From Acidobacteriaceae bacterium (GTDB taxonomy: Bacteria > Acidobacteriota > Terriglobia > Terriglobales > Acidobacteriaceae), in the NCBI GenBank assembly GCA_028283625.1, contig JAPWKG010000003.1:19147-83146 (forward strand): a DNA stretch of 64,000 nucleotides, written 5' to 3'. Made by a program: the position numbers and the translations under genes. The notes under the pieces were generated by a model, which did no database searches, was not told the origin of the DNA, and worked only from the letters and a program-made list of their open reading frames with translations. This document shows, piece after piece, positions 1-64,000 of the stretch; the stretch's first letter is position 1, and every line of letters begins with the position of its first letter.

Positions 1-2
1 CC

Positions 3-383
3 CGCGCCGGAATCGCCGAAGCCCGCACCGCTGAAGCTGTCGACGAAGCCCTGGCCAAGCCCGGCACGACGATGGTTATCGTCAACTCCGTCTGCGGTTG
101 CGCCGCAGGCAAGATGCGCCCCGGAGTCCGTCTCGCGCTGCAGCACGCCGTCAAGCCCGACCAGTCGGTTACGGTCTTCGCCGGTCAGGACCGCGACGCC
201 ACTGAGCGCGCTCGCTCGAACTTCGGCGGCCATCCTCCGACCTCGCCCTCCATCGCGATCTTCCGCGACGGTCAGCTGGTTTACCTGATGCAGCGTTCGG
301 CAATCGAAGGCTCCACCGCTCCTGCGATTGCGCAGGAACTGCAGCGTGCCTTTGAAGCGTACTGCGCGACCCCGGCCGCCTAA
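3..383 (+). CDS. BrxA/BrxB-family bacilliredoxin (5'-truncated by window edge)
   Basis: The frame is open from base 3. It reads ...AGIAEARTAEAVDEALAKPGTTMVIVNSVCGCAAGKMRPGVRLAL..., with the CGC active-site motif of the YphP/YqiW family. Confidence 0.88.
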   Translation, partial: RAGIAEARTAEAVDEALAKPGTTMVIVNSVCGCAAGKMRPGVRLALQHAVKPDQSVTVFAGQDRDATERARSNFGGHPPTSPSIAIFRDGQLVYLMQRSAIEGSTAPAIAQELQRAFEAYCATPAA

Positions 384-407
384 AGATTTTTCGTTGTTTT
401 GATATCA

Positions 408-434
408 AAACGGACAGCCAATGGCTGTCCGTTT
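408..434. terminator. Hairpin terminator downstream of bacilliredoxin gene
   Basis: Inverted repeat aaacggacagcc-aat-ggctgtccgttt, followed by a T-rich tract (ctatttt). Confidence 0.75.
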
Positions 435-480
435 CTATTTTGGGTTCAAGGCTTTAGTACATTCGACCGATAGACGGAAC

Positions 481-1458
481 ATGAGTTTGCAGCCGAATGT
501 CTTCCCTATCCGGAACCCAGTGCAGCTTGGCCCCGGAGCAAGGCCGGAAAGCCAGCGGATCGTCTCTGCCCGCATGCCGGACGTGCTTCTGGGGCCGAGC
601 GCAGCAATCGCGCATGTCTGGTCGCAGATCCGGCGCGTCGCACCGTACTTCCGCACAGCGCTCGTTACGGGAGAACGTGGCTCTGGCACAGAGGCGACCG
701 CGAAAGCACTGCACAGCCTCTCCCCGCTTGCAGGCAAAGCGCTGGTGAGTATGTCGCCTTCTGATGCAGAAGCCCGCCTGACCGGTCCTACACTTCCCAA
801 GCTTCACGGGCATGTCGTCTTCTTTCAGGACGTCGACTGCCTCTCTGCAGCGGCCCAGCAAGGGCTGTTGCGCCTGCTGCGCGCGCGCCGGCCGAATCAG
901 GTCACCATCATCGCATCGGCTTCCGGGGAGCTGCGCCCCCTCGTCTCCGCCGGCGGCTTTTCGCCGGTACTGGCAAACGCTCTTTCCGCACTGCATCTGA
1001 TCATGCCGCCTCTGCGGGCCCGCCGCGAAGATATTCCGGCTCTGGCAACGCAGCTGCTCGCCTTTGAGGCGCTGAGCCTTCACCGCGACCTGCCGGAGAT
1101 GTCGCAGGAGTTCCTCCTCGCCCTGACGCAGGAGGATTGGCCCGGCAATCTGGACCAGATGCAGGCCGTGCTACGCCGCTTCCTGGAGCGGCATCCGGAT
1201 ACGGCTCCGACGGTCTCGCATCTGCGGCCACTGCTCGAAGCCACGCAGCCGGCTCCTGTACAGCCAGTCGAACCCGTGCGACTCCTCACGCTCGATCAGG
1301 TCATCTATGAGCACATTCGCTCCGTGCTGCTGCGCTGCAACGGCAACAAGCTCCGCGCGGCTGAGATCCTCGGCATCTCGCGCTCCACGCTCTACCGCAT
1401 GCTGGATGCCCACTCGGTCCACAAAAGCGAGAAAGACGACCTTCCACTGGCGGTCTGA
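481..1458 (+). CDS. Degenerate sigma54-activator-like (AAA+-derived) protein with C-terminal Fis-type HTH
   Basis: Contains an NtrC-like region (LIMPPLRARREDIPALA, WPGNLDQM) and a Fis HTH (NKLRAAEILGISRSTLYRML). The internal Met at 481 is preferred because the ORF start at 421 lies inside the hairpin. Confidence 0.75.
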   Translation: MSLQPNVFPIRNPVQLGPGARPESQRIVSARMPDVLLGPSAAIAHVWSQIRRVAPYFRTALVTGERGSGTEATAKALHSLSPLAGKALVSMSPSDAEARLTGPTLPKLHGHVVFFQDVDCLSAAAQQGLLRLLRARRPNQVTIIASASGELRPLVSAGGFSPVLANALSALHLIMPPLRARREDIPALATQLLAFEALSLHRDLPEMSQEFLLALTQEDWPGNLDQMQAVLRRFLERHPDTAPTVSHLRPLLEATQPAPVQPVEPVRLLTLDQVIYEHIRSVLLRCNGNKLRAAEILGISRSTLYRMLDAHSVHKSEKDDLPLAV

Positions 1459-1518
1459 ACGCGGAGCGACACTACCGCCCGGCGGCCAGGCGTCGCCGGG
1501 CTTTGATACCCTCGCACC

Positions 1519-2337
1519 ATGGGTTCAACTGACAAGCGCATCGCCGTGCTGGGCACCGGCAAAATGGGCGGCATTCTGCTGCAGGCTTTCCTCAAGCAAG
1601 GGCTGTTCTCGCCGGAGCAGATCACCGCAACCGTGGCGCACCCGGAACGCGCCGCGTCTCTCTCGAGCGAGCTGGGGATCAAAGTCACGACCGATAACCT
1701 GGCTGCGGTTGAAGGCGCCGACATCGTCCTGCTGGGCGTAAAGCCTTTGCAGATTGAAGAGCTGGCGCGCAGGGTAGCTCCCAGGCTCAAGCCCGGGGCG
1801 ATGGTTCTCTCCATTGCCGCCTCCACCAAACTGCAGGCCATCGAAGAGGCGCTCGGCGGCGAGGTCGCTGTTATCCGCGCCATGCCGAATACTCCGGCCA
1901 AGCTCGGCGCAGGCGTTACTGCACTCTGCCGTGGCCGCTGGGTGACGGAAGAGCAGCTCAGCTTCGCATCGCAGCTCTTCCAGGCCGTCGGGCTCTCGGT
2001 CGTCGTCGACGAGAAACATATGGACGCGGTGACGGGTCTCTCCGGCTCAGGGCCCGCATTCATCTACATCATCATCGAAGCGCTGGCCGAGGCCGGCGTG
2101 AATGTAGGCCTGCCCCGCGACATCGCCACCAAACTTGCGGCACAAACCACCTATGGCGCGGCCAAAATGGTGCTCGAAACCGGATCTCACCCCGCCGTGC
2201 TGAAGGATGAAGTGACCACCCCGGCTGGCTGCACGGTCGACGGCATTCTGGAGCTTGAAGCAGGTGGGCTGCGCATCACGCTGCTCAAAGCAGTAAAACG
2301 CGCCGCCGAACGCGCCCGGCAATTGGCAGGCAACTAA
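1519..2337 (+). CDS. proC: Pyrroline-5-carboxylate reductase
   Basis: N-terminal Rossmann motif IAVLGTGKMGG; VIRAMPNTPAKLGAGVTAL; C-terminal SGSGPAFIYIIIEALAEAGV and DEVTTPAGCT. Confidence 0.96.
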   Translation: MGSTDKRIAVLGTGKMGGILLQAFLKQGLFSPEQITATVAHPERAASLSSELGIKVTTDNLAAVEGADIVLLGVKPLQIEELARRVAPRLKPGAMVLSIAASTKLQAIEEALGGEVAVIRAMPNTPAKLGAGVTALCRGRWVTEEQLSFASQLFQAVGLSVVVDEKHMDAVTGLSGSGPAFIYIIIEALAEAGVNVGLPRDIATKLAAQTTYGAAKMVLETGSHPAVLKDEVTTPAGCTVDGILELEAGGLRITLLKAVKRAAERARQLAGN

Positions 2338-2340
2338 TTT

Positions 2341-3996
2341 CTAGCGCGTAAGCGCAGCCTCCGCGCGTACACGCTGGATCAGGTTCTTGGCCGGCACGGG
2401 CCGGCCAAAGTACCACCCCTGTCCATACAGTTCGCCGCCAGCCTGCGAAAGATAGTCCATCTGCGCCTTGCGCTCCACACCTTCGACCACCACACGCAAA
2501 TCCAGCGTCTTTGCCATATCTAAAATCTGCGGCACGATCGATGCCGTCACCGACGACGTACCAATCGTATTCGTAAACGAGCGATCCACCTTCAGAACAT
2601 CGACGGAAAGCTGGGTCAGGTACGACAGGCTGGAGTACCCGGTTCCAAAATCGTCGATATAAATCGCATGGCCGTTCTGCTGCAGAGCCGCAAGGGCCTT
2701 GGTCACCCGCTCCGGGTCATCCGTCGAACGCTCGGTGAGCTCAAACGCGATCGACTTCGGATTCACATTGGCGCGATGCAGCATGCGTTCGACCGCAGGC
2801 AGGAACGAAGGATTGAGCAGATCCTGCACGCTCATATTGACCGAGATACTGAACTCGGGAAACTCCTGCAGCAGTGCCGCGGTGTCACGGATTACCCGCT
2901 TGAGCACATACCGCGTGATCTCTCCGACAAAGCCCTGCTCCTCGGCGAGCCCAACAAACACATCCGGGCGTATCGCATGCCCGCCCCCGGGGCTCCAGCG
3001 CACCAACGCCTCCGCACTCACCGTCCGGCCACTGTGTAGATTCACGATGGGCTGATAGACCACCGTGAGATCGCCTCGGCGCAACGCGCGACGCAATTGC
3101 GCGCTCATGGAGCGCTGCCTGCGCAGCAGGATGAGGATAGACAAAGCGATGTAGGCCCCCGCAAGCCCTCCGAGAATCCGTGCGCACAACAGGATTTTCC
3201 GGCTGGAGTCCCAAATATCCGACAACCTCATGCCGACCGTGACGCAGTCCGGTCTGGTAGCCGAACAGTTCGCCACGAACAGAACATCGCCCTTCTCCAG
3301 CGAGTGCCCTGAGAGGAGATGCGTTGGGGGAACAATCTCCACCGGGAACGTGCTGAAGGTCTGCAGGCTGATGCCCGTCGAGGCGTTATTGACGGTTCCG
3401 GCGTAGTACATATTCTCGCGGCGCAGATTGCGGAACGCATCAGGGTCCACAGCAACGTTGGCATCGCGAAAGGATACGACCTGGGCGCGAACTCCCTGCA
3501 CGCTCCCAAGAGGCACGTTGTAATAAACCCGACGCCCGCCCGAGGTCACCAGATCAGGCTTGGGAGACGGCAGCGGTGCGGGCAGATTGCCGCCCACAGC
3601 CGAGCAGTACAACATGCCGTTCTGCAAACGGCCAACGTCCTTTAGAAACGGAGAACGAAACAGCAGACGACGCATCATCCCGAGCTCCTGCGCGGAGCAT
3701 CGCGGAAAGGTTGAAGCATTGACCTCGTTCAGTGCGTCCGTAATGTTGGACGCAATTCGCTCATCCTCGATCAGCAGCCTGTTGGAGTAGGCCACCAAAG
3801 CATCTTTTTCGGTGTGCATGGCGACACTGCTCGCCACAAACGACGCAACGAAGCTGCCAACGAAGGCAGCCGCCAAGATGCACACCACGCACAGAACGGA
3901 CATCTTCCAGTCACGCCCCAGGCTCACAATGCCTCCAAAGACTCGGGAAAGGGTATGCCGAATTCTATGCTGAACGGGGAGGTACTCTCCAGACAA
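2341..3996 (-). CDS. EAL-domain cyclic-di-GMP phosphodiesterase with N-terminal TM/CSS-motif periplasmic sensor
   Basis: EAL motif SAEALVRW, ELTERSTDD and DDFGTGYSSLSYL. The N-terminal region has two predicted TM segments and a CSS-type domain (PRCSAQELGMMRRLLF..., MLYCSAVGG). Confidence 0.9.
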   Translation of the reverse strand: MSGEYLPVQHRIRHTLSRVFGGIVSLGRDWKMSVLCVVCILAAAFVGSFVASFVASSVAMHTEKDALVAYSNRLLIEDERIASNITDALNEVNASTFPRCSAQELGMMRRLLFRSPFLKDVGRLQNGMLYCSAVGGNLPAPLPSPKPDLVTSGGRRVYYNVPLGSVQGVRAQVVSFRDANVAVDPDAFRNLRRENMYYAGTVNNASTGISLQTFSTFPVEIVPPTHLLSGHSLEKGDVLFVANCSATRPDCVTVGMRLSDIWDSSRKILLCARILGGLAGAYIALSILILLRRQRSMSAQLRRALRRGDLTVVYQPIVNLHSGRTVSAEALVRWSPGGGHAIRPDVFVGLAEEQGFVGEITRYVLKRVIRDTAALLQEFPEFSISVNMSVQDLLNPSFLPAVERMLHRANVNPKSIAFELTERSTDDPERVTKALAALQQNGHAIYIDDFGTGYSSLSYLTQLSVDVLKVDRSFTNTIGTSSVTASIVPQILDMAKTLDLRVVVEGVERKAQMDYLSQAGGELYGQGWYFGRPVPAKNLIQRVRAEAALTR

Positions 3997-4149
3997 ACTC
4001 TATCCTCAGCTATGACCGCGACGCGGCGTACTCGATCGCCGGCGGACCGGAGAGACTGAACGATCTTCCCTAGCATCGCATCGCCCTGCTCCGTGAGGCT
4101 GTGACACACAGCACACCGGCCAAAAGATTGCCTGACTACAATCAAGACT

Positions 4150-5127
4150 GTGAGTACACAGCAGACAATTCCGGCGATTCGCACTCCGAAGGCGCTTTTT
4201 CGCTTCTCAGCGTTAGTGCTCGGCTTCATGGTTCTGGTCATCCTCTGGGGGGCGGTGGTTCGCGCTACGAGTTCAGGCGCGGGCTGCGGAAAAAACTGGC
4301 CGCTGTGTAATGGCGACTTTGTGCCACACCACCCGCGACTGGCTACGGTGATCGAGTACACGCACCGCTCCATGAGCGGCGTGTGCACAACGCTGGTTGC
4401 GGCGCTGCTGGCGTGGACCCTCTGGGCACGCCCACGCGGAGACCGGGCCCGTACCGCAGCTATCTGGTCCGCAGTGCTTCTCGTCACCGAAGCCTTGCTG
4501 GGAGCTCTGCTGGTTCTGGGGGGCTACGTTGAGCACAACACCTCGGATGCCCGCGTGTTGGTGCAGTGTATTCACTTCACCAATACGATGCTGCTGCTGG
4601 CCGCACTCTCGTTGACCTGGTGGTTTCTCCGTCCGCAAAACGACCTCTCACCTTCGACCAAAACGGAACTGCTCGCCTGCCGTACTCCTGCACGCTGGGC
4701 GATCCTGCTGACCATCATTACGGGAGCAACGGGTTCCGTAGCAGCGCTTGCGGACACGCTTTTTCCTGCAACGAGCCTTCGTGCCGGACTTGCAGCAGAC
4801 TTCGATCCAAGCTCGCCACTTCTCGTCCATATGCGTTGGATGCACCCTGCCTCAACAATACTGGCTACGCTTGCCATTCTTTGGCTTGCGACTCGCTCGA
4901 CGCCCACCCGGCGCTCGTGGCTGGTGTCGCTCGTCCTGTTGCAACTGGCACTCGGACTCGCCGACATCAGCCTGCTTGCCCCCATCTCGCTGCAGGTGCT
5001 CCATCTTCTGGGCGCGGACCTTCTCTGGATCGCATTGGTCGCAATCGCAGGAGAGGCCCTTTGGCCTCAGCGCGTTGTCGCAATAGCGCAACACGCTCAG
5101 ACCTCAGGGCCTCTCACAGCAAACTAA
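4150..5127 (+). CDS. COX15/CtaA-family heme A synthase (GTG start)
   Basis: Multi-TM protein with VILWGAVVRATSSGAGCGKNWPLCNGDFVP, EYTHRSMSG and VLGGYVEHNTSDARVLVQCIHFTNTMLLLA. Confidence 0.92.
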   Translation: MSTQQTIPAIRTPKALFRFSALVLGFMVLVILWGAVVRATSSGAGCGKNWPLCNGDFVPHHPRLATVIEYTHRSMSGVCTTLVAALLAWTLWARPRGDRARTAAIWSAVLLVTEALLGALLVLGGYVEHNTSDARVLVQCIHFTNTMLLLAALSLTWWFLRPQNDLSPSTKTELLACRTPARWAILLTIITGATGSVAALADTLFPATSLRAGLAADFDPSSPLLVHMRWMHPASTILATLAILWLATRSTPTRRSWLVSLVLLQLALGLADISLLAPISLQVLHLLGADLLWIALVAIAGEALWPQRVVAIAQHAQTSGPLTAN

Positions 5128-5142
5128 GTTCCTAATCCAGGT

Positions 5143-5502
5143 TTAGGGGTTGGGAACGGGCTTCTTGCCTTCCAGACGGCGGCCCAGATTTTCCGTGCCG
5201 GTTGCCGTCTTCTTGTAGGCCTTCTTCGTGCCGTCAGCGGTCTTATCGGCAACCTTCTTGGTCCCGTCAGCCGTCTTGTCGGCTACCTTCTTGGTACCAT
5301 CGGCGGTCTTGTCGGCTGCATCCTTGGTACCGTCCTCGGACTTCTTGTACGCCTTCTTGGTGTCGTGAGCCGTGTCATGAGCCGCGGTCTTCGTAGCGTC
5401 TGCCGTCTTATCGCCAGCATCCTTCACATCCTGCTTTACCTGAGCGCCTGCAGCGCCGGCTGTCAGCAGCGCAGCCAGAACGATATACGAGAACTTCTTC
5501 AT
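5143..5502 (-). CDS. Secreted Lys/Ala/Thr/Asp-rich 11-mer repeat protein (LEA/apolipoprotein-like), function unknown
   Basis: Signal peptide MKKFSYIVLAALLTAGAAGAQ followed by degenerate 11-residue repeats of TADGTKKVADK type. Confidence 0.7.
   Translation of the reverse strand: MKKFSYIVLAALLTAGAAGAQVKQDVKDAGDKTADATKTAAHDTAHDTKKAYKKSEDGTKDAADKTADGTKKVADKTADGTKKVADKTADGTKKAYKKTATGTENLGRRLEGKKPVPNP
5176..5340 (-). repeat. Five tandem 33-bp (11-codon) repeat units in the CDS
   Basis: SEDGTKDAADK / TADGTKKVADK / TADGTKKVADK / TADGTKKAYKK / TATGTENLGRR. Confidence 0.85.
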
Positions 5503-5668
5503 TCATTCCTCCTCAGTGGGCTGATCCTGTTCCCTGTTTGTACCAGCCTGGATGCCAGCATACAGGGGATAGTCAACTCCACCCTGTATAGATAAATAAC
5601 AGGGAATCTGTTTTTCCTACTCTGATTCGTCTACACTGTGTTTGCAACGCTTTTCTTTTTTTGAAAGC

Positions 5669-5745
<77 letters not shown>

Positions 5746-5852
5746 AATTTCCCCTACAATCTGGTGTGAACCGCACGATCTCCTTCTGGTGAAGGCTTTC
5801 CAGGCGAAACGGTGCATTGCATCGGAAGACAGCCTGACGACCACACCTGATC

Positions 5853-6776
5853 ATGCCCGCACGCCTCATCCTCAACTCTGACGACTTCGGCCTCACCCCG
5901 GGGATCAACCGCGCGGTGGAAGAGCTGCACCGTGCCGGCGCATTGACCTCAGCGACCCTGATGGCCAATGGACCCGCCTTTGAAGAGGCCGTCGCCATTG
6001 CGCACCGCAATCCACAGCTCGGCATTGGCTGCCATGTCGTGCTGACGGACGGTGTACCGGTTTGCCATCCGCATGAGATACCTTCGCTGCTCGGAGCCGA
6101 TGGGAAATCGTTCCGCGCATCTCTGGTTGACTTTCACGGCGCGGTTCTCCGTGGACGAGTAAAAGAGGACGAGATTGCGCGTGAAGCACATGCGCAGATA
6201 GCCAAGATTCAGCGTGCCGGGCTCGACGTGACGCATCTCGACACGCACAAGCACACGCACATTCTGCCGGGCGTAGCACGCCCGCTGCTGCACGTTGCCG
6301 AGCGTTGCCGTATTGGAGCGATTCGCAATCCGTTCGAAGAGCAGTGGTCGCTCAAGGTTTCTCGCTCCAGCGCCGTGCGTGCTCTTGAGGTACGGATCAT
6401 GCACCTGCTGCGCCGGCGTTTTGTGGCCCTGCCCCAGATCCGCTCCGGCGCCGTAGCCACGACGGACGGCACCATCGGAATTTCGGCAACCGGCCAGCTC
6501 GATGCCTCGACGCTCAACGCCATGCTCCAGGCCATGCCGGCAGGCACCTGGGAGCTGGTCTGCCATCCCGGCTACAACGATCGCGACCTTGACCAGGTGA
6601 GAACACGTCTGCGAGCATCGCGGGAGATTGAGCGTCAGGCACTCCTCGCTTGTTTTTCGCATCCTGAGAATCCTCCTGCGCCTGAGCTCATCCATTACGG
6701 AGCACTTGGTCCGTTTGCCCGTCTGCGCGAGCTTCGCCAGTTCGAGCCCAACAGCGGCCACGAGACATTTGTTTAA
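5853..6776 (+). CDS. ChbG/HpnK (YdjC-family) carbohydrate deacetylase
   Basis: LILNSDDFGLTPGINRAVEELHRAGALTSATLMANGPAF, LGIGCHVVLTDGVPV, THLDTHKHTHILPGV and ELVCHPGYND. Confidence 0.9.
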   Translation: MPARLILNSDDFGLTPGINRAVEELHRAGALTSATLMANGPAFEEAVAIAHRNPQLGIGCHVVLTDGVPVCHPHEIPSLLGADGKSFRASLVDFHGAVLRGRVKEDEIAREAHAQIAKIQRAGLDVTHLDTHKHTHILPGVARPLLHVAERCRIGAIRNPFEEQWSLKVSRSSAVRALEVRIMHLLRRRFVALPQIRSGAVATTDGTIGISATGQLDASTLNAMLQAMPAGTWELVCHPGYNDRDLDQVRTRLRASREIERQALLACFSHPENPPAPELIHYGALGPFARLRELRQFEPNSGHETFV

Positions 6777-6821
6777 ACAGCGGAGCTGCAAACGCACCGC
6801 GTACCGTATCGGGTTGGATCT

Positions 6822-7970
6822 ATGCGCATTGGTATCACCTGCTATCCCACGTACGGCGGCTCGGGCGTAGTCGCCACCGAGCTCGGAATCGAGTTGGCGC
6901 AACGCGGCCATGAGGTGCACTTCATCACCTACTCGCAACCGTTCCGCCTTACCGGCCGCGAAGCCAACATTCGCTTCCATGAGGTCTCGGTCACCAACTA
7001 CCCGCTCTTCGAGTACCCCCCGTATGACCTGGCGCTGGCCACACGCATGGCGGAGGTCGCGCAGAACTATCAACTGGACCTGCTGCATGTGCACTATGCG
7101 ATTCCCCACTCGGTCTCCGCGCACCTGGCCAAGGAGATGCTCCGCAGCAGCGGTGTCCATCTTCCGTTCATCACCACGCTGCATGGCACCGACATCACAC
7201 TCGTCGGGCTCGATCGCTCCTATCTTCCGGTCACAAAATTCGGCATCGAACAATCCGATGGCGTTACCGCCATCAGCGAGCATCTGGCCGAGCGGACCCG
7301 CGAGGCCTTCGCGGTCACACGCCCCATCCATGTCATCCGCAACTTTGTAAACTGCGACCTCTACCAGCGCGACGCCGAAAAACGCGCCACACTGCGGCCG
7401 CTCTATGCTGCGCCGCAGGAGAAGCTGCTGGTCCACCTCTCGAACTTCCGACCGGTCAAGCGCGTGACCGATGTCATCGAGACCTTCGCACGCATCGCAA
7501 AGCAGATTCCTGCACGGCTCATGCTCGTGGGAGACGGCCCGGAACGATCGCTGGCGGAGTTTCTCGCGGTTCGCCTTGGGGTCTTTGATCGCATCCATTT
7601 CCTCGGCAAGCAGGACAACGTACACGAGCTTCTGCCTCTGGCCGATCTGATGCTGATGCCTTCGGAGATGGAGTCCTTCGGGCTTGCCGCGCTTGAGGCC
7701 ATGGCCTGCCGCGTCCCCGCGGTGGCAACGCGCGTCGGCGGCGTCCCTGAACTGATCGACAGCGGACGCAATGGCCTGCTCTATGAGGTTGGCGATGTGG
7801 AAGGCATGGCCGCAGGCGCTTTGTCCCTGCTCACCGACGAAGCTCTTCTCGAAACAATGTCCGCAACCGCGCGCCGCACCGCGCAGGACCACTTCTGCAC
7901 AACGCGCATCATCCCTCGTTACGAAGAGCTTTACCGTGAAACGATCGCACTAAGCCGCGTGCAAGGTTAA
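6822..7970 (+). CDS. bshA: N-acetyl-alpha-D-glucosaminyl L-malate synthase BshA (GT4)
   Basis: MRIGITCYPTYGGSGVVATELGIELAQRGHEVHFITYSQPFRL, YAIPHSVSAHLAKEML, TTLHGTDITLVG and C-terminal ESFGLAALEAMACRVPAVATRVGGVPELI. Confidence 0.96.
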   Translation: MRIGITCYPTYGGSGVVATELGIELAQRGHEVHFITYSQPFRLTGREANIRFHEVSVTNYPLFEYPPYDLALATRMAEVAQNYQLDLLHVHYAIPHSVSAHLAKEMLRSSGVHLPFITTLHGTDITLVGLDRSYLPVTKFGIEQSDGVTAISEHLAERTREAFAVTRPIHVIRNFVNCDLYQRDAEKRATLRPLYAAPQEKLLVHLSNFRPVKRVTDVIETFARIAKQIPARLMLVGDGPERSLAEFLAVRLGVFDRIHFLGKQDNVHELLPLADLMLMPSEMESFGLAALEAMACRVPAVATRVGGVPELIDSGRNGLLYEVGDVEGMAAGALSLLTDEALLETMSATARRTAQDHFCTTRIIPRYEELYRETIALSRVQG

Positions 7971-8063
7971 CCGTAAAGATAACCTCCCTGCCGCTCATGC
8001 GCCATCGGCTTGAGCGGCCTCCTATCCTGAGGAGAGGCGTGCTAACGCCACGAGAGGTTTCGC

Positions 8064-8975
8064 ATGAAGTACACCGTCACGAGCCTGGCCGCGGCATCGC
8101 TCCTTACCCTGGCAACCGCAGCGCATGCGCAGACTAGCGGCGTTTCGCATCCGGAAGCGCTGAACGACGAGATCAAGACCACTGCGACACCCTCTTCCGA
8201 CGATCATTACCACAAGCCCTCTCCGCTGATTCCTGCCGCCAGTGCGCAGCCCGTTACCGTCGCAGCGACTACAGCAACGGAAACCCATCCGGTGCACAGC
8301 TCCTCGGTGCCCGCCCCTGCAGTGCGCAGTGATGATCCTGAGGATCACGTTCCTGCCGTCAATCCCGATGACCCGACCAGTGGCGTCGTGATGTCTGTGG
8401 CAGCACCTGCGAACTCCCTGCCCGAAGGAACAAGCTTCAAAGCCGCTCTGGACGACACCATCTCCACCAGCGCCTCGGCGCGAGGCAATCACTTTTCCGC
8501 CCGGCTGACCGCCGATGTGATGCGGAACGGCAAGGTCTACCTTCCGGTGGGCTCCGTACTACATGGCCGGATCACGGGGGTTCGCGTCGGTAAGACCTTT
8601 GGCGCTGGAGCGATGCTGCATCTGGTTCCGGATACGATCACGTTGCCCGATGGCGTGCCCTATCCCGTCGATGCGCAGGTGGTGGACGTCGACCCGCAAT
8701 CCGTCATCGCGCAGAACTCGCACGTGAATGAAGAAGGCGAGATCATCGCCGACAAACATGCCAAGGCCAAGGTCGCGGCGGTGTCACTCGCGGCTGGCTC
8801 TGGTGCAGCCGCTGGAGCGCTGCTGGGGGCAGGCGTTGGAGCCATCGTCGGTGCAGGCATCGGCGCAGGCGCAGGCGTTGTTGTACTGGCCAAGCAGGAT
8901 CAGCAACAAGTCCTGCCTGCCGACACCGTGCTGGTCTTCAATCTCAACCGTGCGCTGATCGTCAACGGCCGCTAA
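8064..8975 (+). CDS. Secreted hypothetical protein with C-terminal glycine-zipper
   Basis: Signal peptide (MKYTVTSLAAASLLTLATAAHAQ), VYLPVGSVLHGRITGVRVGKTFGAGAMLHLVPDTI, and a Gly/Ala zipper AAGALLGAGVGAIVGAGIGAGAGVVV. Confidence 0.75.
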   Translation: MKYTVTSLAAASLLTLATAAHAQTSGVSHPEALNDEIKTTATPSSDDHYHKPSPLIPAASAQPVTVAATTATETHPVHSSSVPAPAVRSDDPEDHVPAVNPDDPTSGVVMSVAAPANSLPEGTSFKAALDDTISTSASARGNHFSARLTADVMRNGKVYLPVGSVLHGRITGVRVGKTFGAGAMLHLVPDTITLPDGVPYPVDAQVVDVDPQSVIAQNSHVNEEGEIIADKHAKAKVAAVSLAAGSGAAAGALLGAGVGAIVGAGIGAGAGVVVLAKQDQQQVLPADTVLVFNLNRALIVNGR

Positions 8976-8995
8976 GTCTCCGGTTGCTCCATACA

Positions 8996-9023
8996 GAAAG
9001 GCCCTCCGAGTGGAGGGCCTTTC
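8996..9023. terminator. Bidirectional terminator between convergent genes
   Basis: Perfect 12-bp stem gaaaggccctcc-gagt-ggagggcctttc. Confidence 0.85.
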
Positions 9024-9040
9024 GCTTGTGCCATGAAAGA

Positions 9041-11521
9041 TTAAACGACCTGCGCCAACAGGCGCTTCCAGTTTTTCTGGTTCTTCTTGAAGCTCTTCTT
9101 CAGATCATCCAGGGTGCGCTGAAAATCCGCGTTGTCGGCCATCGAGCGCCACGCTGGATTGATGGAGAACCACGGGTAATTCTCGTTGCCAAGGTAGATC
9201 GCCCGGCGCAGCCAGTGCAACGACTCCGGCGCATCGCCTTCTACGGCAAAGTAGGTCGCAAGGCGGTAGGCCATCTCACTGTCGGCTTCAGCTGCGGCGA
9301 GCGTGTCTTCGGTAATAAAGTCCTCCGCCCGCTTGCGATCTCCCAGCTGCACGTAGCACATGGCAATGGTGGGGAACACGATACGCATCGTGGCATCATC
9401 CCGCGTCACCGACTCCAGCGTTTCGATGGCTCGTGAAAGCTGTCCCATACGCATCTGCTGGTACCCCATGGAGATGCGCAGCAACGGCTGACGTGGCTCC
9501 AGCGTAAGCCCCTTCTGGATCTCTTCGCCCGCAAGCTCCAACTGGTTTTGGTACTGATACACGCGAGCACGGTGGTTATAAATGACGGCCGCATTGCCCG
9601 GGTTCAGCCGGAGCGAGGTATTGAACTGCTCCAGAGCGTCTTCGTACATTCCATCAATGCGCAGCGTCATCCCTGCGACAAGATGCACGTTCCAGTCGTT
9701 GCCTGCTGACTGCAAAAGATTTTCAATGCCGTGGCGTGCACTTTCCTTTTCGCCGCGGCTCAGCAGCATATAGACGCGATACAGATTTGCTTCGACCATC
9801 GAAGGGTCGATATCCAGGGCGCGATCGAAAGCACGACGCGCCTCCAGCACATGCATCTGTCCGCCGAGTCCGTGGCGCGTGTACTGCAGATGGGTGATAC
9901 CAAGCCCGGACCAGCCAGGAGCAAAGTTCGCATCGCGGCGCACAACCAGCTCAAAGAGCTCGCGACCGCGATCAAGGTCTTCGCGATTGCCGGTACGCTG
10001 CATGAACGAGGTCAGAAAAGCACGGGCCTGCAGATAATCCTCGGAGACGGAATCGACCAGCGCATCCCCACCGCGCTCGCTGTGCGGCTTTGAGTGCACG
10101 GTCTGCAGACCGGAACCACGCAGCTCGGCAAAGACTTCGTCACAGATCTCCGTCTGCACCGCGATCAGATCGAACGACTGCACGCTGATGGCGCCACCCG
10201 TGCGCACACGCTGACGCTTCACATCCAGCAGCTGCCAGTTCAGATCGAACCCTCGCTCGGAACGCAAAAAGTTTCCGGCGAGCACGAAATCCACCAGAAG
10301 CTTCTTGCCAATGCTTAGAGGATCGAGCTGCCACGTGGGCAGGTTCATCAACGTGCTCGAAGGACGAACGACGAGATCAGGCACCTGCGCTAAACGAGCC
10401 CCGAGAGCATCCGCCAGGGCCGAGCCATAGAACGGTGTCGACGAGGACGCACCGAGGTTCGTAAACGGAATGACGAGGATGCTGGTGGGCTCATCGGCCA
10501 CCTTCGGCGCGCTCTCGCGGAAACGCTCAGCCAGCATCGACAGGATGTTGGTCGTGCGCTTCTCCTCTTCCGGCGTTTCAAGATCCTGGCGCTGACGCGC
10601 GCTCATACCCACGGCGCCTTCGCCCGGCATCACCATGGTGTCCAGCTGCAGGCTCTTCAGAATCGTCTTCAGCCCTTCGCGTACCTCGGCAGCGGTCTGG
10701 TAGCGCTCACTGGGCTGCTTGGCCAGGCAGCGAAGAATGACGCTCTCCAGCTCCTGCGGGATTCCCGGAACCAGCGTACGTAGGCTCGGCGGCTCGGCAA
10801 ACTGGATCGCACGAATGCTTTGCAGCTCTTGTGCGTCGGGTTTGTGAAAGGGGTGACGGCCGCTCACCATCTCATAGAGGATCAGGCCGAGCGCAAAGAT
10901 ATCGGACTGCACGCTCGATTGACCGGTAACAAACTGTTCCGGCGCCATGTAGGCAATGGTTCCACCGCGCGCGGTGTACGTGGCATCCACCGGGGGCGGC
11001 TCAATCGGCAAGCCAGGCAGCTCGGGGTCGAACTCGATCCGCTCGCGCTTCAGCTGACGGGCAAGACCGAAATCAAGGATCTTGATCAGTCCGCCATCGG
11101 TCAGCATCACGTTGGCAGGCTTCAGGTCGCGGTGAAAAATCCCCAGCGAATGCGCAGCCGCCAGACCATCGGCGATCTGCATGCCACTGGAAAGCACCAG
11201 CTGTGTGCTGGCCGGGCCCTCCGCAATCACCTTGTCCAGACTTTTGCCGGGGATGTACTGCATCACGATGTAGGCTTCGGCTTCAGCCTCACCAACCTCA
11301 TAGATCGAGCACACATTGGGATGATCGATCGCACTCGCCAAACGTGCTTCGCGAAGCTGCGTAGTACGAATCTGCTCAACGGTTTGCGACGGTCCTCGTT
11401 TGAGGAGCTTCATCACGACCGGACGCTGCAACAGCGTGTCATGAGCTAGGAAAACGACCCCGGAGCCACCCGATCCAATTTTGCGGACAAGCTCATACTG
11501 CCGAATGACACGACGCGCCAT
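9041..11521 (-). CDS. Serine/threonine protein kinase with C-terminal TPR domain
   Basis: RKIGSGGSGVVFLAHDTLLQRPVVMKLL, FHRDLKPANVML, KILDFGLARQL, GTIAYMAPEQ; then a TolB-like domain (TSILVIPFTNLG) and TPRs. Start placed at MARRVIRQYEL. Confidence 0.92.
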   Translation of the reverse strand: MARRVIRQYELVRKIGSGGSGVVFLAHDTLLQRPVVMKLLKRGPSQTVEQIRTTQLREARLASAIDHPNVCSIYEVGEAEAEAYIVMQYIPGKSLDKVIAEGPASTQLVLSSGMQIADGLAAAHSLGIFHRDLKPANVMLTDGGLIKILDFGLARQLKRERIEFDPELPGLPIEPPPVDATYTARGGTIAYMAPEQFVTGQSSVQSDIFALGLILYEMVSGRHPFHKPDAQELQSIRAIQFAEPPSLRTLVPGIPQELESVILRCLAKQPSERYQTAAEVREGLKTILKSLQLDTMVMPGEGAVGMSARQRQDLETPEEEKRTTNILSMLAERFRESAPKVADEPTSILVIPFTNLGASSSTPFYGSALADALGARLAQVPDLVVRPSSTLMNLPTWQLDPLSIGKKLLVDFVLAGNFLRSERGFDLNWQLLDVKRQRVRTGGAISVQSFDLIAVQTEICDEVFAELRGSGLQTVHSKPHSERGGDALVDSVSEDYLQARAFLTSFMQRTGNREDLDRGRELFELVVRRDANFAPGWSGLGITHLQYTRHGLGGQMHVLEARRAFDRALDIDPSMVEANLYRVYMLLSRGEKESARHGIENLLQSAGNDWNVHLVAGMTLRIDGMYEDALEQFNTSLRLNPGNAAVIYNHRARVYQYQNQLELAGEEIQKGLTLEPRQPLLRISMGYQQMRMGQLSRAIETLESVTRDDATMRIVFPTIAMCYVQLGDRKRAEDFITEDTLAAAEADSEMAYRLATYFAVEGDAPESLHWLRRAIYLGNENYPWFSINPAWRSMADNADFQRTLDDLKKSFKKNQKNWKRLLAQVV

Positions 11522-11774
11522 ACCCCCAATTATCTCAGCAGAACACCACTCTCTGCCTGTTGGAAACGCTTCGTGCAACACCTGGAGCACGATAACGTCC
11601 TCTCCTAAAAGTCAGCCCGGAAAAAGAATTAAAAAATCCACATCAACTCAGGCAGCGTTTCTGGAACTCGTTGCATCGAACGACGTCAGCCACAACAAAA
11701 TTATTTCGACTAAAGATGCCGCCCCTGGACAACTTTTTCCAACCTTGCGGCAATCATTACGGTCAAGGTTTCTA

Positions 11775-12146
11775 ATGCCCGCTACGATCCTGCTTATCGA
11801 CGACAACGCAGTTCAGGCAGCCACCCGGCAGACCATCCTGAAACGTGCAGGTTACACGGTAATCGCCGCGCTTTCGCCTGCGCGGACACTCGAACAGCTT
11901 AAGAACGGTGAGTTCCCCGGGTCAGTCGACCTCATCGTAACCGACCACATCATGCCTGGAATGAACGGCAACGAGTTCGTGCGTGAGCTGCGGAGCTTTG
12001 CGCCACAGGTTCCCGTACTTGTCATCAGCGGTATGGCCGAAGCCGAAGAGGAGTACCAGGGTCTCGGAGTCCACTTCCGCCTGAAGCCTCTGCTGCCGGA
12101 CAACCTACTGGCCAGCGTGCACAATCTCGCGCCGATCACGACCTAA
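11775..12146 (+). CDS. Stand-alone response regulator receiver (CheY-like)
   Basis: MPATILLIDDNAVQAATR, phospho-acceptor region DLIVTDHIMPGMNG, VLVISGMAE and FRLKPLLPDNLL. Confidence 0.88.
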   Translation: MPATILLIDDNAVQAATRQTILKRAGYTVIAALSPARTLEQLKNGEFPGSVDLIVTDHIMPGMNGNEFVRELRSFAPQVPVLVISGMAEAEEEYQGLGVHFRLKPLLPDNLLASVHNLAPITT

Positions 12147-12266
12147 AAGGCCCTGCGACCAATCGTCGCAGAGTGAACCACTTCCAACCGGTATCCGGTG
12201 ATCACTCGAAGCAAAGGCGCGTCGCCGGCAAACAATCTGAGAAAATAAGTGCGGAAGGAACGCCGC

Positions 12267-14378
12267 ATGCCACATCCTATGCCGAGCCTGGGCAGTTTTA
12301 GCCTCATGCTCGCCCTGGCGCTCAGCGCCTATGCCCTTTTGGCCGGAACGCTTTCCCTGTGGTCTACCGCTAAGGGGCGGCCGCTGGCCGTCTCTTCCGC
12401 ACAGCTCGGAGAAACCTCTCGACGAGCAGGCATCGCCACCTTCTGGTGCGTCAGCGTTGCGGCCTTCGCTCTGGTCTGGGCTGCGTTCAGCAACGACTAC
12501 TCCGTTGACTATGTGCTGCACCACACCAACCGCGATCTGATCCCGGTCTATAAGTTTTCCGCACTCTGGTCCGGGCAGGAAGGCTCGCTGTTGCTCTGGG
12601 CATGGCTGTTGGCCACCTACGGCTTTGTGATGCGCCTGCGCCACAAGGTAGACGTGGCCCTTACCGCATATGCGTCGACGATTCTGGCAGCGATCCAGCT
12701 GTTCTTCCTTCTGCTTCTGGTCTTCGCCGCACCACCGTTTGCCATCGTTCCCGGTGGAATCGCACCCAAGGACGGCTTTGGCCTGAACCCCCTGCTGCAG
12801 TATCCGGAGATGGTCATTCATCCTCCGATGCTGTATCTGGGCTACGTCGGATTTTCCATTCCCTTTGCCTTTGCGCTCGGCGCCCTGATGATGCGCTACC
12901 CCGGCGAGAAGTGGATTCACATCACCCGCCGCTGGACGATGGTGACCTGGCTCTTTCTTACCTGCGGCATCTGCCTGGGCATGCACTGGGCCTACGCCGT
13001 GCTGGGCTGGGGCGGCTACTGGGGATGGGATCCGGTTGAGAACGCTTCGCTTATGCCGTGGCTGGCAGCCACCGCCTTTCTGCACTCGGTCATGATGCAG
13101 GAGAAGCGCGGCATGATGAAGGGCTGGAATGTCTGGCTCATCTTCATCACCTTCATGCTTTCGATTCTGGGGACGCTGCTTACGCGCGCCGGCCTGGTCA
13201 GCTCCGTACACGCTTTCGCGCAGAGCTCCATCGGCGACTGGTTTGTCGGGTTTCTGTTGCTGGTCGCGGTGGTGTGCCTGTTCACCTTCTTCCTGCAACG
13301 CGATCATCTGGTGGCGGACAACAAGCTGGAGTCGCTCGTCTCGCGTGAAAGCTCCTTCCTGTTCAACAACCTGATCCTTCTCGCCGCCTGCTTCACCGTG
13401 CTATGGGGAACTCTCTTCCCTGTCCTGTCCGAATACGTACAAGGCTCGAAGGTCACCATGGGCGCGCCGTTCTATAACAAGGTCGCCGTGCCCATCGGTC
13501 TTGGGCTGCTCTTCCTGACCGGCGTAGGGCCACTGCTGGCATGGCGCGCCACCTCGCTGCGTTCGATTCGCCGCAACTTCGTGCTTCCCTGCCTCTCGAT
13601 TCTTGTGATGGCAGGCTCGCTCATCGCCACAGGGCTGCGGCCGTGGGAAGAAGACGACCCGACCTCGAGCCTCTATTCCCTGGTCTGCTTCTCGCTCTCG
13701 GCAGGCGTGATCACCGCCATCGTGACGGAGTTCCTCCGCGGAGCCGCGGTGGTTCGCACGCAGACCGGCAAGAATCTTCTGGCCTCCACCCTTTTGCTTA
13801 CGCGCCGCAACACACGCCGTTACGGCGGCTACATCATCCACTTTGGCATTGTGGTTATGTTCATCGGCCTCGCAGGCGCAGCGTTCAACCAATCCAAAGA
13901 GATGGAGATGCACTTCGGAGACTCGGTGCAGATCGGGTCGTGGAAACTGGTGTGCAACTCATACTCACAGGACACCAACGCGAATTACGACACCGACTAC
14001 GCCCTCATGGATGTCTTCCACAACGGCAAGAAGATCACACAGCTTGCTCCGGAGCGCCGCTTCTACACAGCTTCACAGCAGACATCGACCGTGGTCGCGA
14101 TTCACTCCACGCTGTCGCGCGATCTCTACGTCGTCTTCGAAGGCCGAAACCCGCAGACCGATCGCCCGATCCTGAAGGTCTTCCTGAACCCCCTGGTGAA
14201 CTGGATCTGGATCGGTGTCCTGATTGTCATTCTGGGTACGGCAATTGCGCTGGTGCCCTCTCTCACACCGAGCCGCGCTCCGGTAGCGCTTCCGGCAAAG
14301 GCTCCTCCGGCTGAAACGCCTGCGTTTACCGCCGTGACCGCACAGGCCAAGAATGCAGCGGGGCCTTCCCATGCTTAG
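12267..14378 (+). CDS. ccmF: Cytochrome c-type biogenesis protein CcmF (heme lyase subunit)
   Basis: Multi-TM protein; WWD-type motif HWAYAVLGWGGYWGWDPVENASLMPWL; GSLLLWAWLLATYG; GTLLTRAGLVSSVHAFAQSSIG. An alternative GTG start at 12249 is possible. Confidence 0.93.
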   Translation: MPHPMPSLGSFSLMLALALSAYALLAGTLSLWSTAKGRPLAVSSAQLGETSRRAGIATFWCVSVAAFALVWAAFSNDYSVDYVLHHTNRDLIPVYKFSALWSGQEGSLLLWAWLLATYGFVMRLRHKVDVALTAYASTILAAIQLFFLLLLVFAAPPFAIVPGGIAPKDGFGLNPLLQYPEMVIHPPMLYLGYVGFSIPFAFALGALMMRYPGEKWIHITRRWTMVTWLFLTCGICLGMHWAYAVLGWGGYWGWDPVENASLMPWLAATAFLHSVMMQEKRGMMKGWNVWLIFITFMLSILGTLLTRAGLVSSVHAFAQSSIGDWFVGFLLLVAVVCLFTFFLQRDHLVADNKLESLVSRESSFLFNNLILLAACFTVLWGTLFPVLSEYVQGSKVTMGAPFYNKVAVPIGLGLLFLTGVGPLLAWRATSLRSIRRNFVLPCLSILVMAGSLIATGLRPWEEDDPTSSLYSLVCFSLSAGVITAIVTEFLRGAAVVRTQTGKNLLASTLLLTRRNTRRYGGYIIHFGIVVMFIGLAGAAFNQSKEMEMHFGDSVQIGSWKLVCNSYSQDTNANYDTDYALMDVFHNGKKITQLAPERRFYTASQQTSTVVAIHSTLSRDLYVVFEGRNPQTDRPILKVFLNPLVNWIWIGVLIVILGTAIALVPSLTPSRAPVALPAKAPPAETPAFTAVTAQAKNAAGPSHA

Positions 14379-14868
14379 CCGGATGTTTGCCTTTCGCCTT
14401 CCGACAGCGCTTCGCCGCTCGGCACACCTGCTTTTGCTGCTCGTGGTTGGCTTCACGATGCTCGGCGCCGGGACGCCGTCAGCCTCCCGCTTCAACGATC
14501 TCGGGCACAAGCTGATGTGCCCCTGCGGTTGCGGCGAGATCTTGCTGGAGTGCAATCATGTCGGCTGCCCGGACTCTAATCGCATGATCGGCGAGCTGCA
14601 GCAGCAGCTCAGCACAGGCCTTGGCGATACCGGTGTGCTCAACTTCTTCTCCGCAAAATATGGGCCGACCGTGCTGGCCGCGCCCATCCGCGGAGGCTTT
14701 GACCTCGTCGCATGGATCGTTCCGTTCGCGGTGCTGCTCCTCGGCGTACTTGCAGTCGTTCTGGTGCTGAGAATGTGGAAACGCCGCCAACAGCCGCTGG
14801 CAACAGCGGCTTCTGCCCCCTTGCCCGATACCTTGCAGGAACAGATTCGGCGCGAGACGGAGTACTGA
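14371..14868 (+). CDS. ccmH: CcmH-like cytochrome c biogenesis protein, Cys-rich variant
   Basis: LMCPCGCGEILLECNHVGCPDS near the N-terminus, then FFSAKYGPTVLAAP and a C-terminal TM. It overlaps the 3' end of ccmF. Confidence 0.82.
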   Translation: MLSRMFAFRLPTALRRSAHLLLLLVVGFTMLGAGTPSASRFNDLGHKLMCPCGCGEILLECNHVGCPDSNRMIGELQQQLSTGLGDTGVLNFFSAKYGPTVLAAPIRGGFDLVAWIVPFAVLLLGVLAVVLVLRMWKRRQQPLATAASAPLPDTLQEQIRRETEY

Positions 14869-14942
14869 CCCACTTACGGGATCAGTACTGGCGAAATCGT
14901 GGCATGGACTTCCATGCCCCCGAATCCTAGACTGGGCCCTCT

Positions 14943-15485
14943 ATGACGCGCTTAGAACTCCTGACCATCGTGGTCGGCCGCGCCCGCAGCAACGGGTTTG
15001 AGTTTCGTCGCTGGTACACAGCACGCCTCAACGTGCCATGGATCTCAGCGAAGGCGGCGTTACAGCTCCTGGAATCACAGCGCCGCTACTACGCTCTTCT
15101 CTTCTCCCACGAGTTTGCTCAGAGCTTCTGGAAGCCGGGCATCGAAATTACCTTTGAAATTCCGGGCTCAAGTTTCCAGCGCCGGCGCGCAGACGGAACG
15201 ATCGTCACCGTCGAGCGCAAGCCGTTCATCAAGCGCTCCACACGGCCGGAAGCCTGGAAGTATCACCTGAAAGAGATGGCGCTGGCCGAAGAACCGCTGC
15301 GGTACATTCGCAAGTACCTCGCGGTGGAAGACGAGCTGGAAGAAGACATGGCGGCCGGAAGTTCCGAAACCGTCGAGCTGCGCTCCCCCAAGCCTCGCGT
15401 ACCGAAACGCCCCCGCCGCGAGAAGCCCATCGTTCGACCACTGCCTACCGACATGCCCGAGTTCCTGCGCAGACCGTATCGCTAA
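14943..15485 (+). CDS. Conserved-looking hypothetical protein
   Basis: 181-codon ORF in a plausible operon position; no family recognised. Confidence 0.55.
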   Translation: MTRLELLTIVVGRARSNGFEFRRWYTARLNVPWISAKAALQLLESQRRYYALLFSHEFAQSFWKPGIEITFEIPGSSFQRRRADGTIVTVERKPFIKRSTRPEAWKYHLKEMALAEEPLRYIRKYLAVEDELEEDMAAGSSETVELRSPKPRVPKRPRREKPIVRPLPTDMPEFLRRPYR

Positions 15486-15511
15486 GGCTGAACGAGCACT
15501 ACCATCCAGCC

Positions 15512-16510
15512 TCAGTTGCCGCCAGTCATCTCCTGCAAAGCCTTTTCGGTTGCCTTTTTCGTCTTCGGGAAAGGGTCGAGCTGCAGCACGCGGCGGTAGT
15601 TTTTCTCTGCCTCATCGAGCTTCCCGAGCTTGCGCGCAGCCTCAGCCAACGCGAAGTGAGCCTCGGCGTCGTCGTCAAAGAGACTCACCGCGTCCTGGGC
15701 ACGCCCATAGGCTCCGCGGTAGTTTCCGTCCTGCTGATAAAACTTGGCAACGCGAAGATCTTCCGCCTCGCGATCATCATTGCTCATCGGTGGTGGCGAC
15801 GGCGGACGGTGCAGGTTGCGCTTCGGAGCCGGTGGCGTATCGCTGTTCACGTCGTCCGCAGAGGGCGACTTGCCCGGATCGGAGCTATCGGGGGCAGAGG
15901 AACTGGAAGAGGAGCTGCTGCTCGACGAAGACGAGGAATCCCCTGAGCTGCCCGCATCGTTCAACCCCGGAGTCTGTCCCTTATCAGCATCCGGCTGTCC
16001 GGCAGCAGGCGATGGTGCTGCCGGTGTGTCTGCAGGCGGTGTCGTTGTCGTATCGGCAGCAGCTGCAGGAGCACCGCTGCTTTCCCCGGGGAACGGAAAT
16101 TTCTTCGCAAGGCTGCTTCCTGCGCCGTCATCCTGCCCGGAGTCCTTGCCTGCATCCGGGTCCGGAGCGTCCAACGCATCCGAGTCATCGCTCTTGCTCT
16201 TCTTTTTGCGAGCTTCCTCGCGCTTACGACGCGCCTCTTCCCTGGCTTGCGATGGAGTACAGTTGCTGGTCCCCGTAAGCTGGCCATCCTTCTGCGTCAC
16301 CGAGTAGGTGCACCCCTGCTCCGGCGTACCGGAGGAGCCGGCCGCCGGCGATGCAGGCTGCGGCGACCCCGGAGGAACCGTTTGCTGGGCTTGCGAAGGA
16401 TCCGGCAAATTGCCCGGTTGCTGCGTCGAAGTGCTTTGCGCACTCGCTGTAACTGCCCCCAGCAGAAGACATCCGCCCATCGCCCATACACGCACCGTCA
16501 TACACCCCAT
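15512..16510 (-). CDS. Exported TPR protein with poly-Ser/Pro/Ala low-complexity region
   Basis: N-terminal signal (MGCMTVRVWAMGGCLLLGAVTASAQ), poly-Ser tract, C-terminal TPR (DDDAEAHFALAEAARKLGKLDEAEKNYRRVLQLDPFPK). The ORF start at 16537 is an alternative. Confidence 0.75.
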   Translation of the reverse strand: MGCMTVRVWAMGGCLLLGAVTASAQSTSTQQPGNLPDPSQAQQTVPPGSPQPASPAAGSSGTPEQGCTYSVTQKDGQLTGTSNCTPSQAREEARRKREEARKKKSKSDDSDALDAPDPDAGKDSGQDDGAGSSLAKKFPFPGESSGAPAAAADTTTTPPADTPAAPSPAAGQPDADKGQTPGLNDAGSSGDSSSSSSSSSSSSSSAPDSSDPGKSPSADDVNSDTPPAPKRNLHRPPSPPPMSNDDREAEDLRVAKFYQQDGNYRGAYGRAQDAVSLFDDDAEAHFALAEAARKLGKLDEAEKNYRRVLQLDPFPKTKKATEKALQEMTGGN

Positions 16511-16556
16511 TAGACTCCATTCGCGAAAGAAGATCACCTGCTACACTCACTCCACG

Positions 16557-17063
16557 ATGCCACCGCGTAAGTCCTCTCAGGAAACCTCTCCCCGCCTGCT
16601 CATCCAGTCCTCATCGATCCACGCCGCAGGCTGCATTACGTTGGACCCGATCCGCCGTGGGCAGAAGATTCTGGAGTACAACGGAGAGCGCATCCCAAAG
16701 GGCGTTGCCGATCTGCGCTATGAAAATCGTTTCGTAACCTATCTCTTTGGGTTCGGCGATGAAGGCGATGTGATCGACGGCTTTGGCACCGCCATGTTCC
16801 TCAACCACTCCTGCAACCCGAACTGCGCTACCGAAGAAATTGACGGCCGCGTTTTTGTCCGGGCTGTGCGCGATATCGCGGCAGGCGAGGAACTGCTCTA
16901 CGAGTACAACCTGTACGACTCCGATCCTGACGACGTTGCCGACTGTTACTGCGGTGCTCCGCAGTGCCGTGGCACCATGTACTCTGACGCCGAAGTGGCG
17001 CGCCGGAACCGGGCTTTGGCGCGGCGTGCGACCAGAGCCTCTGCATCGCAGGTAGTCGGTTAG
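16557..17063 (+). CDS. SET-domain protein (putative protein-lysine methyltransferase) with post-SET Cys motif
   Basis: FLNHSCNPNCATEEIDGRVFVRAVRDIAAGEELLYEYN followed by DCYCGAPQCRGTMY. Confidence 0.9.
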   Translation: MPPRKSSQETSPRLLIQSSSIHAAGCITLDPIRRGQKILEYNGERIPKGVADLRYENRFVTYLFGFGDEGDVIDGFGTAMFLNHSCNPNCATEEIDGRVFVRAVRDIAAGEELLYEYNLYDSDPDDVADCYCGAPQCRGTMYSDAEVARRNRALARRATRASASQVVG

Positions 17064-17140
17064 GCGGCTCGTCCGCAACCCTAGCCACCGCGTGCGGCCA
17101 CGCGATCAACAGCCCCGGAGCCAGTACAATCTCTCAGGAG

Positions 17141-19297
17141 ATGGCCTACCAGGTTTTAGCACGCAAGTACCGTCCCCTCAGCTTCTCCGACGTCGTCGGA
17201 CAAGACCACGTGACGCGCACCCTGCTGAATGCGCTGGCGCAGAACCGTATCGCCCACGGTTATATCTTCTCCGGCCACCGCGGCATCGGCAAAACGACCA
17301 TCGCCCGTATTCTGGCGTCGGCGCTGAACTGCCGCAGGACGGTCGGCTCCCCGGAGCGCCCAACACCCGAGCCCTGCAACAGCTGTGAAAGCTGCCTGGA
17401 GATCCGCCAGGGAAGCTCCGTCGACGTCATCGAGATCGACGCCGCCACCAATCGCGGTATCGACGAGGTGCGCGAGCTACGCGATGCAGCACGCTATCAG
17501 CCGGCACGCGACAAATTCAAGATCATCATCCTGGACGAAGCCCATCAGATTACCGATGCGGCGTTCAACGCTCTGCTGAAGACGCTGGAAGAGCCACCCG
17601 ACCACATCGTCTTCATGTTTGCGACCACTGAACCGGAAAACATTCCGCAGACGATTCGTTCGCGCTGCCAACACTTCAGCTTCCACGCAGTCAAGCTCGA
17701 CGATATCGTCGGCCAGCTGCGTAAAATCTCCGACGACGAACAGCTTGATGTCGATAACGCAACGCTCTCCCTGCTGGCCGAAGCCGGGGATGGCTCCATG
17801 CGCGATGCTCTGTCCATCATGGATCAAGCGATTGCCTCCGCTCCGCTGGTCGACGGCAAGCCGCATCTCGCTCTGGAACAGGTACGCGAGCTCATGGGCT
17901 CGGTCTCAAACGTTATCTATGAACAGGTGCTCGGGGCGGTGGATGCGAATAACTCCGCCGACGTGCTGTCCATCATCGCGAGACTGCTCGACGCAGGAAA
18001 CGGCCCGACACAGATCGCTCGCCAGTTCGTGCGCTTTCTGCGGAACTGTGTCGTTGCCAAAATTACGGCGCTGCAGCCGGATAGTGAAGCTACAGGCATT
18101 GCGGCCGACCTGCTGCAGATCTCCCCGGAAGAACGCTCGCGCGCCGCACGCGCTGCGTCTCGTTTTACGGAAGAGGATCTCTCCCGCTTTCTCGCCATCA
18201 TGCTTCGTACCTTCGACGAGCTGGGCTACCGGCAGGAGCAACGCTTCCACCTGGAGCTAGGCCTACTGAAGCTGGTGCATGTGCAACGCCTGCTCCCCGT
18301 GGAAGAACTGCTCTCTCAGCTTGGTGTCCCTGCCGGCGGTGGGAACACGGCTAAACCGGTAACAACGCCTTCCGCGCCGCGAGCAGCCGCGACGCCTTCT
18401 GCGGCCGCTCGCCCTGCAACAACACCGGCGCGTCCTTCGGCTGCCACTCCTACGACTGCCGATGCCGCACCGAAGTCTCCGGCACCGGCAAAGCCTTCCA
18501 CGAGCATCACCGATGCCTTTGGCTCAGCTCCCGGAACGCCGAAAGCATCGCTCTCCGCCGCTCCGGCACCAACGCCCGCAGTCTCTTTCGAGCGGGAAAG
18601 CAGCCGCAAAGCACCACAGCCCTCCGCAACCTCCACGGAGACCACCAGCGGCTCGTCCCCGCTGACGAACGGCTCATTGGCGATTGCTCCGGAGCCGGCT
18701 CCTGCAGCAAAGCCTGCTCCACAGTTGGTTACAGCGGAAGAACCTCCCGCAACCCCGTTTGCCGTAAGCGCACCGGAGCCCATAACGGTTACGCCACCAG
18801 AACCTATCGCGGTCACGCCGCTACCGGAACCGGTTCCTCCTGCCGCACCCATTCAGGAAGCCCCCGCAGAAGCTCCCGAAGAGGATGCCTCCGTCGATCC
18901 GGCTGAAAATGATCTTCTGACCAAGCTGCAGGCTGAGATGACCCAGCAGTTGGCAGAGGCCAAGGGTCAGGAAACCGCATCGCATCAGATTGAAGACGCA
19001 ACGTTCACGCTCAAGGGAACGTTGCTGGAGATTCAAACCACGGTCTCCAAAGCCATGCTGCCTGTCATTCTGAATGCAGAGGCCAACCGGATTCTGACCG
19101 CGACGTTGCGTGAGCTCGCACCAGAGCTAAAGTTGACGTTGCTGCCCGGCACTCCCGCAAACGCAGCCTCCGCGAAGAAACCCAAGGCCGCGCGGGCAGG
19201 CTCTGTACAGGAACTCGCAGAGAAGCATCCGCTCGTACAGGAAGCCAGGCGGCTTTTCTCTGCTGAGATCTCCAACGTTATCGACCTGCGCAAATAA
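17141..19297 (+). CDS. dnaX: DNA polymerase III subunits gamma/tau
   Basis: MAYQVLARKYRPLSFSDVVGQDHVTRTLLNAL, GHRGIGKTTIARILA, Zn-binding Cys cluster (CNSCESCLEI), DEAHQITDAAFNALLKTLEEPP; Pro/Ala linker. Confidence 0.97.
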   Translation: MAYQVLARKYRPLSFSDVVGQDHVTRTLLNALAQNRIAHGYIFSGHRGIGKTTIARILASALNCRRTVGSPERPTPEPCNSCESCLEIRQGSSVDVIEIDAATNRGIDEVRELRDAARYQPARDKFKIIILDEAHQITDAAFNALLKTLEEPPDHIVFMFATTEPENIPQTIRSRCQHFSFHAVKLDDIVGQLRKISDDEQLDVDNATLSLLAEAGDGSMRDALSIMDQAIASAPLVDGKPHLALEQVRELMGSVSNVIYEQVLGAVDANNSADVLSIIARLLDAGNGPTQIARQFVRFLRNCVVAKITALQPDSEATGIAADLLQISPEERSRAARAASRFTEEDLSRFLAIMLRTFDELGYRQEQRFHLELGLLKLVHVQRLLPVEELLSQLGVPAGGGNTAKPVTTPSAPRAAATPSAAARPATTPARPSAATPTTADAAPKSPAPAKPSTSITDAFGSAPGTPKASLSAAPAPTPAVSFERESSRKAPQPSATSTETTSGSSPLTNGSLAIAPEPAPAAKPAPQLVTAEEPPATPFAVSAPEPITVTPPEPIAVTPLPEPVPPAAPIQEAPAEAPEEDASVDPAENDLLTKLQAEMTQQLAEAKGQETASHQIEDATFTLKGTLLEIQTTVSKAMLPVILNAEANRILTATLRELAPELKLTLLPGTPANAASAKKPKAARAGSVQELAEKHPLVQEARRLFSAEISNVIDLRK

Positions 19298-19310
19298 GAA
19301 GGAGCCTTCC

Positions 19311-19619
19311 ATGGACTTTTCCAAGCTCGGCGAAATGCTCTCCGCCGCAAACGATATGAAGCAGCAGATGGACGAGCGGCTGGCCACTACCGTGCTGGAG
19401 GCAGACTCCGGTGGTGGCGCGGTGCGGGTAAAGATCAACGGCAAGAAAGAGCTGCTCAGCCTGCGCATCGATGCCTCTGCAGCACAGGCTGTAGGCAGCG
19501 ATATCTCCATGCTCGAAGACCTCATCATCGCCGCCGTAAACGCCGCAGGCCGCAAGGCCGATGAAGCACAGGACTCGACGGCAAAGGGCATGCTGGGCAA
19601 TATGCTGCCCGGCTTCTAA
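19311..19619 (+). CDS. YbaB/EbfC-family nucleoid-associated protein
   Basis: MDFSKLGEMLSAANDMKQQMDERL... VKINGKKELLSLRID... LIIAAVNAAGRKADE; located between dnaX and recR. Confidence 0.92.
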   Translation: MDFSKLGEMLSAANDMKQQMDERLATTVLEADSGGGAVRVKINGKKELLSLRIDASAAQAVGSDISMLEDLIIAAVNAAGRKADEAQDSTAKGMLGNMLPGF

Positions 19620-19652
19620 CCGCACACCGCTTCTTCCCTTTTCGGCTTCCCC

Positions 19653-20258
19653 ATGACTACGCGATTCGCAGCGCCGATGGCGCAACTCATTGACGAGCTT
19701 CGCAAACTGCCCGGTGTCGGCACCAAGACCGCGCAGCGCTATGCCTTCCATATCCTGCGCTCTGCCAATGCGGACGCCGACGCGCTGGCACAGGCGATCC
19801 GGGCGCTCAAGCAGGCGCTGCGTCTTTGCTCGGTCTGCAACAACATTACGGACCTGGACCCATGCCATTTCTGCACCTCGGAGACGCGCAACGCGCGCGA
19901 ACTCTGCGTTGTGGAAGAACCAACCAACATTGCTGCGATTGAAAAAACGCAATCCTACAACGGCGTCTACCACGTGCTCCACGGCACGCTTTCGCCGGTG
20001 AACGGTATCGGCCCGGAGCAGCTCAGGCTCAACAATCTGTGGCCTCGCCTAAACGAGGTCGATGAAGTAATTCTCGCAACCTCACCGACGGTCGAGGGAG
20101 AAGCCACTGCGCGCTATCTCGCCGATGAGCTCCACAAGCTGCATCCTGCGCTGCACGTTTCAAGAATCGCCACGGGAGTTCCCGCAGGCTCCGACATCGA
20201 ATATGTTGACGAAGTCACCATGACGCGCGCGCTCGAGAACCGCAGAACCGTCTCCTAG
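19653..20258 (+). CDS. recR: Recombination protein RecR
   Basis: LIDELRKLPGVGTKTAQRYAFHIL, C4 zinc finger CSVCNNITDLDPCHFC, Toprim VVEEPTNIAAIE, ATSPTVEGEATARYL. Confidence 0.96.
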   Translation: MTTRFAAPMAQLIDELRKLPGVGTKTAQRYAFHILRSANADADALAQAIRALKQALRLCSVCNNITDLDPCHFCTSETRNARELCVVEEPTNIAAIEKTQSYNGVYHVLHGTLSPVNGIGPEQLRLNNLWPRLNEVDEVILATSPTVEGEATARYLADELHKLHPALHVSRIATGVPAGSDIEYVDEVTMTRALENRRTVS

Positions 20259-20275
20259 CCCTCAAGCGGCAAAAA

Positions 20276-20312
20276 GAAACCGGACGGAGCATCACTGCAT
20301 CCGTCCGGTTTC
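20276..20312. terminator. Bidirectional terminator between recR and gpmI
   Basis: 13-bp perfect stem gaaaccggacgga / tccgtccggtttc, with flanking A- and T-rich tracts. Confidence 0.85.
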
Positions 20313-20335
20313 TCTTCTTCTTTTCCGACTCCGAA

Positions 20336-21946
20336 TCAGGCGTCGATTTTAAGACGCATATCCCCACCCGTCATCTCCTTCGGCAGCTCGATATCGAGCG
20401 CACCCAGGATGGTTGGAGAGATATCCCGCAACGAACCGTCGCTGCGCAGCGAGTACTTTGCTGCATCCTCACCGACGTAGATGAACGGCACAGGATTCGT
20501 GGTGTGCGCCGTGTGTGGGCCACCGGATACAGGATCAATCAACATCTCAGCATTGCCGTGGTCCGCCGTAATAATCCAGCGTGCATTTGCCTGCTTCACC
20601 GCCTGATAGATGCGGGCCAGCTGTGCGTCCACCGCTTCAACCGCTTTTACCGTCGGCTCAATCTTGCCGGAGTGACCGACCATATCGGCGTTCGCAAAGT
20701 TGACGATCACGATATCGAACGCGGTGTCGTTCAGCGAACGCACCACGATATCGCCGATACCCTCCGAAGACATCTCCGGTGCCAGATCGTAGGTCGCAAC
20801 CTTCTTCGACTGAACGAGCTCGCGATCTTCTCCCTTGAACGGCTTTTCAATGCCGCCATTGAAAAAGTACGTTACGTGAGCGTACTTCTCCGTCTCCGCA
20901 ACGCGTAGGTTGCGGAGTTCAAAGCGCTCCATCACGTTTGCCAACAGGTTATCCATCGACTCCGGAGGAATCACCATGGGCAGCTTGAACTTCGGGTCGT
21001 ACTGCGTCATGGTGATGTACAGCAGATTCTGCGGCACACCTTCGATCGGAATCTCCTCGTCCAGCTCTGCGGCCTTCGGAAGCTCTATCCCTGCAGTCTT
21101 GGTCAAACCGGAACGGCGCGCAAGGACACGCGTAATCTGGCGCACACGATCCGCACGGTAGTTGAAGCACAGCACCGCATCCTCGTCCTCGATGCGGCCG
21201 ATCGGATCGCCCTTCTCATCGAGACAAAGGAAGGGCTCAACAAACTCATCCGTAATTCCGTTGTTGTAGCTTTCGCGAACACGCGCCACGGGATCGGCGT
21301 ACGCACCGCCCTCAGCCGAGGTAGTGCACATCGCGCGGAATGCCTTGAGTTCCTTCTCCCAGCGCAGGTCGCGATCCATAGCGAAGTAGCGGCCGCTCAC
21401 GCTGGCAATCTGCCCAACGCCATACTCCGCAAACTTCTGCTGTAGCTCCTCGAGATAACCCACACCCGAGGTCGGCAGCGTATCGCGCCCATCCATGAAC
21501 GCATGCACGTAAACGCGCTTCAGGTGGAACATCGCCGCCATCTTCAACAGCGCATACAGGTGACGCTGATGCGAATGCACGCCACCATCACTCACCAATC
21601 CGATGAGGTGAAGCGCGCGGTTCTGCTGCGCAGCATGCTCCATCAGATGGACCAGCGTGGGGTCCTTGAAGAACTCACCCGAGTCAATCGCTGTGTCAAT
21701 GCGCGTAATATCCATGCGCACAACGCGTCCGGCACCGAGGTTCAGATGGCCGACCTCAGAGTTTCCCATCTGCCCATCGGGCAACCCGACAAAGTGCTCA
21801 CTGGCGCGCACCAGCGTATGCGGATACTCCGCGAGCAGCTTGTCATATGTCGGCTTCCGGGCCAGGGCAATCGCGTTGGCTTTCGTCTCAGCGCGATAAC
21901 CCCACCCATCCAGAATCGTCAGCAGTACCGGACCGTTCTTGCGCAC
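20336..21946 (-). CDS. gpmI: 2,3-bisphosphoglycerate-independent phosphoglycerate mutase
   Basis: [60 protein letters not shown] and [13 protein letters not shown]. Confidence 0.97.
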
Positions 21947-21954
21947 TCGTTCTC

Positions 21955-24775
<2,821 letters not shown>

Positions 24776-24861
24776 GCCTCTACTCTACCTGTCCGGCTCC
24801 CCGTTCCGGCCGCACGGGCCGTTGAATCCAATCGCTCGCTTCACGAATCTATAATTTTGTT

Positions 24862-25479
24862 ATGTCGTTCGTGAGTGTCAGTAAAGTCGCCGATGCCGAT
24901 TTCCCCACCCGCTGGGGACATTTCCGTATTCTCGGCTTCGAAGGCCTGACCGCGCCCGGCGATCCGACCCGAAAGCCTGTCGAATCCGCCGTGGCGCTGG
25001 TGATGGGAGATATCCATTCGAATCCGCCGATCGTGCGCATCCACTCGCAGTGCCTCACAGGCGACGTCTTCCACTCGCTGCGCTGCGACTGCCACGACCA
25101 GCTGCACAAGGCCCTCGGCATGATCGCAGACGCTGGAGCGGGCATTCTGCTCTACGAGCAGCAGGAAGGCCGTGGCATTGGCCTGATGGCCAAGCTCAAG
25201 GCCTACGAACTGCAGGAGCAGGGACTCGATACGATCGAAGCCAACGAACAGCTCGGCTTCGAAGCCGATTGCCGCCACTTCGAGCTGCCAGCAGAGATGC
25301 TGAAGCTGCTCGGCGTATCCGCCGTGCGGCTGATTACGAACAACCCCGAAAAGGTCTCGGCGCTGGAAGCGGCAGGCATTCGCGTCCAGGAACGCCTCTC
25401 GGCCACCATTCCCTCAGAGCCGACCTTCGAGCGCTATATCGAAACGAAGCGCGAACGTATGGGGCATCTCGTCGGTTAA
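24862..25479 (+). CDS. ribA: GTP cyclohydrolase II (stand-alone)
   Basis: VRIHSQCLTGDVFHSLRCDCHDQLHKAL, LYEQQEGRGIGLMAKLKAYELQEQGLDTIEAN and VRLITNNPEKVSALE. Confidence 0.95.
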   Translation: MSFVSVSKVADADFPTRWGHFRILGFEGLTAPGDPTRKPVESAVALVMGDIHSNPPIVRIHSQCLTGDVFHSLRCDCHDQLHKALGMIADAGAGILLYEQQEGRGIGLMAKLKAYELQEQGLDTIEANEQLGFEADCRHFELPAEMLKLLGVSAVRLITNNPEKVSALEAAGIRVQERLSATIPSEPTFERYIETKRERMGHLVG

Positions 25480-25487
25480 TTTCTGTG

Positions 25488-25530
25488 CGAAAAATGGCTT
25501 GGCCGGAAACTTCCGCCAAGCCATTTTTCG
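25488..25530. terminator. Hairpin terminator downstream of ribA
   Basis: 16-bp perfect stem cgaaaaatggcttggc / gccaagccatttttcg with an 11-nt loop. Confidence 0.8.
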
Positions 25531-25551
25531 TTTCACCGCATCCAAACGAAT

Positions 25552-26172
25552 ATGGCTACCGATCTCGAAACGCTCAAGCACGCTCCGGCCGAACTCGGCC
25601 TCAATGAACTTCTGGCACAACGCTGGAGCCCCCGCTCCTACGCGGACAAGCTGGTTTCCGACAGCGACCTGAAAACCATCCTGACCGCCGCCGGATGGGC
25701 AGCGTCTTCCATGAACGAACAGCCCTGGCGCTTCCTCGTCGGCCGTCGCGGCCACGACACCTACGACAAGATCTTTGACACGCTCATGCCGGGCAATCAG
25801 GCATGGGTTTCGACCGTGCCTCTGCTCATTGCCACCATCGCGCGTAAAACCTTCACCCCGCGAGGCGATGAAGAGGCAAAGCCCAACGGCTGGGCGATGC
25901 ACGATGTAGGCGCGGCATCGGCCAATATGTGCCTGCAGGCGATCAGCCTTGGCATCCACACGCACGGCATGGCGGGCTTCAACCGCGAGCAGCTGCGTGC
26001 CAACTTCAACATCCCCGAGGGGTACGAAGTTTGCGCGGTCTGGGCTATGGGCTACCTGGGCTCCCCCGAGGTTCTGCCCGAGCACTACAAAGCCATGGAG
26101 ACCTCGGCACGCACCCGCAAGCCGCTCAGCGAATACGTATTCACCCACTGGGAAGAAGCCGCCAAGCTCTAA
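25552..26172 (+). CDS. Nitroreductase-family protein
   Basis: LLAQRWSPRSYADKLVSDSDLKTILTAAGWAASSMNEQPWRFLV, HDVGAASANMCLQAISLGIHTHGMAGF and GYLGSPEVLPEHY. Confidence 0.9.
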   Translation: MATDLETLKHAPAELGLNELLAQRWSPRSYADKLVSDSDLKTILTAAGWAASSMNEQPWRFLVGRRGHDTYDKIFDTLMPGNQAWVSTVPLLIATIARKTFTPRGDEEAKPNGWAMHDVGAASANMCLQAISLGIHTHGMAGFNREQLRANFNIPEGYEVCAVWAMGYLGSPEVLPEHYKAMETSARTRKPLSEYVFTHWEEAAKL

Positions 26173-26187
26173 TCACGCTCAATGGCA

Positions 26188-26249
26188 TCATCCGCGACAC
26201 AAGAAAACGGCACAGGGCTTCCTGAGCCGTTTTCTTGTGTCGCGGATGA
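26188..26249. terminator. Strong bidirectional hairpin between nitroreductase and DinB genes
   Basis: 24-bp perfect stem tcatccgcgacacaagaaaacggc / gccgttttcttgtgtcgcggatga, with a further 4-bp inner stem (cagg/cctg). Confidence 0.8.
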
Positions 26250-26250
26250 C

Positions 26251-26778
26251 TTACGCCCGCTGCGATTCCTCTTGCTGGACGATCTTTGCCGTGGTGACCA
26301 TCTGACCGGCGTGGCGCTGCGTGTGCTCCGCACAGTGCACCAGCAGACCTCCCACGGTTGTTGGCAACCGCTGCCGTCCAATGCCCCGCTTCAGCTCGTA
26401 CTCCAGCGGCTGGAACGCGACGACGCGTTGCCGGGCCCGTTGCAGCCCCTGGCGCGCCTCCTGCAGTACCTCGGCCAGCGTGCCGGGGTGCATCTCAGTC
26501 CCCAGCTGCGCAAGCTGATGCTCATCGAGCATTCTGTCTTCGGCATACGTCAACAGGCGATCGAGTGATCGGGCCATGTGACGCAAGTGAAACGCCACCG
26601 AGGGTAGGCCCAGCGGACGGGCAAAACAGGCCTGCTGCGAGAGAGGTGCGACCCAGCGCTCCAGATCTTCCTCTGCGTGCTCCAGCGCGTGCAGAACGCC
26701 ACGACGCAGCGCATCGAGCTCTGCGTGCGTTCCGCGCATCCATGGCTCTCTCGTCGGCTCGCTCGTTGGCTTGCTCAT
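26251..26778 (-). CDS. DinB-like metal-binding four-helix protein
   Basis: VAFHLRHMARSLDRLLTYAEDRML and GGLLVHCAEHTQRHAGQMVTTAKIV His pattern. Start placed at MSKPTSEPT. Confidence 0.75.
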   Translation of the reverse strand: MSKPTSEPTREPWMRGTHAELDALRRGVLHALEHAEEDLERWVAPLSQQACFARPLGLPSVAFHLRHMARSLDRLLTYAEDRMLDEHQLAQLGTEMHPGTLAEVLQEARQGLQRARQRVVAFQPLEYELKRGIGRQRLPTTVGGLLVHCAEHTQRHAGQMVTTAKIVQQEESQRA

Positions 26779-26908
26779 AGACTCACTCCTCCCGGCGCCT
26801 CGCACAGCCGCCCAGCCGGGCAAAAACAAGGGCCGCCTAAACGCGATGGCTGGCCACAGGCGAGCGGTGCGTTCAGACGGCCCTTGCCGTTCCTGCCGGA
26901 CGGGAGGT

Positions 26909-27811
26909 CTACTCCTCGGCCGGATTTCCGGGCAGCTCAGCCGGAGCTGCGTCTTCCACAGAAGCAACGCCCTCCGCCGTAGCGGGCTCCACCGGAGTGC
27001 TGGTTGCCGGCGTCGCGCCCTTGACGCGCACCACGGTGATCTTGTCGAAGCCTTCTTTGAAGGCCGGCGGGCGAAGCCGCTCCGCCATCTTGTGCATCAC
27101 CTCGTCGGTCACCTGGCGATCACGCTTGGAGTTGCGCTCCAGACAGACCGCCAAAGGCACGTCAAAGAACACCGCCTGAACCTCGTAGCCAAAGCTCTTG
27201 GCCATCTTGATCCACTGGCGACGTTCATGCGGGCTCAGGTTTGTTGCGTCGACATAGTTCCACGGCATCTTCGCAATCAGGCGAGCACGCAGCAGGCTGC
27301 GCAGCGTGGAAAAGACCAGGCCCTGATAGCGCTGCTCCGTGATGTCGTCAAACAAAATGGTCCGCAGCATATCGCTTGAAAGCGGCTGCACGCCACGGCG
27401 CTTGTACCAGGTGGTCTTGCCGGAGCCCGGCAAACCGATGGTCAGCACCACGTAGCCGCGTGGCGAGCGCGCCGGAACCGCAACGGGCTCAGCAGGTGGG
27501 GTAGCCACCGACTCAGGCTGAGTCTCATGCACCAGTTGCGGCGCTTCTGCCGCAGGTGCCTCTTCCGGCACAGCAACAGGAAGCTCGCTGGCTGCAGGAG
27601 CCTCTACGGCCTCCGCCACAACCCGCTCAACCACTGGTTCGGACTCTTCCGCAGGGCTTGCACCCTGCGCCGTTTCCGGATAGCTCGGCCGTAAAGGGGC
27701 CAGTTGATCTGTGGGCAATTCCTGCCCAATTTTTCCGGTGGATTCCGATTCGTTCGGTCCACCACGTTTTCCGCGTCGTCTCATCAGCTTCTCGCGCATC
27801 CATTCGCGCAT
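26909..27811 (-). CDS. P-loop AAA_33/polynucleotide-kinase-like protein with low-complexity N-terminal region
   Basis: VLTIGLPGSGKTTWYKRRGVQPLSSDMLRTILFDD, YVDATNLSPHERRQWIKMAKSFGYEVQAVFFDVPLAVCLERNSKRDRQV. Confidence 0.82.
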   Translation of the reverse strand: MREWMREKLMRRRGKRGGPNESESTGKIGQELPTDQLAPLRPSYPETAQGASPAEESEPVVERVVAEAVEAPAASELPVAVPEEAPAAEAPQLVHETQPESVATPPAEPVAVPARSPRGYVVLTIGLPGSGKTTWYKRRGVQPLSSDMLRTILFDDITEQRYQGLVFSTLRSLLRARLIAKMPWNYVDATNLSPHERRQWIKMAKSFGYEVQAVFFDVPLAVCLERNSKRDRQVTDEVMHKMAERLRPPAFKEGFDKITVVRVKGATPATSTPVEPATAEGVASVEDAAPAELPGNPAEE

Positions 27812-28016
27812 GGTTGGTTTGTAACACACGCCCGCAAGTGCCGCCAAAACGAGGACCTCTGCGGGTCTCTGGCGACGCCTCTCCCCCGGACCTGGCCGCG
27901 GGGCAAAACAACGTTACGCCGGAAGAAATACGGTAGCTCCCCGCGCTCTGGAAAACCCTCTGCTAGCCTTGTTAGGTCGGACCGAGGGTCCACATAAATT
28001 TATCCAGAGGTTTTAA

Positions 28017-29027
<1,011 letters not shown>

Positions 29028-29044
29028 CCTCAATCGGATCCACG

Positions 29045-29080
29045 TGCAGCGGGGTGAACGGCAACGTTCACCCCGCTGCA
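29045..29080 (+). terminator. Rho-independent terminator after gap
   Basis: 16-bp perfect stem tgcagcggggtgaacg-gcaa-cgttcaccccgctgca followed by TTTTT. Confidence 0.93.
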
Positions 29081-29103
29081 TTTTTGTGCTCGAATGGAAC
29101 GCA

Positions 29104-30039
29104 ATGGAGAACTTCCGCCTCCGCGTCTTTCGCTCCGTGGCCCACCACCTGAACTTCCGTGCGGCAGCGGAGCAACTGCGCCTGACCCAGCCCGCCGTTA
29201 CACAACAGATCAAGACGCTCGAAGAAGAACTGGACACAGCGCTCTTTCTCCGCACCGCAGGCAAAGTCTCTCTGACGCCGGCAGGCGAAGCCCTGCTGCC
29301 CTATGCGGAGCGTCTGGCCCAAACAGCGGAAAACGCGCGCGAAGCCGTTGCGGCCGCAGAAGGGCGTTCGGCAGGCAGGCTCACGCTCGCCGCCTCGCAA
29401 ACCATCGCGCAGTACCTGCTTCCCCACCTGCTTGCAGGCTTCCTGCGCGAGCACCCGCACGTCGAGATCGTCTCTCAGACCGGCAACACCCACGAAGCCC
29501 TGGCAACGCTCGCCGAACACAAAGCGCAGCTTGCGCTCATCGAAGGCCCCGCCCTGCGGCAGGATGTGCAGGTACGGCCGTTCATGACCGATCACATGCT
29601 GCTGATCGTTCCACCAGACCACGCCTGGGCCGGCAGCACGATTACGGTCGCCCAGTTGCGCGAAGCCCCGCTGCTGCTCCGGGAACGGGGCTCCGGCTCC
29701 CGGCGCATCGTCGAGCAGGCGCTTGAATCGGCAGGCATCAAAGCGCGAGAGCTGAATCCCCGCATGACCTTTGACTCAACCGAGGCGCTGCTCGCCGCCG
29801 TTGAGGCGGGGCTTGGTGTGGCGTTCGTCTCGCAATGGGCGGTGCGCACACAGCTACAGCTTGGCACGCTGCAGAGCGCAAAGGTTCAGGGCCTGCGGCT
29901 GGAGCGCAGCTTTTCCATCGCCCGCCTCTCGGGCCCGGAACCCACAGGCGTACTGGGCAGCTTTTCTCGCTTCGTCCTCGAACAAGGCGCGGCCTTTGAT
30001 CATCTGCTGGCTAAATCGAAATCCAGCCGGAAGCGATAG
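29104..30039 (+). CDS. LysR-family transcriptional regulator
   Basis: MENFRLRVFRSVAHHLNFRAAAEQLRLTQPAVTQQIKTLEEELDTALFLR N-terminal HTH. Confidence 0.93.
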   Translation: MENFRLRVFRSVAHHLNFRAAAEQLRLTQPAVTQQIKTLEEELDTALFLRTAGKVSLTPAGEALLPYAERLAQTAENAREAVAAAEGRSAGRLTLAASQTIAQYLLPHLLAGFLREHPHVEIVSQTGNTHEALATLAEHKAQLALIEGPALRQDVQVRPFMTDHMLLIVPPDHAWAGSTITVAQLREAPLLLRERGSGSRRIVEQALESAGIKARELNPRMTFDSTEALLAAVEAGLGVAFVSQWAVRTQLQLGTLQSAKVQGLRLERSFSIARLSGPEPTGVLGSFSRFVLEQGAAFDHLLAKSKSSRKR

Positions 30040-31000
30040 CCAGCAACGAAGCGCTGCCGACGATCAGCCACAGCACCACGCCCTGCACCAGCGGACGCAC
30101 ACCCACTCGCTTGAGTGTTTTGCGGGAAAGGCCTGAACCGATCAGAAAGAGCGTCGCCGTCAGGCCTGTCTTCCCCAAAGAGCTCAGCACCGCAAAGCTC
30201 TTCTCCCACCCCGGCAACAGCGCATGGATTGCTGCGGCAAGGCAGAACAGCAGGATGAACCACGGCATGGAAACGCGCGTCTTCGAGCCTGCCGCGCGTC
30301 CTCGGGCAACCACCGCGGCCGTGACCAGCGAAACCGGAACAATCCACAAGGCACGCGCAAGCTTCACCGTTGTACCGACGGCAAGCGCCTGAGAGCCGTA
30401 GGCGGCCGTTGCCCCGACCACAGAGCTCGTGTCATGTATCGCCAGTGCCGACCAAAGGCCAAAGGCGTTTTGCGAAAGCCCCAACGCGTGTCCCAAAACC
30501 GGAAACAAGAGCAGGGCCACAGAGTTCAGCAAAAAAACCGTGCCCATGGAGATCGTGATCGCCTCTTCCCCGGCCTCCAGCACCGGGGCAACGGCGGCGA
30601 TTGCGCTACCACCGCAGATCGCGGTACCGATCGTGATCAGGAACGAGGCCTGCCGCTCCACGCGCAGCAGCTTGCCCAACAGTAAGCCCAGCGCAAGCGC
30701 AACGCTGATACTCATCGCCGTGTAGGCAAACCCTGAGCTTCCCGCATGCACCACCTCGCGCACGTTCATGCCAAAGCCCAGCAGCACCACCGCAGCCTGC
30801 AGCAGGAACTTCGAAAGCCGCGCGCTCTCTGCCCGCATGGGGTGCTCCTGCGTCGTTAGACCGAAAATCAGACCTCCCAGCAAGGCCACCGGTGGGCTTA
30901 CCAGGCCGGTTCCGGCTAAGAGCAGGCTCAACAAAAAAATCATCCTTGCATCGAGCAGCTTTGCGGTTGCCCTTTCCGGTACAGCGTGAATTGCCTCCAT
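30011..31000 (-). CDS. YeiH-family putative sulfate exporter (UPF0324)
   Basis: Multi-TM protein; LLLGFGMNVREVVHAG, ITIGTAICGGSAIAAVAPVLEA, GLWSALAIHDTSSVVGAT. Start placed at MEAIHAVPE. Confidence 0.9.
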   Translation of the reverse strand: MEAIHAVPERATAKLLDARMIFLLSLLLAGTGLVSPPVALLGGLIFGLTTQEHPMRAESARLSKFLLQAAVVLLGFGMNVREVVHAGSSGFAYTAMSISVALALGLLLGKLLRVERQASFLITIGTAICGGSAIAAVAPVLEAGEEAITISMGTVFLLNSVALLLFPVLGHALGLSQNAFGLWSALAIHDTSSVVGATAAYGSQALAVGTTVKLARALWIVPVSLVTAAVVARGRAAGSKTRVSMPWFILLFCLAAAIHALLPGWEKSFAVLSSLGKTGLTATLFLIGSGLSRKTLKRVGVRPLVQGVVLWLIVGSASLLAIASGWISI

Positions 31001-31131
31001 CGTTTGCTCCTTTTCCACTTCGTCTGCACCTACCATCGCGCCGCACTCCGGTATTCGTCCAAGCGGAAGTTCTTATGGCCGATAAGTAGCCATCGCAATG
31101 CGTCGACAAAGTCGTTTATCCTTTTCCTGTA

Positions 31132-32343
31132 ATGGCCAAGCTTTCAATCCGAGACCTAGACCTCACCGGCAAGCGCGTCTTCATTCGCGTCGACTTCAAC
31201 GTTCCTTTGAATAAAGAAGGTCAAATCACCGATGACACGCGAATTCGCGAGACGATCCCGACGATCGAATACGCGTTGCGCCGTCAGGCAAAGGTGATTC
31301 TTGCCGCCCATCTGGGACGCCCCAAGGGCAAGCACGTAGACTCCATGAGCCTGCGCCCTATCGTGGATCGCCTGCGCTCCCTGCTGGACCACGTTCTGGA
31401 CGAAGGCGAAAACGTCGCCTTCTCCCCGGACTGCGTTGGAGAGATCGCGCAAGAGCTCTCCGCCAATCTGGAACCCGGCCAGACGCTGCTGCTGGAAAAC
31501 CTCCGCTTCCATGCCGAGGAAGAAGCCAACGACCCCGAGTTTGCCCGCAAGCTCGCTTCACTCTGCGACGTCTATGTGAACGACGCCTTCGGTGCGGCGC
31601 ACCGAGCGCACGCTTCCACTGAAGGCATCACGCACTTCGTCAAGCAGTCCGCAGCCGGCCTGCTGATGGAAAAGGAATTGAACTACCTGGGCAAGGCCGT
31701 GGGTGAGCCCAATCGTCCGTTCGTCGCCATCATCGGCGGAGCGAAGGTCTCGGACAAGATCGAGGTCATCAACTCCATGCTGGACAAGGTCGATTCGCTG
31801 CTCATCGGCGGCGCAATGGCCTACACCTTCCTCAATGCGCAGGGCCAGACAACCGGCAAGTCGCTGGTCGAAGCCGACAAGTACGACGTTGCGCTGGCAG
31901 CGCTGACCAAGGCCAAGGAGCGCGGCGTAAAGTTCCTGCTTCCGGTCGATCACATGCTTGCCGACAAGTTCTCCGCCGACGCAAAGACCGAAGTCTTCTC
32001 CGGCACCGGCGCATTCCCCTCCGAGATGATGGCGCTCGACATCGGCCCGGAAACCATTAAGCTCTTTGCAGAAGAAGTGTCCAACGCGGCCACCATCGTG
32101 TGGAACGGCCCGATGGGCGTTGCGGAGCTCGCTCCGTTTGCCAAGGGCACCAACTCCGTGGCGCGTGCCATCTCCAAGAACGAAGAAAGCATTTCCATCG
32201 TTGGCGGCGGTGACTCCGTAGCCGCACTTCATAACTCCGGCGTAGCCGACAAGATCACCCACATCTCCACCGGCGGCGGAGCCTCGCTCGAATTCCTGGA
32301 AGGTAAGACCCTGCCTGGCGTTGCCGCTCTGACCAACAAGTAA
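31132..32343 (+). CDS. pgk: Phosphoglycerate kinase
   Basis: LTGKRVFIRVDFNVPLNKEGQITDDTRIRETIPTIEYAL, FGAAHRAHASTEGI, SIVGGGDSVAA and ISTGGGASLEFLEGKTLPGV. Confidence 0.98.
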   Translation: MAKLSIRDLDLTGKRVFIRVDFNVPLNKEGQITDDTRIRETIPTIEYALRRQAKVILAAHLGRPKGKHVDSMSLRPIVDRLRSLLDHVLDEGENVAFSPDCVGEIAQELSANLEPGQTLLLENLRFHAEEEANDPEFARKLASLCDVYVNDAFGAAHRAHASTEGITHFVKQSAAGLLMEKELNYLGKAVGEPNRPFVAIIGGAKVSDKIEVINSMLDKVDSLLIGGAMAYTFLNAQGQTTGKSLVEADKYDVALAALTKAKERGVKFLLPVDHMLADKFSADAKTEVFSGTGAFPSEMMALDIGPETIKLFAEEVSNAATIVWNGPMGVAELAPFAKGTNSVARAISKNEESISIVGGGDSVAALHNSGVADKITHISTGGGASLEFLEGKTLPGVAALTNK

Positions 32344-32480
32344 CCCTCAAGGCTGAGACATCGGTGGAAGCTCGCTTCCTTGCGAACTTCCGCCGAATAG
32401 CGCACGGCAGCTCTTGCAATCACCGAGCCTGAGCCCGTAATCTCCTCAGACCCATTGAGCTTTACCCTGAAAGGACCGAG

Positions 32481-33230
32481 ATGCGTAAGCCCATCATTGC
32501 CGGCAATTGGAAGATGTACAAAACGCCGAAGGAATCACTTGCTTTCCTCGACGCTTTCCTACCGCTGGTCGAGGCACACACACGTGACGAAATCCTTCTC
32601 TTCCCCACAATGAGCTCGCTGGCTTACGTGCTGGAAGCATCAGAAGGAACCAATGTGAATGCGGGTGCACAGAATATGCACTGGCTGAATGAAGGTCCGT
32701 ACACAGGGCAGACGTCTCCCACCATGCTGGTTTCGATCGGTTGCCGTCATGTTCTGCTGGGGCACTCCGAGCAGCGCCTCTACTTCAATGAAACGTATGA
32801 GCGCGTCAACCTGAAGTTGAAAGCAGCCATCAATCACGGCATTACCCCGATTGTCTGCGTAGGCGAAATGCTCGCCGAGCGGGAAGACGGTCGAACAGAA
32901 GAAACGCTTCGCCACCAGATCCGCGCATCGCTGCGCAATATCTCTCCCTCGGAAGCTCGCCGTCTGGTCATCGCCTATGAACCCATCTGGGCTATCGGCA
33001 CCGGCTCCACTGCAACACCTGAGGTTGCCGCAGAAGCTCACGCCATCCTGCGCCACGAGCTGACCCAGTGCGTTGGCGAAGCAACCGCCGAGAACACGCG
33101 CATCCTGTACGGCGGCTCGGTTAAACCGGAGAACATCTCAGAGCTGATGCGTCAGGATGGTATTGATGGCGCACTCGTCGGCGGAGCCTCGCTGGTTCCC
33201 ACAACCTTTGCCAACATCGTCCACTACTAA
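32481..33230 (+). CDS. tpiA: Triosephosphate isomerase
   Basis: MRKPIIAGNWKMYKT, VLLGHSEQRLYF, VIAYEPIWAIGTG and ILYGGSVKPENI. Confidence 0.98.
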   Translation: MRKPIIAGNWKMYKTPKESLAFLDAFLPLVEAHTRDEILLFPTMSSLAYVLEASEGTNVNAGAQNMHWLNEGPYTGQTSPTMLVSIGCRHVLLGHSEQRLYFNETYERVNLKLKAAINHGITPIVCVGEMLAEREDGRTEETLRHQIRASLRNISPSEARRLVIAYEPIWAIGTGSTATPEVAAEAHAILRHELTQCVGEATAENTRILYGGSVKPENISELMRQDGIDGALVGGASLVPTTFANIVHY

Positions 33231-33235
33231 GCTAA

Positions 33236-33904
33236 CTAGCGAACCACCCCGGCCTGATCCATAGGCCAATACACAAACGCAGCACGACCGTAGATCAGAT
33301 TTCGCGGCACCGGGCCAAAGTCCCGGCTGTCGCTTGAGATCGTCCGATGGTCTCCCATGACAAAGTAATTTCCAGAGGGCACCACCATCTCCGGCATGGA
33401 GCGGTCGTCCTGGAAACGAAGCGGCACATAGGCCTCCTTCAACACTTTGCCATTCAGCCATACCTGACCGTGGTCGATACTGAGCGTATCGCCGGGCAGC
33501 GCGATGACGCGTTTGATGTAGCTCTTCGTCGTGTCGTGCGGATAATAGAACACGACGATGTCACCGCGAACAATGCGGTCCCCAATCAGCCCACCCAGGT
33601 GGGAGTAGGCGAACTTGTTGATAAACAGGCGGTCCTGGTCCTCCAGCATAGGCAACATGCTGGTGCCTTCCACGCGCACAGGTTGATAAAGCACCAGGAT
33701 GACGAAGACCGCGGCAACCACAGCCAGAACATCCCACATCCAACTCCGCGAGCGCACCAAACGCCGTTCCGGTTCGCTGACTATCGTTGAGTTTTGTGTT
33801 GGTATCTCGTTCACTGCGGCTAATCCGTCACTTTTCTCTACAACAATTAGACGATGACCGAACCCATTTCGACAACGGTCAACTACGACAAACGTTTGTT
33901 CCAT
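33236..33904 (-). CDS. lepB: Signal peptidase I (true start may be internal)
   Basis: VRVEGTSMLPMLEDQDRLFINKF (Ser), SYIKRVIALPGDTLSID (Lys), YFVMGDHRTISSDSRDFGPVPRNLIYGRA. Confidence 0.94.
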   Translation of the reverse strand: MEQTFVVVDRCRNGFGHRLIVVEKSDGLAAVNEIPTQNSTIVSEPERRLVRSRSWMWDVLAVVAAVFVILVLYQPVRVEGTSMLPMLEDQDRLFINKFAYSHLGGLIGDRIVRGDIVVFYYPHDTTKSYIKRVIALPGDTLSIDHGQVWLNGKVLKEAYVPLRFQDDRSMPEMVVPSGNYFVMGDHRTISSDSRDFGPVPRNLIYGRAAFVYWPMDQAGVVR

Positions 33905-33992
33905 TTTCAGATTGGATTCTCATCACTCGAAAGAACCATTCGCTGCCAGTCTTCAACGCTTTGCGCTAGAATGGTGCAGCCCAGAAAATGCT

Positions 33993-34958
33993 ATGGCTAC
34001 ATCGCCCATGTCTTCGCCGTCCCCTGCTGAAAAAACGAACGCCGCACCAGCTGATCTCCAAGGCCTCGTCACGGAGAAGCTGAACGAAGCTTCAGCCGGT
34101 CTGGACATGAAGTCGGCGATCGATATCGCCCGCATTATCAATGCGGAAGACGCCAAGGTCGCGGCCGCCGTCAAAAAAGCTCTGCCGGAAATTGCCATGG
34201 TGATCGACACCGTAGCGCGCTCTCTGCGCGATGGCGGACGCCTGATTTATGTCGGCGCAGGCTCTTCAGGACGTATCGCCGCACTGGACGCCTCCGAGTG
34301 CCCCCCCACCTTCTCGACCGTGCCGCAACAGGTGCAGTACCTGATGGCCGGCGGCCCGAAAGCGCTCGCCTCTGCCTCAGATGTCAACGAAGATTCTCCC
34401 GAACTCGGCCAGCGTGACGTAGCCAAGCGCCGTCCCACGCGCAAAGACATTGTGATCGGCGTTTCGGCCTCGGGCCGCACGCCCTACGTCGTCGGTGCCG
34501 TGGAGTACGCGCGCGCACGCGGCGCCAAGACCGCAGCCGTCGTCTGCAACCCGAACTCAGACCTCTCTCAGGTGGCCGACATCACGATTCTTGCGGAAGT
34601 AGGCCCGGAAGTCATCTCGGGGTCAACGCGCATGAAGGCCTCCAGTGCGCAGAAGATGATCCTAAACATGATCACCACCGGCGCAATGACCCGGCTGGGA
34701 TATGTGTATGACAATCTGATGGTGAACGTGCACATGAAGAACGCCAAGCTCGTCGAGCGTGGCATCCGTGTGCTGATGCGCCTCTGCGAGATTGACCGCG
34801 ACACGGCGATTCGAACGATCAAATCCGCGGGCAAATCCATCCCGATCGCCGTCGTAATGCTGAAAGCGAACGTGGACAAGATGGAGGCGGTACGCCGTCT
34901 GCAGAAATCAGACGGCAACGTCCGCCTTGCGATCGAAGACTCTCGCCTGGAGCTGTAA
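33993..34958 (+). CDS. murQ: N-acetylmuramic acid 6-phosphate etherase
   Basis: GRLIYVGAGSSGRIAALDASECPPTF, IVIGVSASGRTPYVVGAVEYAR, VISGSTRMKASSAQKMILNMITTGAMTRLGYVYDNLMVNV. Confidence 0.95.
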   Translation: MATSPMSSPSPAEKTNAAPADLQGLVTEKLNEASAGLDMKSAIDIARIINAEDAKVAAAVKKALPEIAMVIDTVARSLRDGGRLIYVGAGSSGRIAALDASECPPTFSTVPQQVQYLMAGGPKALASASDVNEDSPELGQRDVAKRRPTRKDIVIGVSASGRTPYVVGAVEYARARGAKTAAVVCNPNSDLSQVADITILAEVGPEVISGSTRMKASSAQKMILNMITTGAMTRLGYVYDNLMVNVHMKNAKLVERGIRVLMRLCEIDRDTAIRTIKSAGKSIPIAVVMLKANVDKMEAVRRLQKSDGNVRLAIEDSRLEL

Positions 34959-35302
34959 AGCGTGCTCTTCGGTTCGGCGTCGATTTACCCCGCGCGCGAA
35001 CAACGAGCAGCTGCTTCTCTCATCGCCTGCGCTGCTGCCGTACACCTTTGCATCCTCAAACAGCATTTTCGGATCGATCACCTCTCGCAGTTTTCTCTCA
35101 TGCTTGAACATCGCTGCGGTTTAACGCTCGCGCTCGCCTTACTTTGGATGAGCGTGGAGACGATGAATGTCCTTCTCCACGCGGCCTATCCGAGGCGTCA
35201 CCGAAGCGCTCGATTCCAATGATGCATCGATGCTCTCGAGAAACTTCTTCCTGCACCACAAAGCGGAAGCCAGAAGCATGAGAGTCGTCGTACTCTGAGC
35301 GC

Positions 35303-36502
35303 ATGCCTTCCCTCTCTGCGGCCCCCAACAAAGCAGTCGTGCGCACGGTTTACCTGTTTGCAGCCGTCGCGTGCCTGCTGTGGTTGCTGGCTCTGCTCTC
35401 CACGCACGCTGTGCTCTTCCCAGGCGGCCCTAACTTCGAAGACATCCTGGTCTACAAAGGCCGGTTTACCCTTTACCACTCAAAAAAGTTCTTTACCTCG
35501 CATGCGTACTCCGCCTTTGCCTACCCTGCCGGCTCGGCTCCGATCTATGCGTTTCTTTACCAAACACGCAACGCACTCGCTCTCTACCTGGGGAGCGCAT
35601 TCGTGGCAATCGCCGTTGCGCTGCTGACACTCTATCTCTACCTGCGACGCAGCAAGGCTCTCTTCCTCCTCCTGCCGCTACTCACGCTCAGCTTCCCGCT
35701 CGTCTTCCTCGTTCAACGAGCCAACATTGAGCTGTATCTCTGGTCGATGGTGGCAACCGGTTTACTGCTTTATGCGGGCGGGCGTCGTTACGCGGCGGCT
35801 ATTCTCTTTGGTCTCTGCGCAGCAACCAAGCTCTATCCGATTTTTCTTCTGGGACTCTTCCTCAGCCGCAAGCGCGATCTTCCCGTATTCCTTACCGGAA
35901 CCCTTGCAGCTGTGCTCGCTATGTGCGCAGCCATTGCCTACGCCGGTCCGAGCTTTACGATCGCCGCCCATGGTTTCTTTTCAGGAGTGGACCGCTTTCA
36001 GGGTCATTACGCACAGACCGTACGCTCCACAGAGGTCAGCTGGGACCACTGTCTCTTCTCGCCGGTTAAGGTCTGGAGCATGACGCATCCGCTCTCACTG
36101 CACGACTGGATGCTCCCCTACTACATGGTTGCCGGAACCCTCTGCGTGGCGCTCTTTCTGCGTATCCGCAGAATGCCCGACCTCAATCGCATGGTATTTC
36201 TCACCGCGGCCATGGTCTCGCTGCCGCCGGTCTCCTACGCCTACACGCTGACCCACCTCATGCTCCCTACCCTTCTGCTGCTCGTAGCTCTTTTGCAGAA
36301 TGAGCGGCCTCCCGCCTCGGCAAAATGGTGCTTTTCCGGACTTTTATTCCTCTTCCTTCCGCTAATTGCGCTTTCGGCTGTACAACCCTTTCCAGCGGGT
36401 CCCGTCCAATCACTCGTACTACTTTTTGTGCTGCTGCTGCCATCAGTGGCGCCCTGGCCTTCAATACGACCCGTCGAGAGGCAACTCACACCGGCGGCAT
36501 AG
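35303..36502 (+). CDS. Polytopic glycosyltransferase-87/DUF2029-like membrane protein
   Basis: Multi-TM protein; NFEDILVYKGRFTLYHS, IELYLWSMVATGLLLYAGGRRYAAAILFGLCAATKLYPIFLLGLFL. Confidence 0.7.
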   Translation: MPSLSAAPNKAVVRTVYLFAAVACLLWLLALLSTHAVLFPGGPNFEDILVYKGRFTLYHSKKFFTSHAYSAFAYPAGSAPIYAFLYQTRNALALYLGSAFVAIAVALLTLYLYLRRSKALFLLLPLLTLSFPLVFLVQRANIELYLWSMVATGLLLYAGGRRYAAAILFGLCAATKLYPIFLLGLFLSRKRDLPVFLTGTLAAVLAMCAAIAYAGPSFTIAAHGFFSGVDRFQGHYAQTVRSTEVSWDHCLFSPVKVWSMTHPLSLHDWMLPYYMVAGTLCVALFLRIRRMPDLNRMVFLTAAMVSLPPVSYAYTLTHLMLPTLLLLVALLQNERPPASAKWCFSGLLFLFLPLIALSAVQPFPAGPVQSLVLLFVLLLPSVAPWPSIRPVERQLTPAA

Positions 36503-36517
36503 AGGATCTTTTGCTGG

Positions 36518-37279
36518 ATGCTGAACGGACAAAAAATTGCGGTCGTACTTCCTGCATACAATGCAAGCAAAACTCTGGAACGCACATTTCGAGAGATCGA
36601 TCTAAGCATCGTCGATGACGTCATCCTCACCGATGATGCAAGTAAAGATGACACGATCGCTGTTGCCCGCGGACTGGGTATCCACACGGTTCGGCACGAG
36701 AAGAACCTCGGCTATGGCGGCAACCAGAAGACCTGTTACACCGCAGCACTACAGCGCGGTGCGGACGTCATCGTGATGGTTCATCCGGACTATCAGTACA
36801 CGCCCAGGCTCGTTCCAGCACTCTCCAGCATGATCGCTTATGGTGAGTTCGACTACGTTCTTGCCTCGCGCATTCTCGGCACAGGTGCGCTTGCAGGCGG
36901 CATGCCGCTGTACAAGTACATCTCCAACCGCGCGCTGACGTTTAGTGAGAACATTCTGCTCGGCCAGAAGCTCTCTGAATACCACACCGGTTACCGGGCC
37001 TGGAGCCGCAAAGTGCTGGAACAGCTGCCTCTGCAATCCTGCTCCAACGACTTCGTCTTCGACAACCAGATGCTCGCCATGGCAACGTGGTTCGGCTTCC
37101 GCGTCGGTGAAGTTTCGTGCCCGACCAAATACTTCCCCGAAGCTTCGTCCATCAACTTCCGGCGCAGCGTCACCTACGGGCTCGGCGTCATGAAAACCGC
37201 GGTGCAATACCGCCTGGCGAAAATGGGCATCAAACAAAGCAGTCTGTTTGACGACAATCCAGCAGCAAGACTGCTCTAA
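36518..37279 (+). CDS. Family 2 glycosyltransferase
   Basis: KIAVVLPAYNASKTLERTFREID, DDVILTDDASKDDTIAVA, MVHPDYQYTPRLVPAL. Confidence 0.88.
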   Translation: MLNGQKIAVVLPAYNASKTLERTFREIDLSIVDDVILTDDASKDDTIAVARGLGIHTVRHEKNLGYGGNQKTCYTAALQRGADVIVMVHPDYQYTPRLVPALSSMIAYGEFDYVLASRILGTGALAGGMPLYKYISNRALTFSENILLGQKLSEYHTGYRAWSRKVLEQLPLQSCSNDFVFDNQMLAMATWFGFRVGEVSCPTKYFPEASSINFRRSVTYGLGVMKTAVQYRLAKMGIKQSSLFDDNPAARLL

Positions 37280-37300
37280 AGAACCGAGGCCCTCCGCACG

Positions 37301-38812
37301 TTGATCCGCACCCTAAGCAAACTCTGGATACTGCAACCTTCCACGCGCCGCGACCGCCTGCTTCTGACGCTTCCGTTTTATGGGCTCTATCTTGTGCTGC
37401 TGGTGCGGCACGTGGTCTGGCGCGATGAAATCAATGCGTGGGCCATCAGCTTTGTCTCCACCAATCTTGGCGATCTGCTGCACCGGGTGCATTACGAGGC
37501 ACACCCTGCGATGTGGTATCTCCTGCTCTTCGCAGGCGGGCGCATCACCCATGCCGTCTGGATGCTCAAGCTCATTCAGGGACTCATCGGTACCGGGATC
37601 TACGCTTACTTCGCATGGAACGCGCCGCTGAGGCGCCTGGAGTACCTGCTCATTCTGCTGAGCTACTACTTCACCTTCGAATACACCATTCTGGCCCGCA
37701 TGTACGGTCTCGAAGTTCTCTTTGCGATGATCTACATCCGCAACCGCATTCAACACCCGGAACGTGTTCTAAGAAACACGCTCTGGATCTTCCTGATAGC
37801 CAATGTAGACATTACCGCCTCCATTCTCGCGGGCGGTCTACTGCTTGAGTACTGGGCAAGCATGCTCAGCGAAACAACCGCACCGCGCACAGAATTCATC
37901 CGTCACAAAATTTTGCCCTCGTTCGCCCTCTTCGTACTGGCGATGGCAACCTGCATTGGTACGCTCTGGCCCGCGAAAGATATTGGCTGGAATGCCACGG
38001 GAAAGATCTTTTCTCACTTCTGGGAAGCCGGTCATCTGGTGCAAGCCGCCATCAAATGGATCGCACTCCCCTGGATTCCGATGCCAATCAACATCGTGGT
38101 CTCCTGGGATACAGAAGACTGGCCCTACTTCTTTGCCATGGGTGCCATTGCCATCCTGCTTTACCTGATCTACCGCCCGCACTGGAAGCAGATGATCATG
38201 GTCGTGAGCATGCTGATCGCAGGCATTTTCTTCAGCCATGCCACCGGCGTTGCGGGCGTACGTCATACCGGAACGATCTTTCTGGCCACGCTGCTTTCCC
38301 TCTGGATCTGGCGCGCCAAGGGAGAGAATGTCTCTCCGCTGCTCTACATCCTGCTCATCATGATCGCGGTCCCCGGCGGCATCGCAATCGCCGACCAGTT
38401 CCGCGCCCCCTATACCGACGGAGACGCTACCGCCGATTGGATCCGCGAGCACCACCTCGAACACATGATGATCTTTGGCTCGCTGGACACCAACATGCTC
38501 GGCGTTCCCCAGAGGCTCGACCTGCCGTACTACCAGCTCAACGGCCAAGTGCTCTCGCGTGTTCTTACCTTCAACCGGCAGCGCGATGACTATGACCCGC
38601 TCACGGAGCTCTCCCCACGGCTCATCGCCGGCATGCACAAGGAGCACGTCCATCAGGCGCTGCTGATTGACATCGTCGCGCTCACCCGGCAGCAGCAACA
38701 GCAGCTGCAACATGCTGGATTCCACCAGCAGCTTCTGGTGAAGTTCGACCGGGGATTTGTAGGCGATGAGTATAGCTTCGTTTACCTCATCCAGGACGAA
38801 ACGCGGCCGTAA
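37301..38812 (+). CDS. Polytopic membrane protein, GT-C-like (TTG start)
   Basis: Multi-TM protein with VVWRDEINAWAISFVSTNLGDLLHRVHYEAHPAMWYLLLF, an acidic motif in the first extracytoplasmic loop typical of GT-C enzymes. Confidence 0.6.
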   Translation: MIRTLSKLWILQPSTRRDRLLLTLPFYGLYLVLLVRHVVWRDEINAWAISFVSTNLGDLLHRVHYEAHPAMWYLLLFAGGRITHAVWMLKLIQGLIGTGIYAYFAWNAPLRRLEYLLILLSYYFTFEYTILARMYGLEVLFAMIYIRNRIQHPERVLRNTLWIFLIANVDITASILAGGLLLEYWASMLSETTAPRTEFIRHKILPSFALFVLAMATCIGTLWPAKDIGWNATGKIFSHFWEAGHLVQAAIKWIALPWIPMPINIVVSWDTEDWPYFFAMGAIAILLYLIYRPHWKQMIMVVSMLIAGIFFSHATGVAGVRHTGTIFLATLLSLWIWRAKGENVSPLLYILLIMIAVPGGIAIADQFRAPYTDGDATADWIREHHLEHMMIFGSLDTNMLGVPQRLDLPYYQLNGQVLSRVLTFNRQRDDYDPLTELSPRLIAGMHKEHVHQALLIDIVALTRQQQQQLQHAGFHQQLLVKFDRGFVGDEYSFVYLIQDETRP

Positions 38813-38895
38813 ACACCCCGCGGGAGCCACACCGGCTCCCCGCATCCAGGTCGGCAACGCCTTTCCGTGCTGCACTTTCGTAAACTATTCAGGTT

Positions 38896-40176
38896 ATGGA
38901 CAAATTCGTCATTCGCGGCGGCAACCCCCTTCTCGGCACCATCAAGGTGTCCGGTGCCAAAAACTCGGCTCTTCCCTGCATGGCTGCAGCCATCCTGACG
39001 GAGGACGAAGTTGTTCTGGAAAACATTCCGCAGGTGCGGGACATTGAAACCGAGCGCAAACTGCTGGAGGCCATGGGGGCCGAAGTGGAGCTCGGCTATG
39101 GACGCGCGCAGCATCGAACCACCATCAAGTGCGCCATCCTCTCCGACCCCGTGGCCAAGTACGAAATCGTCAAAACCATGCGAGCGTCCTCGCTGGTGCT
39201 TGGCCCGCTCGTCGCACGCACCGGCATGGCGCGCGTTGCCATGCCCGGAGGCTGCAACATCGGCGGCCGCCCTATCGACCTGCACATCAAAGGTCTTGAA
39301 GCCATGGGGGCAACCATCACGCAGGACCACGGCTACCTGGAAGCCCGTGCCGATCGCCTGAAGGGTGCACACATCGTCTTCGACAAGATCACCGTAACGG
39401 GAACGGAAGATCTTCTGATGGCCGCCGCGCTTGCCGACGGCGAATCACTCTTTGAGAACTGCGCACGCGAGCCCGAGGTCACCGACCTTGCAGCGATGCT
39501 CAACGGCATGGGGGCTCAGATCGAAGGCGCAGGCACTTCGACCATGCGCATCAAGGGCGTTTCGAAGCTGCACGGCGTCCGACACCGCATCAATCCTGAT
39601 CGCATCGAAGCCGGGACGTTCCTCATCGCAGGCGCGATTACCGGCGGCGACCTCAACGTGGATTGCTGCAACCCCGAACACCTCGGCTCCCTGCTGAGCA
39701 AGCTGGAACAGTGCGGCGTGAAGCTGGAGATTGGCAAAGAAAACGTGCGCGTTCACTCCGGCGGCAAGCTGACCGCAACGGATATCTCCACCGAAGAGTA
39801 CCCGGGCTTCCCCACCGACATGCAGGCGCAGTTCATGGCTCTGCTGACGCAGTGTGAAGGTGCATCGCTGGTCACGGAAAACATCTTCGAAAACCGCTTC
39901 ATGCATGTGGGCGAACTCAACCGCATGGGCGCCAACATCAGCGTCTCAGGCCGCACAGCAACCGTGCGCGGCAAGACGCCGCTACAGGGTGCAGCCGTTA
40001 TGTGCTCCGACCTTCGTGCTTCCGCCGCTCTGGTGCTTGGAGCACTGGTTGCCGATGGAGAGTCGATCCTCGATCGTGTGTATCACATGGATCGCGGCTA
40101 CGAGCGCCTTGAAGAAAAGCTGCGAGGCGTCGGTGCTCAGATTCGCCGCATGGGCGAGATCTTCGGCAAGAAATAA
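38896..40176 (+). CDS. murA: UDP-N-acetylglucosamine 1-carboxyvinyltransferase
   Basis: [34 protein letters not shown], catalytic-Cys loop [39 protein letters not shown]. Confidence 0.98.
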
Positions 40177-40236
40177 ACGCTTCCGGCATCATTCCTGAAA
40201 ACGCTGCGCAGGCATCGCGCTAGGATAACTAGCAAG

Positions 40237-41781
40237 ATGAATGCGCAGCTTTTCTTTCAGGCACCTAAAGACTTTTCGACGCCGCTTCTCGTTATCTTCG
40301 CCGTGGATATCGCCACCAGCAAGGGAGAGGCGCCCTCGCCTGCCCTGCTGACCACCTCAAACGTGATCGCACGCAACGCCTCACGCTGGCTAAGCACTGG
40401 AGAGTTCAAAGCCGGACTCGGCGAGACGCTGTTGCTCCATGCCCCGGAAGATATCGCAGCCGATCGCCTGCTCATCGTCGGGCTTGGCAAGGCGAAGTCG
40501 CTTTCTCTGGTGGAGTTGCGCAAAGGAGCAGGCACCGCCGTTCGCTTCGCTCGCCCACGCGGGCTGCGCGATCTGGCGCTGGGTTTTCCTGAGCTGCAGG
40601 CTCTTTCGGACGAACCCTCAACAGGGCTGGCCCAGCCATGGATCGCACGCGTTCTCGCAGAAGGCGCACAGCTTGCCAACTTCGATATCGACACCTATCG
40701 CTCCGACCACACGGACCAGAGCATGCACCGCGTTTCGCTGCTTCATGAAAAGGCAGACAAGAAGCTGCAGTCGGAGATTCAACAAGGTTTCCATGAAGGC
40801 ATCGTCCTTGGAGAATCACAAAACTTCGCTCGCATGCTGATCAACGAGCCGGGTAACGTTCTTACCCCTACCGAGCTCGGAAAGCGCACCGCAGCCATGG
40901 CGGCAGAGGTCGGGCTGCAGTGCGAGGTTCACTCGACAGAGAAACTTCTGGAGCTGGGTATGGGAGCCTTTTATGCCGTCGCCAAGGGCTCCGAACAACC
41001 GCCGGCACTCATCGTACTGCGCTATGAGCCAGAGCAGCCTGTAGCCGACGACGCACCGACACTTGGCCTCGTCGGCAAGGGCATCACCTTCGACACTGGG
41101 GGCATCTCGCTCAAGCCGGCAGACGGCATGGACAAAATGAAGTACGACATGGGCGGTGCCGCTGCAATGCTCGGTGCCATGCGGGCAATCGCATTGCTGA
41201 AGCCACAGGTACGCGTGCTTTCCGTAATTTGTTCCTGCGAGAACATGCCTTCAGGCAGCTCCTACAAGCCAGGCGATGTACTCACCGCGATGAGTGGTAC
41301 CACGATCGAGGTCTTGAACACGGACGCGGAGGGTCGGCTGGTGCTTGCCGATGGACTTCACTACGCCAAGACGCTCGGCGCAACGCACCTGATCAACGCC
41401 GCGACCCTCACGGGTGCCATCGGCGTCGCGCTTGGTCAGCTCAACGCAGGTCTGTTTTCCAACGACGACAACACCTGCGCACAGTTTCAACGTGCGCTTA
41501 CGCTCAGCGGCGAGAAGTTCTGGCGGATGCCCTGCACGGACGACTATCGCGACGTCATCAAGAGCTCGATTGGCGACATCATGAACACCGGCGGCTCACG
41601 CTATGGCGGCGCAATCTCCGCTGCCATGTTCCTCAAAGAGTTTGCAGGCGACACGCCCTGGATTCATCTCGACATCGCCAACATGGCCTGGATCGACGAC
41701 GTTCGTCCGTGGCAAAGCAAGGGCCCTGCAGGCGTCGGCGTTCGTTCGATTGTGGAGTGGGCACGCAGCTACCAAGGCTAG
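40237..41781 (+). CDS. pepA: Leucyl aminopeptidase (M17)
   Basis: VGKGITFDTGGISLKPADGMDKMKYDMGGAAAMLGAM, EVLNTDAEGRLVLADGLHYA. Confidence 0.96.
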   Translation: MNAQLFFQAPKDFSTPLLVIFAVDIATSKGEAPSPALLTTSNVIARNASRWLSTGEFKAGLGETLLLHAPEDIAADRLLIVGLGKAKSLSLVELRKGAGTAVRFARPRGLRDLALGFPELQALSDEPSTGLAQPWIARVLAEGAQLANFDIDTYRSDHTDQSMHRVSLLHEKADKKLQSEIQQGFHEGIVLGESQNFARMLINEPGNVLTPTELGKRTAAMAAEVGLQCEVHSTEKLLELGMGAFYAVAKGSEQPPALIVLRYEPEQPVADDAPTLGLVGKGITFDTGGISLKPADGMDKMKYDMGGAAAMLGAMRAIALLKPQVRVLSVICSCENMPSGSSYKPGDVLTAMSGTTIEVLNTDAEGRLVLADGLHYAKTLGATHLINAATLTGAIGVALGQLNAGLFSNDDNTCAQFQRALTLSGEKFWRMPCTDDYRDVIKSSIGDIMNTGGSRYGGAISAAMFLKEFAGDTPWIHLDIANMAWIDDVRPWQSKGPAGVGVRSIVEWARSYQG

Positions 41782-41822
41782 CACGTAGGTCCTGCTCCCC
41801 ACGGTGAGCAGGACCTACGTGC
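41781..41822. terminator. Bidirectional terminator-like hairpin downstream of pepA
   Basis: 17-bp perfect stem gcacgtaggtcctgctc / gagcaggacctacgtgc with an 8-nt loop. It begins in the pepA stop codon. Confidence 0.75.
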
Positions 41823-41829
41823 CTGACGT

Positions 41830-42507
41830 TCAAAGGCTTACTGACGAAAACACGGAATCATCCTGCAGATTCGAGGTCTGCTCCGTTCTGCCGGGAAGAA
41901 AATCCGTCACGCGTGGTTGGTGATCCCCGCTTCCATCTCCAAAGACTGCAATGCAGTAGTGCGCAATCTTCCTTCGAGCCTCGCGGCTCAAAGACACGCC
42001 TACGCCGCCATCGGTTGTCAGCGTCCCGTAGGACGCACGTACATCCGCTCCTGCAGCATGGTAGAAGCCCGGCTGCACTACCGGCACCTCGAAGCGGAAG
42101 TGATAGAGCTGCGGGTCGCGAGCATCGCGCCAACCGACGCCCCCTCCTCCCATGGCGTCCGCCGCAGGAACCCGCAAGGAGGCACGTTGAAACTTCGGGT
42201 GCTCTCCCAAACCCATTTGCAGGTCAGTAAAGATAGCCTTCGCATTCTCTACATTTTCAATGCGCAGCGTGAAGTGAACGATGTCCCCGTAGCGCACGCT
42301 CTGGCAACGCCCGTCTGTAGGCAGCTCCTGCGTTGAGGCCACAGCAGCAGCAGGCTGTAGAGATTCCTGAACAGGCTGCTGTGACGGCCAGCCTGGTACA
42401 TTCACCGGACCGTTCGCGCGCGGATCACTCGACAGGCTCATCTGCTGCGCGCCCGCAACGGAGCTCGCAGCATACAGCAGCCACATCCATCTCCACGCAC
42501 GCGTCAT
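41830..42507 (-). CDS. Exported hypothetical protein
   Basis: Signal-like N-terminus MTRAWRWMWLLYAASSVAGAQ, then a soluble domain; no family recognised. Confidence 0.6.
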   Translation of the reverse strand: MTRAWRWMWLLYAASSVAGAQQMSLSSDPRANGPVNVPGWPSQQPVQESLQPAAAVASTQELPTDGRCQSVRYGDIVHFTLRIENVENAKAIFTDLQMGLGEHPKFQRASLRVPAADAMGGGGVGWRDARDPQLYHFRFEVPVVQPGFYHAAGADVRASYGTLTTDGGVGVSLSREARRKIAHYCIAVFGDGSGDHQPRVTDFLPGRTEQTSNLQDDSVFSSVSL

Positions 42508-42613
42508 CTAGCGGACTCCAGGAAAAGCTCAGACTGACTCACAGATTAGCCCTGCGAACCCGCTGCGCATAGAACTTCCCTGATTCGTTACCGTGCAGAT
42601 ACGTCCGGCGCAA

Positions 42614-44593
42614 TTACATCGCGCTTGGTACGCTGATGCCCAGCCATGCCAGCAGCTGCACCAGCGAACGCCGCGCAACGGCCGCCGTAGCCAGCAGCAC
42701 CGTCTTCTTCGTAGCATCCGGCTCGTTCAGCACATGGTGCCGGTGATAGAAGTTGTTGAACCCCTGCGCCAGAACAAAAGCGTACTTTGCCAACACCGCC
42801 GGTTCAGCCTGCGCAATGCCCTGCTCCAGAACATGCGACAGACGCGAGCAAGCCAGCCACACCTCCCACACAGAGTCTTCCGCCAGTACCGCCGAGGCAT
42901 CCAATGCAGCAAACTCACGCAACACCGCGTCTTCTTCCACGCCTGCCTTACGGAAGATATTTGCCGCACGAACGGCTGCGTACTGCGCATAGGGTCCCGT
43001 CTCGCCTTCAAAGCTCAGCGCATCGCGGAAGTCGAAGGCGATCAAAGTATTGCGCGTAAAGCGCAACATGAAGTATCGCAGCGCGCCTACGCCAATCGCC
43101 TCTGCAATGGCCGCGCGCTCAGCGCTTTCCAACTCAGGATGGCGCTTCTCTACTTCTTCGCGAGCAGCGCCGATCATACGATCGATCAGGTCATCGGCTT
43201 TTACTCCAAAGCCCTTGCGACCGCTCACCTCAAGATACTGCTTCGCCTTGTCTTCTTCGCTCAGCGTGTAGCCAAGCTCTTCCGCCGTGCGCGGTGTCAG
43301 AGCGACGAACGCATAGTTCAGATGCGTGTACTTCTCTGCCGCCTCAACGTAGCCCAACGCGCGAAGCGCTTCCTTGACCTGCGTCTGTGGATCGTCCTGA
43401 CGCGAATCGATCACGTTATAAATCGCATCGGCGTGGCCAAAGCTCGGATGAGGCTCCTCTCCCTCCGTCGTCGACACCCAGCAGGTATGCGATAGATACT
43501 CGCGAAACTTTGCGTAACCAAAGTCCAGCCCCAGCAGACCGAACTTCCAAAGGTGATACGCGATGTCCTTTCCGACATACGTTACCGTTCCATTGGAACG
43601 AATGAGGATCTTTGCATCCTCATCAACCTCGCCTTCGGCCAGAGCCGGCGCGCCCGCACGGCGCATCACCCACGCACCCGCATTCTTTCCCGCGGTCTCT
43701 TTGTAGAGAACGCCCTTCTCCACCATCAGCTTGCGCGCATGCTCCCAGAAGTGCAGATGAAGAATCTCGCTCTCGCGCGGCAGAAAGTCATACTCGATGC
43801 CGAGACGCTCCATCGTCTCAAGGTGACGGCGTAGAACACCGGTTGCAATCAGCTCTGCGATGGCGGCGGTATCGTTACCGCCTGCTTCAATCGCATGCAG
43901 TGTGTCGAGACGCAGCTTCTTGCGCTCCGCGACCTTCTCAGGCTCTGCGTCGTACCACTGCGAGACGCGCGCATAAAGATCCCAGCAAGCGTAGTCCAAA
44001 CGCTGCTCACGCTCAGCAAGGTTCGCGATCCAACCGCGCACGCCTTCAAGCGTCATGCCTTCCAACACCGTTACCGCCACGACGATGTCCGCAACCTGAA
44101 CGCCAGTGTTATCGATGTAGTTCTGGACACCGGTGGCATAGCCCGGCTTCCAGGCATCAGGCCGCACCATGCGCGCAAAGGTATCCCCCAGGATGGCGTT
44201 GCGCAGATGTCCAACATGCGCCGCCTTATTTGGGTTGATGCTCGTGTGCTCGATTAGGCGAAAGCCTTCGCCTCCAACCGTGGCATGCTCGCCTGCTGCC
44301 AGCCGTTGCGCAGTAGCGGCACGGTCAAGCTTTACATTCAGGTAGCCGGCACCCGCAATCTCCACGCTCGCTACACCGGGGATCTCCGCCAGCAACGGCT
44401 GCAGCTCCTGCGCAATCGCACGAGGAGCTTTCTTCAATCGCTTGGCCAGCTCAAAGGCAACCGGAAGCGCCATCTCGCCAAACTCCAGCTTCGGAGGAAG
44501 CTCCACAACCAACGATGGAAGCTCTATCTGATAGCGCTCGGCAAGGAGCGATTGAATACGTGACTGAATTCCCTGTTGAAGAATGCGATACAT
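42614..44593 (-). CDS. argS: Arginyl-tRNA synthetase
   Basis: EHTSINPNKAAHVGHLRNAILGDTFARM (HIGH-type), IDFDF-like FDFRDALSFEGETGPYAQYAAVRAANI, C-terminal anticodon-binding region. Confidence 0.96.
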   Translation of the reverse strand: MYRILQQGIQSRIQSLLAERYQIELPSLVVELPPKLEFGEMALPVAFELAKRLKKAPRAIAQELQPLLAEIPGVASVEIAGAGYLNVKLDRAATAQRLAAGEHATVGGEGFRLIEHTSINPNKAAHVGHLRNAILGDTFARMVRPDAWKPGYATGVQNYIDNTGVQVADIVVAVTVLEGMTLEGVRGWIANLAEREQRLDYACWDLYARVSQWYDAEPEKVAERKKLRLDTLHAIEAGGNDTAAIAELIATGVLRRHLETMERLGIEYDFLPRESEILHLHFWEHARKLMVEKGVLYKETAGKNAGAWVMRRAGAPALAEGEVDEDAKILIRSNGTVTYVGKDIAYHLWKFGLLGLDFGYAKFREYLSHTCWVSTTEGEEPHPSFGHADAIYNVIDSRQDDPQTQVKEALRALGYVEAAEKYTHLNYAFVALTPRTAEELGYTLSEEDKAKQYLEVSGRKGFGVKADDLIDRMIGAAREEVEKRHPELESAERAAIAEAIGVGALRYFMLRFTRNTLIAFDFRDALSFEGETGPYAQYAAVRAANIFRKAGVEEDAVLREFAALDASAVLAEDSVWEVWLACSRLSHVLEQGIAQAEPAVLAKYAFVLAQGFNNFYHRHHVLNEPDATKKTVLLATAAVARRSLVQLLAWLGISVPSAM

Positions 44594-44646
44594 AACGGCT
44601 CTAACTCATAGCCCCTGCCTCAGCAGGCGGCTTCTTCCTGTCGTAC

Positions 44647-45687
44647 TTAAATCTCTGTGGCGCTTGGTAGCGCTTCCACTTCATCAAGCAACGGTTTATG
44701 AAATGCCCGCCGTGCGCGGTGAATAAGGAACATTGCACCGCCAACGCCCGTAAGCGCCAGCAGCAACCACACATGCATTAGAAGGCCAAAGGTTGCGGCC
44801 CACTTTACCCCGGCTCCGTGCCTCACCAAAGCATCTTGGCAGGCCAGCTCAAAGGGGCCGATCCCTCCCGGAGAGCTGGGAATCAGAAAGGACAGATTCG
44901 CCTCCGCTACCGCTTGCCAGGGTCCAACCCAATCCGTCGATAGGCCGATCAGCTTTGACGCCGAAGCGTACATCAAACCTTCAAAGCCCCATGCCAGCAG
45001 GCTGTAAACAATCAACATCAACGTGCCTGCGATGCCGATCTTCTCAATGCAGTCGATCGCGAGCGACAACCAATGCTCGATCTTCTTGACCAGGCCGTTT
45101 TGGGTCTTCTGCGCCAGGCTCTGAACCGGAGCATGCAGTTGCTTGGCGCCGAAGATCAACACCAGAAGGCCTACCGTCGAGATCACGACGCAAAGCTCAG
45201 CAACAAGCCGGGCGTGCGGGGAAACGCCTTGCCCGAAACGCATCGTAAAAACGACCATAACGGCCAGAGTGAAGACATCCAGCAGCTTTTCCAGGATCAC
45301 CGTAGAAAGCACGGTGGTCGAGGTCGTACCAAGATCGCTGGCGTAGGTAAAGACGCGCATAATGTCCCCAATGCGTAGCGGCAAAATGTTATTTGCCGCC
45401 AGCGAAGTCATCAGCACGCGTGCGCAAGTGGAGAACTTTGATCCCATCGGCCGCAGCATCCACCACCAGCGGAAGCAGCGCATCGTATAGCCGAGAAAGG
45501 TAAAGCCCAGCACCGCAACCACCCACACCCATGAGGTAATGTGGATGCTGCGAAAAACATGCGGATCAAAACCGCGGGACCCATCCGGGTGACGCCGAAT
45601 ATAAGTCCACCAAATGAAGAAGGCGCTCACCGCAAATCCAGGAAGGATTTTCAGCAGGCTCTTGGCGCGATCACGCGTCATGCGCAC
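44647..45687 (-). CDS. Lysylphosphatidylglycerol synthase TM-region / flippase-like (UPF0104) protein
   Basis: Multi-TM protein; MTSLAANNILPLRIGDIMRVFTYASDLGTTSTTVLSTVILEKLLDVFTL and SFLIPSSPGGIGPFELACQDAL. Confidence 0.85.
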   Translation of the reverse strand: MRMTRDRAKSLLKILPGFAVSAFFIWWTYIRRHPDGSRGFDPHVFRSIHITSWVWVVAVLGFTFLGYTMRCFRWWWMLRPMGSKFSTCARVLMTSLAANNILPLRIGDIMRVFTYASDLGTTSTTVLSTVILEKLLDVFTLAVMVVFTMRFGQGVSPHARLVAELCVVISTVGLLVLIFGAKQLHAPVQSLAQKTQNGLVKKIEHWLSLAIDCIEKIGIAGTLMLIVYSLLAWGFEGLMYASASKLIGLSTDWVGPWQAVAEANLSFLIPSSPGGIGPFELACQDALVRHGAGVKWAATFGLLMHVWLLLALTGVGGAMFLIHRARRAFHKPLLDEVEALPSATEI

Positions 45688-45931
45688 GTCTCCTGGGTCG
45701 ACGGTACCCGTCGAATGGAAAAGGTTCTAATCATCAAGCCTCTTCATTGTATCGTTCGCCCGGCAGAGGACTTCCACCACCTGCAAAGGCTGCTGGACGA
45801 TACGAATTCGGAAATGGCCAGGAGAAGCGCAGCAACAGTACCGCAGCCGAACTCTCTTGTCACGCAATCCGGAGTGCCACTCGAAGACACACGTCCGCAT
45901 TTGCGATTGGAGCCTGCCGCTTGAAGCAAAA

Positions 45932-48900
45932 CTAAGGAACACGAACCGGCCGGAATCCTTCAATCGGGAAGAGTCCCGTAGGATACGTGGCCGTTTGCAC
46001 CTGAGGGCGGAAGGTATAGCGTGCAAACGCGCCGCCCGAAACATAGTTGTAGTTGTTGGTATTGTTGCCGGTCAGGAAGCCACCCACGTACCAGTGCTCA
46101 TTCACCTGATACGCAACCTGGGAATCGATCGAATAATTCAATCCCGTATTGGAGTTCAGGTTCAAACCGCAGAACGGATTGCAGGCAGCGGCCGGAACAG
46201 TAGCCTGAGCGGGAGCATCGGATGCCAGCGGGAAGTAGTACTGCGTATCTTCCTGGAAGGTCTGGATGCCGATTGCTCCATTGATCGTGTAGTGCAGATG
46301 CTCCTTCCAGTGCCCTGTCCACGAGATCGGCAGACTGGCGAGGAAGTACACGTTCGGGCTGAAGTAACCACCCAAACCATACGTGTAGCCACGCTCGTTG
46401 TACTGGTAGTGCGATCCATAGAGCGTACCGCCAATATTCAGCGAACCGTAGTCTTCCCAGGTTGCAACGCGGAAGTAAGCGCCCATGGTTCCGGAGAACT
46501 CGTGATTTTCCAGCACGTGGTATCCGGTCAGGTCGGCTCCATCGGCCTGCAGATAGAGCCCGGACTTTTCATCCCCGGCATCGAAGCGAACGCCACCGCC
46601 GGTGGAAACCACACCACCCCAGATATTACCGTTCGACGACGGATTCGGGTCCCGCATACCGGCATAGGAAAGCATCGTCTGCTTCACCGCATCACGGCCG
46701 CCAAAGAGCGTGAAGTGTGAGTTCCCGGGACGCCACTTCGCACGTCCAATCAGGTTCGAGACCGGAAAGCCATACGGCGTATAGCCAATCGCGCCTGCAA
46801 ACGTGTTGGTCGTCAACTGCAACTCGCCACCGACACCGGAAGCAAACTGCTGGAAGTTGCCTGAGGTCTGGCTGTCATACAGCGTGCCCAGAATCGGCTC
46901 ACCGACGTAGGTCGTCGGGAAGGTGAACTTCCCTGCATCCAGAAAGACCGCTTCCGGCACAAGCGAGAGGCGCGCCGTCTTTCCGAGTGCGAACGAAACC
47001 TCAAACGGTACCGTCAGTGAGGCCAGGCGGTCGATTCCCGGCTGCCCGCTGCGGTAGGCCGCAATTACGCTGCCACCCAGCCAGTTTGAGAAACCCGACT
47101 CGATCAAAGCGAGATCGAGTTGCGTCTGCTGGCGCTCCGTCAACGGAGCTTTCGGATTCATCGACGTACGTGGATCAAAATAACCACGCAGCGGCGGCAG
47201 ATTGCGATCACGAAGGTCCGTGTCCGTCGGTGCAGGCGGCAAAGCGTAGGTCTGCGGAAGCTCGGGCGTCCCCTCATTCTGCATCGGCTGAGGATAGACC
47301 GGATAGTTCATCGGCCCCTGGCTTACCGGAGGAGGAGAGTAGCTGCGCGTGGAACGATGTGTCGTCGTTCTGCGCGGTGCCCGTTCTGTCGAATGTGTCC
47401 GCGGCTGCGGATACTGCTGTCCCGGCGTGCCCTGCTGCTGTTGCTGCATGGTCACAGTTTGACCGGTCGTATCCTGCGCATAGCCTGAAGTCGGCGCCAT
47501 GGGGGCCAGTATGCTCATGCTGGAGGAAGGCACCGCCTCCGAGCGCTGGACCTGCGTGCCTTGTGCCGGAGCCGTGGTGTACTGCGTCGTCGACAGCGCG
47601 GCATTGGAGCTGTCATTATCCGTTGCATAACTCTCTACCGGAGGATGACTCGTTCCCTCCAGCACCGCCGGCGCATGCTGCTGGTTGGCGCGGATTGCCT
47701 CTGCCCGCTCCCGCGCAGTCAAGCGATGAGACTGCACCGGAGGAGCATAGGTAATCGTGCGATCCGCAGAGTGCGGCACAGGCGTCAGCCTGGATTCGCC
47801 CGGCACAAAGATCGGAGGAGGAACATAGTGCGGCTGTTCTGTGGAGGCCGTGCTACGGACGGTCGTTGTCTCCGCAGCCTCTCTGGTTGCACGTAGATGA
47901 ATCGGCCGTGGTGTGCTGCTGGCAGGCGAGCTTGCGCTCGTTGGCGTTGAAGCCTGTGAGCTCACACCGAAGTTGGCGAACGCATTCCCTGAGGACGCCC
48001 CCGCAGCACTGTGCGGCTTCGCTGCCACGTGCGAACCAGTGGTGCTCTTACGCTTTTTTCTGGAAACAGGATAAGGGCTGTTCGAAACCGGATACGAAGC
48101 CTCCTGCCCGGAAGCGCTCATAAAGGCAGCGGTCTCCATGCGGTCAGAGCCCTGATGGCTCACCCCGAGATAGGAGAGCACGGGGAGCGCATCGGGCTCA
48201 GCAAGCGACGTCTTCGCGCGCCCCGTCACACGTCCCAAAAGCGCATCGGCAGAACCATCTCCCGGCATCGTCTCTCCGGGTACAAAGGAGCGGTACGGAC
48301 CGTACTTGGCTTCCATCGCCGGGGACGGCTTCAGGCGCAAAACCGCCTGTTGCGATGGCTTCCGTTGCGTACGTCCGGGAAGCTCAGGCTGGGTGACCGA
48401 CGACTGCGGAGGAAGATAATCCCCCAGCGTTGTCTTCTTGGTCGAGGGGCGAACACTCGGAGCCGCATCGTCCACAGAGCTACCGTTCAGACCATCGCTT
48501 GTTGCTCCCTCCAGCGACTGCACGGCTGATCCCGTTCCCCGCGGTACGGAGTTTGACAGCGCAGAAGAGCGACGGCTAAGAACCACAGGAGCCTGCGCAG
48601 CGCTTCCAAAACTCGGGAGATAGGGCTCGGTGTACGCAGGCTGGGAGACCGTATCCGCGTCCTGTGCCCCCGTAGAGTTCGTGCGCACGGGAGCATCCGG
48701 TTGGGAAAGCAGCGTAGGAAGATCGTCCTGCCTCTCCACACTCGGCAAACGCGCCGGTGCGGGTGCGTGTTCGAGAGCTTCTGCCAGCTCCGCCCCCGGA
48801 TCAGGCTGCGGCATCGACGACAACGAGGCGCGGTAATAATCTGCCGCACGCCCCGGATTGCCGCGAGCGGTTTCAAATCTTGCTGCCAGCCCTAAAAGCT

Positions 48901-51523
48901 GAGAATCGCGAGGGTACTGGTCCAGGCCAAAACGCAGCCAAACCTCGGCATCCTTCAAGTCATTGGCCACAAGCGCGGCCCCAACCGCTGCACGATAATC
49001 AGCAGCGGTGCCCTTAGAAAGGTCCTGCGAACGGAAGATCTGAATCGCTTCCTTCGGCATACCACTGGCGGCATAGCCACTGCCCAGCGCACGCAGCACA
49101 CCCGGGTTGTTCGGGAACGCGCGAGCAGCCGCATTCAGAATAGCGATGGCACGGCGGGGGTTATGCGCAGCCAGCGCCTGTTGCGACCGGCGCACGGCCC
49201 AGCTTGCCCAGATCACCTGAACCTGCCGGCGCTGCTCCTCCGTAAGATCCTTACGACTGCCGATCGTCATCAGCTGCTTGTACAACGCCGGATCGTTCCC
49301 GGCATTGAACAGCAACCAGGCCGCCTGAATATCCATCGCAGCCGGAGCCTGCACCCCTTCAACGCGATAGTGCGACTGCGCACGATTTAAAAAGCGCATC
49401 GCGTCCTGCGGATGTCCCAGAGCGGCGTAGATATTGCCAACCGTCTGCAGGTAATCCGGATCAGCCTCCAACTGGCGCCTCATGGCAGGAGGAACCTGCT
49501 GGATCTCCGCCAGAGCTTCCTGATCGTGCCCGGTCGCGTGCAGAGAGTTCAGCAAGCCCTTCCAGGCGTCCGGGCGATCTGGGTTATTGGTCAAAATCGC
49601 TTCAAACAGCGGAAACGCCTGCGCCGTGTTGTTGTGCTTCAGGTAGAGATTGGCCAGCGTGACCTGCGCGGCGACGAACGGCTTCTGGCCGTTCTGCTTC
49701 TGCGCGGACAAAAACTCCTCCAGCACCGTCTGCGCCAGATCATCGTGATTCTGGCTGATGTAGACCGCCGCAACCGACGTTGCAAAGCCGGGCTGCTGCA
49801 TCGCCGCCTGGTAGCTGTCGGGCGGCATCTGCTGCAGCAACGCATAGGCTTCTGTATCGTTACCGGTGGCGTGCTCGGTCTGCACCAACCCCACCCATGC
49901 GTTCGTGTTCTGTGCGTCTGCCGACAACACTTCACGATAGAGCCCTTCAGCCTGCTGATGCCGTCCTGCAGCCTCCAACAACGCCGCATACTGCATCTGC
50001 GTATCCGCGTGCAGGCTGCTGGCATCGGACGGGAACGGCAACGAGAGAGCCAGCTGCAGAACGCGCTGTGCCTCCGCATCATGATTCGTTGCCGAGTAAA
50101 CCGAGGCCAGAGTGCGCAGATAATCCGGATCACGCATCAACTGGGCACGGACCGAACCCGGCATACGGCGTTCTACACCTAACGCCTGATCAAAACGATT
50201 CGCAGAAGCGTATCCGGAAAAAAGCCCCTTCCAGCCGCTTACATCCGCATTATGACGACGCACAAAGTCTTCATACAGCGCAATGGCTGCCTCGGGCTTT
50301 TCCGACTGCAGGTACGCGCCGCCCAGCGCCTGCATCGCACCTGCATCGCCAGGACGCATCGCCAGAGCCGACTGATACTGCGCAATCGCAGTGTTGATAT
50401 CGCCCTCGGCCATCGCACCGGAGCCTTCGCGCATCGTGTAGTAAAAACGAGAATCTGATAGCGCCTTCTGCACGCCGGCGCTATGATCGCCGTTTTGCGC
50501 CGCCTCGCTCAGGTAGCTCACCGCGCCCGCGAAGTTCGACTGATTCATCCGCACATACCCCAGGCCTGCCAACGCCTTGGGATCGTTTGGATTGCGTGCC
50601 AGCATGGCCTGGAATCTCTGCTCTGCTTCGGAGTACCGCTTGGCATTCAGTGCCGCATAGGCCTGCTGCACCTCACGGCCATCGGCGGCACGCTGCTCCA
50701 TTTCCGCCTTCTGCTCCGGGGTCAGCTTGCGAACCGACGCGCTCGTGCGCTCGTCCTGCGCCAACGCACTGGCTAACTGAGCGTCCGGGTGCTTCGCGAT
50801 AAACCGTCGGATCTCCTCAGCCGTTGCCGGGTTGGACTGATCCCACGTCAAGGCCTGACGCAAAGCATCGGAAGCATCCGGATCGTTCGGATACTTTGAC
50901 AGCAGCTTTCTGCCTTCTGCGCGCGTACGAGGGTTATACGTAAGAATCTTACCCAGCGCGATCGTGTAACGCGGGTCGTCCGGGTACTTATCCATCAGAG
51001 CACGCAGGCCGGCTACAGCCTGCGGACGCGTATCGTCCGTTGCAGCCTCGGTCTGGTAATAGCTCAGCGCGGCCTCGCCCGGAGGAGGATTGTTGCCATA
51101 CACCTGGCGCATTAAAGCCATCGCGCGAGCATATTGCCCCTGCTGCGAAAGCTGCCCTGCCTGCCGCAGCAGCACGTTCGTGTCCTGCGCAGTTCCCATA
51201 TTCTCCACTTTGGAGATGTTCGGGTCCGAAGGATTTACGGCACGCAAACGGGCCAGATACCCATTCGCTTCGTCGATTTTTCCTTCCTGCTTGCTCGCAC
51301 GGGCCATTCCGGCCAGCGCTTCGGCATTATTCGGATCACTGAGCAAAACCTGCTGCCAGGCCTGCTTAGCCAGATCCATACGGCCTCGCGCCTCCAGAGC
51401 GTGCGCCTTCCCGAGAGCCTGAGCGGTAATCGAATCCTGAGCCAATGCAGTGCACGGCGTCACCGCCAGCGCGCACAGCAGAAGGCTCAATATCCGATAT
51501 TGCTTCCGCGAAACTTTGCTCAT
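45932..51523 (-). CDS. bcsC: Cellulose synthase outer-membrane subunit BcsC (TPR + long linker + beta-barrel)
   Basis: Signal peptide, many TPRs, and a C-terminal barrel domain (GGGVRFDAGDEKSGLYLQADGADLTGYHVLENHEFSGTMGAYFRV, HWYVGGFLTGNNTNNYNYVSGGAFARYTF). Start placed at MSKVSRKQ. Confidence 0.93.
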   Translation of the reverse strand: MSKVSRKQYRILSLLLCALAVTPCTALAQDSITAQALGKAHALEARGRMDLAKQAWQQVLLSDPNNAEALAGMARASKQEGKIDEANGYLARLRAVNPSDPNISKVENMGTAQDTNVLLRQAGQLSQQGQYARAMALMRQVYGNNPPPGEAALSYYQTEAATDDTRPQAVAGLRALMDKYPDDPRYTIALGKILTYNPRTRAEGRKLLSKYPNDPDASDALRQALTWDQSNPATAEEIRRFIAKHPDAQLASALAQDERTSASVRKLTPEQKAEMEQRAADGREVQQAYAALNAKRYSEAEQRFQAMLARNPNDPKALAGLGYVRMNQSNFAGAVSYLSEAAQNGDHSAGVQKALSDSRFYYTMREGSGAMAEGDINTAIAQYQSALAMRPGDAGAMQALGGAYLQSEKPEAAIALYEDFVRRHNADVSGWKGLFSGYASANRFDQALGVERRMPGSVRAQLMRDPDYLRTLASVYSATNHDAEAQRVLQLALSLPFPSDASSLHADTQMQYAALLEAAGRHQQAEGLYREVLSADAQNTNAWVGLVQTEHATGNDTEAYALLQQMPPDSYQAAMQQPGFATSVAAVYISQNHDDLAQTVLEEFLSAQKQNGQKPFVAAQVTLANLYLKHNNTAQAFPLFEAILTNNPDRPDAWKGLLNSLHATGHDQEALAEIQQVPPAMRRQLEADPDYLQTVGNIYAALGHPQDAMRFLNRAQSHYRVEGVQAPAAMDIQAAWLLFNAGNDPALYKQLMTIGSRKDLTEEQRRQVQVIWASWAVRRSQQALAAHNPRRAIAILNAAARAFPNNPGVLRALGSGYAASGMPKEAIQIFRSQDLSKGTAADYRAAVGAALVANDLKDAEVWLRFGLDQYPRDSQLLGLAARFETARGNPGRAADYYRASLSSMPQPDPGAELAEALEHAPAPARLPSVERQDDLPTLLSQPDAPVRTNSTGAQDADTVSQPAYTEPYLPSFGSAAQAPVVLSRRSSALSNSVPRGTGSAVQSLEGATSDGLNGSSVDDAAPSVRPSTKKTTLGDYLPPQSSVTQPELPGRTQRKPSQQAVLRLKPSPAMEAKYGPYRSFVPGETMPGDGSADALLGRVTGRAKTSLAEPDALPVLSYLGVSHQGSDRMETAAFMSASGQEASYPVSNSPYPVSRKKRKSTTGSHVAAKPHSAAGASSGNAFANFGVSSQASTPTSASSPASSTPRPIHLRATREAAETTTVRSTASTEQPHYVPPPIFVPGESRLTPVPHSADRTITYAPPVQSHRLTARERAEAIRANQQHAPAVLEGTSHPPVESYATDNDSSNAALSTTQYTTAPAQGTQVQRSEAVPSSSMSILAPMAPTSGYAQDTTGQTVTMQQQQQGTPGQQYPQPRTHSTERAPRRTTTHRSTRSYSPPPVSQGPMNYPVYPQPMQNEGTPELPQTYALPPAPTDTDLRDRNLPPLRGYFDPRTSMNPKAPLTERQQTQLDLALIESGFSNWLGGSVIAAYRSGQPGIDRLASLTVPFEVSFALGKTARLSLVPEAVFLDAGKFTFPTTYVGEPILGTLYDSQTSGNFQQFASGVGGELQLTTNTFAGAIGYTPYGFPVSNLIGRAKWRPGNSHFTLFGGRDAVKQTMLSYAGMRDPNPSSNGNIWGGVVSTGGGVRFDAGDEKSGLYLQADGADLTGYHVLENHEFSGTMGAYFRVATWEDYGSLNIGGTLYGSHYQYNERGYTYGLGGYFSPNVYFLASLPISWTGHWKEHLHYTINGAIGIQTFQEDTQYYFPLASDAPAQATVPAAACNPFCGLNLNSNTGLNYSIDSQVAYQVNEHWYVGGFLTGNNTNNYNYVSGGAFARYTFRPQVQTATYPTGLFPIEGFRPVRVP

Positions 51524-51726
51524 TGCCTCTCTGGAATCCTTATTTCTGCCCCATTCCTGATGCATAAACGGCCGGAGCGTACCGTCTCCCTGCCAATGGT
51601 TGCAGGCAGATTACCCTGTTTTGCCCAATTCTGTGTGCTTTTTTTCCCGCCCGGAGCCTTGCAAGATATATCCGTGCCCACCTTGAACACGGCGTATTCT
51701 CCAACCGCAACGAACTGTAGCTTGCG

Positions 51727-52911
51727 TTATTTCCACCTCACCTTGAGACGCCCATCTCGCTCAAAGCTGTAGAGGCCGCTCATAAAACCATCTTCGAACA
51801 ACGCCAGGTTCTGGTCGTAATACATCCCTTGCTGGCCATAAAGCCCCCGTTGTGGGTCAAGCGTCGCCTCAAGCCGTGCGGCCTGAGACTTTTCTTCCTC
51901 TTTCCGGTTCAGAGCGTGAAGATAGGGTATCACTGCAGCGGAAAAGCCCGGAGGCGCTGCGTCCTGAATCACCTGTCCTTCGGGGCCGACCTGTTGCGGC
52001 GGCGTGATGTGGCCGCTCGCCAGATAGGTTGCCATCCCAGGAATGCTCTTCCGAATCTCTGCGATGTGCGGAGTCTGCGAGTTGCTGAGGCCCGCCCAGA
52101 GGTAAACACGAATCGCGTCGTAGCTCCCTACCGGCACAGGCGGCTGCTGGCCCTGCGCCAAAGCGGCGACCACGCCCGGAGGCGCGGAGGGCTCGAGGCC
52201 GTGATCGCTGGAAACCTGCATCCAGTCCATCGCGAACCCTCCCGAGGTGTGCAGCACCGAAGGCAGCGAGGCCAGCACCTGAGCCCAGGGAGCACTCGGA
52301 TCCTGACGAGCAAAATACTGCAGCTGAAACGGAGCCATATAGCTCGGGTTCACAAACCAGACCGACGGTGAAGGATGAAAGCCCTGGCGTCCAGGCAGCA
52401 GAGTCGTGCCGAGATTCGGAATCAGCGTCAGCTCTTCACGCGCGATGCGATTGGCTATCGTAATCCCCAGCTTCGAGTAGCGGTCCACTCCCCAAAGCCG
52501 TCCTGCCTCGCAAAGCGAGTACGCCATCCACAGATCAGCATCCGAAGCCGAGTTCTCATCGAGAACCCTCCAGGAGCCATCCGGCGCCTTCCCCCAGCTC
52601 CATGCCGGAAGATGCTGTGTCAGGTCTCCCTGCGCCAGATTGTTTTCCGTCCACGACAGCAGCTTGTCGAAGCGTATCCGGTCGTTCGCCACCAAGGCAA
52701 AGAACATGGCGTACGACTCACTCTCGCTCGTCGAACGGTCTCCCGCATTATGGTCAACGACGCGCCCCTGCGCATCAACAAAGTGCGTCGAGTACTGATT
52801 CCAAAGCGGCCAGTTCTGCGCGTGGCATCCCGTCGCCGAGATCAGCCCCAGGGAGATTAGAGCGCAGGAAAACTTCCGAAGAAATCGCTTCCCACCAGCA
52901 ATGCGTCCCAT
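51727..52911 (-). CDS. bcsZ: Glycoside hydrolase family 8 endoglucanase BcsZ
   Basis: STSESESYAMFFALVANDRIRFDKLLSWTENNLAQGDL, NSASDADLWMAYSLCEAGRLW; in the bcs cluster. Confidence 0.93.
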   Translation of the reverse strand: MGRIAGGKRFLRKFSCALISLGLISATGCHAQNWPLWNQYSTHFVDAQGRVVDHNAGDRSTSESESYAMFFALVANDRIRFDKLLSWTENNLAQGDLTQHLPAWSWGKAPDGSWRVLDENSASDADLWMAYSLCEAGRLWGVDRYSKLGITIANRIAREELTLIPNLGTTLLPGRQGFHPSPSVWFVNPSYMAPFQLQYFARQDPSAPWAQVLASLPSVLHTSGGFAMDWMQVSSDHGLEPSAPPGVVAALAQGQQPPVPVGSYDAIRVYLWAGLSNSQTPHIAEIRKSIPGMATYLASGHITPPQQVGPEGQVIQDAAPPGFSAAVIPYLHALNRKEEEKSQAARLEATLDPQRGLYGQQGMYYDQNLALFEDGFMSGLYSFERDGRLKVRWK

Positions 52912-53010
52912 ACCACTCCCCAATATGACCTTCTTAGGTCTGCAAATACACCCAGAACATTCAGCGAGCCCGTCCACCTCTTTAGGGCTCGCCCCCTCTC
53001 AAGCCTACCT

Positions 53011-56000
53011 TTACGCCGTCGGCTGAAGCCGTCGCCGTGCGTGGCGACGCAGCATCGCGCGCAGCAGAGCCGCCATCAGGAAGCAGAAGACCACCGCGCC
53101 AAGCACGATCATCCACGAGAACTCCGAGAACAGCAGCGACAGCTGCACCAAGGGGTTCAGATACCCCACGTGGTACACCTGGTTGCCAATGCGGTAGCTC
53201 TCAAAGTGACTTCCCTGCAGAACGCTTACAGACTGCGAGATATCAGACGACTGACTTGACCGGAGAAATTCGTCGATAAAACTGCGCGCCGTGCTCTTGT
53301 CACGCAGTGCAATCAGCACCACCGAGTTCGAAGAGCCGTGTGGCCACTCGATTCCCTCAACGAGCGCATCCGGCAGAACACCCTGCGTCAGCAATTTGCC
53401 GGATTCAATATGATCGGAGCCCTTGACCTTCCACCATGCATGCTCCAGCGGATCGAAGTATCCCTTCGTATCCTGCACGCTCAGGCTGTTGCTCTCGATG
53501 CGTACGGGAAGCATGTCATTCACCTTGGAGATTGCAGGCTGATCGTCCATCGTGCCCAGCACCAGGTAATCCTTCCCTGAGCCCTTCTTCATCCCATCGG
53601 CATCGGTCACGGTCAGGTAAATGACCGGATAGCCGGTTTGAGCACCGAAGTGCCCCATCAGGCTTAGGAAGAGTTCGATCTCCTCCACCGAAGGATTGGC
53701 AGGCAGCACCACCGCCGAGTCGGAAAGATCGGCGCGTCGCGTAAAGGGATAACCGGCATTTGAAAACAGCTCCAGATCCGGCAGCTTCGCCCAGTGAGGA
53801 ATATCCCGCAGATCCAGATAAGAGTCCTTCAGGATCGCGCCCTGCAGGTTCATCGGTGCCGTATCCTGGCATTTACCCTTGACCGCCAGCTGGAAGATAA
53901 ACTTACCCATCATCGAGTTCGAGAAGGGTCTCATCGTCACAACTGGAACCGGCACAACCGTCTGCAAAATCTTCGACGCGCTATTGGTATGCGGAAGCGG
54001 CGTGGAACTAACGTACGCTCCGTTCATGTACATCTGCAGCGAACTCTCGTCCGCCAACGGAATGCCGTTATACCGGTAGTTCATAACGAAGGCGAGATTC
54101 GACTTACCCCCGTAGTAAAGATCCGGCGGCAAGCGCATAAAGATGTTGACCGGCATGCTGCCTTCGCCCTGCAGGTCGTTACCTTCGGTAAAGTCAGCCA
54201 GAGGCGTAATGTGCTCGGTACGCAACCAGCGCGGCGCGGCGTCCGGCTCCATTTTCTTTGGAGCCTCGGTGAGTGAAACGTGCTGCATGTCACCGGCTAA
54301 AAGCCCCGGAGGCGTAAGCGTAAGCACACGCGCCGCAGTCACCAGATCATCCCCGTTGTCTCCGGTCAGAACCAGCACCTTGGAGTAGGGGTCTCCCGGA
54401 TTCGTACGCATCGCCAGCGTGGGCCCCGAGCTGCCGACGACACTCAGCCCCGCGGGTAACTGGCTCGGATTATCGCTAATGACAATGGCATTGCCCTGCG
54501 GAATTGCGCCCATGCTGATCGGGAAATGAACCGGGCGGTAATCCGTCAACTTACCGAACCACGAAGCAACAATGCCTGCAGCTTCCAGCGCATGCTGGGA
54601 TGGCTGCGAAAGGAAAACAACCGGAATGCTGGGATGCAGGTTAACCGAAGAGTCGTAGAACGGCATGGGAAGAATCTTCAGGTCGTTCTGCAGAGGAAGC
54701 AGATTTCCCGCCAGCTCCAGCGAGGTCGTCGTATCGACATGCGCCCAAAGCGTGGTGTGCGAAGGATCCTCGCACTGCATCGTGTAATGCCCAATGAACT
54801 CAAACGTCAGCTCGTTGTTGTGCACCAGCATTTCTGCCGGCAGCGTAAGCTGCGCTGTCAGCTGCGTGTTGGTTTCCACGCGCACCGAGTTCAGCTTTTG
54901 AGCAGACGAAAGATCGTTCTGCTCATTGCCTGTCACCAACGGAGCCGTGGTAACAGGAATCGAAGCGAACTGCGTCCCGTTCAGACTCACCTTCAGGTGC
55001 GAGATACTTGGCAGCAATCCGGGGGAGAAGTGATACCGGATCGTCATCGTCGCCGTCTTCACCACCTGCGTTTGCGGAAGCGAAAAGTACACCGAGTGAT
55101 ACGCATCCACCCCACGCAACACGATCGCATCCGGCACACCGATATCGGCAAGCGTGAAGACGTTATCGAACTGGCCCGGAGGCAGCACACGCGCTCCCGC
55201 ACCCGCTACCACCGTAGCCGAAGCTCCAGCCGTGCTGCCGAGCATATTCGGTCCGGCCACACCAGTGCCGGTTGCCTGCGAAACAATCTGCTCTGCGGCC
55301 TGGCGCGGAAGAGCGTTTGCACGATGCCATCCCGGCAACAGTGCCAGAGCCATCAAAACCATGGGCGCGACGCTGGTTGCCAGCTTGCCCTTGGGGGATT
55401 TCTTCTTGCTTCCGAACAAGCCGCCTCCGGTACGCTTAAGCCCTTCAATCGAGAGCAGGATAATGCGCCAAAGGCTCGTAAGCGGGCGATCGACTTCGCG
55501 GGTTTCTCCCCAGCCAAGCCACGTATCGGCACGCGAGTACAACACCATCGTGAGCGCTTCTTCTTCTTGAATTGTTAGTGGATCAAACTGGGCGCGCAGC
55601 ACGCGGCCCTCATCAACGCCGATCACCGTAGCCGGCAACACTGCGTCTCCGTCCAGCACCGGGAAAACCATACGCACCGGATCACCGGAGTTGAGCTGAA
55701 TCGGTTCATCGCAACGCAACATGCAGCCGCCGCTGGAAAGATCCGCCGTCACACCCTGCACCGCTGTTCCATCCGGCAGCACCACGCCGGCGGGAACCGC
55801 CATCACAACGCGAACGGTCGTGCGGCGCTGCTGGCTTTCCCAGGCCACCGCAGTAGCAACCCCAAGCACCAGCACGTTGAAGATTGTCCAGATGACGTTC
55901 ATCACGATCGTGCCGGGGTGCGTGCCGTCATACATATTCGACAGGACGTTCAGCAGATCGCCCAGAGGCCAGGGCATCCCTGTTCCCCATGCAGGAAACT

Positions 56001-57609
56001 TCAGATATCGCGGAATTGCGCAAAGGATGCCGATGAAGTTCAACAACAGCATGACGAGAAACGGCTGCGCGATACGCGAATCAAAGAAGCTGCGATTCAC
56101 CACACCCCCCTTGGCCGTTACGTTGAAGCTGCCGAGCTTCGGATTCACAAGCGCCAGCATTGTGGGCAAAAAGATGTAGGGCGCAAGAACAGTCTCGTAA
56201 ATTTCATTCCAGAACGAGTGACGGTGTTGTCCTTGAATGCGCGAGTTTGTCATGTTCGACAAAACAAGATGCGGGAACGCATAGGCAAAGATCGCAGCCC
56301 AGTAACCCGGCACGTTCGTATGCCCAAGGATCAGATAGATCAACGGCGCGGTAAGGAAGATCAGGCGCGGCAGCGCATAGAGAAAGTGCGTCATCGCGTT
56401 GAAGTAGCAGAGACGCTGTGCCGCAGAAAGTCCGGAAGCAAACAAAGGGTTATCGGTACGCAGAATCTGGATCATGCCGCGCGCCCAGCGAATACGCTGC
56501 TTTACATGTCCGCTCAGACGTTCCGTTGCCAGACCTGCTGCCTGCGGAATATTGATGTACGCCGTATTCCAGCCCAGCATCTGCATACGCAGCGAAGTGT
56601 GGGCATCTTCGGTCACCGTCTCGACGGCGATACCCCCCACCTGATCAATCGCATCGCGGCGCATCACCGCGCACGAGCCGCAGAAGAAGGTCGCATTCCA
56701 GAAATCGTTACCGTCCTGCACCACGCCGTAAAAGAGCTCACCCTCGTTCGGGATCGTACGAAACTGGCCGAGATTACGCTCAAAGGGATCTGGCGAATAA
56801 AAGTGGTGAGGCGTTTGCAGCATGCCCAGCTTCTTATCGCGATCGAACCAACCCATGGTCATCTGCAGGAAGGAGCGTGTCGGCACGTGGTCGCAATCGA
56901 AGATGGCAACGTAAGGCGCATCCACGCGTTTGAGCGCGCGATTAATGTTGCCCGCCTTTGCGTGCTTGTTATCGTCACGCGTCATGTAGCCGATGCCCGC
57001 CTCTTCGCAAAACGAGCGGAACTCCTCACGCTTGCCGTCGTCGAGGATATAGACGTTCAGCTTGTCCGCAGGCCAGTCAATGTTCAGCGAGGCCAGAGCG
57101 GTATAGCGCACCACGCTCAGCGGCTCGTTGTAGGTCGGAATCAACAGGTCGACCGAAGGCCACTCATCCGGATCATCCGGCAGCGGTACAGGCGTGCGGC
57201 GCAAAGGCCAGATTGTCTGCAGAAAGCCGAGCACCAGAATCGCGAACGCATACGCTTCCGCTCCGACCAGCAGCAGGATAAAAAACGCATCCAGCGCCGT
57301 CCACTGCGCTCCCGGATCGCGGAAGAACTTCACCACGGTGGCGATACGCCAGAAACCATAGCGGTATGTCGAAAAGCAGCTCAGCAGCATCAGCGTGAGC
57401 GTAATCAGGTAAGAGTTCGAGCTACGATCGACCCAAATCGCCACCAGAATCAACAACAGTCCCAACACCGCCTGTTGGGGCCAGGTAAGCGCCAGCGATC
57501 CGGAAAACAGCAGGAACGTGATTCCACCGCCGATAATGACAAACCGAAGTAGCTTGAGAAGAAACCCACCGCCGGATTCAAACTCCCGCCATAAGGGTGA
57601 CCTGGTCAT
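53011..57609 (-). CDS. bcsAB: Cellulose synthase catalytic subunit BcsA fused to BcsB (AcsAB-type fusion)
   Basis: BcsA: ILDDGKREEF, IFDCDHVPTRSF, QTPHHFYSPDPFERNL, TVTEDAHTS, QRIRWARGM; PilZ RRTTVR...DLSSGG. BcsB: PLQNDLKILPMPFYD..., LRTEHITPLADF, and a C-terminal TM. Confidence 0.96.
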   Translation of the reverse strand: MTRSPLWREFESGGGFLLKLLRFVIIGGGITFLLFSGSLALTWPQQAVLGLLLILVAIWVDRSSNSYLITLTLMLLSCFSTYRYGFWRIATVVKFFRDPGAQWTALDAFFILLLVGAEAYAFAILVLGFLQTIWPLRRTPVPLPDDPDEWPSVDLLIPTYNEPLSVVRYTALASLNIDWPADKLNVYILDDGKREEFRSFCEEAGIGYMTRDDNKHAKAGNINRALKRVDAPYVAIFDCDHVPTRSFLQMTMGWFDRDKKLGMLQTPHHFYSPDPFERNLGQFRTIPNEGELFYGVVQDGNDFWNATFFCGSCAVMRRDAIDQVGGIAVETVTEDAHTSLRMQMLGWNTAYINIPQAAGLATERLSGHVKQRIRWARGMIQILRTDNPLFASGLSAAQRLCYFNAMTHFLYALPRLIFLTAPLIYLILGHTNVPGYWAAIFAYAFPHLVLSNMTNSRIQGQHRHSFWNEIYETVLAPYIFLPTMLALVNPKLGSFNVTAKGGVVNRSFFDSRIAQPFLVMLLLNFIGILCAIPRYLKFPAWGTGMPWPLGDLLNVLSNMYDGTHPGTIVMNVIWTIFNVLVLGVATAVAWESQQRRTTVRVVMAVPAGVVLPDGTAVQGVTADLSSGGCMLRCDEPIQLNSGDPVRMVFPVLDGDAVLPATVIGVDEGRVLRAQFDPLTIQEEEALTMVLYSRADTWLGWGETREVDRPLTSLWRIILLSIEGLKRTGGGLFGSKKKSPKGKLATSVAPMVLMALALLPGWHRANALPRQAAEQIVSQATGTGVAGPNMLGSTAGASATVVAGAGARVLPPGQFDNVFTLADIGVPDAIVLRGVDAYHSVYFSLPQTQVVKTATMTIRYHFSPGLLPSISHLKVSLNGTQFASIPVTTAPLVTGNEQNDLSSAQKLNSVRVETNTQLTAQLTLPAEMLVHNNELTFEFIGHYTMQCEDPSHTTLWAHVDTTTSLELAGNLLPLQNDLKILPMPFYDSSVNLHPSIPVVFLSQPSQHALEAAGIVASWFGKLTDYRPVHFPISMGAIPQGNAIVISDNPSQLPAGLSVVGSSGPTLAMRTNPGDPYSKVLVLTGDNGDDLVTAARVLTLTPPGLLAGDMQHVSLTEAPKKMEPDAAPRWLRTEHITPLADFTEGNDLQGEGSMPVNIFMRLPPDLYYGGKSNLAFVMNYRYNGIPLADESSLQMYMNGAYVSSTPLPHTNSASKILQTVVPVPVVTMRPFSNSMMGKFIFQLAVKGKCQDTAPMNLQGAILKDSYLDLRDIPHWAKLPDLELFSNAGYPFTRRADLSDSAVVLPANPSVEEIELFLSLMGHFGAQTGYPVIYLTVTDADGMKKGSGKDYLVLGTMDDQPAISKVNDMLPVRIESNSLSVQDTKGYFDPLEHAWWKVKGSDHIESGKLLTQGVLPDALVEGIEWPHGSSNSVVLIALRDKSTARSFIDEFLRSSQSSDISQSVSVLQGSHFESYRIGNQVYHVGYLNPLVQLSLLFSEFSWMIVLGAVVFCFLMAALLRAMLRRHARRRLQPTA

Positions 57610-59903
57610 CGTTCACTCCAACGTGCGGTATGTTGTGCGGCCGTAGCCGGTGCCACTCTTGCCTTGAGCCACTGGGCCAGGTGACGGAAGTCTTCCGCAA
57701 CTGCAGACTCCGGAGCGTAATCCATCACGGTCATGCCTTCAGCCAGCGACTCCGGTACCGCTGACGCACGACGTACACAAAACGGCAGAAGGCGATCGCC
57801 CAACTGCTGACGCAAGACCTCGCGCACATCCAGGTGCAATGGCAACGTCGCATCAAATTGGTTGAGCAGATAGCAAGGCTCAACCTGCTTGCCGGCAGCA
57901 TCGCGCATCTCGGCGAAGAACTTTTCAATCGCTCCGAGTGAGATCACCGAATTCATGTCGGGAGCAAGCGGGACCAGGATCGTCGCGTTCATCTTCACCA
58001 AACGGCGGGCCACCCACGGCGTCGTCGAGGAAAGATCGACCAGAACACGGGCCATCCCTTCCGAGCGTGCCGTCAGCTCCTGCGCAAGCCAGTCCTGCGA
58101 TGCGAGATCGCCGGAGCGCTGCAACACGTCATAGCTCACCAGGCAAATCGTCGCGTCCGCAGAGCCTGCAGGAGGAGAAAACGCTCGTACCACGCCCGGA
58201 CGAAGGCCGCTTGCGCCGAAATAAAACGGCAGCAGCCCATGGGAGGTCGTATCCGTGAGCAGAACCTTCTCTCCTGTTGAGGAAAGCGCACGGCCCAGCG
58301 TTGCGACCAGACTCGTCTTGCCGACTCCGCCCGCCAGCGAAAACACACCCAAAATGGGCGCCTGGCGCGGTGCTGCTTGCGGAGCTTCCCTCTCAACAGG
58401 AGGTTCCTGCGCTGCGTGGTCGAAGAGTCCCTTGAGCGCATACCAGCGTGCCGCTACCCGTTCGCGGGAGTGTTGCAACGTATCGGCTGTCGGCATGCTT
58501 CCGCTCGCAGTCACAACGCTGCCGCTTGCCGAAGGGACACGACGCGAAACAGGCGCAGGCTCCAGAGCGCTTGAGCTTTCTCCGATCCATGCGGGCACAA
58601 CCGGCTTTTCAGCAGCCGGCGCCGGTCCTTTTGCTTTTGCACTCCCCGCGGCGGGGAAAAAGCCGCTGGACTCATCGGGCTGGTACCCCCGATAAGGCCG
58701 TCTGACCGGTTCAGCCACGCGGGGCCTCTCTTCGACAAACGGCTCTGCGACCGGAAGACCAAAGCCGGAAGAAACCTCTTGTCTCTCCCGCGATGCGGCA
58801 CGCAGGGCCGCGGAATCCGCTCGCCAGGCTTCGGAAGCTGCACGAATCTCCGCTGCGGACGGACGCGCCTCCATCCCGGAAGGGCGGGCTACGGGCAGCG
58901 CAGCGGAGGACGGCGTTCTGGCAACCGGCGGAAACGACTCCGGCCTGCTCGTAGGAACCAGCGGCGAGGAGCCTTGTGCCGTTACGGCGCGATGCGAACG
59001 CGAACTCTGCTGGGAGGGCTTTACCGCAGGAGGCGGCGTGTACCGCTCAATCACACCGCTGTGCCGCTGGGCAGCTGCCTCCAGAGCAGCCGCGCCGTGT
59101 GCCGCAATCCGCGCGTCCTCTTCGAGACTGCCGATCCCCAGATACTCCCGGTCGACGTCGCCCGGATTCAGAGGATCGACCGGCGTAATAATGACGCGCT
59201 CGCGGCTGCGGGACTGCCGCCCTTCCCCATCCGGGACCGACGGCTGATGGTAAATACGTCCTGGACGAACGTTGTGCTTGGAGCTGTTGGAGTAGGGATC
59301 AGAGATCTCTCCACCAATAATGGCCTTCATCGACGCCGAAGACAGCCCAGGAGACGAGGCCGAACGCAGCTTTACCCCGGACTCCTGATACCGTGCAGCC
59401 TGGCGAGCGGCAGACGCACGAGCCTCCTCCATCTCCATGGATTCGCGGCGGGCCGAAGCCTCGGCAATGGCGACGGCCTCGGCACGACGTACAGCTTCAA
59501 TACGTTCCGCGGCCGCGATGCGGCTCATTTCATTGGCATGGCGGACCGCTCGCTGGCGAGCCTCCTCATCAATCGCCGTGCTCTGCTGCTGGCGCGCAAC
59601 CGTGGCGCGACGGGCAGCGCTTTCATGGAAGCGAGCCGCTTCCTCCGCTTCGCGGGCGGCGCGCTCTGCCTCTGAGGCCGCGCGCTCTGCTTCTTCCTGC
59701 GCCTGCGCCTCAGCTAGCCGCTGATCCTCTGCCGCACGAAGGCGCATCTGCGCTCTGTACTCCCGGCGCGACGCGGAAAAGTCTCGGTATTTCGCGCCCT
59801 GCAGATTTGCCCACGAATAGAGAACCGCTACATCTTCAGGCGGATCTCCACCAAGAGCTTCATTTGCGAATTCAGGTGAGTCTTTATCCATCGTCTTTTT
59901 CAA
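57606..59903 (-). CDS. BcsQ-like ParA/MinD ATPase with long N-terminal coiled-coil/disordered extension
   Basis: C-terminal P-loop GVFSLAGGVGKTSLVATLGRALSSTGEKVLLTDT. The N-terminal half is A/E/R-rich coiled coil then Pro/Ser-rich. ATGA overlap with bcsAB. Confidence 0.88.
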   Translation of the reverse strand: MKKTMDKDSPEFANEALGGDPPEDVAVLYSWANLQGAKYRDFSASRREYRAQMRLRAAEDQRLAEAQAQEEAERAASEAERAAREAEEAARFHESAARRATVARQQQSTAIDEEARQRAVRHANEMSRIAAAERIEAVRRAEAVAIAEASARRESMEMEEARASAARQAARYQESGVKLRSASSPGLSSASMKAIIGGEISDPYSNSSKHNVRPGRIYHQPSVPDGEGRQSRSRERVIITPVDPLNPGDVDREYLGIGSLEEDARIAAHGAAALEAAAQRHSGVIERYTPPPAVKPSQQSSRSHRAVTAQGSSPLVPTSRPESFPPVARTPSSAALPVARPSGMEARPSAAEIRAASEAWRADSAALRAASRERQEVSSGFGLPVAEPFVEERPRVAEPVRRPYRGYQPDESSGFFPAAGSAKAKGPAPAAEKPVVPAWIGESSSALEPAPVSRRVPSASGSVVTASGSMPTADTLQHSRERVAARWYALKGLFDHAAQEPPVEREAPQAAPRQAPILGVFSLAGGVGKTSLVATLGRALSSTGEKVLLTDTTSHGLLPFYFGASGLRPGVVRAFSPPAGSADATICLVSYDVLQRSGDLASQDWLAQELTARSEGMARVLVDLSSTTPWVARRLVKMNATILVPLAPDMNSVISLGAIEKFFAEMRDAAGKQVEPCYLLNQFDATLPLHLDVREVLRQQLGDRLLPFCVRRASAVPESLAEGMTVMDYAPESAVAEDFRHLAQWLKARVAPATAAQHTARWSER

Positions 59904-60086
59904 ATACTCAAAAATCGTAAGGGCAACTCACGGAGGAGTTAACGCAAAAGTATAGAAGCCTGTTACCGAAGGCTAGTTCCCCACACCGGAGGGAGTCAAT
60001 GGTACAGACGCGCCAGTGACTCTTCGATCAATGCCCCTCCGGTACCCGTTTTTGCGCACCAAAAGCTGCTATCTTTATCTCAGGTC

Positions 60087-60162
60087 GAGCGGGTAGCTCA
60101 GTTGGTAGAGCATCGCCCTTTTAAGGCGCTGGTCCTGGGTTCGAGCCCCAGCCCGCTCACCA
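60087..60162 (+). tRNA. tRNA-Lys (anticodon TTT), CCA encoded
   Basis: Acceptor GAGCGGG/CCCGCTC, D-arm GCTCAGTTGGTAGAGC, anticodon loop CTTTTAA, T-arm CTGGGTTCGAGCCCCAG, ACCA end. Confidence 0.95.
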
Positions 60163-60271
60163 CGCACTCCTTTTTGGACTTGCTTTGCTAAGTACAGCCA
60201 ATATAAGGGGTTTGCGTGATGCAATGCACTTGTTTTCTGCAGTGCGTCGGCACACTCCCTCCCGATTTGGC

Positions 60272-61744
60272 TTAGCTTCCCTGCCCTGACAGCTTGCGTA
60301 CGATGTTCGTCGTGGAAAAACCTTCCACTGTCGGCACAATCTCCACGCGCCCACCCTGCGCGGCCACCAGCTCGTGCCCGACTACCGTTTCGATCGTGTA
60401 ATCGCCGCCCTTGACCAGCACATCCGGCCGCAGCTCACGAATCAGTTCCAGCGGTGTGTCCTCATCAAACAGCACCACAGCATCCACCGCGGCCAACGCC
60501 GCCATCACGCGGGCGCGTTCGTTTTCCCCCACCACAGGGCGCGACGGCCCCTTCAGGCGTGAGACCGAAGCATCCGTATTGAGCCCCAACACCAGCTTGG
60601 AGCCGAAGCGACGGCAATCCTCCAGAAGCGTAACGTGTCCGACATGCAGCAGGTCGAAGCAGCCGTTGGTAAACACCACGGACTCGCCGGAGGCCCGCCA
60701 CTCGGCGACGCGCTGCGCCACGCGTTCACGGCTCAGCACCTTCTCCGCCCCGGTAATCCCGGAAGACGGCGTCAGCACCGTAACCAACTCGCTGGCCTTG
60801 ATCGGCACCGTTCCCACCTTGCCCACCACGATGCCCGCAGCCAGATTGGCCAACTCCACCGCGCTTTGCATCGGCAGCCCGCCGGCCATACCAGCCGCCA
60901 GGGTTGCGATCACCGTATCGCCTGCGCCAGAGACGTCAAAGACCTCCCGCGCGCGCGCCGGGGAGTGAAAGGGGCCTTCATCGCACAGAACCCGGATCCC
61001 CTTTTCGCTCATCGTCACGGCCAGATACCCCAGACCGTGTTCCAGCCGTTGGGCCTCTCCGGCCACAATCAGCGACTCCAGATCATGCACCACGATGCCG
61101 GTCGCAAGCGATAGCTCATTCAGATTCGGGCAAACCACGCTCGCCCCCGAGTACTTGGAGAAATCCGGCGTCTTCGGATCGGCCAATACCGGCACATTCT
61201 TCTCCCGTGCTTCGCGAATCACCGCTTCGCACAGCGACGGCGTCAGCGCACCCTTGGCATAATCCGACAGCACCACCGCATGCACCTTGGAGACCAAGGC
61301 CACGGCAGCCCGCGTCAGGCTCTGCCCATCGGCCTCTGTCGGGCGATCCTTGCTCTCGATATCCAGGCGCAGCAGTTGCTGGTTGCGGCCCACGATACGC
61401 GTCTTCGAGATCGTGGGCTGATCGGTCGTGACCATCCCCACCGTATCGACGCCCGCACCCTCCAGGAACTCCGCCAGCTGGTCACGCTCGACATCCTCTC
61501 CCCAGAAGCCTGCGAGAAACGCCTTGCAGCCCAGACCAGCCAGGTTCATGGCAACGTTCGCCGCTCCACCAGCGCGCTCGTAGCGCTGCGCGTGCCGCAA
61601 TACGGGCACCGGAGCCTCCGGAGAAACGCGATCCACGTCTCCCAGGATGTAACGGTCCAGCATCAGATCGCCAACGACGAGGATGCGGAGGTTAGAAAAA
61701 CCACCTTCGAGCAGGGCCAGAACAGCGTGCAGGTCTCTAAGCAT
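60272..61744 (-). CDS. hldE: Bifunctional heptose-7-P kinase / heptose-1-P adenylyltransferase HldE
   Basis: PfkB/ribokinase region (AGGAANVAMNLAGLG, DVSGAGDTVIATLAAG) plus nucleotidyltransferase VVFTNGCFDLLHVGHVTLLEDCRRFG. Confidence 0.96.
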   Translation of the reverse strand: MLRDLHAVLALLEGGFSNLRILVVGDLMLDRYILGDVDRVSPEAPVPVLRHAQRYERAGGAANVAMNLAGLGCKAFLAGFWGEDVERDQLAEFLEGAGVDTVGMVTTDQPTISKTRIVGRNQQLLRLDIESKDRPTEADGQSLTRAAVALVSKVHAVVLSDYAKGALTPSLCEAVIREAREKNVPVLADPKTPDFSKYSGASVVCPNLNELSLATGIVVHDLESLIVAGEAQRLEHGLGYLAVTMSEKGIRVLCDEGPFHSPARAREVFDVSGAGDTVIATLAAGMAGGLPMQSAVELANLAAGIVVGKVGTVPIKASELVTVLTPSSGITGAEKVLSRERVAQRVAEWRASGESVVFTNGCFDLLHVGHVTLLEDCRRFGSKLVLGLNTDASVSRLKGPSRPVVGENERARVMAALAAVDAVVLFDEDTPLELIRELRPDVLVKGGDYTIETVVGHELVAAQGGRVEIVPTVEGFSTTNIVRKLSGQGS

Positions 61745-61797
61745 CTACCGGTAGTGTAGTGGCCTTCTCCCATTGCGGGTAGAGCCGTCGTTCGATC

Positions 61798-62952
61798 TCA
61801 TGCAACAGGCTGCGCCAGGCGCACCTGCTCCATCACCTCGGGAACCGTGATCGACAACAGACACTTCTTTTTCTGTTCGATACAGGTCTCCAGACCGCAC
61901 CCCATGCAATCCACCGGGTGATACAGCACGCGGTGCCCCTGCCCGACCGGAAACCATTGCCGGGGAATGTTGCGCGCCGCAAACAACGCAACGCAGGGCG
62001 TGCCCACCGCCGCGGCCAAATGCATCGGGCCGGAGTCATGCCCCAGGAAAAGATACGCATGCGCAAACGCTGCGGCCGACTGGCGAGGGCTCAGCTTCCC
62101 GCAAAGATTCACCACAGGGCCGCCGCCAGCGGCGCGCCAGCCTTCCGCCGCGAACTCGCTGGCCTCCGACTCCTCCGGCGCTCCTGCCAGCAGCAGGGTT
62201 CTGCCCGGAAACTCGGCGGCAAACGCTCCCAGCAGCGCTCGCCAGTTCTCGCGCCCCCAGTCCTTGGCCTGCACCTTGGTGCCCACCGAAACGGCGACCG
62301 CGGAACGAACGCTGCCGTCGAACGCTGGCACCTGCGCCTGAATGGCAGCAAGGGCTGCAGCCTTCTCGTCGACTGTCAGCTGCAGGTCCCAGCTGGCCAG
62401 CTCATCCAACCGGCCGTCTCCCAGCTCCGCCAGATTCCGCGCCAGCCGGGCCGCCTCCGGCTCCAAATTCAACGCCAGTGGATCTCCCGCAGAAGCACCG
62501 TAAAAGTTTTGCTGCATCGCCTCCGTGAGCGGGACGCCGATCAACCGCCGGATGCCGCAGAGGCGAAAGAACTTTGCATCCCGTTCCGCCGCGGCCGTAC
62601 CGCGCGAGGCCGCCAGATACACCAACGCCTCCGGACGAAAGCGGCGGATCTGCCACCACAGCTTCAGCAGATCCAGCGGATTACGCGTCCCGACCGTGTA
62701 GCGCACATACTCTTCCACCAAAGGACGGCCATCGGCACTCCCCTCCATGGGCCCCAGAATGGCAGCCGCTGCAGGAGCCTTGGAGCTGACCGGAACGTTG
62801 GTCAGCAACCTGCGCTCGGCGCCGGGGAAGGCTCGCGCCACCAGATGCAGGCTAGGCAAAGCGATCAGCATATCTCCAAGACTGCCGAGGCGATAAAGCA
62901 GAATGCGCCGGGGAGGCTGTGTTGTGGGCATGGCCGTAGTGTAGCCGCTCAC
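61798..62952 (-). CDS. Glycosyltransferase family 9 (heptosyltransferase-like)
   Basis: RRILLYRLGSLGDMLIALPSLHLVARAFP, FLGHDSGPMHLAAAVGTPCVALFAARNIPRQWFP, Cys-rich tail DCMGCGLETCIEQKKKC. Confidence 0.9.
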   Translation of the reverse strand: MSGYTTAMPTTQPPRRILLYRLGSLGDMLIALPSLHLVARAFPGAERRLLTNVPVSSKAPAAAAILGPMEGSADGRPLVEEYVRYTVGTRNPLDLLKLWWQIRRFRPEALVYLAASRGTAAAERDAKFFRLCGIRRLIGVPLTEAMQQNFYGASAGDPLALNLEPEAARLARNLAELGDGRLDELASWDLQLTVDEKAAALAAIQAQVPAFDGSVRSAVAVSVGTKVQAKDWGRENWRALLGAFAAEFPGRTLLLAGAPEESEASEFAAEGWRAAGGGPVVNLCGKLSPRQSAAAFAHAYLFLGHDSGPMHLAAAVGTPCVALFAARNIPRQWFPVGQGHRVLYHPVDCMGCGLETCIEQKKKCLLSITVPEVMEQVRLAQPVA

Positions 62953-62987
62953 CCGCGCAAACCATGCCTGTGCACGGAAGGACGCGT

Positions 62988-63608
62988 ATGCTGAGACGGA
63001 TGCTCAGCGCACAGGAGACCCTTCAGCTTCACGACACGGCGAACGCCCACTGGCATGACGCGCACCTCCCCGCGCCCCTGGCCACCACAGCCTTCACCGC
63101 CCTGCTGCTCGAGCAGCACCGTGCCAACTTTGAGCTGTGGCACCGCGAGGACGCCGCACGCGACCCCCTGGCCGCCGACAAGATTATCGCGGAAGTCAAA
63201 CGCGCCATCGACAAGCTCAACCAGCACCGCAACGATCTGGTGGAACGCATGGACCTCGCCCTGCTGGAAAAGGCAGGCGACCAGACCGCGAACGCTCCCC
63301 TGCACTCCGAGACCCCGGGGATGATGATCGACCGGCTCTCCATTCTCTCGCTCAAACTCTTTCACACCGCGGAAGAGGCCGCCCGGCCCGAAGCCACGGA
63401 CGCGCACCGCGAACGTAACCGCCAGCGGCTTAGCCTGCTGCAGCAACAGCGCAGCGACCTTGCACGGTGTCTCGATCTTCTTTGGAATGAAGTTTGCAGC
63501 GGTCAAAGACGCTTTAAGCTCTATCGTCAGCTAAAAATGTATAACGATCCGGAGTTAAACCCGGTGCTGCGGGCACACAACGTTCCCGCGCCAATTGCAT
63601 CCGAATAG
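62988..63608 (+). CDS. DUF4254-family protein
   Basis: HDTANAHWHDAHL... TAFTALLLEQHRANFELWHREDAARDPLAADKIIAEVKRAIDKLNQHRNDLVERMD... GMMIDRLSILSLKLFH. Confidence 0.78.
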   Translation: MLRRMLSAQETLQLHDTANAHWHDAHLPAPLATTAFTALLLEQHRANFELWHREDAARDPLAADKIIAEVKRAIDKLNQHRNDLVERMDLALLEKAGDQTANAPLHSETPGMMIDRLSILSLKLFHTAEEAARPEATDAHRERNRQRLSLLQQQRSDLARCLDLLWNEVCSGQRRFKLYRQLKMYNDPELNPVLRAHNVPAPIASE

Positions 63609-63738
63609 GGAGCTCTCGCAACCCCAGAGGTTGACCCGGAGCCGCCCGCTCGGTATAACACCCAAGCAGCCCCTACCACGGTTGTTTCCTGAAAGATTCC
63701 GCAGCGGTCGACCGCTGGGATACAAGAGTTTGTCTGCC

Positions 63739-64000
63739 ATGGCCACAAAATCCGCTACCGCTCCGAAGTCGAAGATCGAAACTAAGCCCAAACGCGCTGT
63801 AAAAACTCTTGCTGGCGATCCGCAAGAGAGCGCCGAACGCAAGAACCTGCTTTCGCTGTACGAGAACGCCCTCAAGCTGATGCAGCAGGGCAAGTACGAG
63901 AAGGCACACGAAGCGTTCAATGAGCTGCTGACCGATGCACCGCAGGATCTGGGCGACCGCATCCGCATGTACATCGCTGCCTGCGTCAGCCAGATTCATA
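63739..64000 (+). CDS. Partial TPR-like protein (3'-truncated by window edge)
   Basis: MATKSATAPKSKIETKPKRAVKTLAGDPQESAERKNLLSLYENALKLMQQGKYEKAHEAFNELLTDAPQDLGDRIRMYIAACVSQIH, open to the window end. Confidence 0.75.
   Translation, partial: MATKSATAPKSKIETKPKRAVKTLAGDPQESAERKNLLSLYENALKLMQQGKYEKAHEAFNELLTDAPQDLGDRIRMYIAACVSQIH

Follow-up and report, generated by a model that had tools for sequence, protein, structure and literature searches.

The first gene of a cellulose synthase (bcs) operon in an Acidobacteriaceae bacterium encodes a BcsQ-type ATPase that is joined, through a long helix and a disordered leash, to an N-terminal motif related to the synthase plug of BcsR and BcsP. The gene lies in a 64,000-nucleotide stretch of DNA, referred to here as the window (Table 1). 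Judging from sequence comparisons, its product is probably a covalent, tethered BcsP/BcsR-BcsQ activator of cellulose synthase.

Table 1. Features of the bcsQ gene and of its operon in the window (all on the minus strand; residues are those of the bcsQ product)
Feature	Position	Strand	Residues	Basis or remark
bcsQ, plug-leash-BcsQ fusion	57606..59891	-	761 aa	alternative start TTG 59903
BcsR/BcsP-like plug motif, EDVAVLYSWANLQGAKYRDFSASRR	59763..59837	-	19-43	profile match to BcsR+BcsP
A/E/R-rich long helix, salt-bridged single-helix-like	59370..59744	-	50-174	AF2; charge-pair and periodicity tests
P/S/R/A-rich disordered leash	58485..59369	-	175-469	pLDDT, identity
Conserved helix block, DTLQHSRERVAARWYALKGLFD	58419..58484	-	470-491	conservation; AF2 helix
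BcsQ SIMIBI ATPase domain	57609..58358	-	512-761	TIGR03371, PF06564, PDB, Foldseek
P-loop AGGVGKTS	58311..58334	-	520-527	deviant Walker A, signature Lys to Ala
bcsAB, fused cellulose synthase with PilZ domain	53011..57609	-		presumed plug target
bcsZ, GH8 endoglucanase	51727..52977	-
bcsC, outer-membrane export protein	45932..51565	-

Gene and operon

An earlier note, made from the letters of the window, had placed a fused BcsR-BcsQ gene at 57606-59903. This interval is a real open reading frame on the minus strand, with stops throughout on the plus strand, and the motif, the A/E/R stretch, the P/S stretch and the ATPase quoted in that note are all present in it. The longest start is the TTG at 59903. 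The ATG at 59891 is favoured because of the alignment with the closest homologue (L006), which begins MEKEPS... where the window protein begins MDKDSP...

The operon order is bcsQ-bcsAB-bcsZ-bcsC, with bcsQ first and all genes on the same strand. bcsQ is located immediately upstream of bcsAB, the stop of the one and the start of the other overlapping as ATGA (57609-57606). Strong matches to TIGR03371 (E below 1e-29) were confined to the Acidobacteriaceae among the 396 genomes of Acidobacteriota searched. In the 3.0-Mb genome to which the window belongs (85% complete), no match over the cut-off was found for PF10945 (bcsR), and none for bcsD (PF03500), the gene that a BcsP-BcsD cytoskeleton would require.

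It is hardly conceivable that the N-terminal part is an annotation artefact, with the true BcsQ start near residue 500 and an untranslated frame upstream. Neither the TTG nor the ATG start has a clear ribosome-binding site, and the linker is mostly poorly conserved, but across dozens of species the frame is uninterrupted for 340-911 codons and carries the motif N-terminally, and two blocks are conserved at the protein level.

Three further observations concern the surroundings of the gene. Two terminator-like hairpins lie in the bcsQ leader (59916-59974, minus strand; two found, 0.6 expected) and are possibly an attenuator; a putative terminator has been described for E. coli bcsR (PMC7439463). 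A tRNA-Lys gene (anticodon TTT, 60087-60162) is located upstream of the operon but on the plus strand, opposite to the bcs genes. BcsC, at 1877 aa, is unusually long; its TPR repeats and its C-terminal BCSC_C domain are separated by some 500 P/S/Q-rich residues.

A probable N-terminal plug

In E. coli, residues 21-36 of BcsR form a hairpin that plugs a pocket of BcsA via L25-F29-L31-I34, with I22 and Y36 forming a pair and D21 positioned between R367 and R792 of BcsA, and the N-terminus of BcsP is the same as that of BcsR (PMC11470070). The window protein carries the pattern D-V-x-x-L…Y-x-D-F-S, and a gap-free alignment sets D21, I22, L25, L31, Y36, D38 and S40 of E. coli BcsR against its D20, V21, L24, L30, Y35, D37 and S39. 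Across the Acidobacteriaceae set, the BcsR contact and hairpin residues D21, I22, L25 and Y36 are invariant or V/I. Mean identity to 30 homologues reaches 70% over the motif, compared with 29% over the helix that follows, 19% over the linker and 56% over the ATPase. This identity, together with four motif columns that are invariant in 23 divergent members, argues that the motif is not due to chance.

The relationship to BcsR and BcsP becomes visible when families rather than single sequences are compared. A profile of 22 BcsQ-borne N-termini matched a profile of 63 distinct BcsR and BcsP sequences (gathered by family-level searches; a class-wide BcsR search yielded little) in register, column 1 to column 1, with an hhalign E of 4.7e-5 and a probability of 68%. 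None of 600 column shuffles reached this score, and the reversed profile failed as well; with an earlier, less diverse set, one of 300 shuffles did. Divergent orthologues provide the link at the level of curated families. With its N-terminus, one of them (G063), which adjoins bcsAB and has an ATPase 36% identical to that of the window protein, matches a single Pfam family, PF10945 (E 4.5e-4), and a single NCBIfam family, NF040718 (BcsP; E 3.3e-4), both below the curated cut-off. The pattern D-h-x-x-L...Y-x-x-h of BcsR/BcsP is thus found at the profile level, through divergent orthologues.

Other results count against a covalent activator. The window N-terminus alone had no PF10945 or BcsR match in single-sequence HMM searches of Pfam and NCBIfam, the family profile had no BcsR match in the PDB, and the curated BcsR/BcsP cut-offs (PF10945, NF040717, NF040718) were not reached. 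Over 7280 ORFs, three HMMs built from BcsR/BcsP put the divergent orthologue on top in two cases (E 1.4 and 0.15) and low in the third, none of them significantly. The plug-tip positions F29 and I34 of E. coli BcsR are Ala in the window (A28, A33). The RWPLL C-terminal helices, which in BcsR/BcsP follow about 10-15 residues past the plug, are absent at that spacing. AF2 models the motif as a continuation of the long helix and not as a hairpin, with a confidence too low (pLDDT about 60-65) to be informative.

Taken together, the intermediates support the homology of the plug well, the window sequence on its own supports it weakly, and the window N-terminus is very probably a BcsR/BcsP synthase plug. 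Since the RWPLL half is not demonstrable, it is nearer to the plug of BcsP/BcsR than to a whole BcsR. The earlier note had proposed a BcsR-like N-terminus and a BcsR-BcsQ fusion, and both proposals stand, with a BcsR/BcsP-related N-terminus and a BcsQ ATPase in a single ORF. The profile similarity on which they depend was recovered with the family profile and with divergent relatives, while the window sequence by itself remains below PF10945.

A motif of about 20 columns is short, and convergence could have made it plug-like, so that it binds another protein of the operon or a localisation factor; the direct HMM searches with the window sequence, which gave nothing specific, would agree with this. 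We nevertheless consider convergence very unlikely, in view of the in-register match that no shuffle equalled, of PF10945 as the sole family matched by two divergent relatives, and of the natural transfer of the plug to BcsAB and its near-complete association with adjacent bcsAB, both described below.

The window BcsAB keeps both arginines of the R-D-R triad (R367, R792), which are absent or partly absent in Azospirillum and in one E. coli plasmid BcsA. The triad was considered as evidence of co-evolution within the family and set aside as not discriminating. Because BcsAB paralogues without BcsQ also keep both arginines, and because five plug-bearing loci have Gly or Ser in place of R792, the arginines are consistent with a plug but do not argue for it.

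Plug-like sequences were also seen in other proteins. The N-terminus of BcsO (YDDLQRF...KYEFKDLS), encoded before BcsQ at L039:4967-5506 and L040:7326-7913, is in register with the BcsR/BcsP plug profile, with two of 200 shuffles scoring equally high, and BcsO may be a third plug carrier. In Burkholderiaceae (L217, L219, L220, L223 and L226, also L222 and L227-L229), stand-alone BcsR-family proteins (NDIDAL...HYFDQQ...RWPLL) are encoded outside any obvious bcsQ-bcsA cluster. The neighbourhood of L219 contains PilZ and BcsG-family genes, followed by genes for CBS/SpoIIE and GGDEF proteins, which suggests a distinct BcsG locus that encodes a plug protein of its own.

Long helix, leash and conserved block

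The AF2 input was a 31-row alignment with homologous rows for the ATPase only. The model shows one helix over residues 19-170 (pLDDT 82-96 from residue 41) and disorder over most of residues 174-467, with two predicted helices (256-276 and 346-376) within the leash. A Pro/Ser-rich disordered region had been described in the earlier note, and pLDDT is indeed below 50 over most of residues 175-469. The coiled coil and the built-in scaffold described there fared less well: the long helix is predicted, but the heptad signal (period 3.5) in the A/E/R stretch is not significant (p 0.16). Pairing of opposite charges at i,i+3/i+4 is strong (p < 0.0005), and the stretch looks like a salt-bridged single helix. 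Among relatives, the Pro/Gly-free helix ranges from about 8 to about 157 residues, and the spacing between the motif and the P-loop from 75 to 598 residues. Without significant heptad periodicity and with such variable helix length, a dedicated coiled-coil scaffold is therefore not conserved, and the variation in both helix length and spacing is easier to reconcile with a leash than with a scaffold of fixed dimensions. The polar positioning of synthases that the earlier note had considered found no support.

A second conserved element, here called the RW block (consensus RERVAxRWxALKGxF), is located just ahead of the ATPase. Its identity to 30 homologues is 60% in the mean and 73% in the median, and AF2 places it in a helix (469-494). 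Together with the ATPase it is kept in three plug-less orphan BcsQs (G019, G089, G098), and the L031-L034 clade is without it. One could imagine that a whole BcsR/BcsP was fused in split form, with the RW block as the other half, corresponding either to the RWPLL helices or to the C-terminal LxxVFxRL motif of BcsP; in the latter variant, LxxVFxRL would precede BcsQ directly once the stop codon was lost. Such a split would agree with a conserved, helical block that directly precedes the ATPase and is retained when the plug is lost, and with a match to the BcsP C-terminus that only six of 200 shuffles equal. This alignment, however, covers 8 columns only, the block is missing from an entire clade, and an assignment as the RWPLL half was rejected, with 59 of 200 and 28 of 200 shuffles scoring as high. 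We regard the split form as unlikely. The RW block is best called a conserved helix linked to the ATPase, which resembles RWPLL or LxxVFxRL of BcsP by eye.

The ATPase domain

The C-terminal domain belongs to the BcsQ-type SIMIBI ATPases; the earlier note had called it BcsQ-like. It matches PF06564 with 78.6 bits (cut-off 21.3) and TIGR03371 with E 4e-45 and 154.2 bits (cut-off 157.85; 158 in the genome search), and the BcsQ chains 6ybb, 6ybu and 6yar of the PDB with E of about 5e-8. The fold is predicted confidently by AF2, and Foldseek matched it to ParA/Soj and BcsQ structures (BcsQ E 1e-12). A BcsQ alignment searched against the genome contigs returned mostly ParA proteins.

All 41 Acidobacteriaceae BcsQ P-loops inspected have Ala or Ser at the position of the signature Lys, which is present in ParA/MinD and in betaproteobacterial BcsQ; E. 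coli BcsQ has Arg at this position and Thr for the P-loop Lys. In the window protein, Thr (T549) moreover takes the place of the second DxD Asp. With the signature Lys and this Asp lost, hydrolysis may be reduced and the ATP-bound dimer long-lived.

Plug retention and transfer among relatives

All 30 BcsQs that adjoin bcsAB have an intact plug (the count includes G020, where the contig breaks off within bcsAB), as does one of the seven that do not. It is missing from G019, G089, G098, G058, G033 and the second copy of G047. G137 keeps the plug with bcsAB not adjacent; a BcsA fragment is present on a different contig of this genome. The chance of such a split is 7/C(37,6), about 3e-6, a value that treats the genes as independent, which they are not. 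The plug has decayed in almost every relative in which BcsQ is no longer beside the cellulose genes. In the BcsQ-domain tree, the plug-less G098 groups with the plug-bearing G034 (99/97), apart from the G019/G089 pair (97/99), which points to at least two separate losses of the plug; the tree is poorly resolved, with seven rows missing and the G052 row wrongly extracted, and only this placement was used.

No bcsABZC was found in the neighbourhood of the orphan BcsQs of G019 (L311), G089 (L312) and G098 (L313), although their ATPase and RW block are intact, and this points to an additional function of BcsQ there. Next to the plug-less BcsQ-like ATPase of the second G047 copy (L315) are ORFs which, judged by eye, look like a pilus-like chaperone-usher cluster, a hint that the ATPase has been reused outside cellulose synthesis.

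In G079, the plug is found on the synthase itself. BcsAB of this genome starts MPSSTRNNSADVEALFAYMGAQEFQYHDFSSYRR, ahead of the first membrane helix, and matches PF10945 (E 0.0013) as well as the BcsR/BcsP profile and the BcsQ-borne profile (none of 300 shuffles) with this N-terminus. Upstream of bcsAB is galT (identified by eye), not bcsQ, and no BcsQ match was found in the genome, which is 76% complete. G079 thus has a natural plug-BcsAB fusion. It is the sole case among 145 BcsA-bearing genomes of 398, and its restriction to a single genome counts against the covalent activator.

Proposed mechanism

In the mechanism that we propose, the N-terminal 25 or so residues would be a BcsR/BcsP-type plug that, by analogy with E. 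coli, folds into a short hairpin and docks at the back of the GT/PilZ module of BcsA, holding the synthase active. The leash, consisting of a helical rod and a disordered chain, would tie the plug to the BcsQ ATPase, which by the same analogy is expected to dimerise and to sit on the PilZ domain. With the plug tied to a dimerising BcsQ, there would be two plugs per dimer at a fixed 1:1 stoichiometry. In E. coli, BcsA is contacted by a single BcsR N-terminus of the pair (PMC11470070); a second plug would accordingly be free and, on a long leash, could reach another synthase.

Alternatively, the two plugs of a BcsQ dimer could engage different synthases, each on a rod and leash with a possible reach of >20 nm. 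The protein would then be a multivalent scaffold that clusters synthases and replaces the absent BcsP-BcsD cytoskeleton. The long predicted helix, about 295 disordered residues and the genome without a BcsD match are in favour of such a scaffold. On the other hand, the deep clade L031-L034 has short leashes, the heptad periodicity is not significant, and we judge the scaffold decidedly improbable because neither leash length nor helix length is conserved among relatives. We give just as little weight to a BcsD-independent organisation in which the ATP-bound BcsQ dimer would be a divalent tethered activator, its plugs both switching on and cross-linking neighbouring BcsAB. If this were true, leash length, with a reach of tens of nanometres, would tune how far apart the synthases lie and, through this, the form that the cellulose takes.

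Relation to known systems and meaning

A tethered activator of this kind shares several features with the E. coli Type II BcsR2Q2 activator (PMC11470070, PMC7439463): a BcsQ-family ATPase, a plug in register, a gene adjoining bcsA, and a P-loop signature Lys that is not conserved (Arg in E. coli, Ala in the window). It differs in being one polypeptide instead of two, in its leash of hundreds of residues, and in having no recognisable RWPLL BcsQ-binding half; its operon also lacks bcsEFG. In betaproteobacterial Type I/hybrid systems, BcsP (NF040718) likewise has an N-terminal plug and a long Pro/Ser-rich disordered tail, and is encoded just before BcsQ. It is, however, a separate protein reported to recruit BcsD, whereas in the window no stop codon separates the tail from BcsQ, and a BcsD match is lacking. 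The latter difference also applies to the BcsH/CcpAx-BcsD cortical belt of Gluconacetobacter, which includes a proline-rich cytosolic synthase organiser and is analogous in function only.

The order bcsQ-bcsAB-bcsZ-bcsC has already been published for bcs clusters of Acidobacteriales (PMC9693552, PMC3910553). The BcsQ/YhjQ of these papers is the gene studied here, and plug, leash and fusion are not described in the parts of the papers considered. In the open-access literature, no description of a BcsR/BcsP-BcsQ fusion was found. The principle of activation was already known. What appears to be new is the covalent arrangement and its distribution over the Acidobacteriaceae, together with the plug-BcsAB variant and the decay of the plug in orphans.

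The existence of BcsR and BcsQ as separate polypeptides, not fused, has been proposed to allow asymmetric stoichiometry and extra regulation (PMC7439463). The Acidobacteriaceae offer a natural test of this proposal, with the plug on BcsQ, on the synthase (in one genome), or decayed in most orphans. These natural variants are ready-made constructs for asking if the plug is a minimal activator and if it works in cis. The picture of Acidobacteriaceae clusters as having BcsQ without BcsR/BcsP is corrected accordingly, and the activation mechanism would extend beyond the Proteobacteria.
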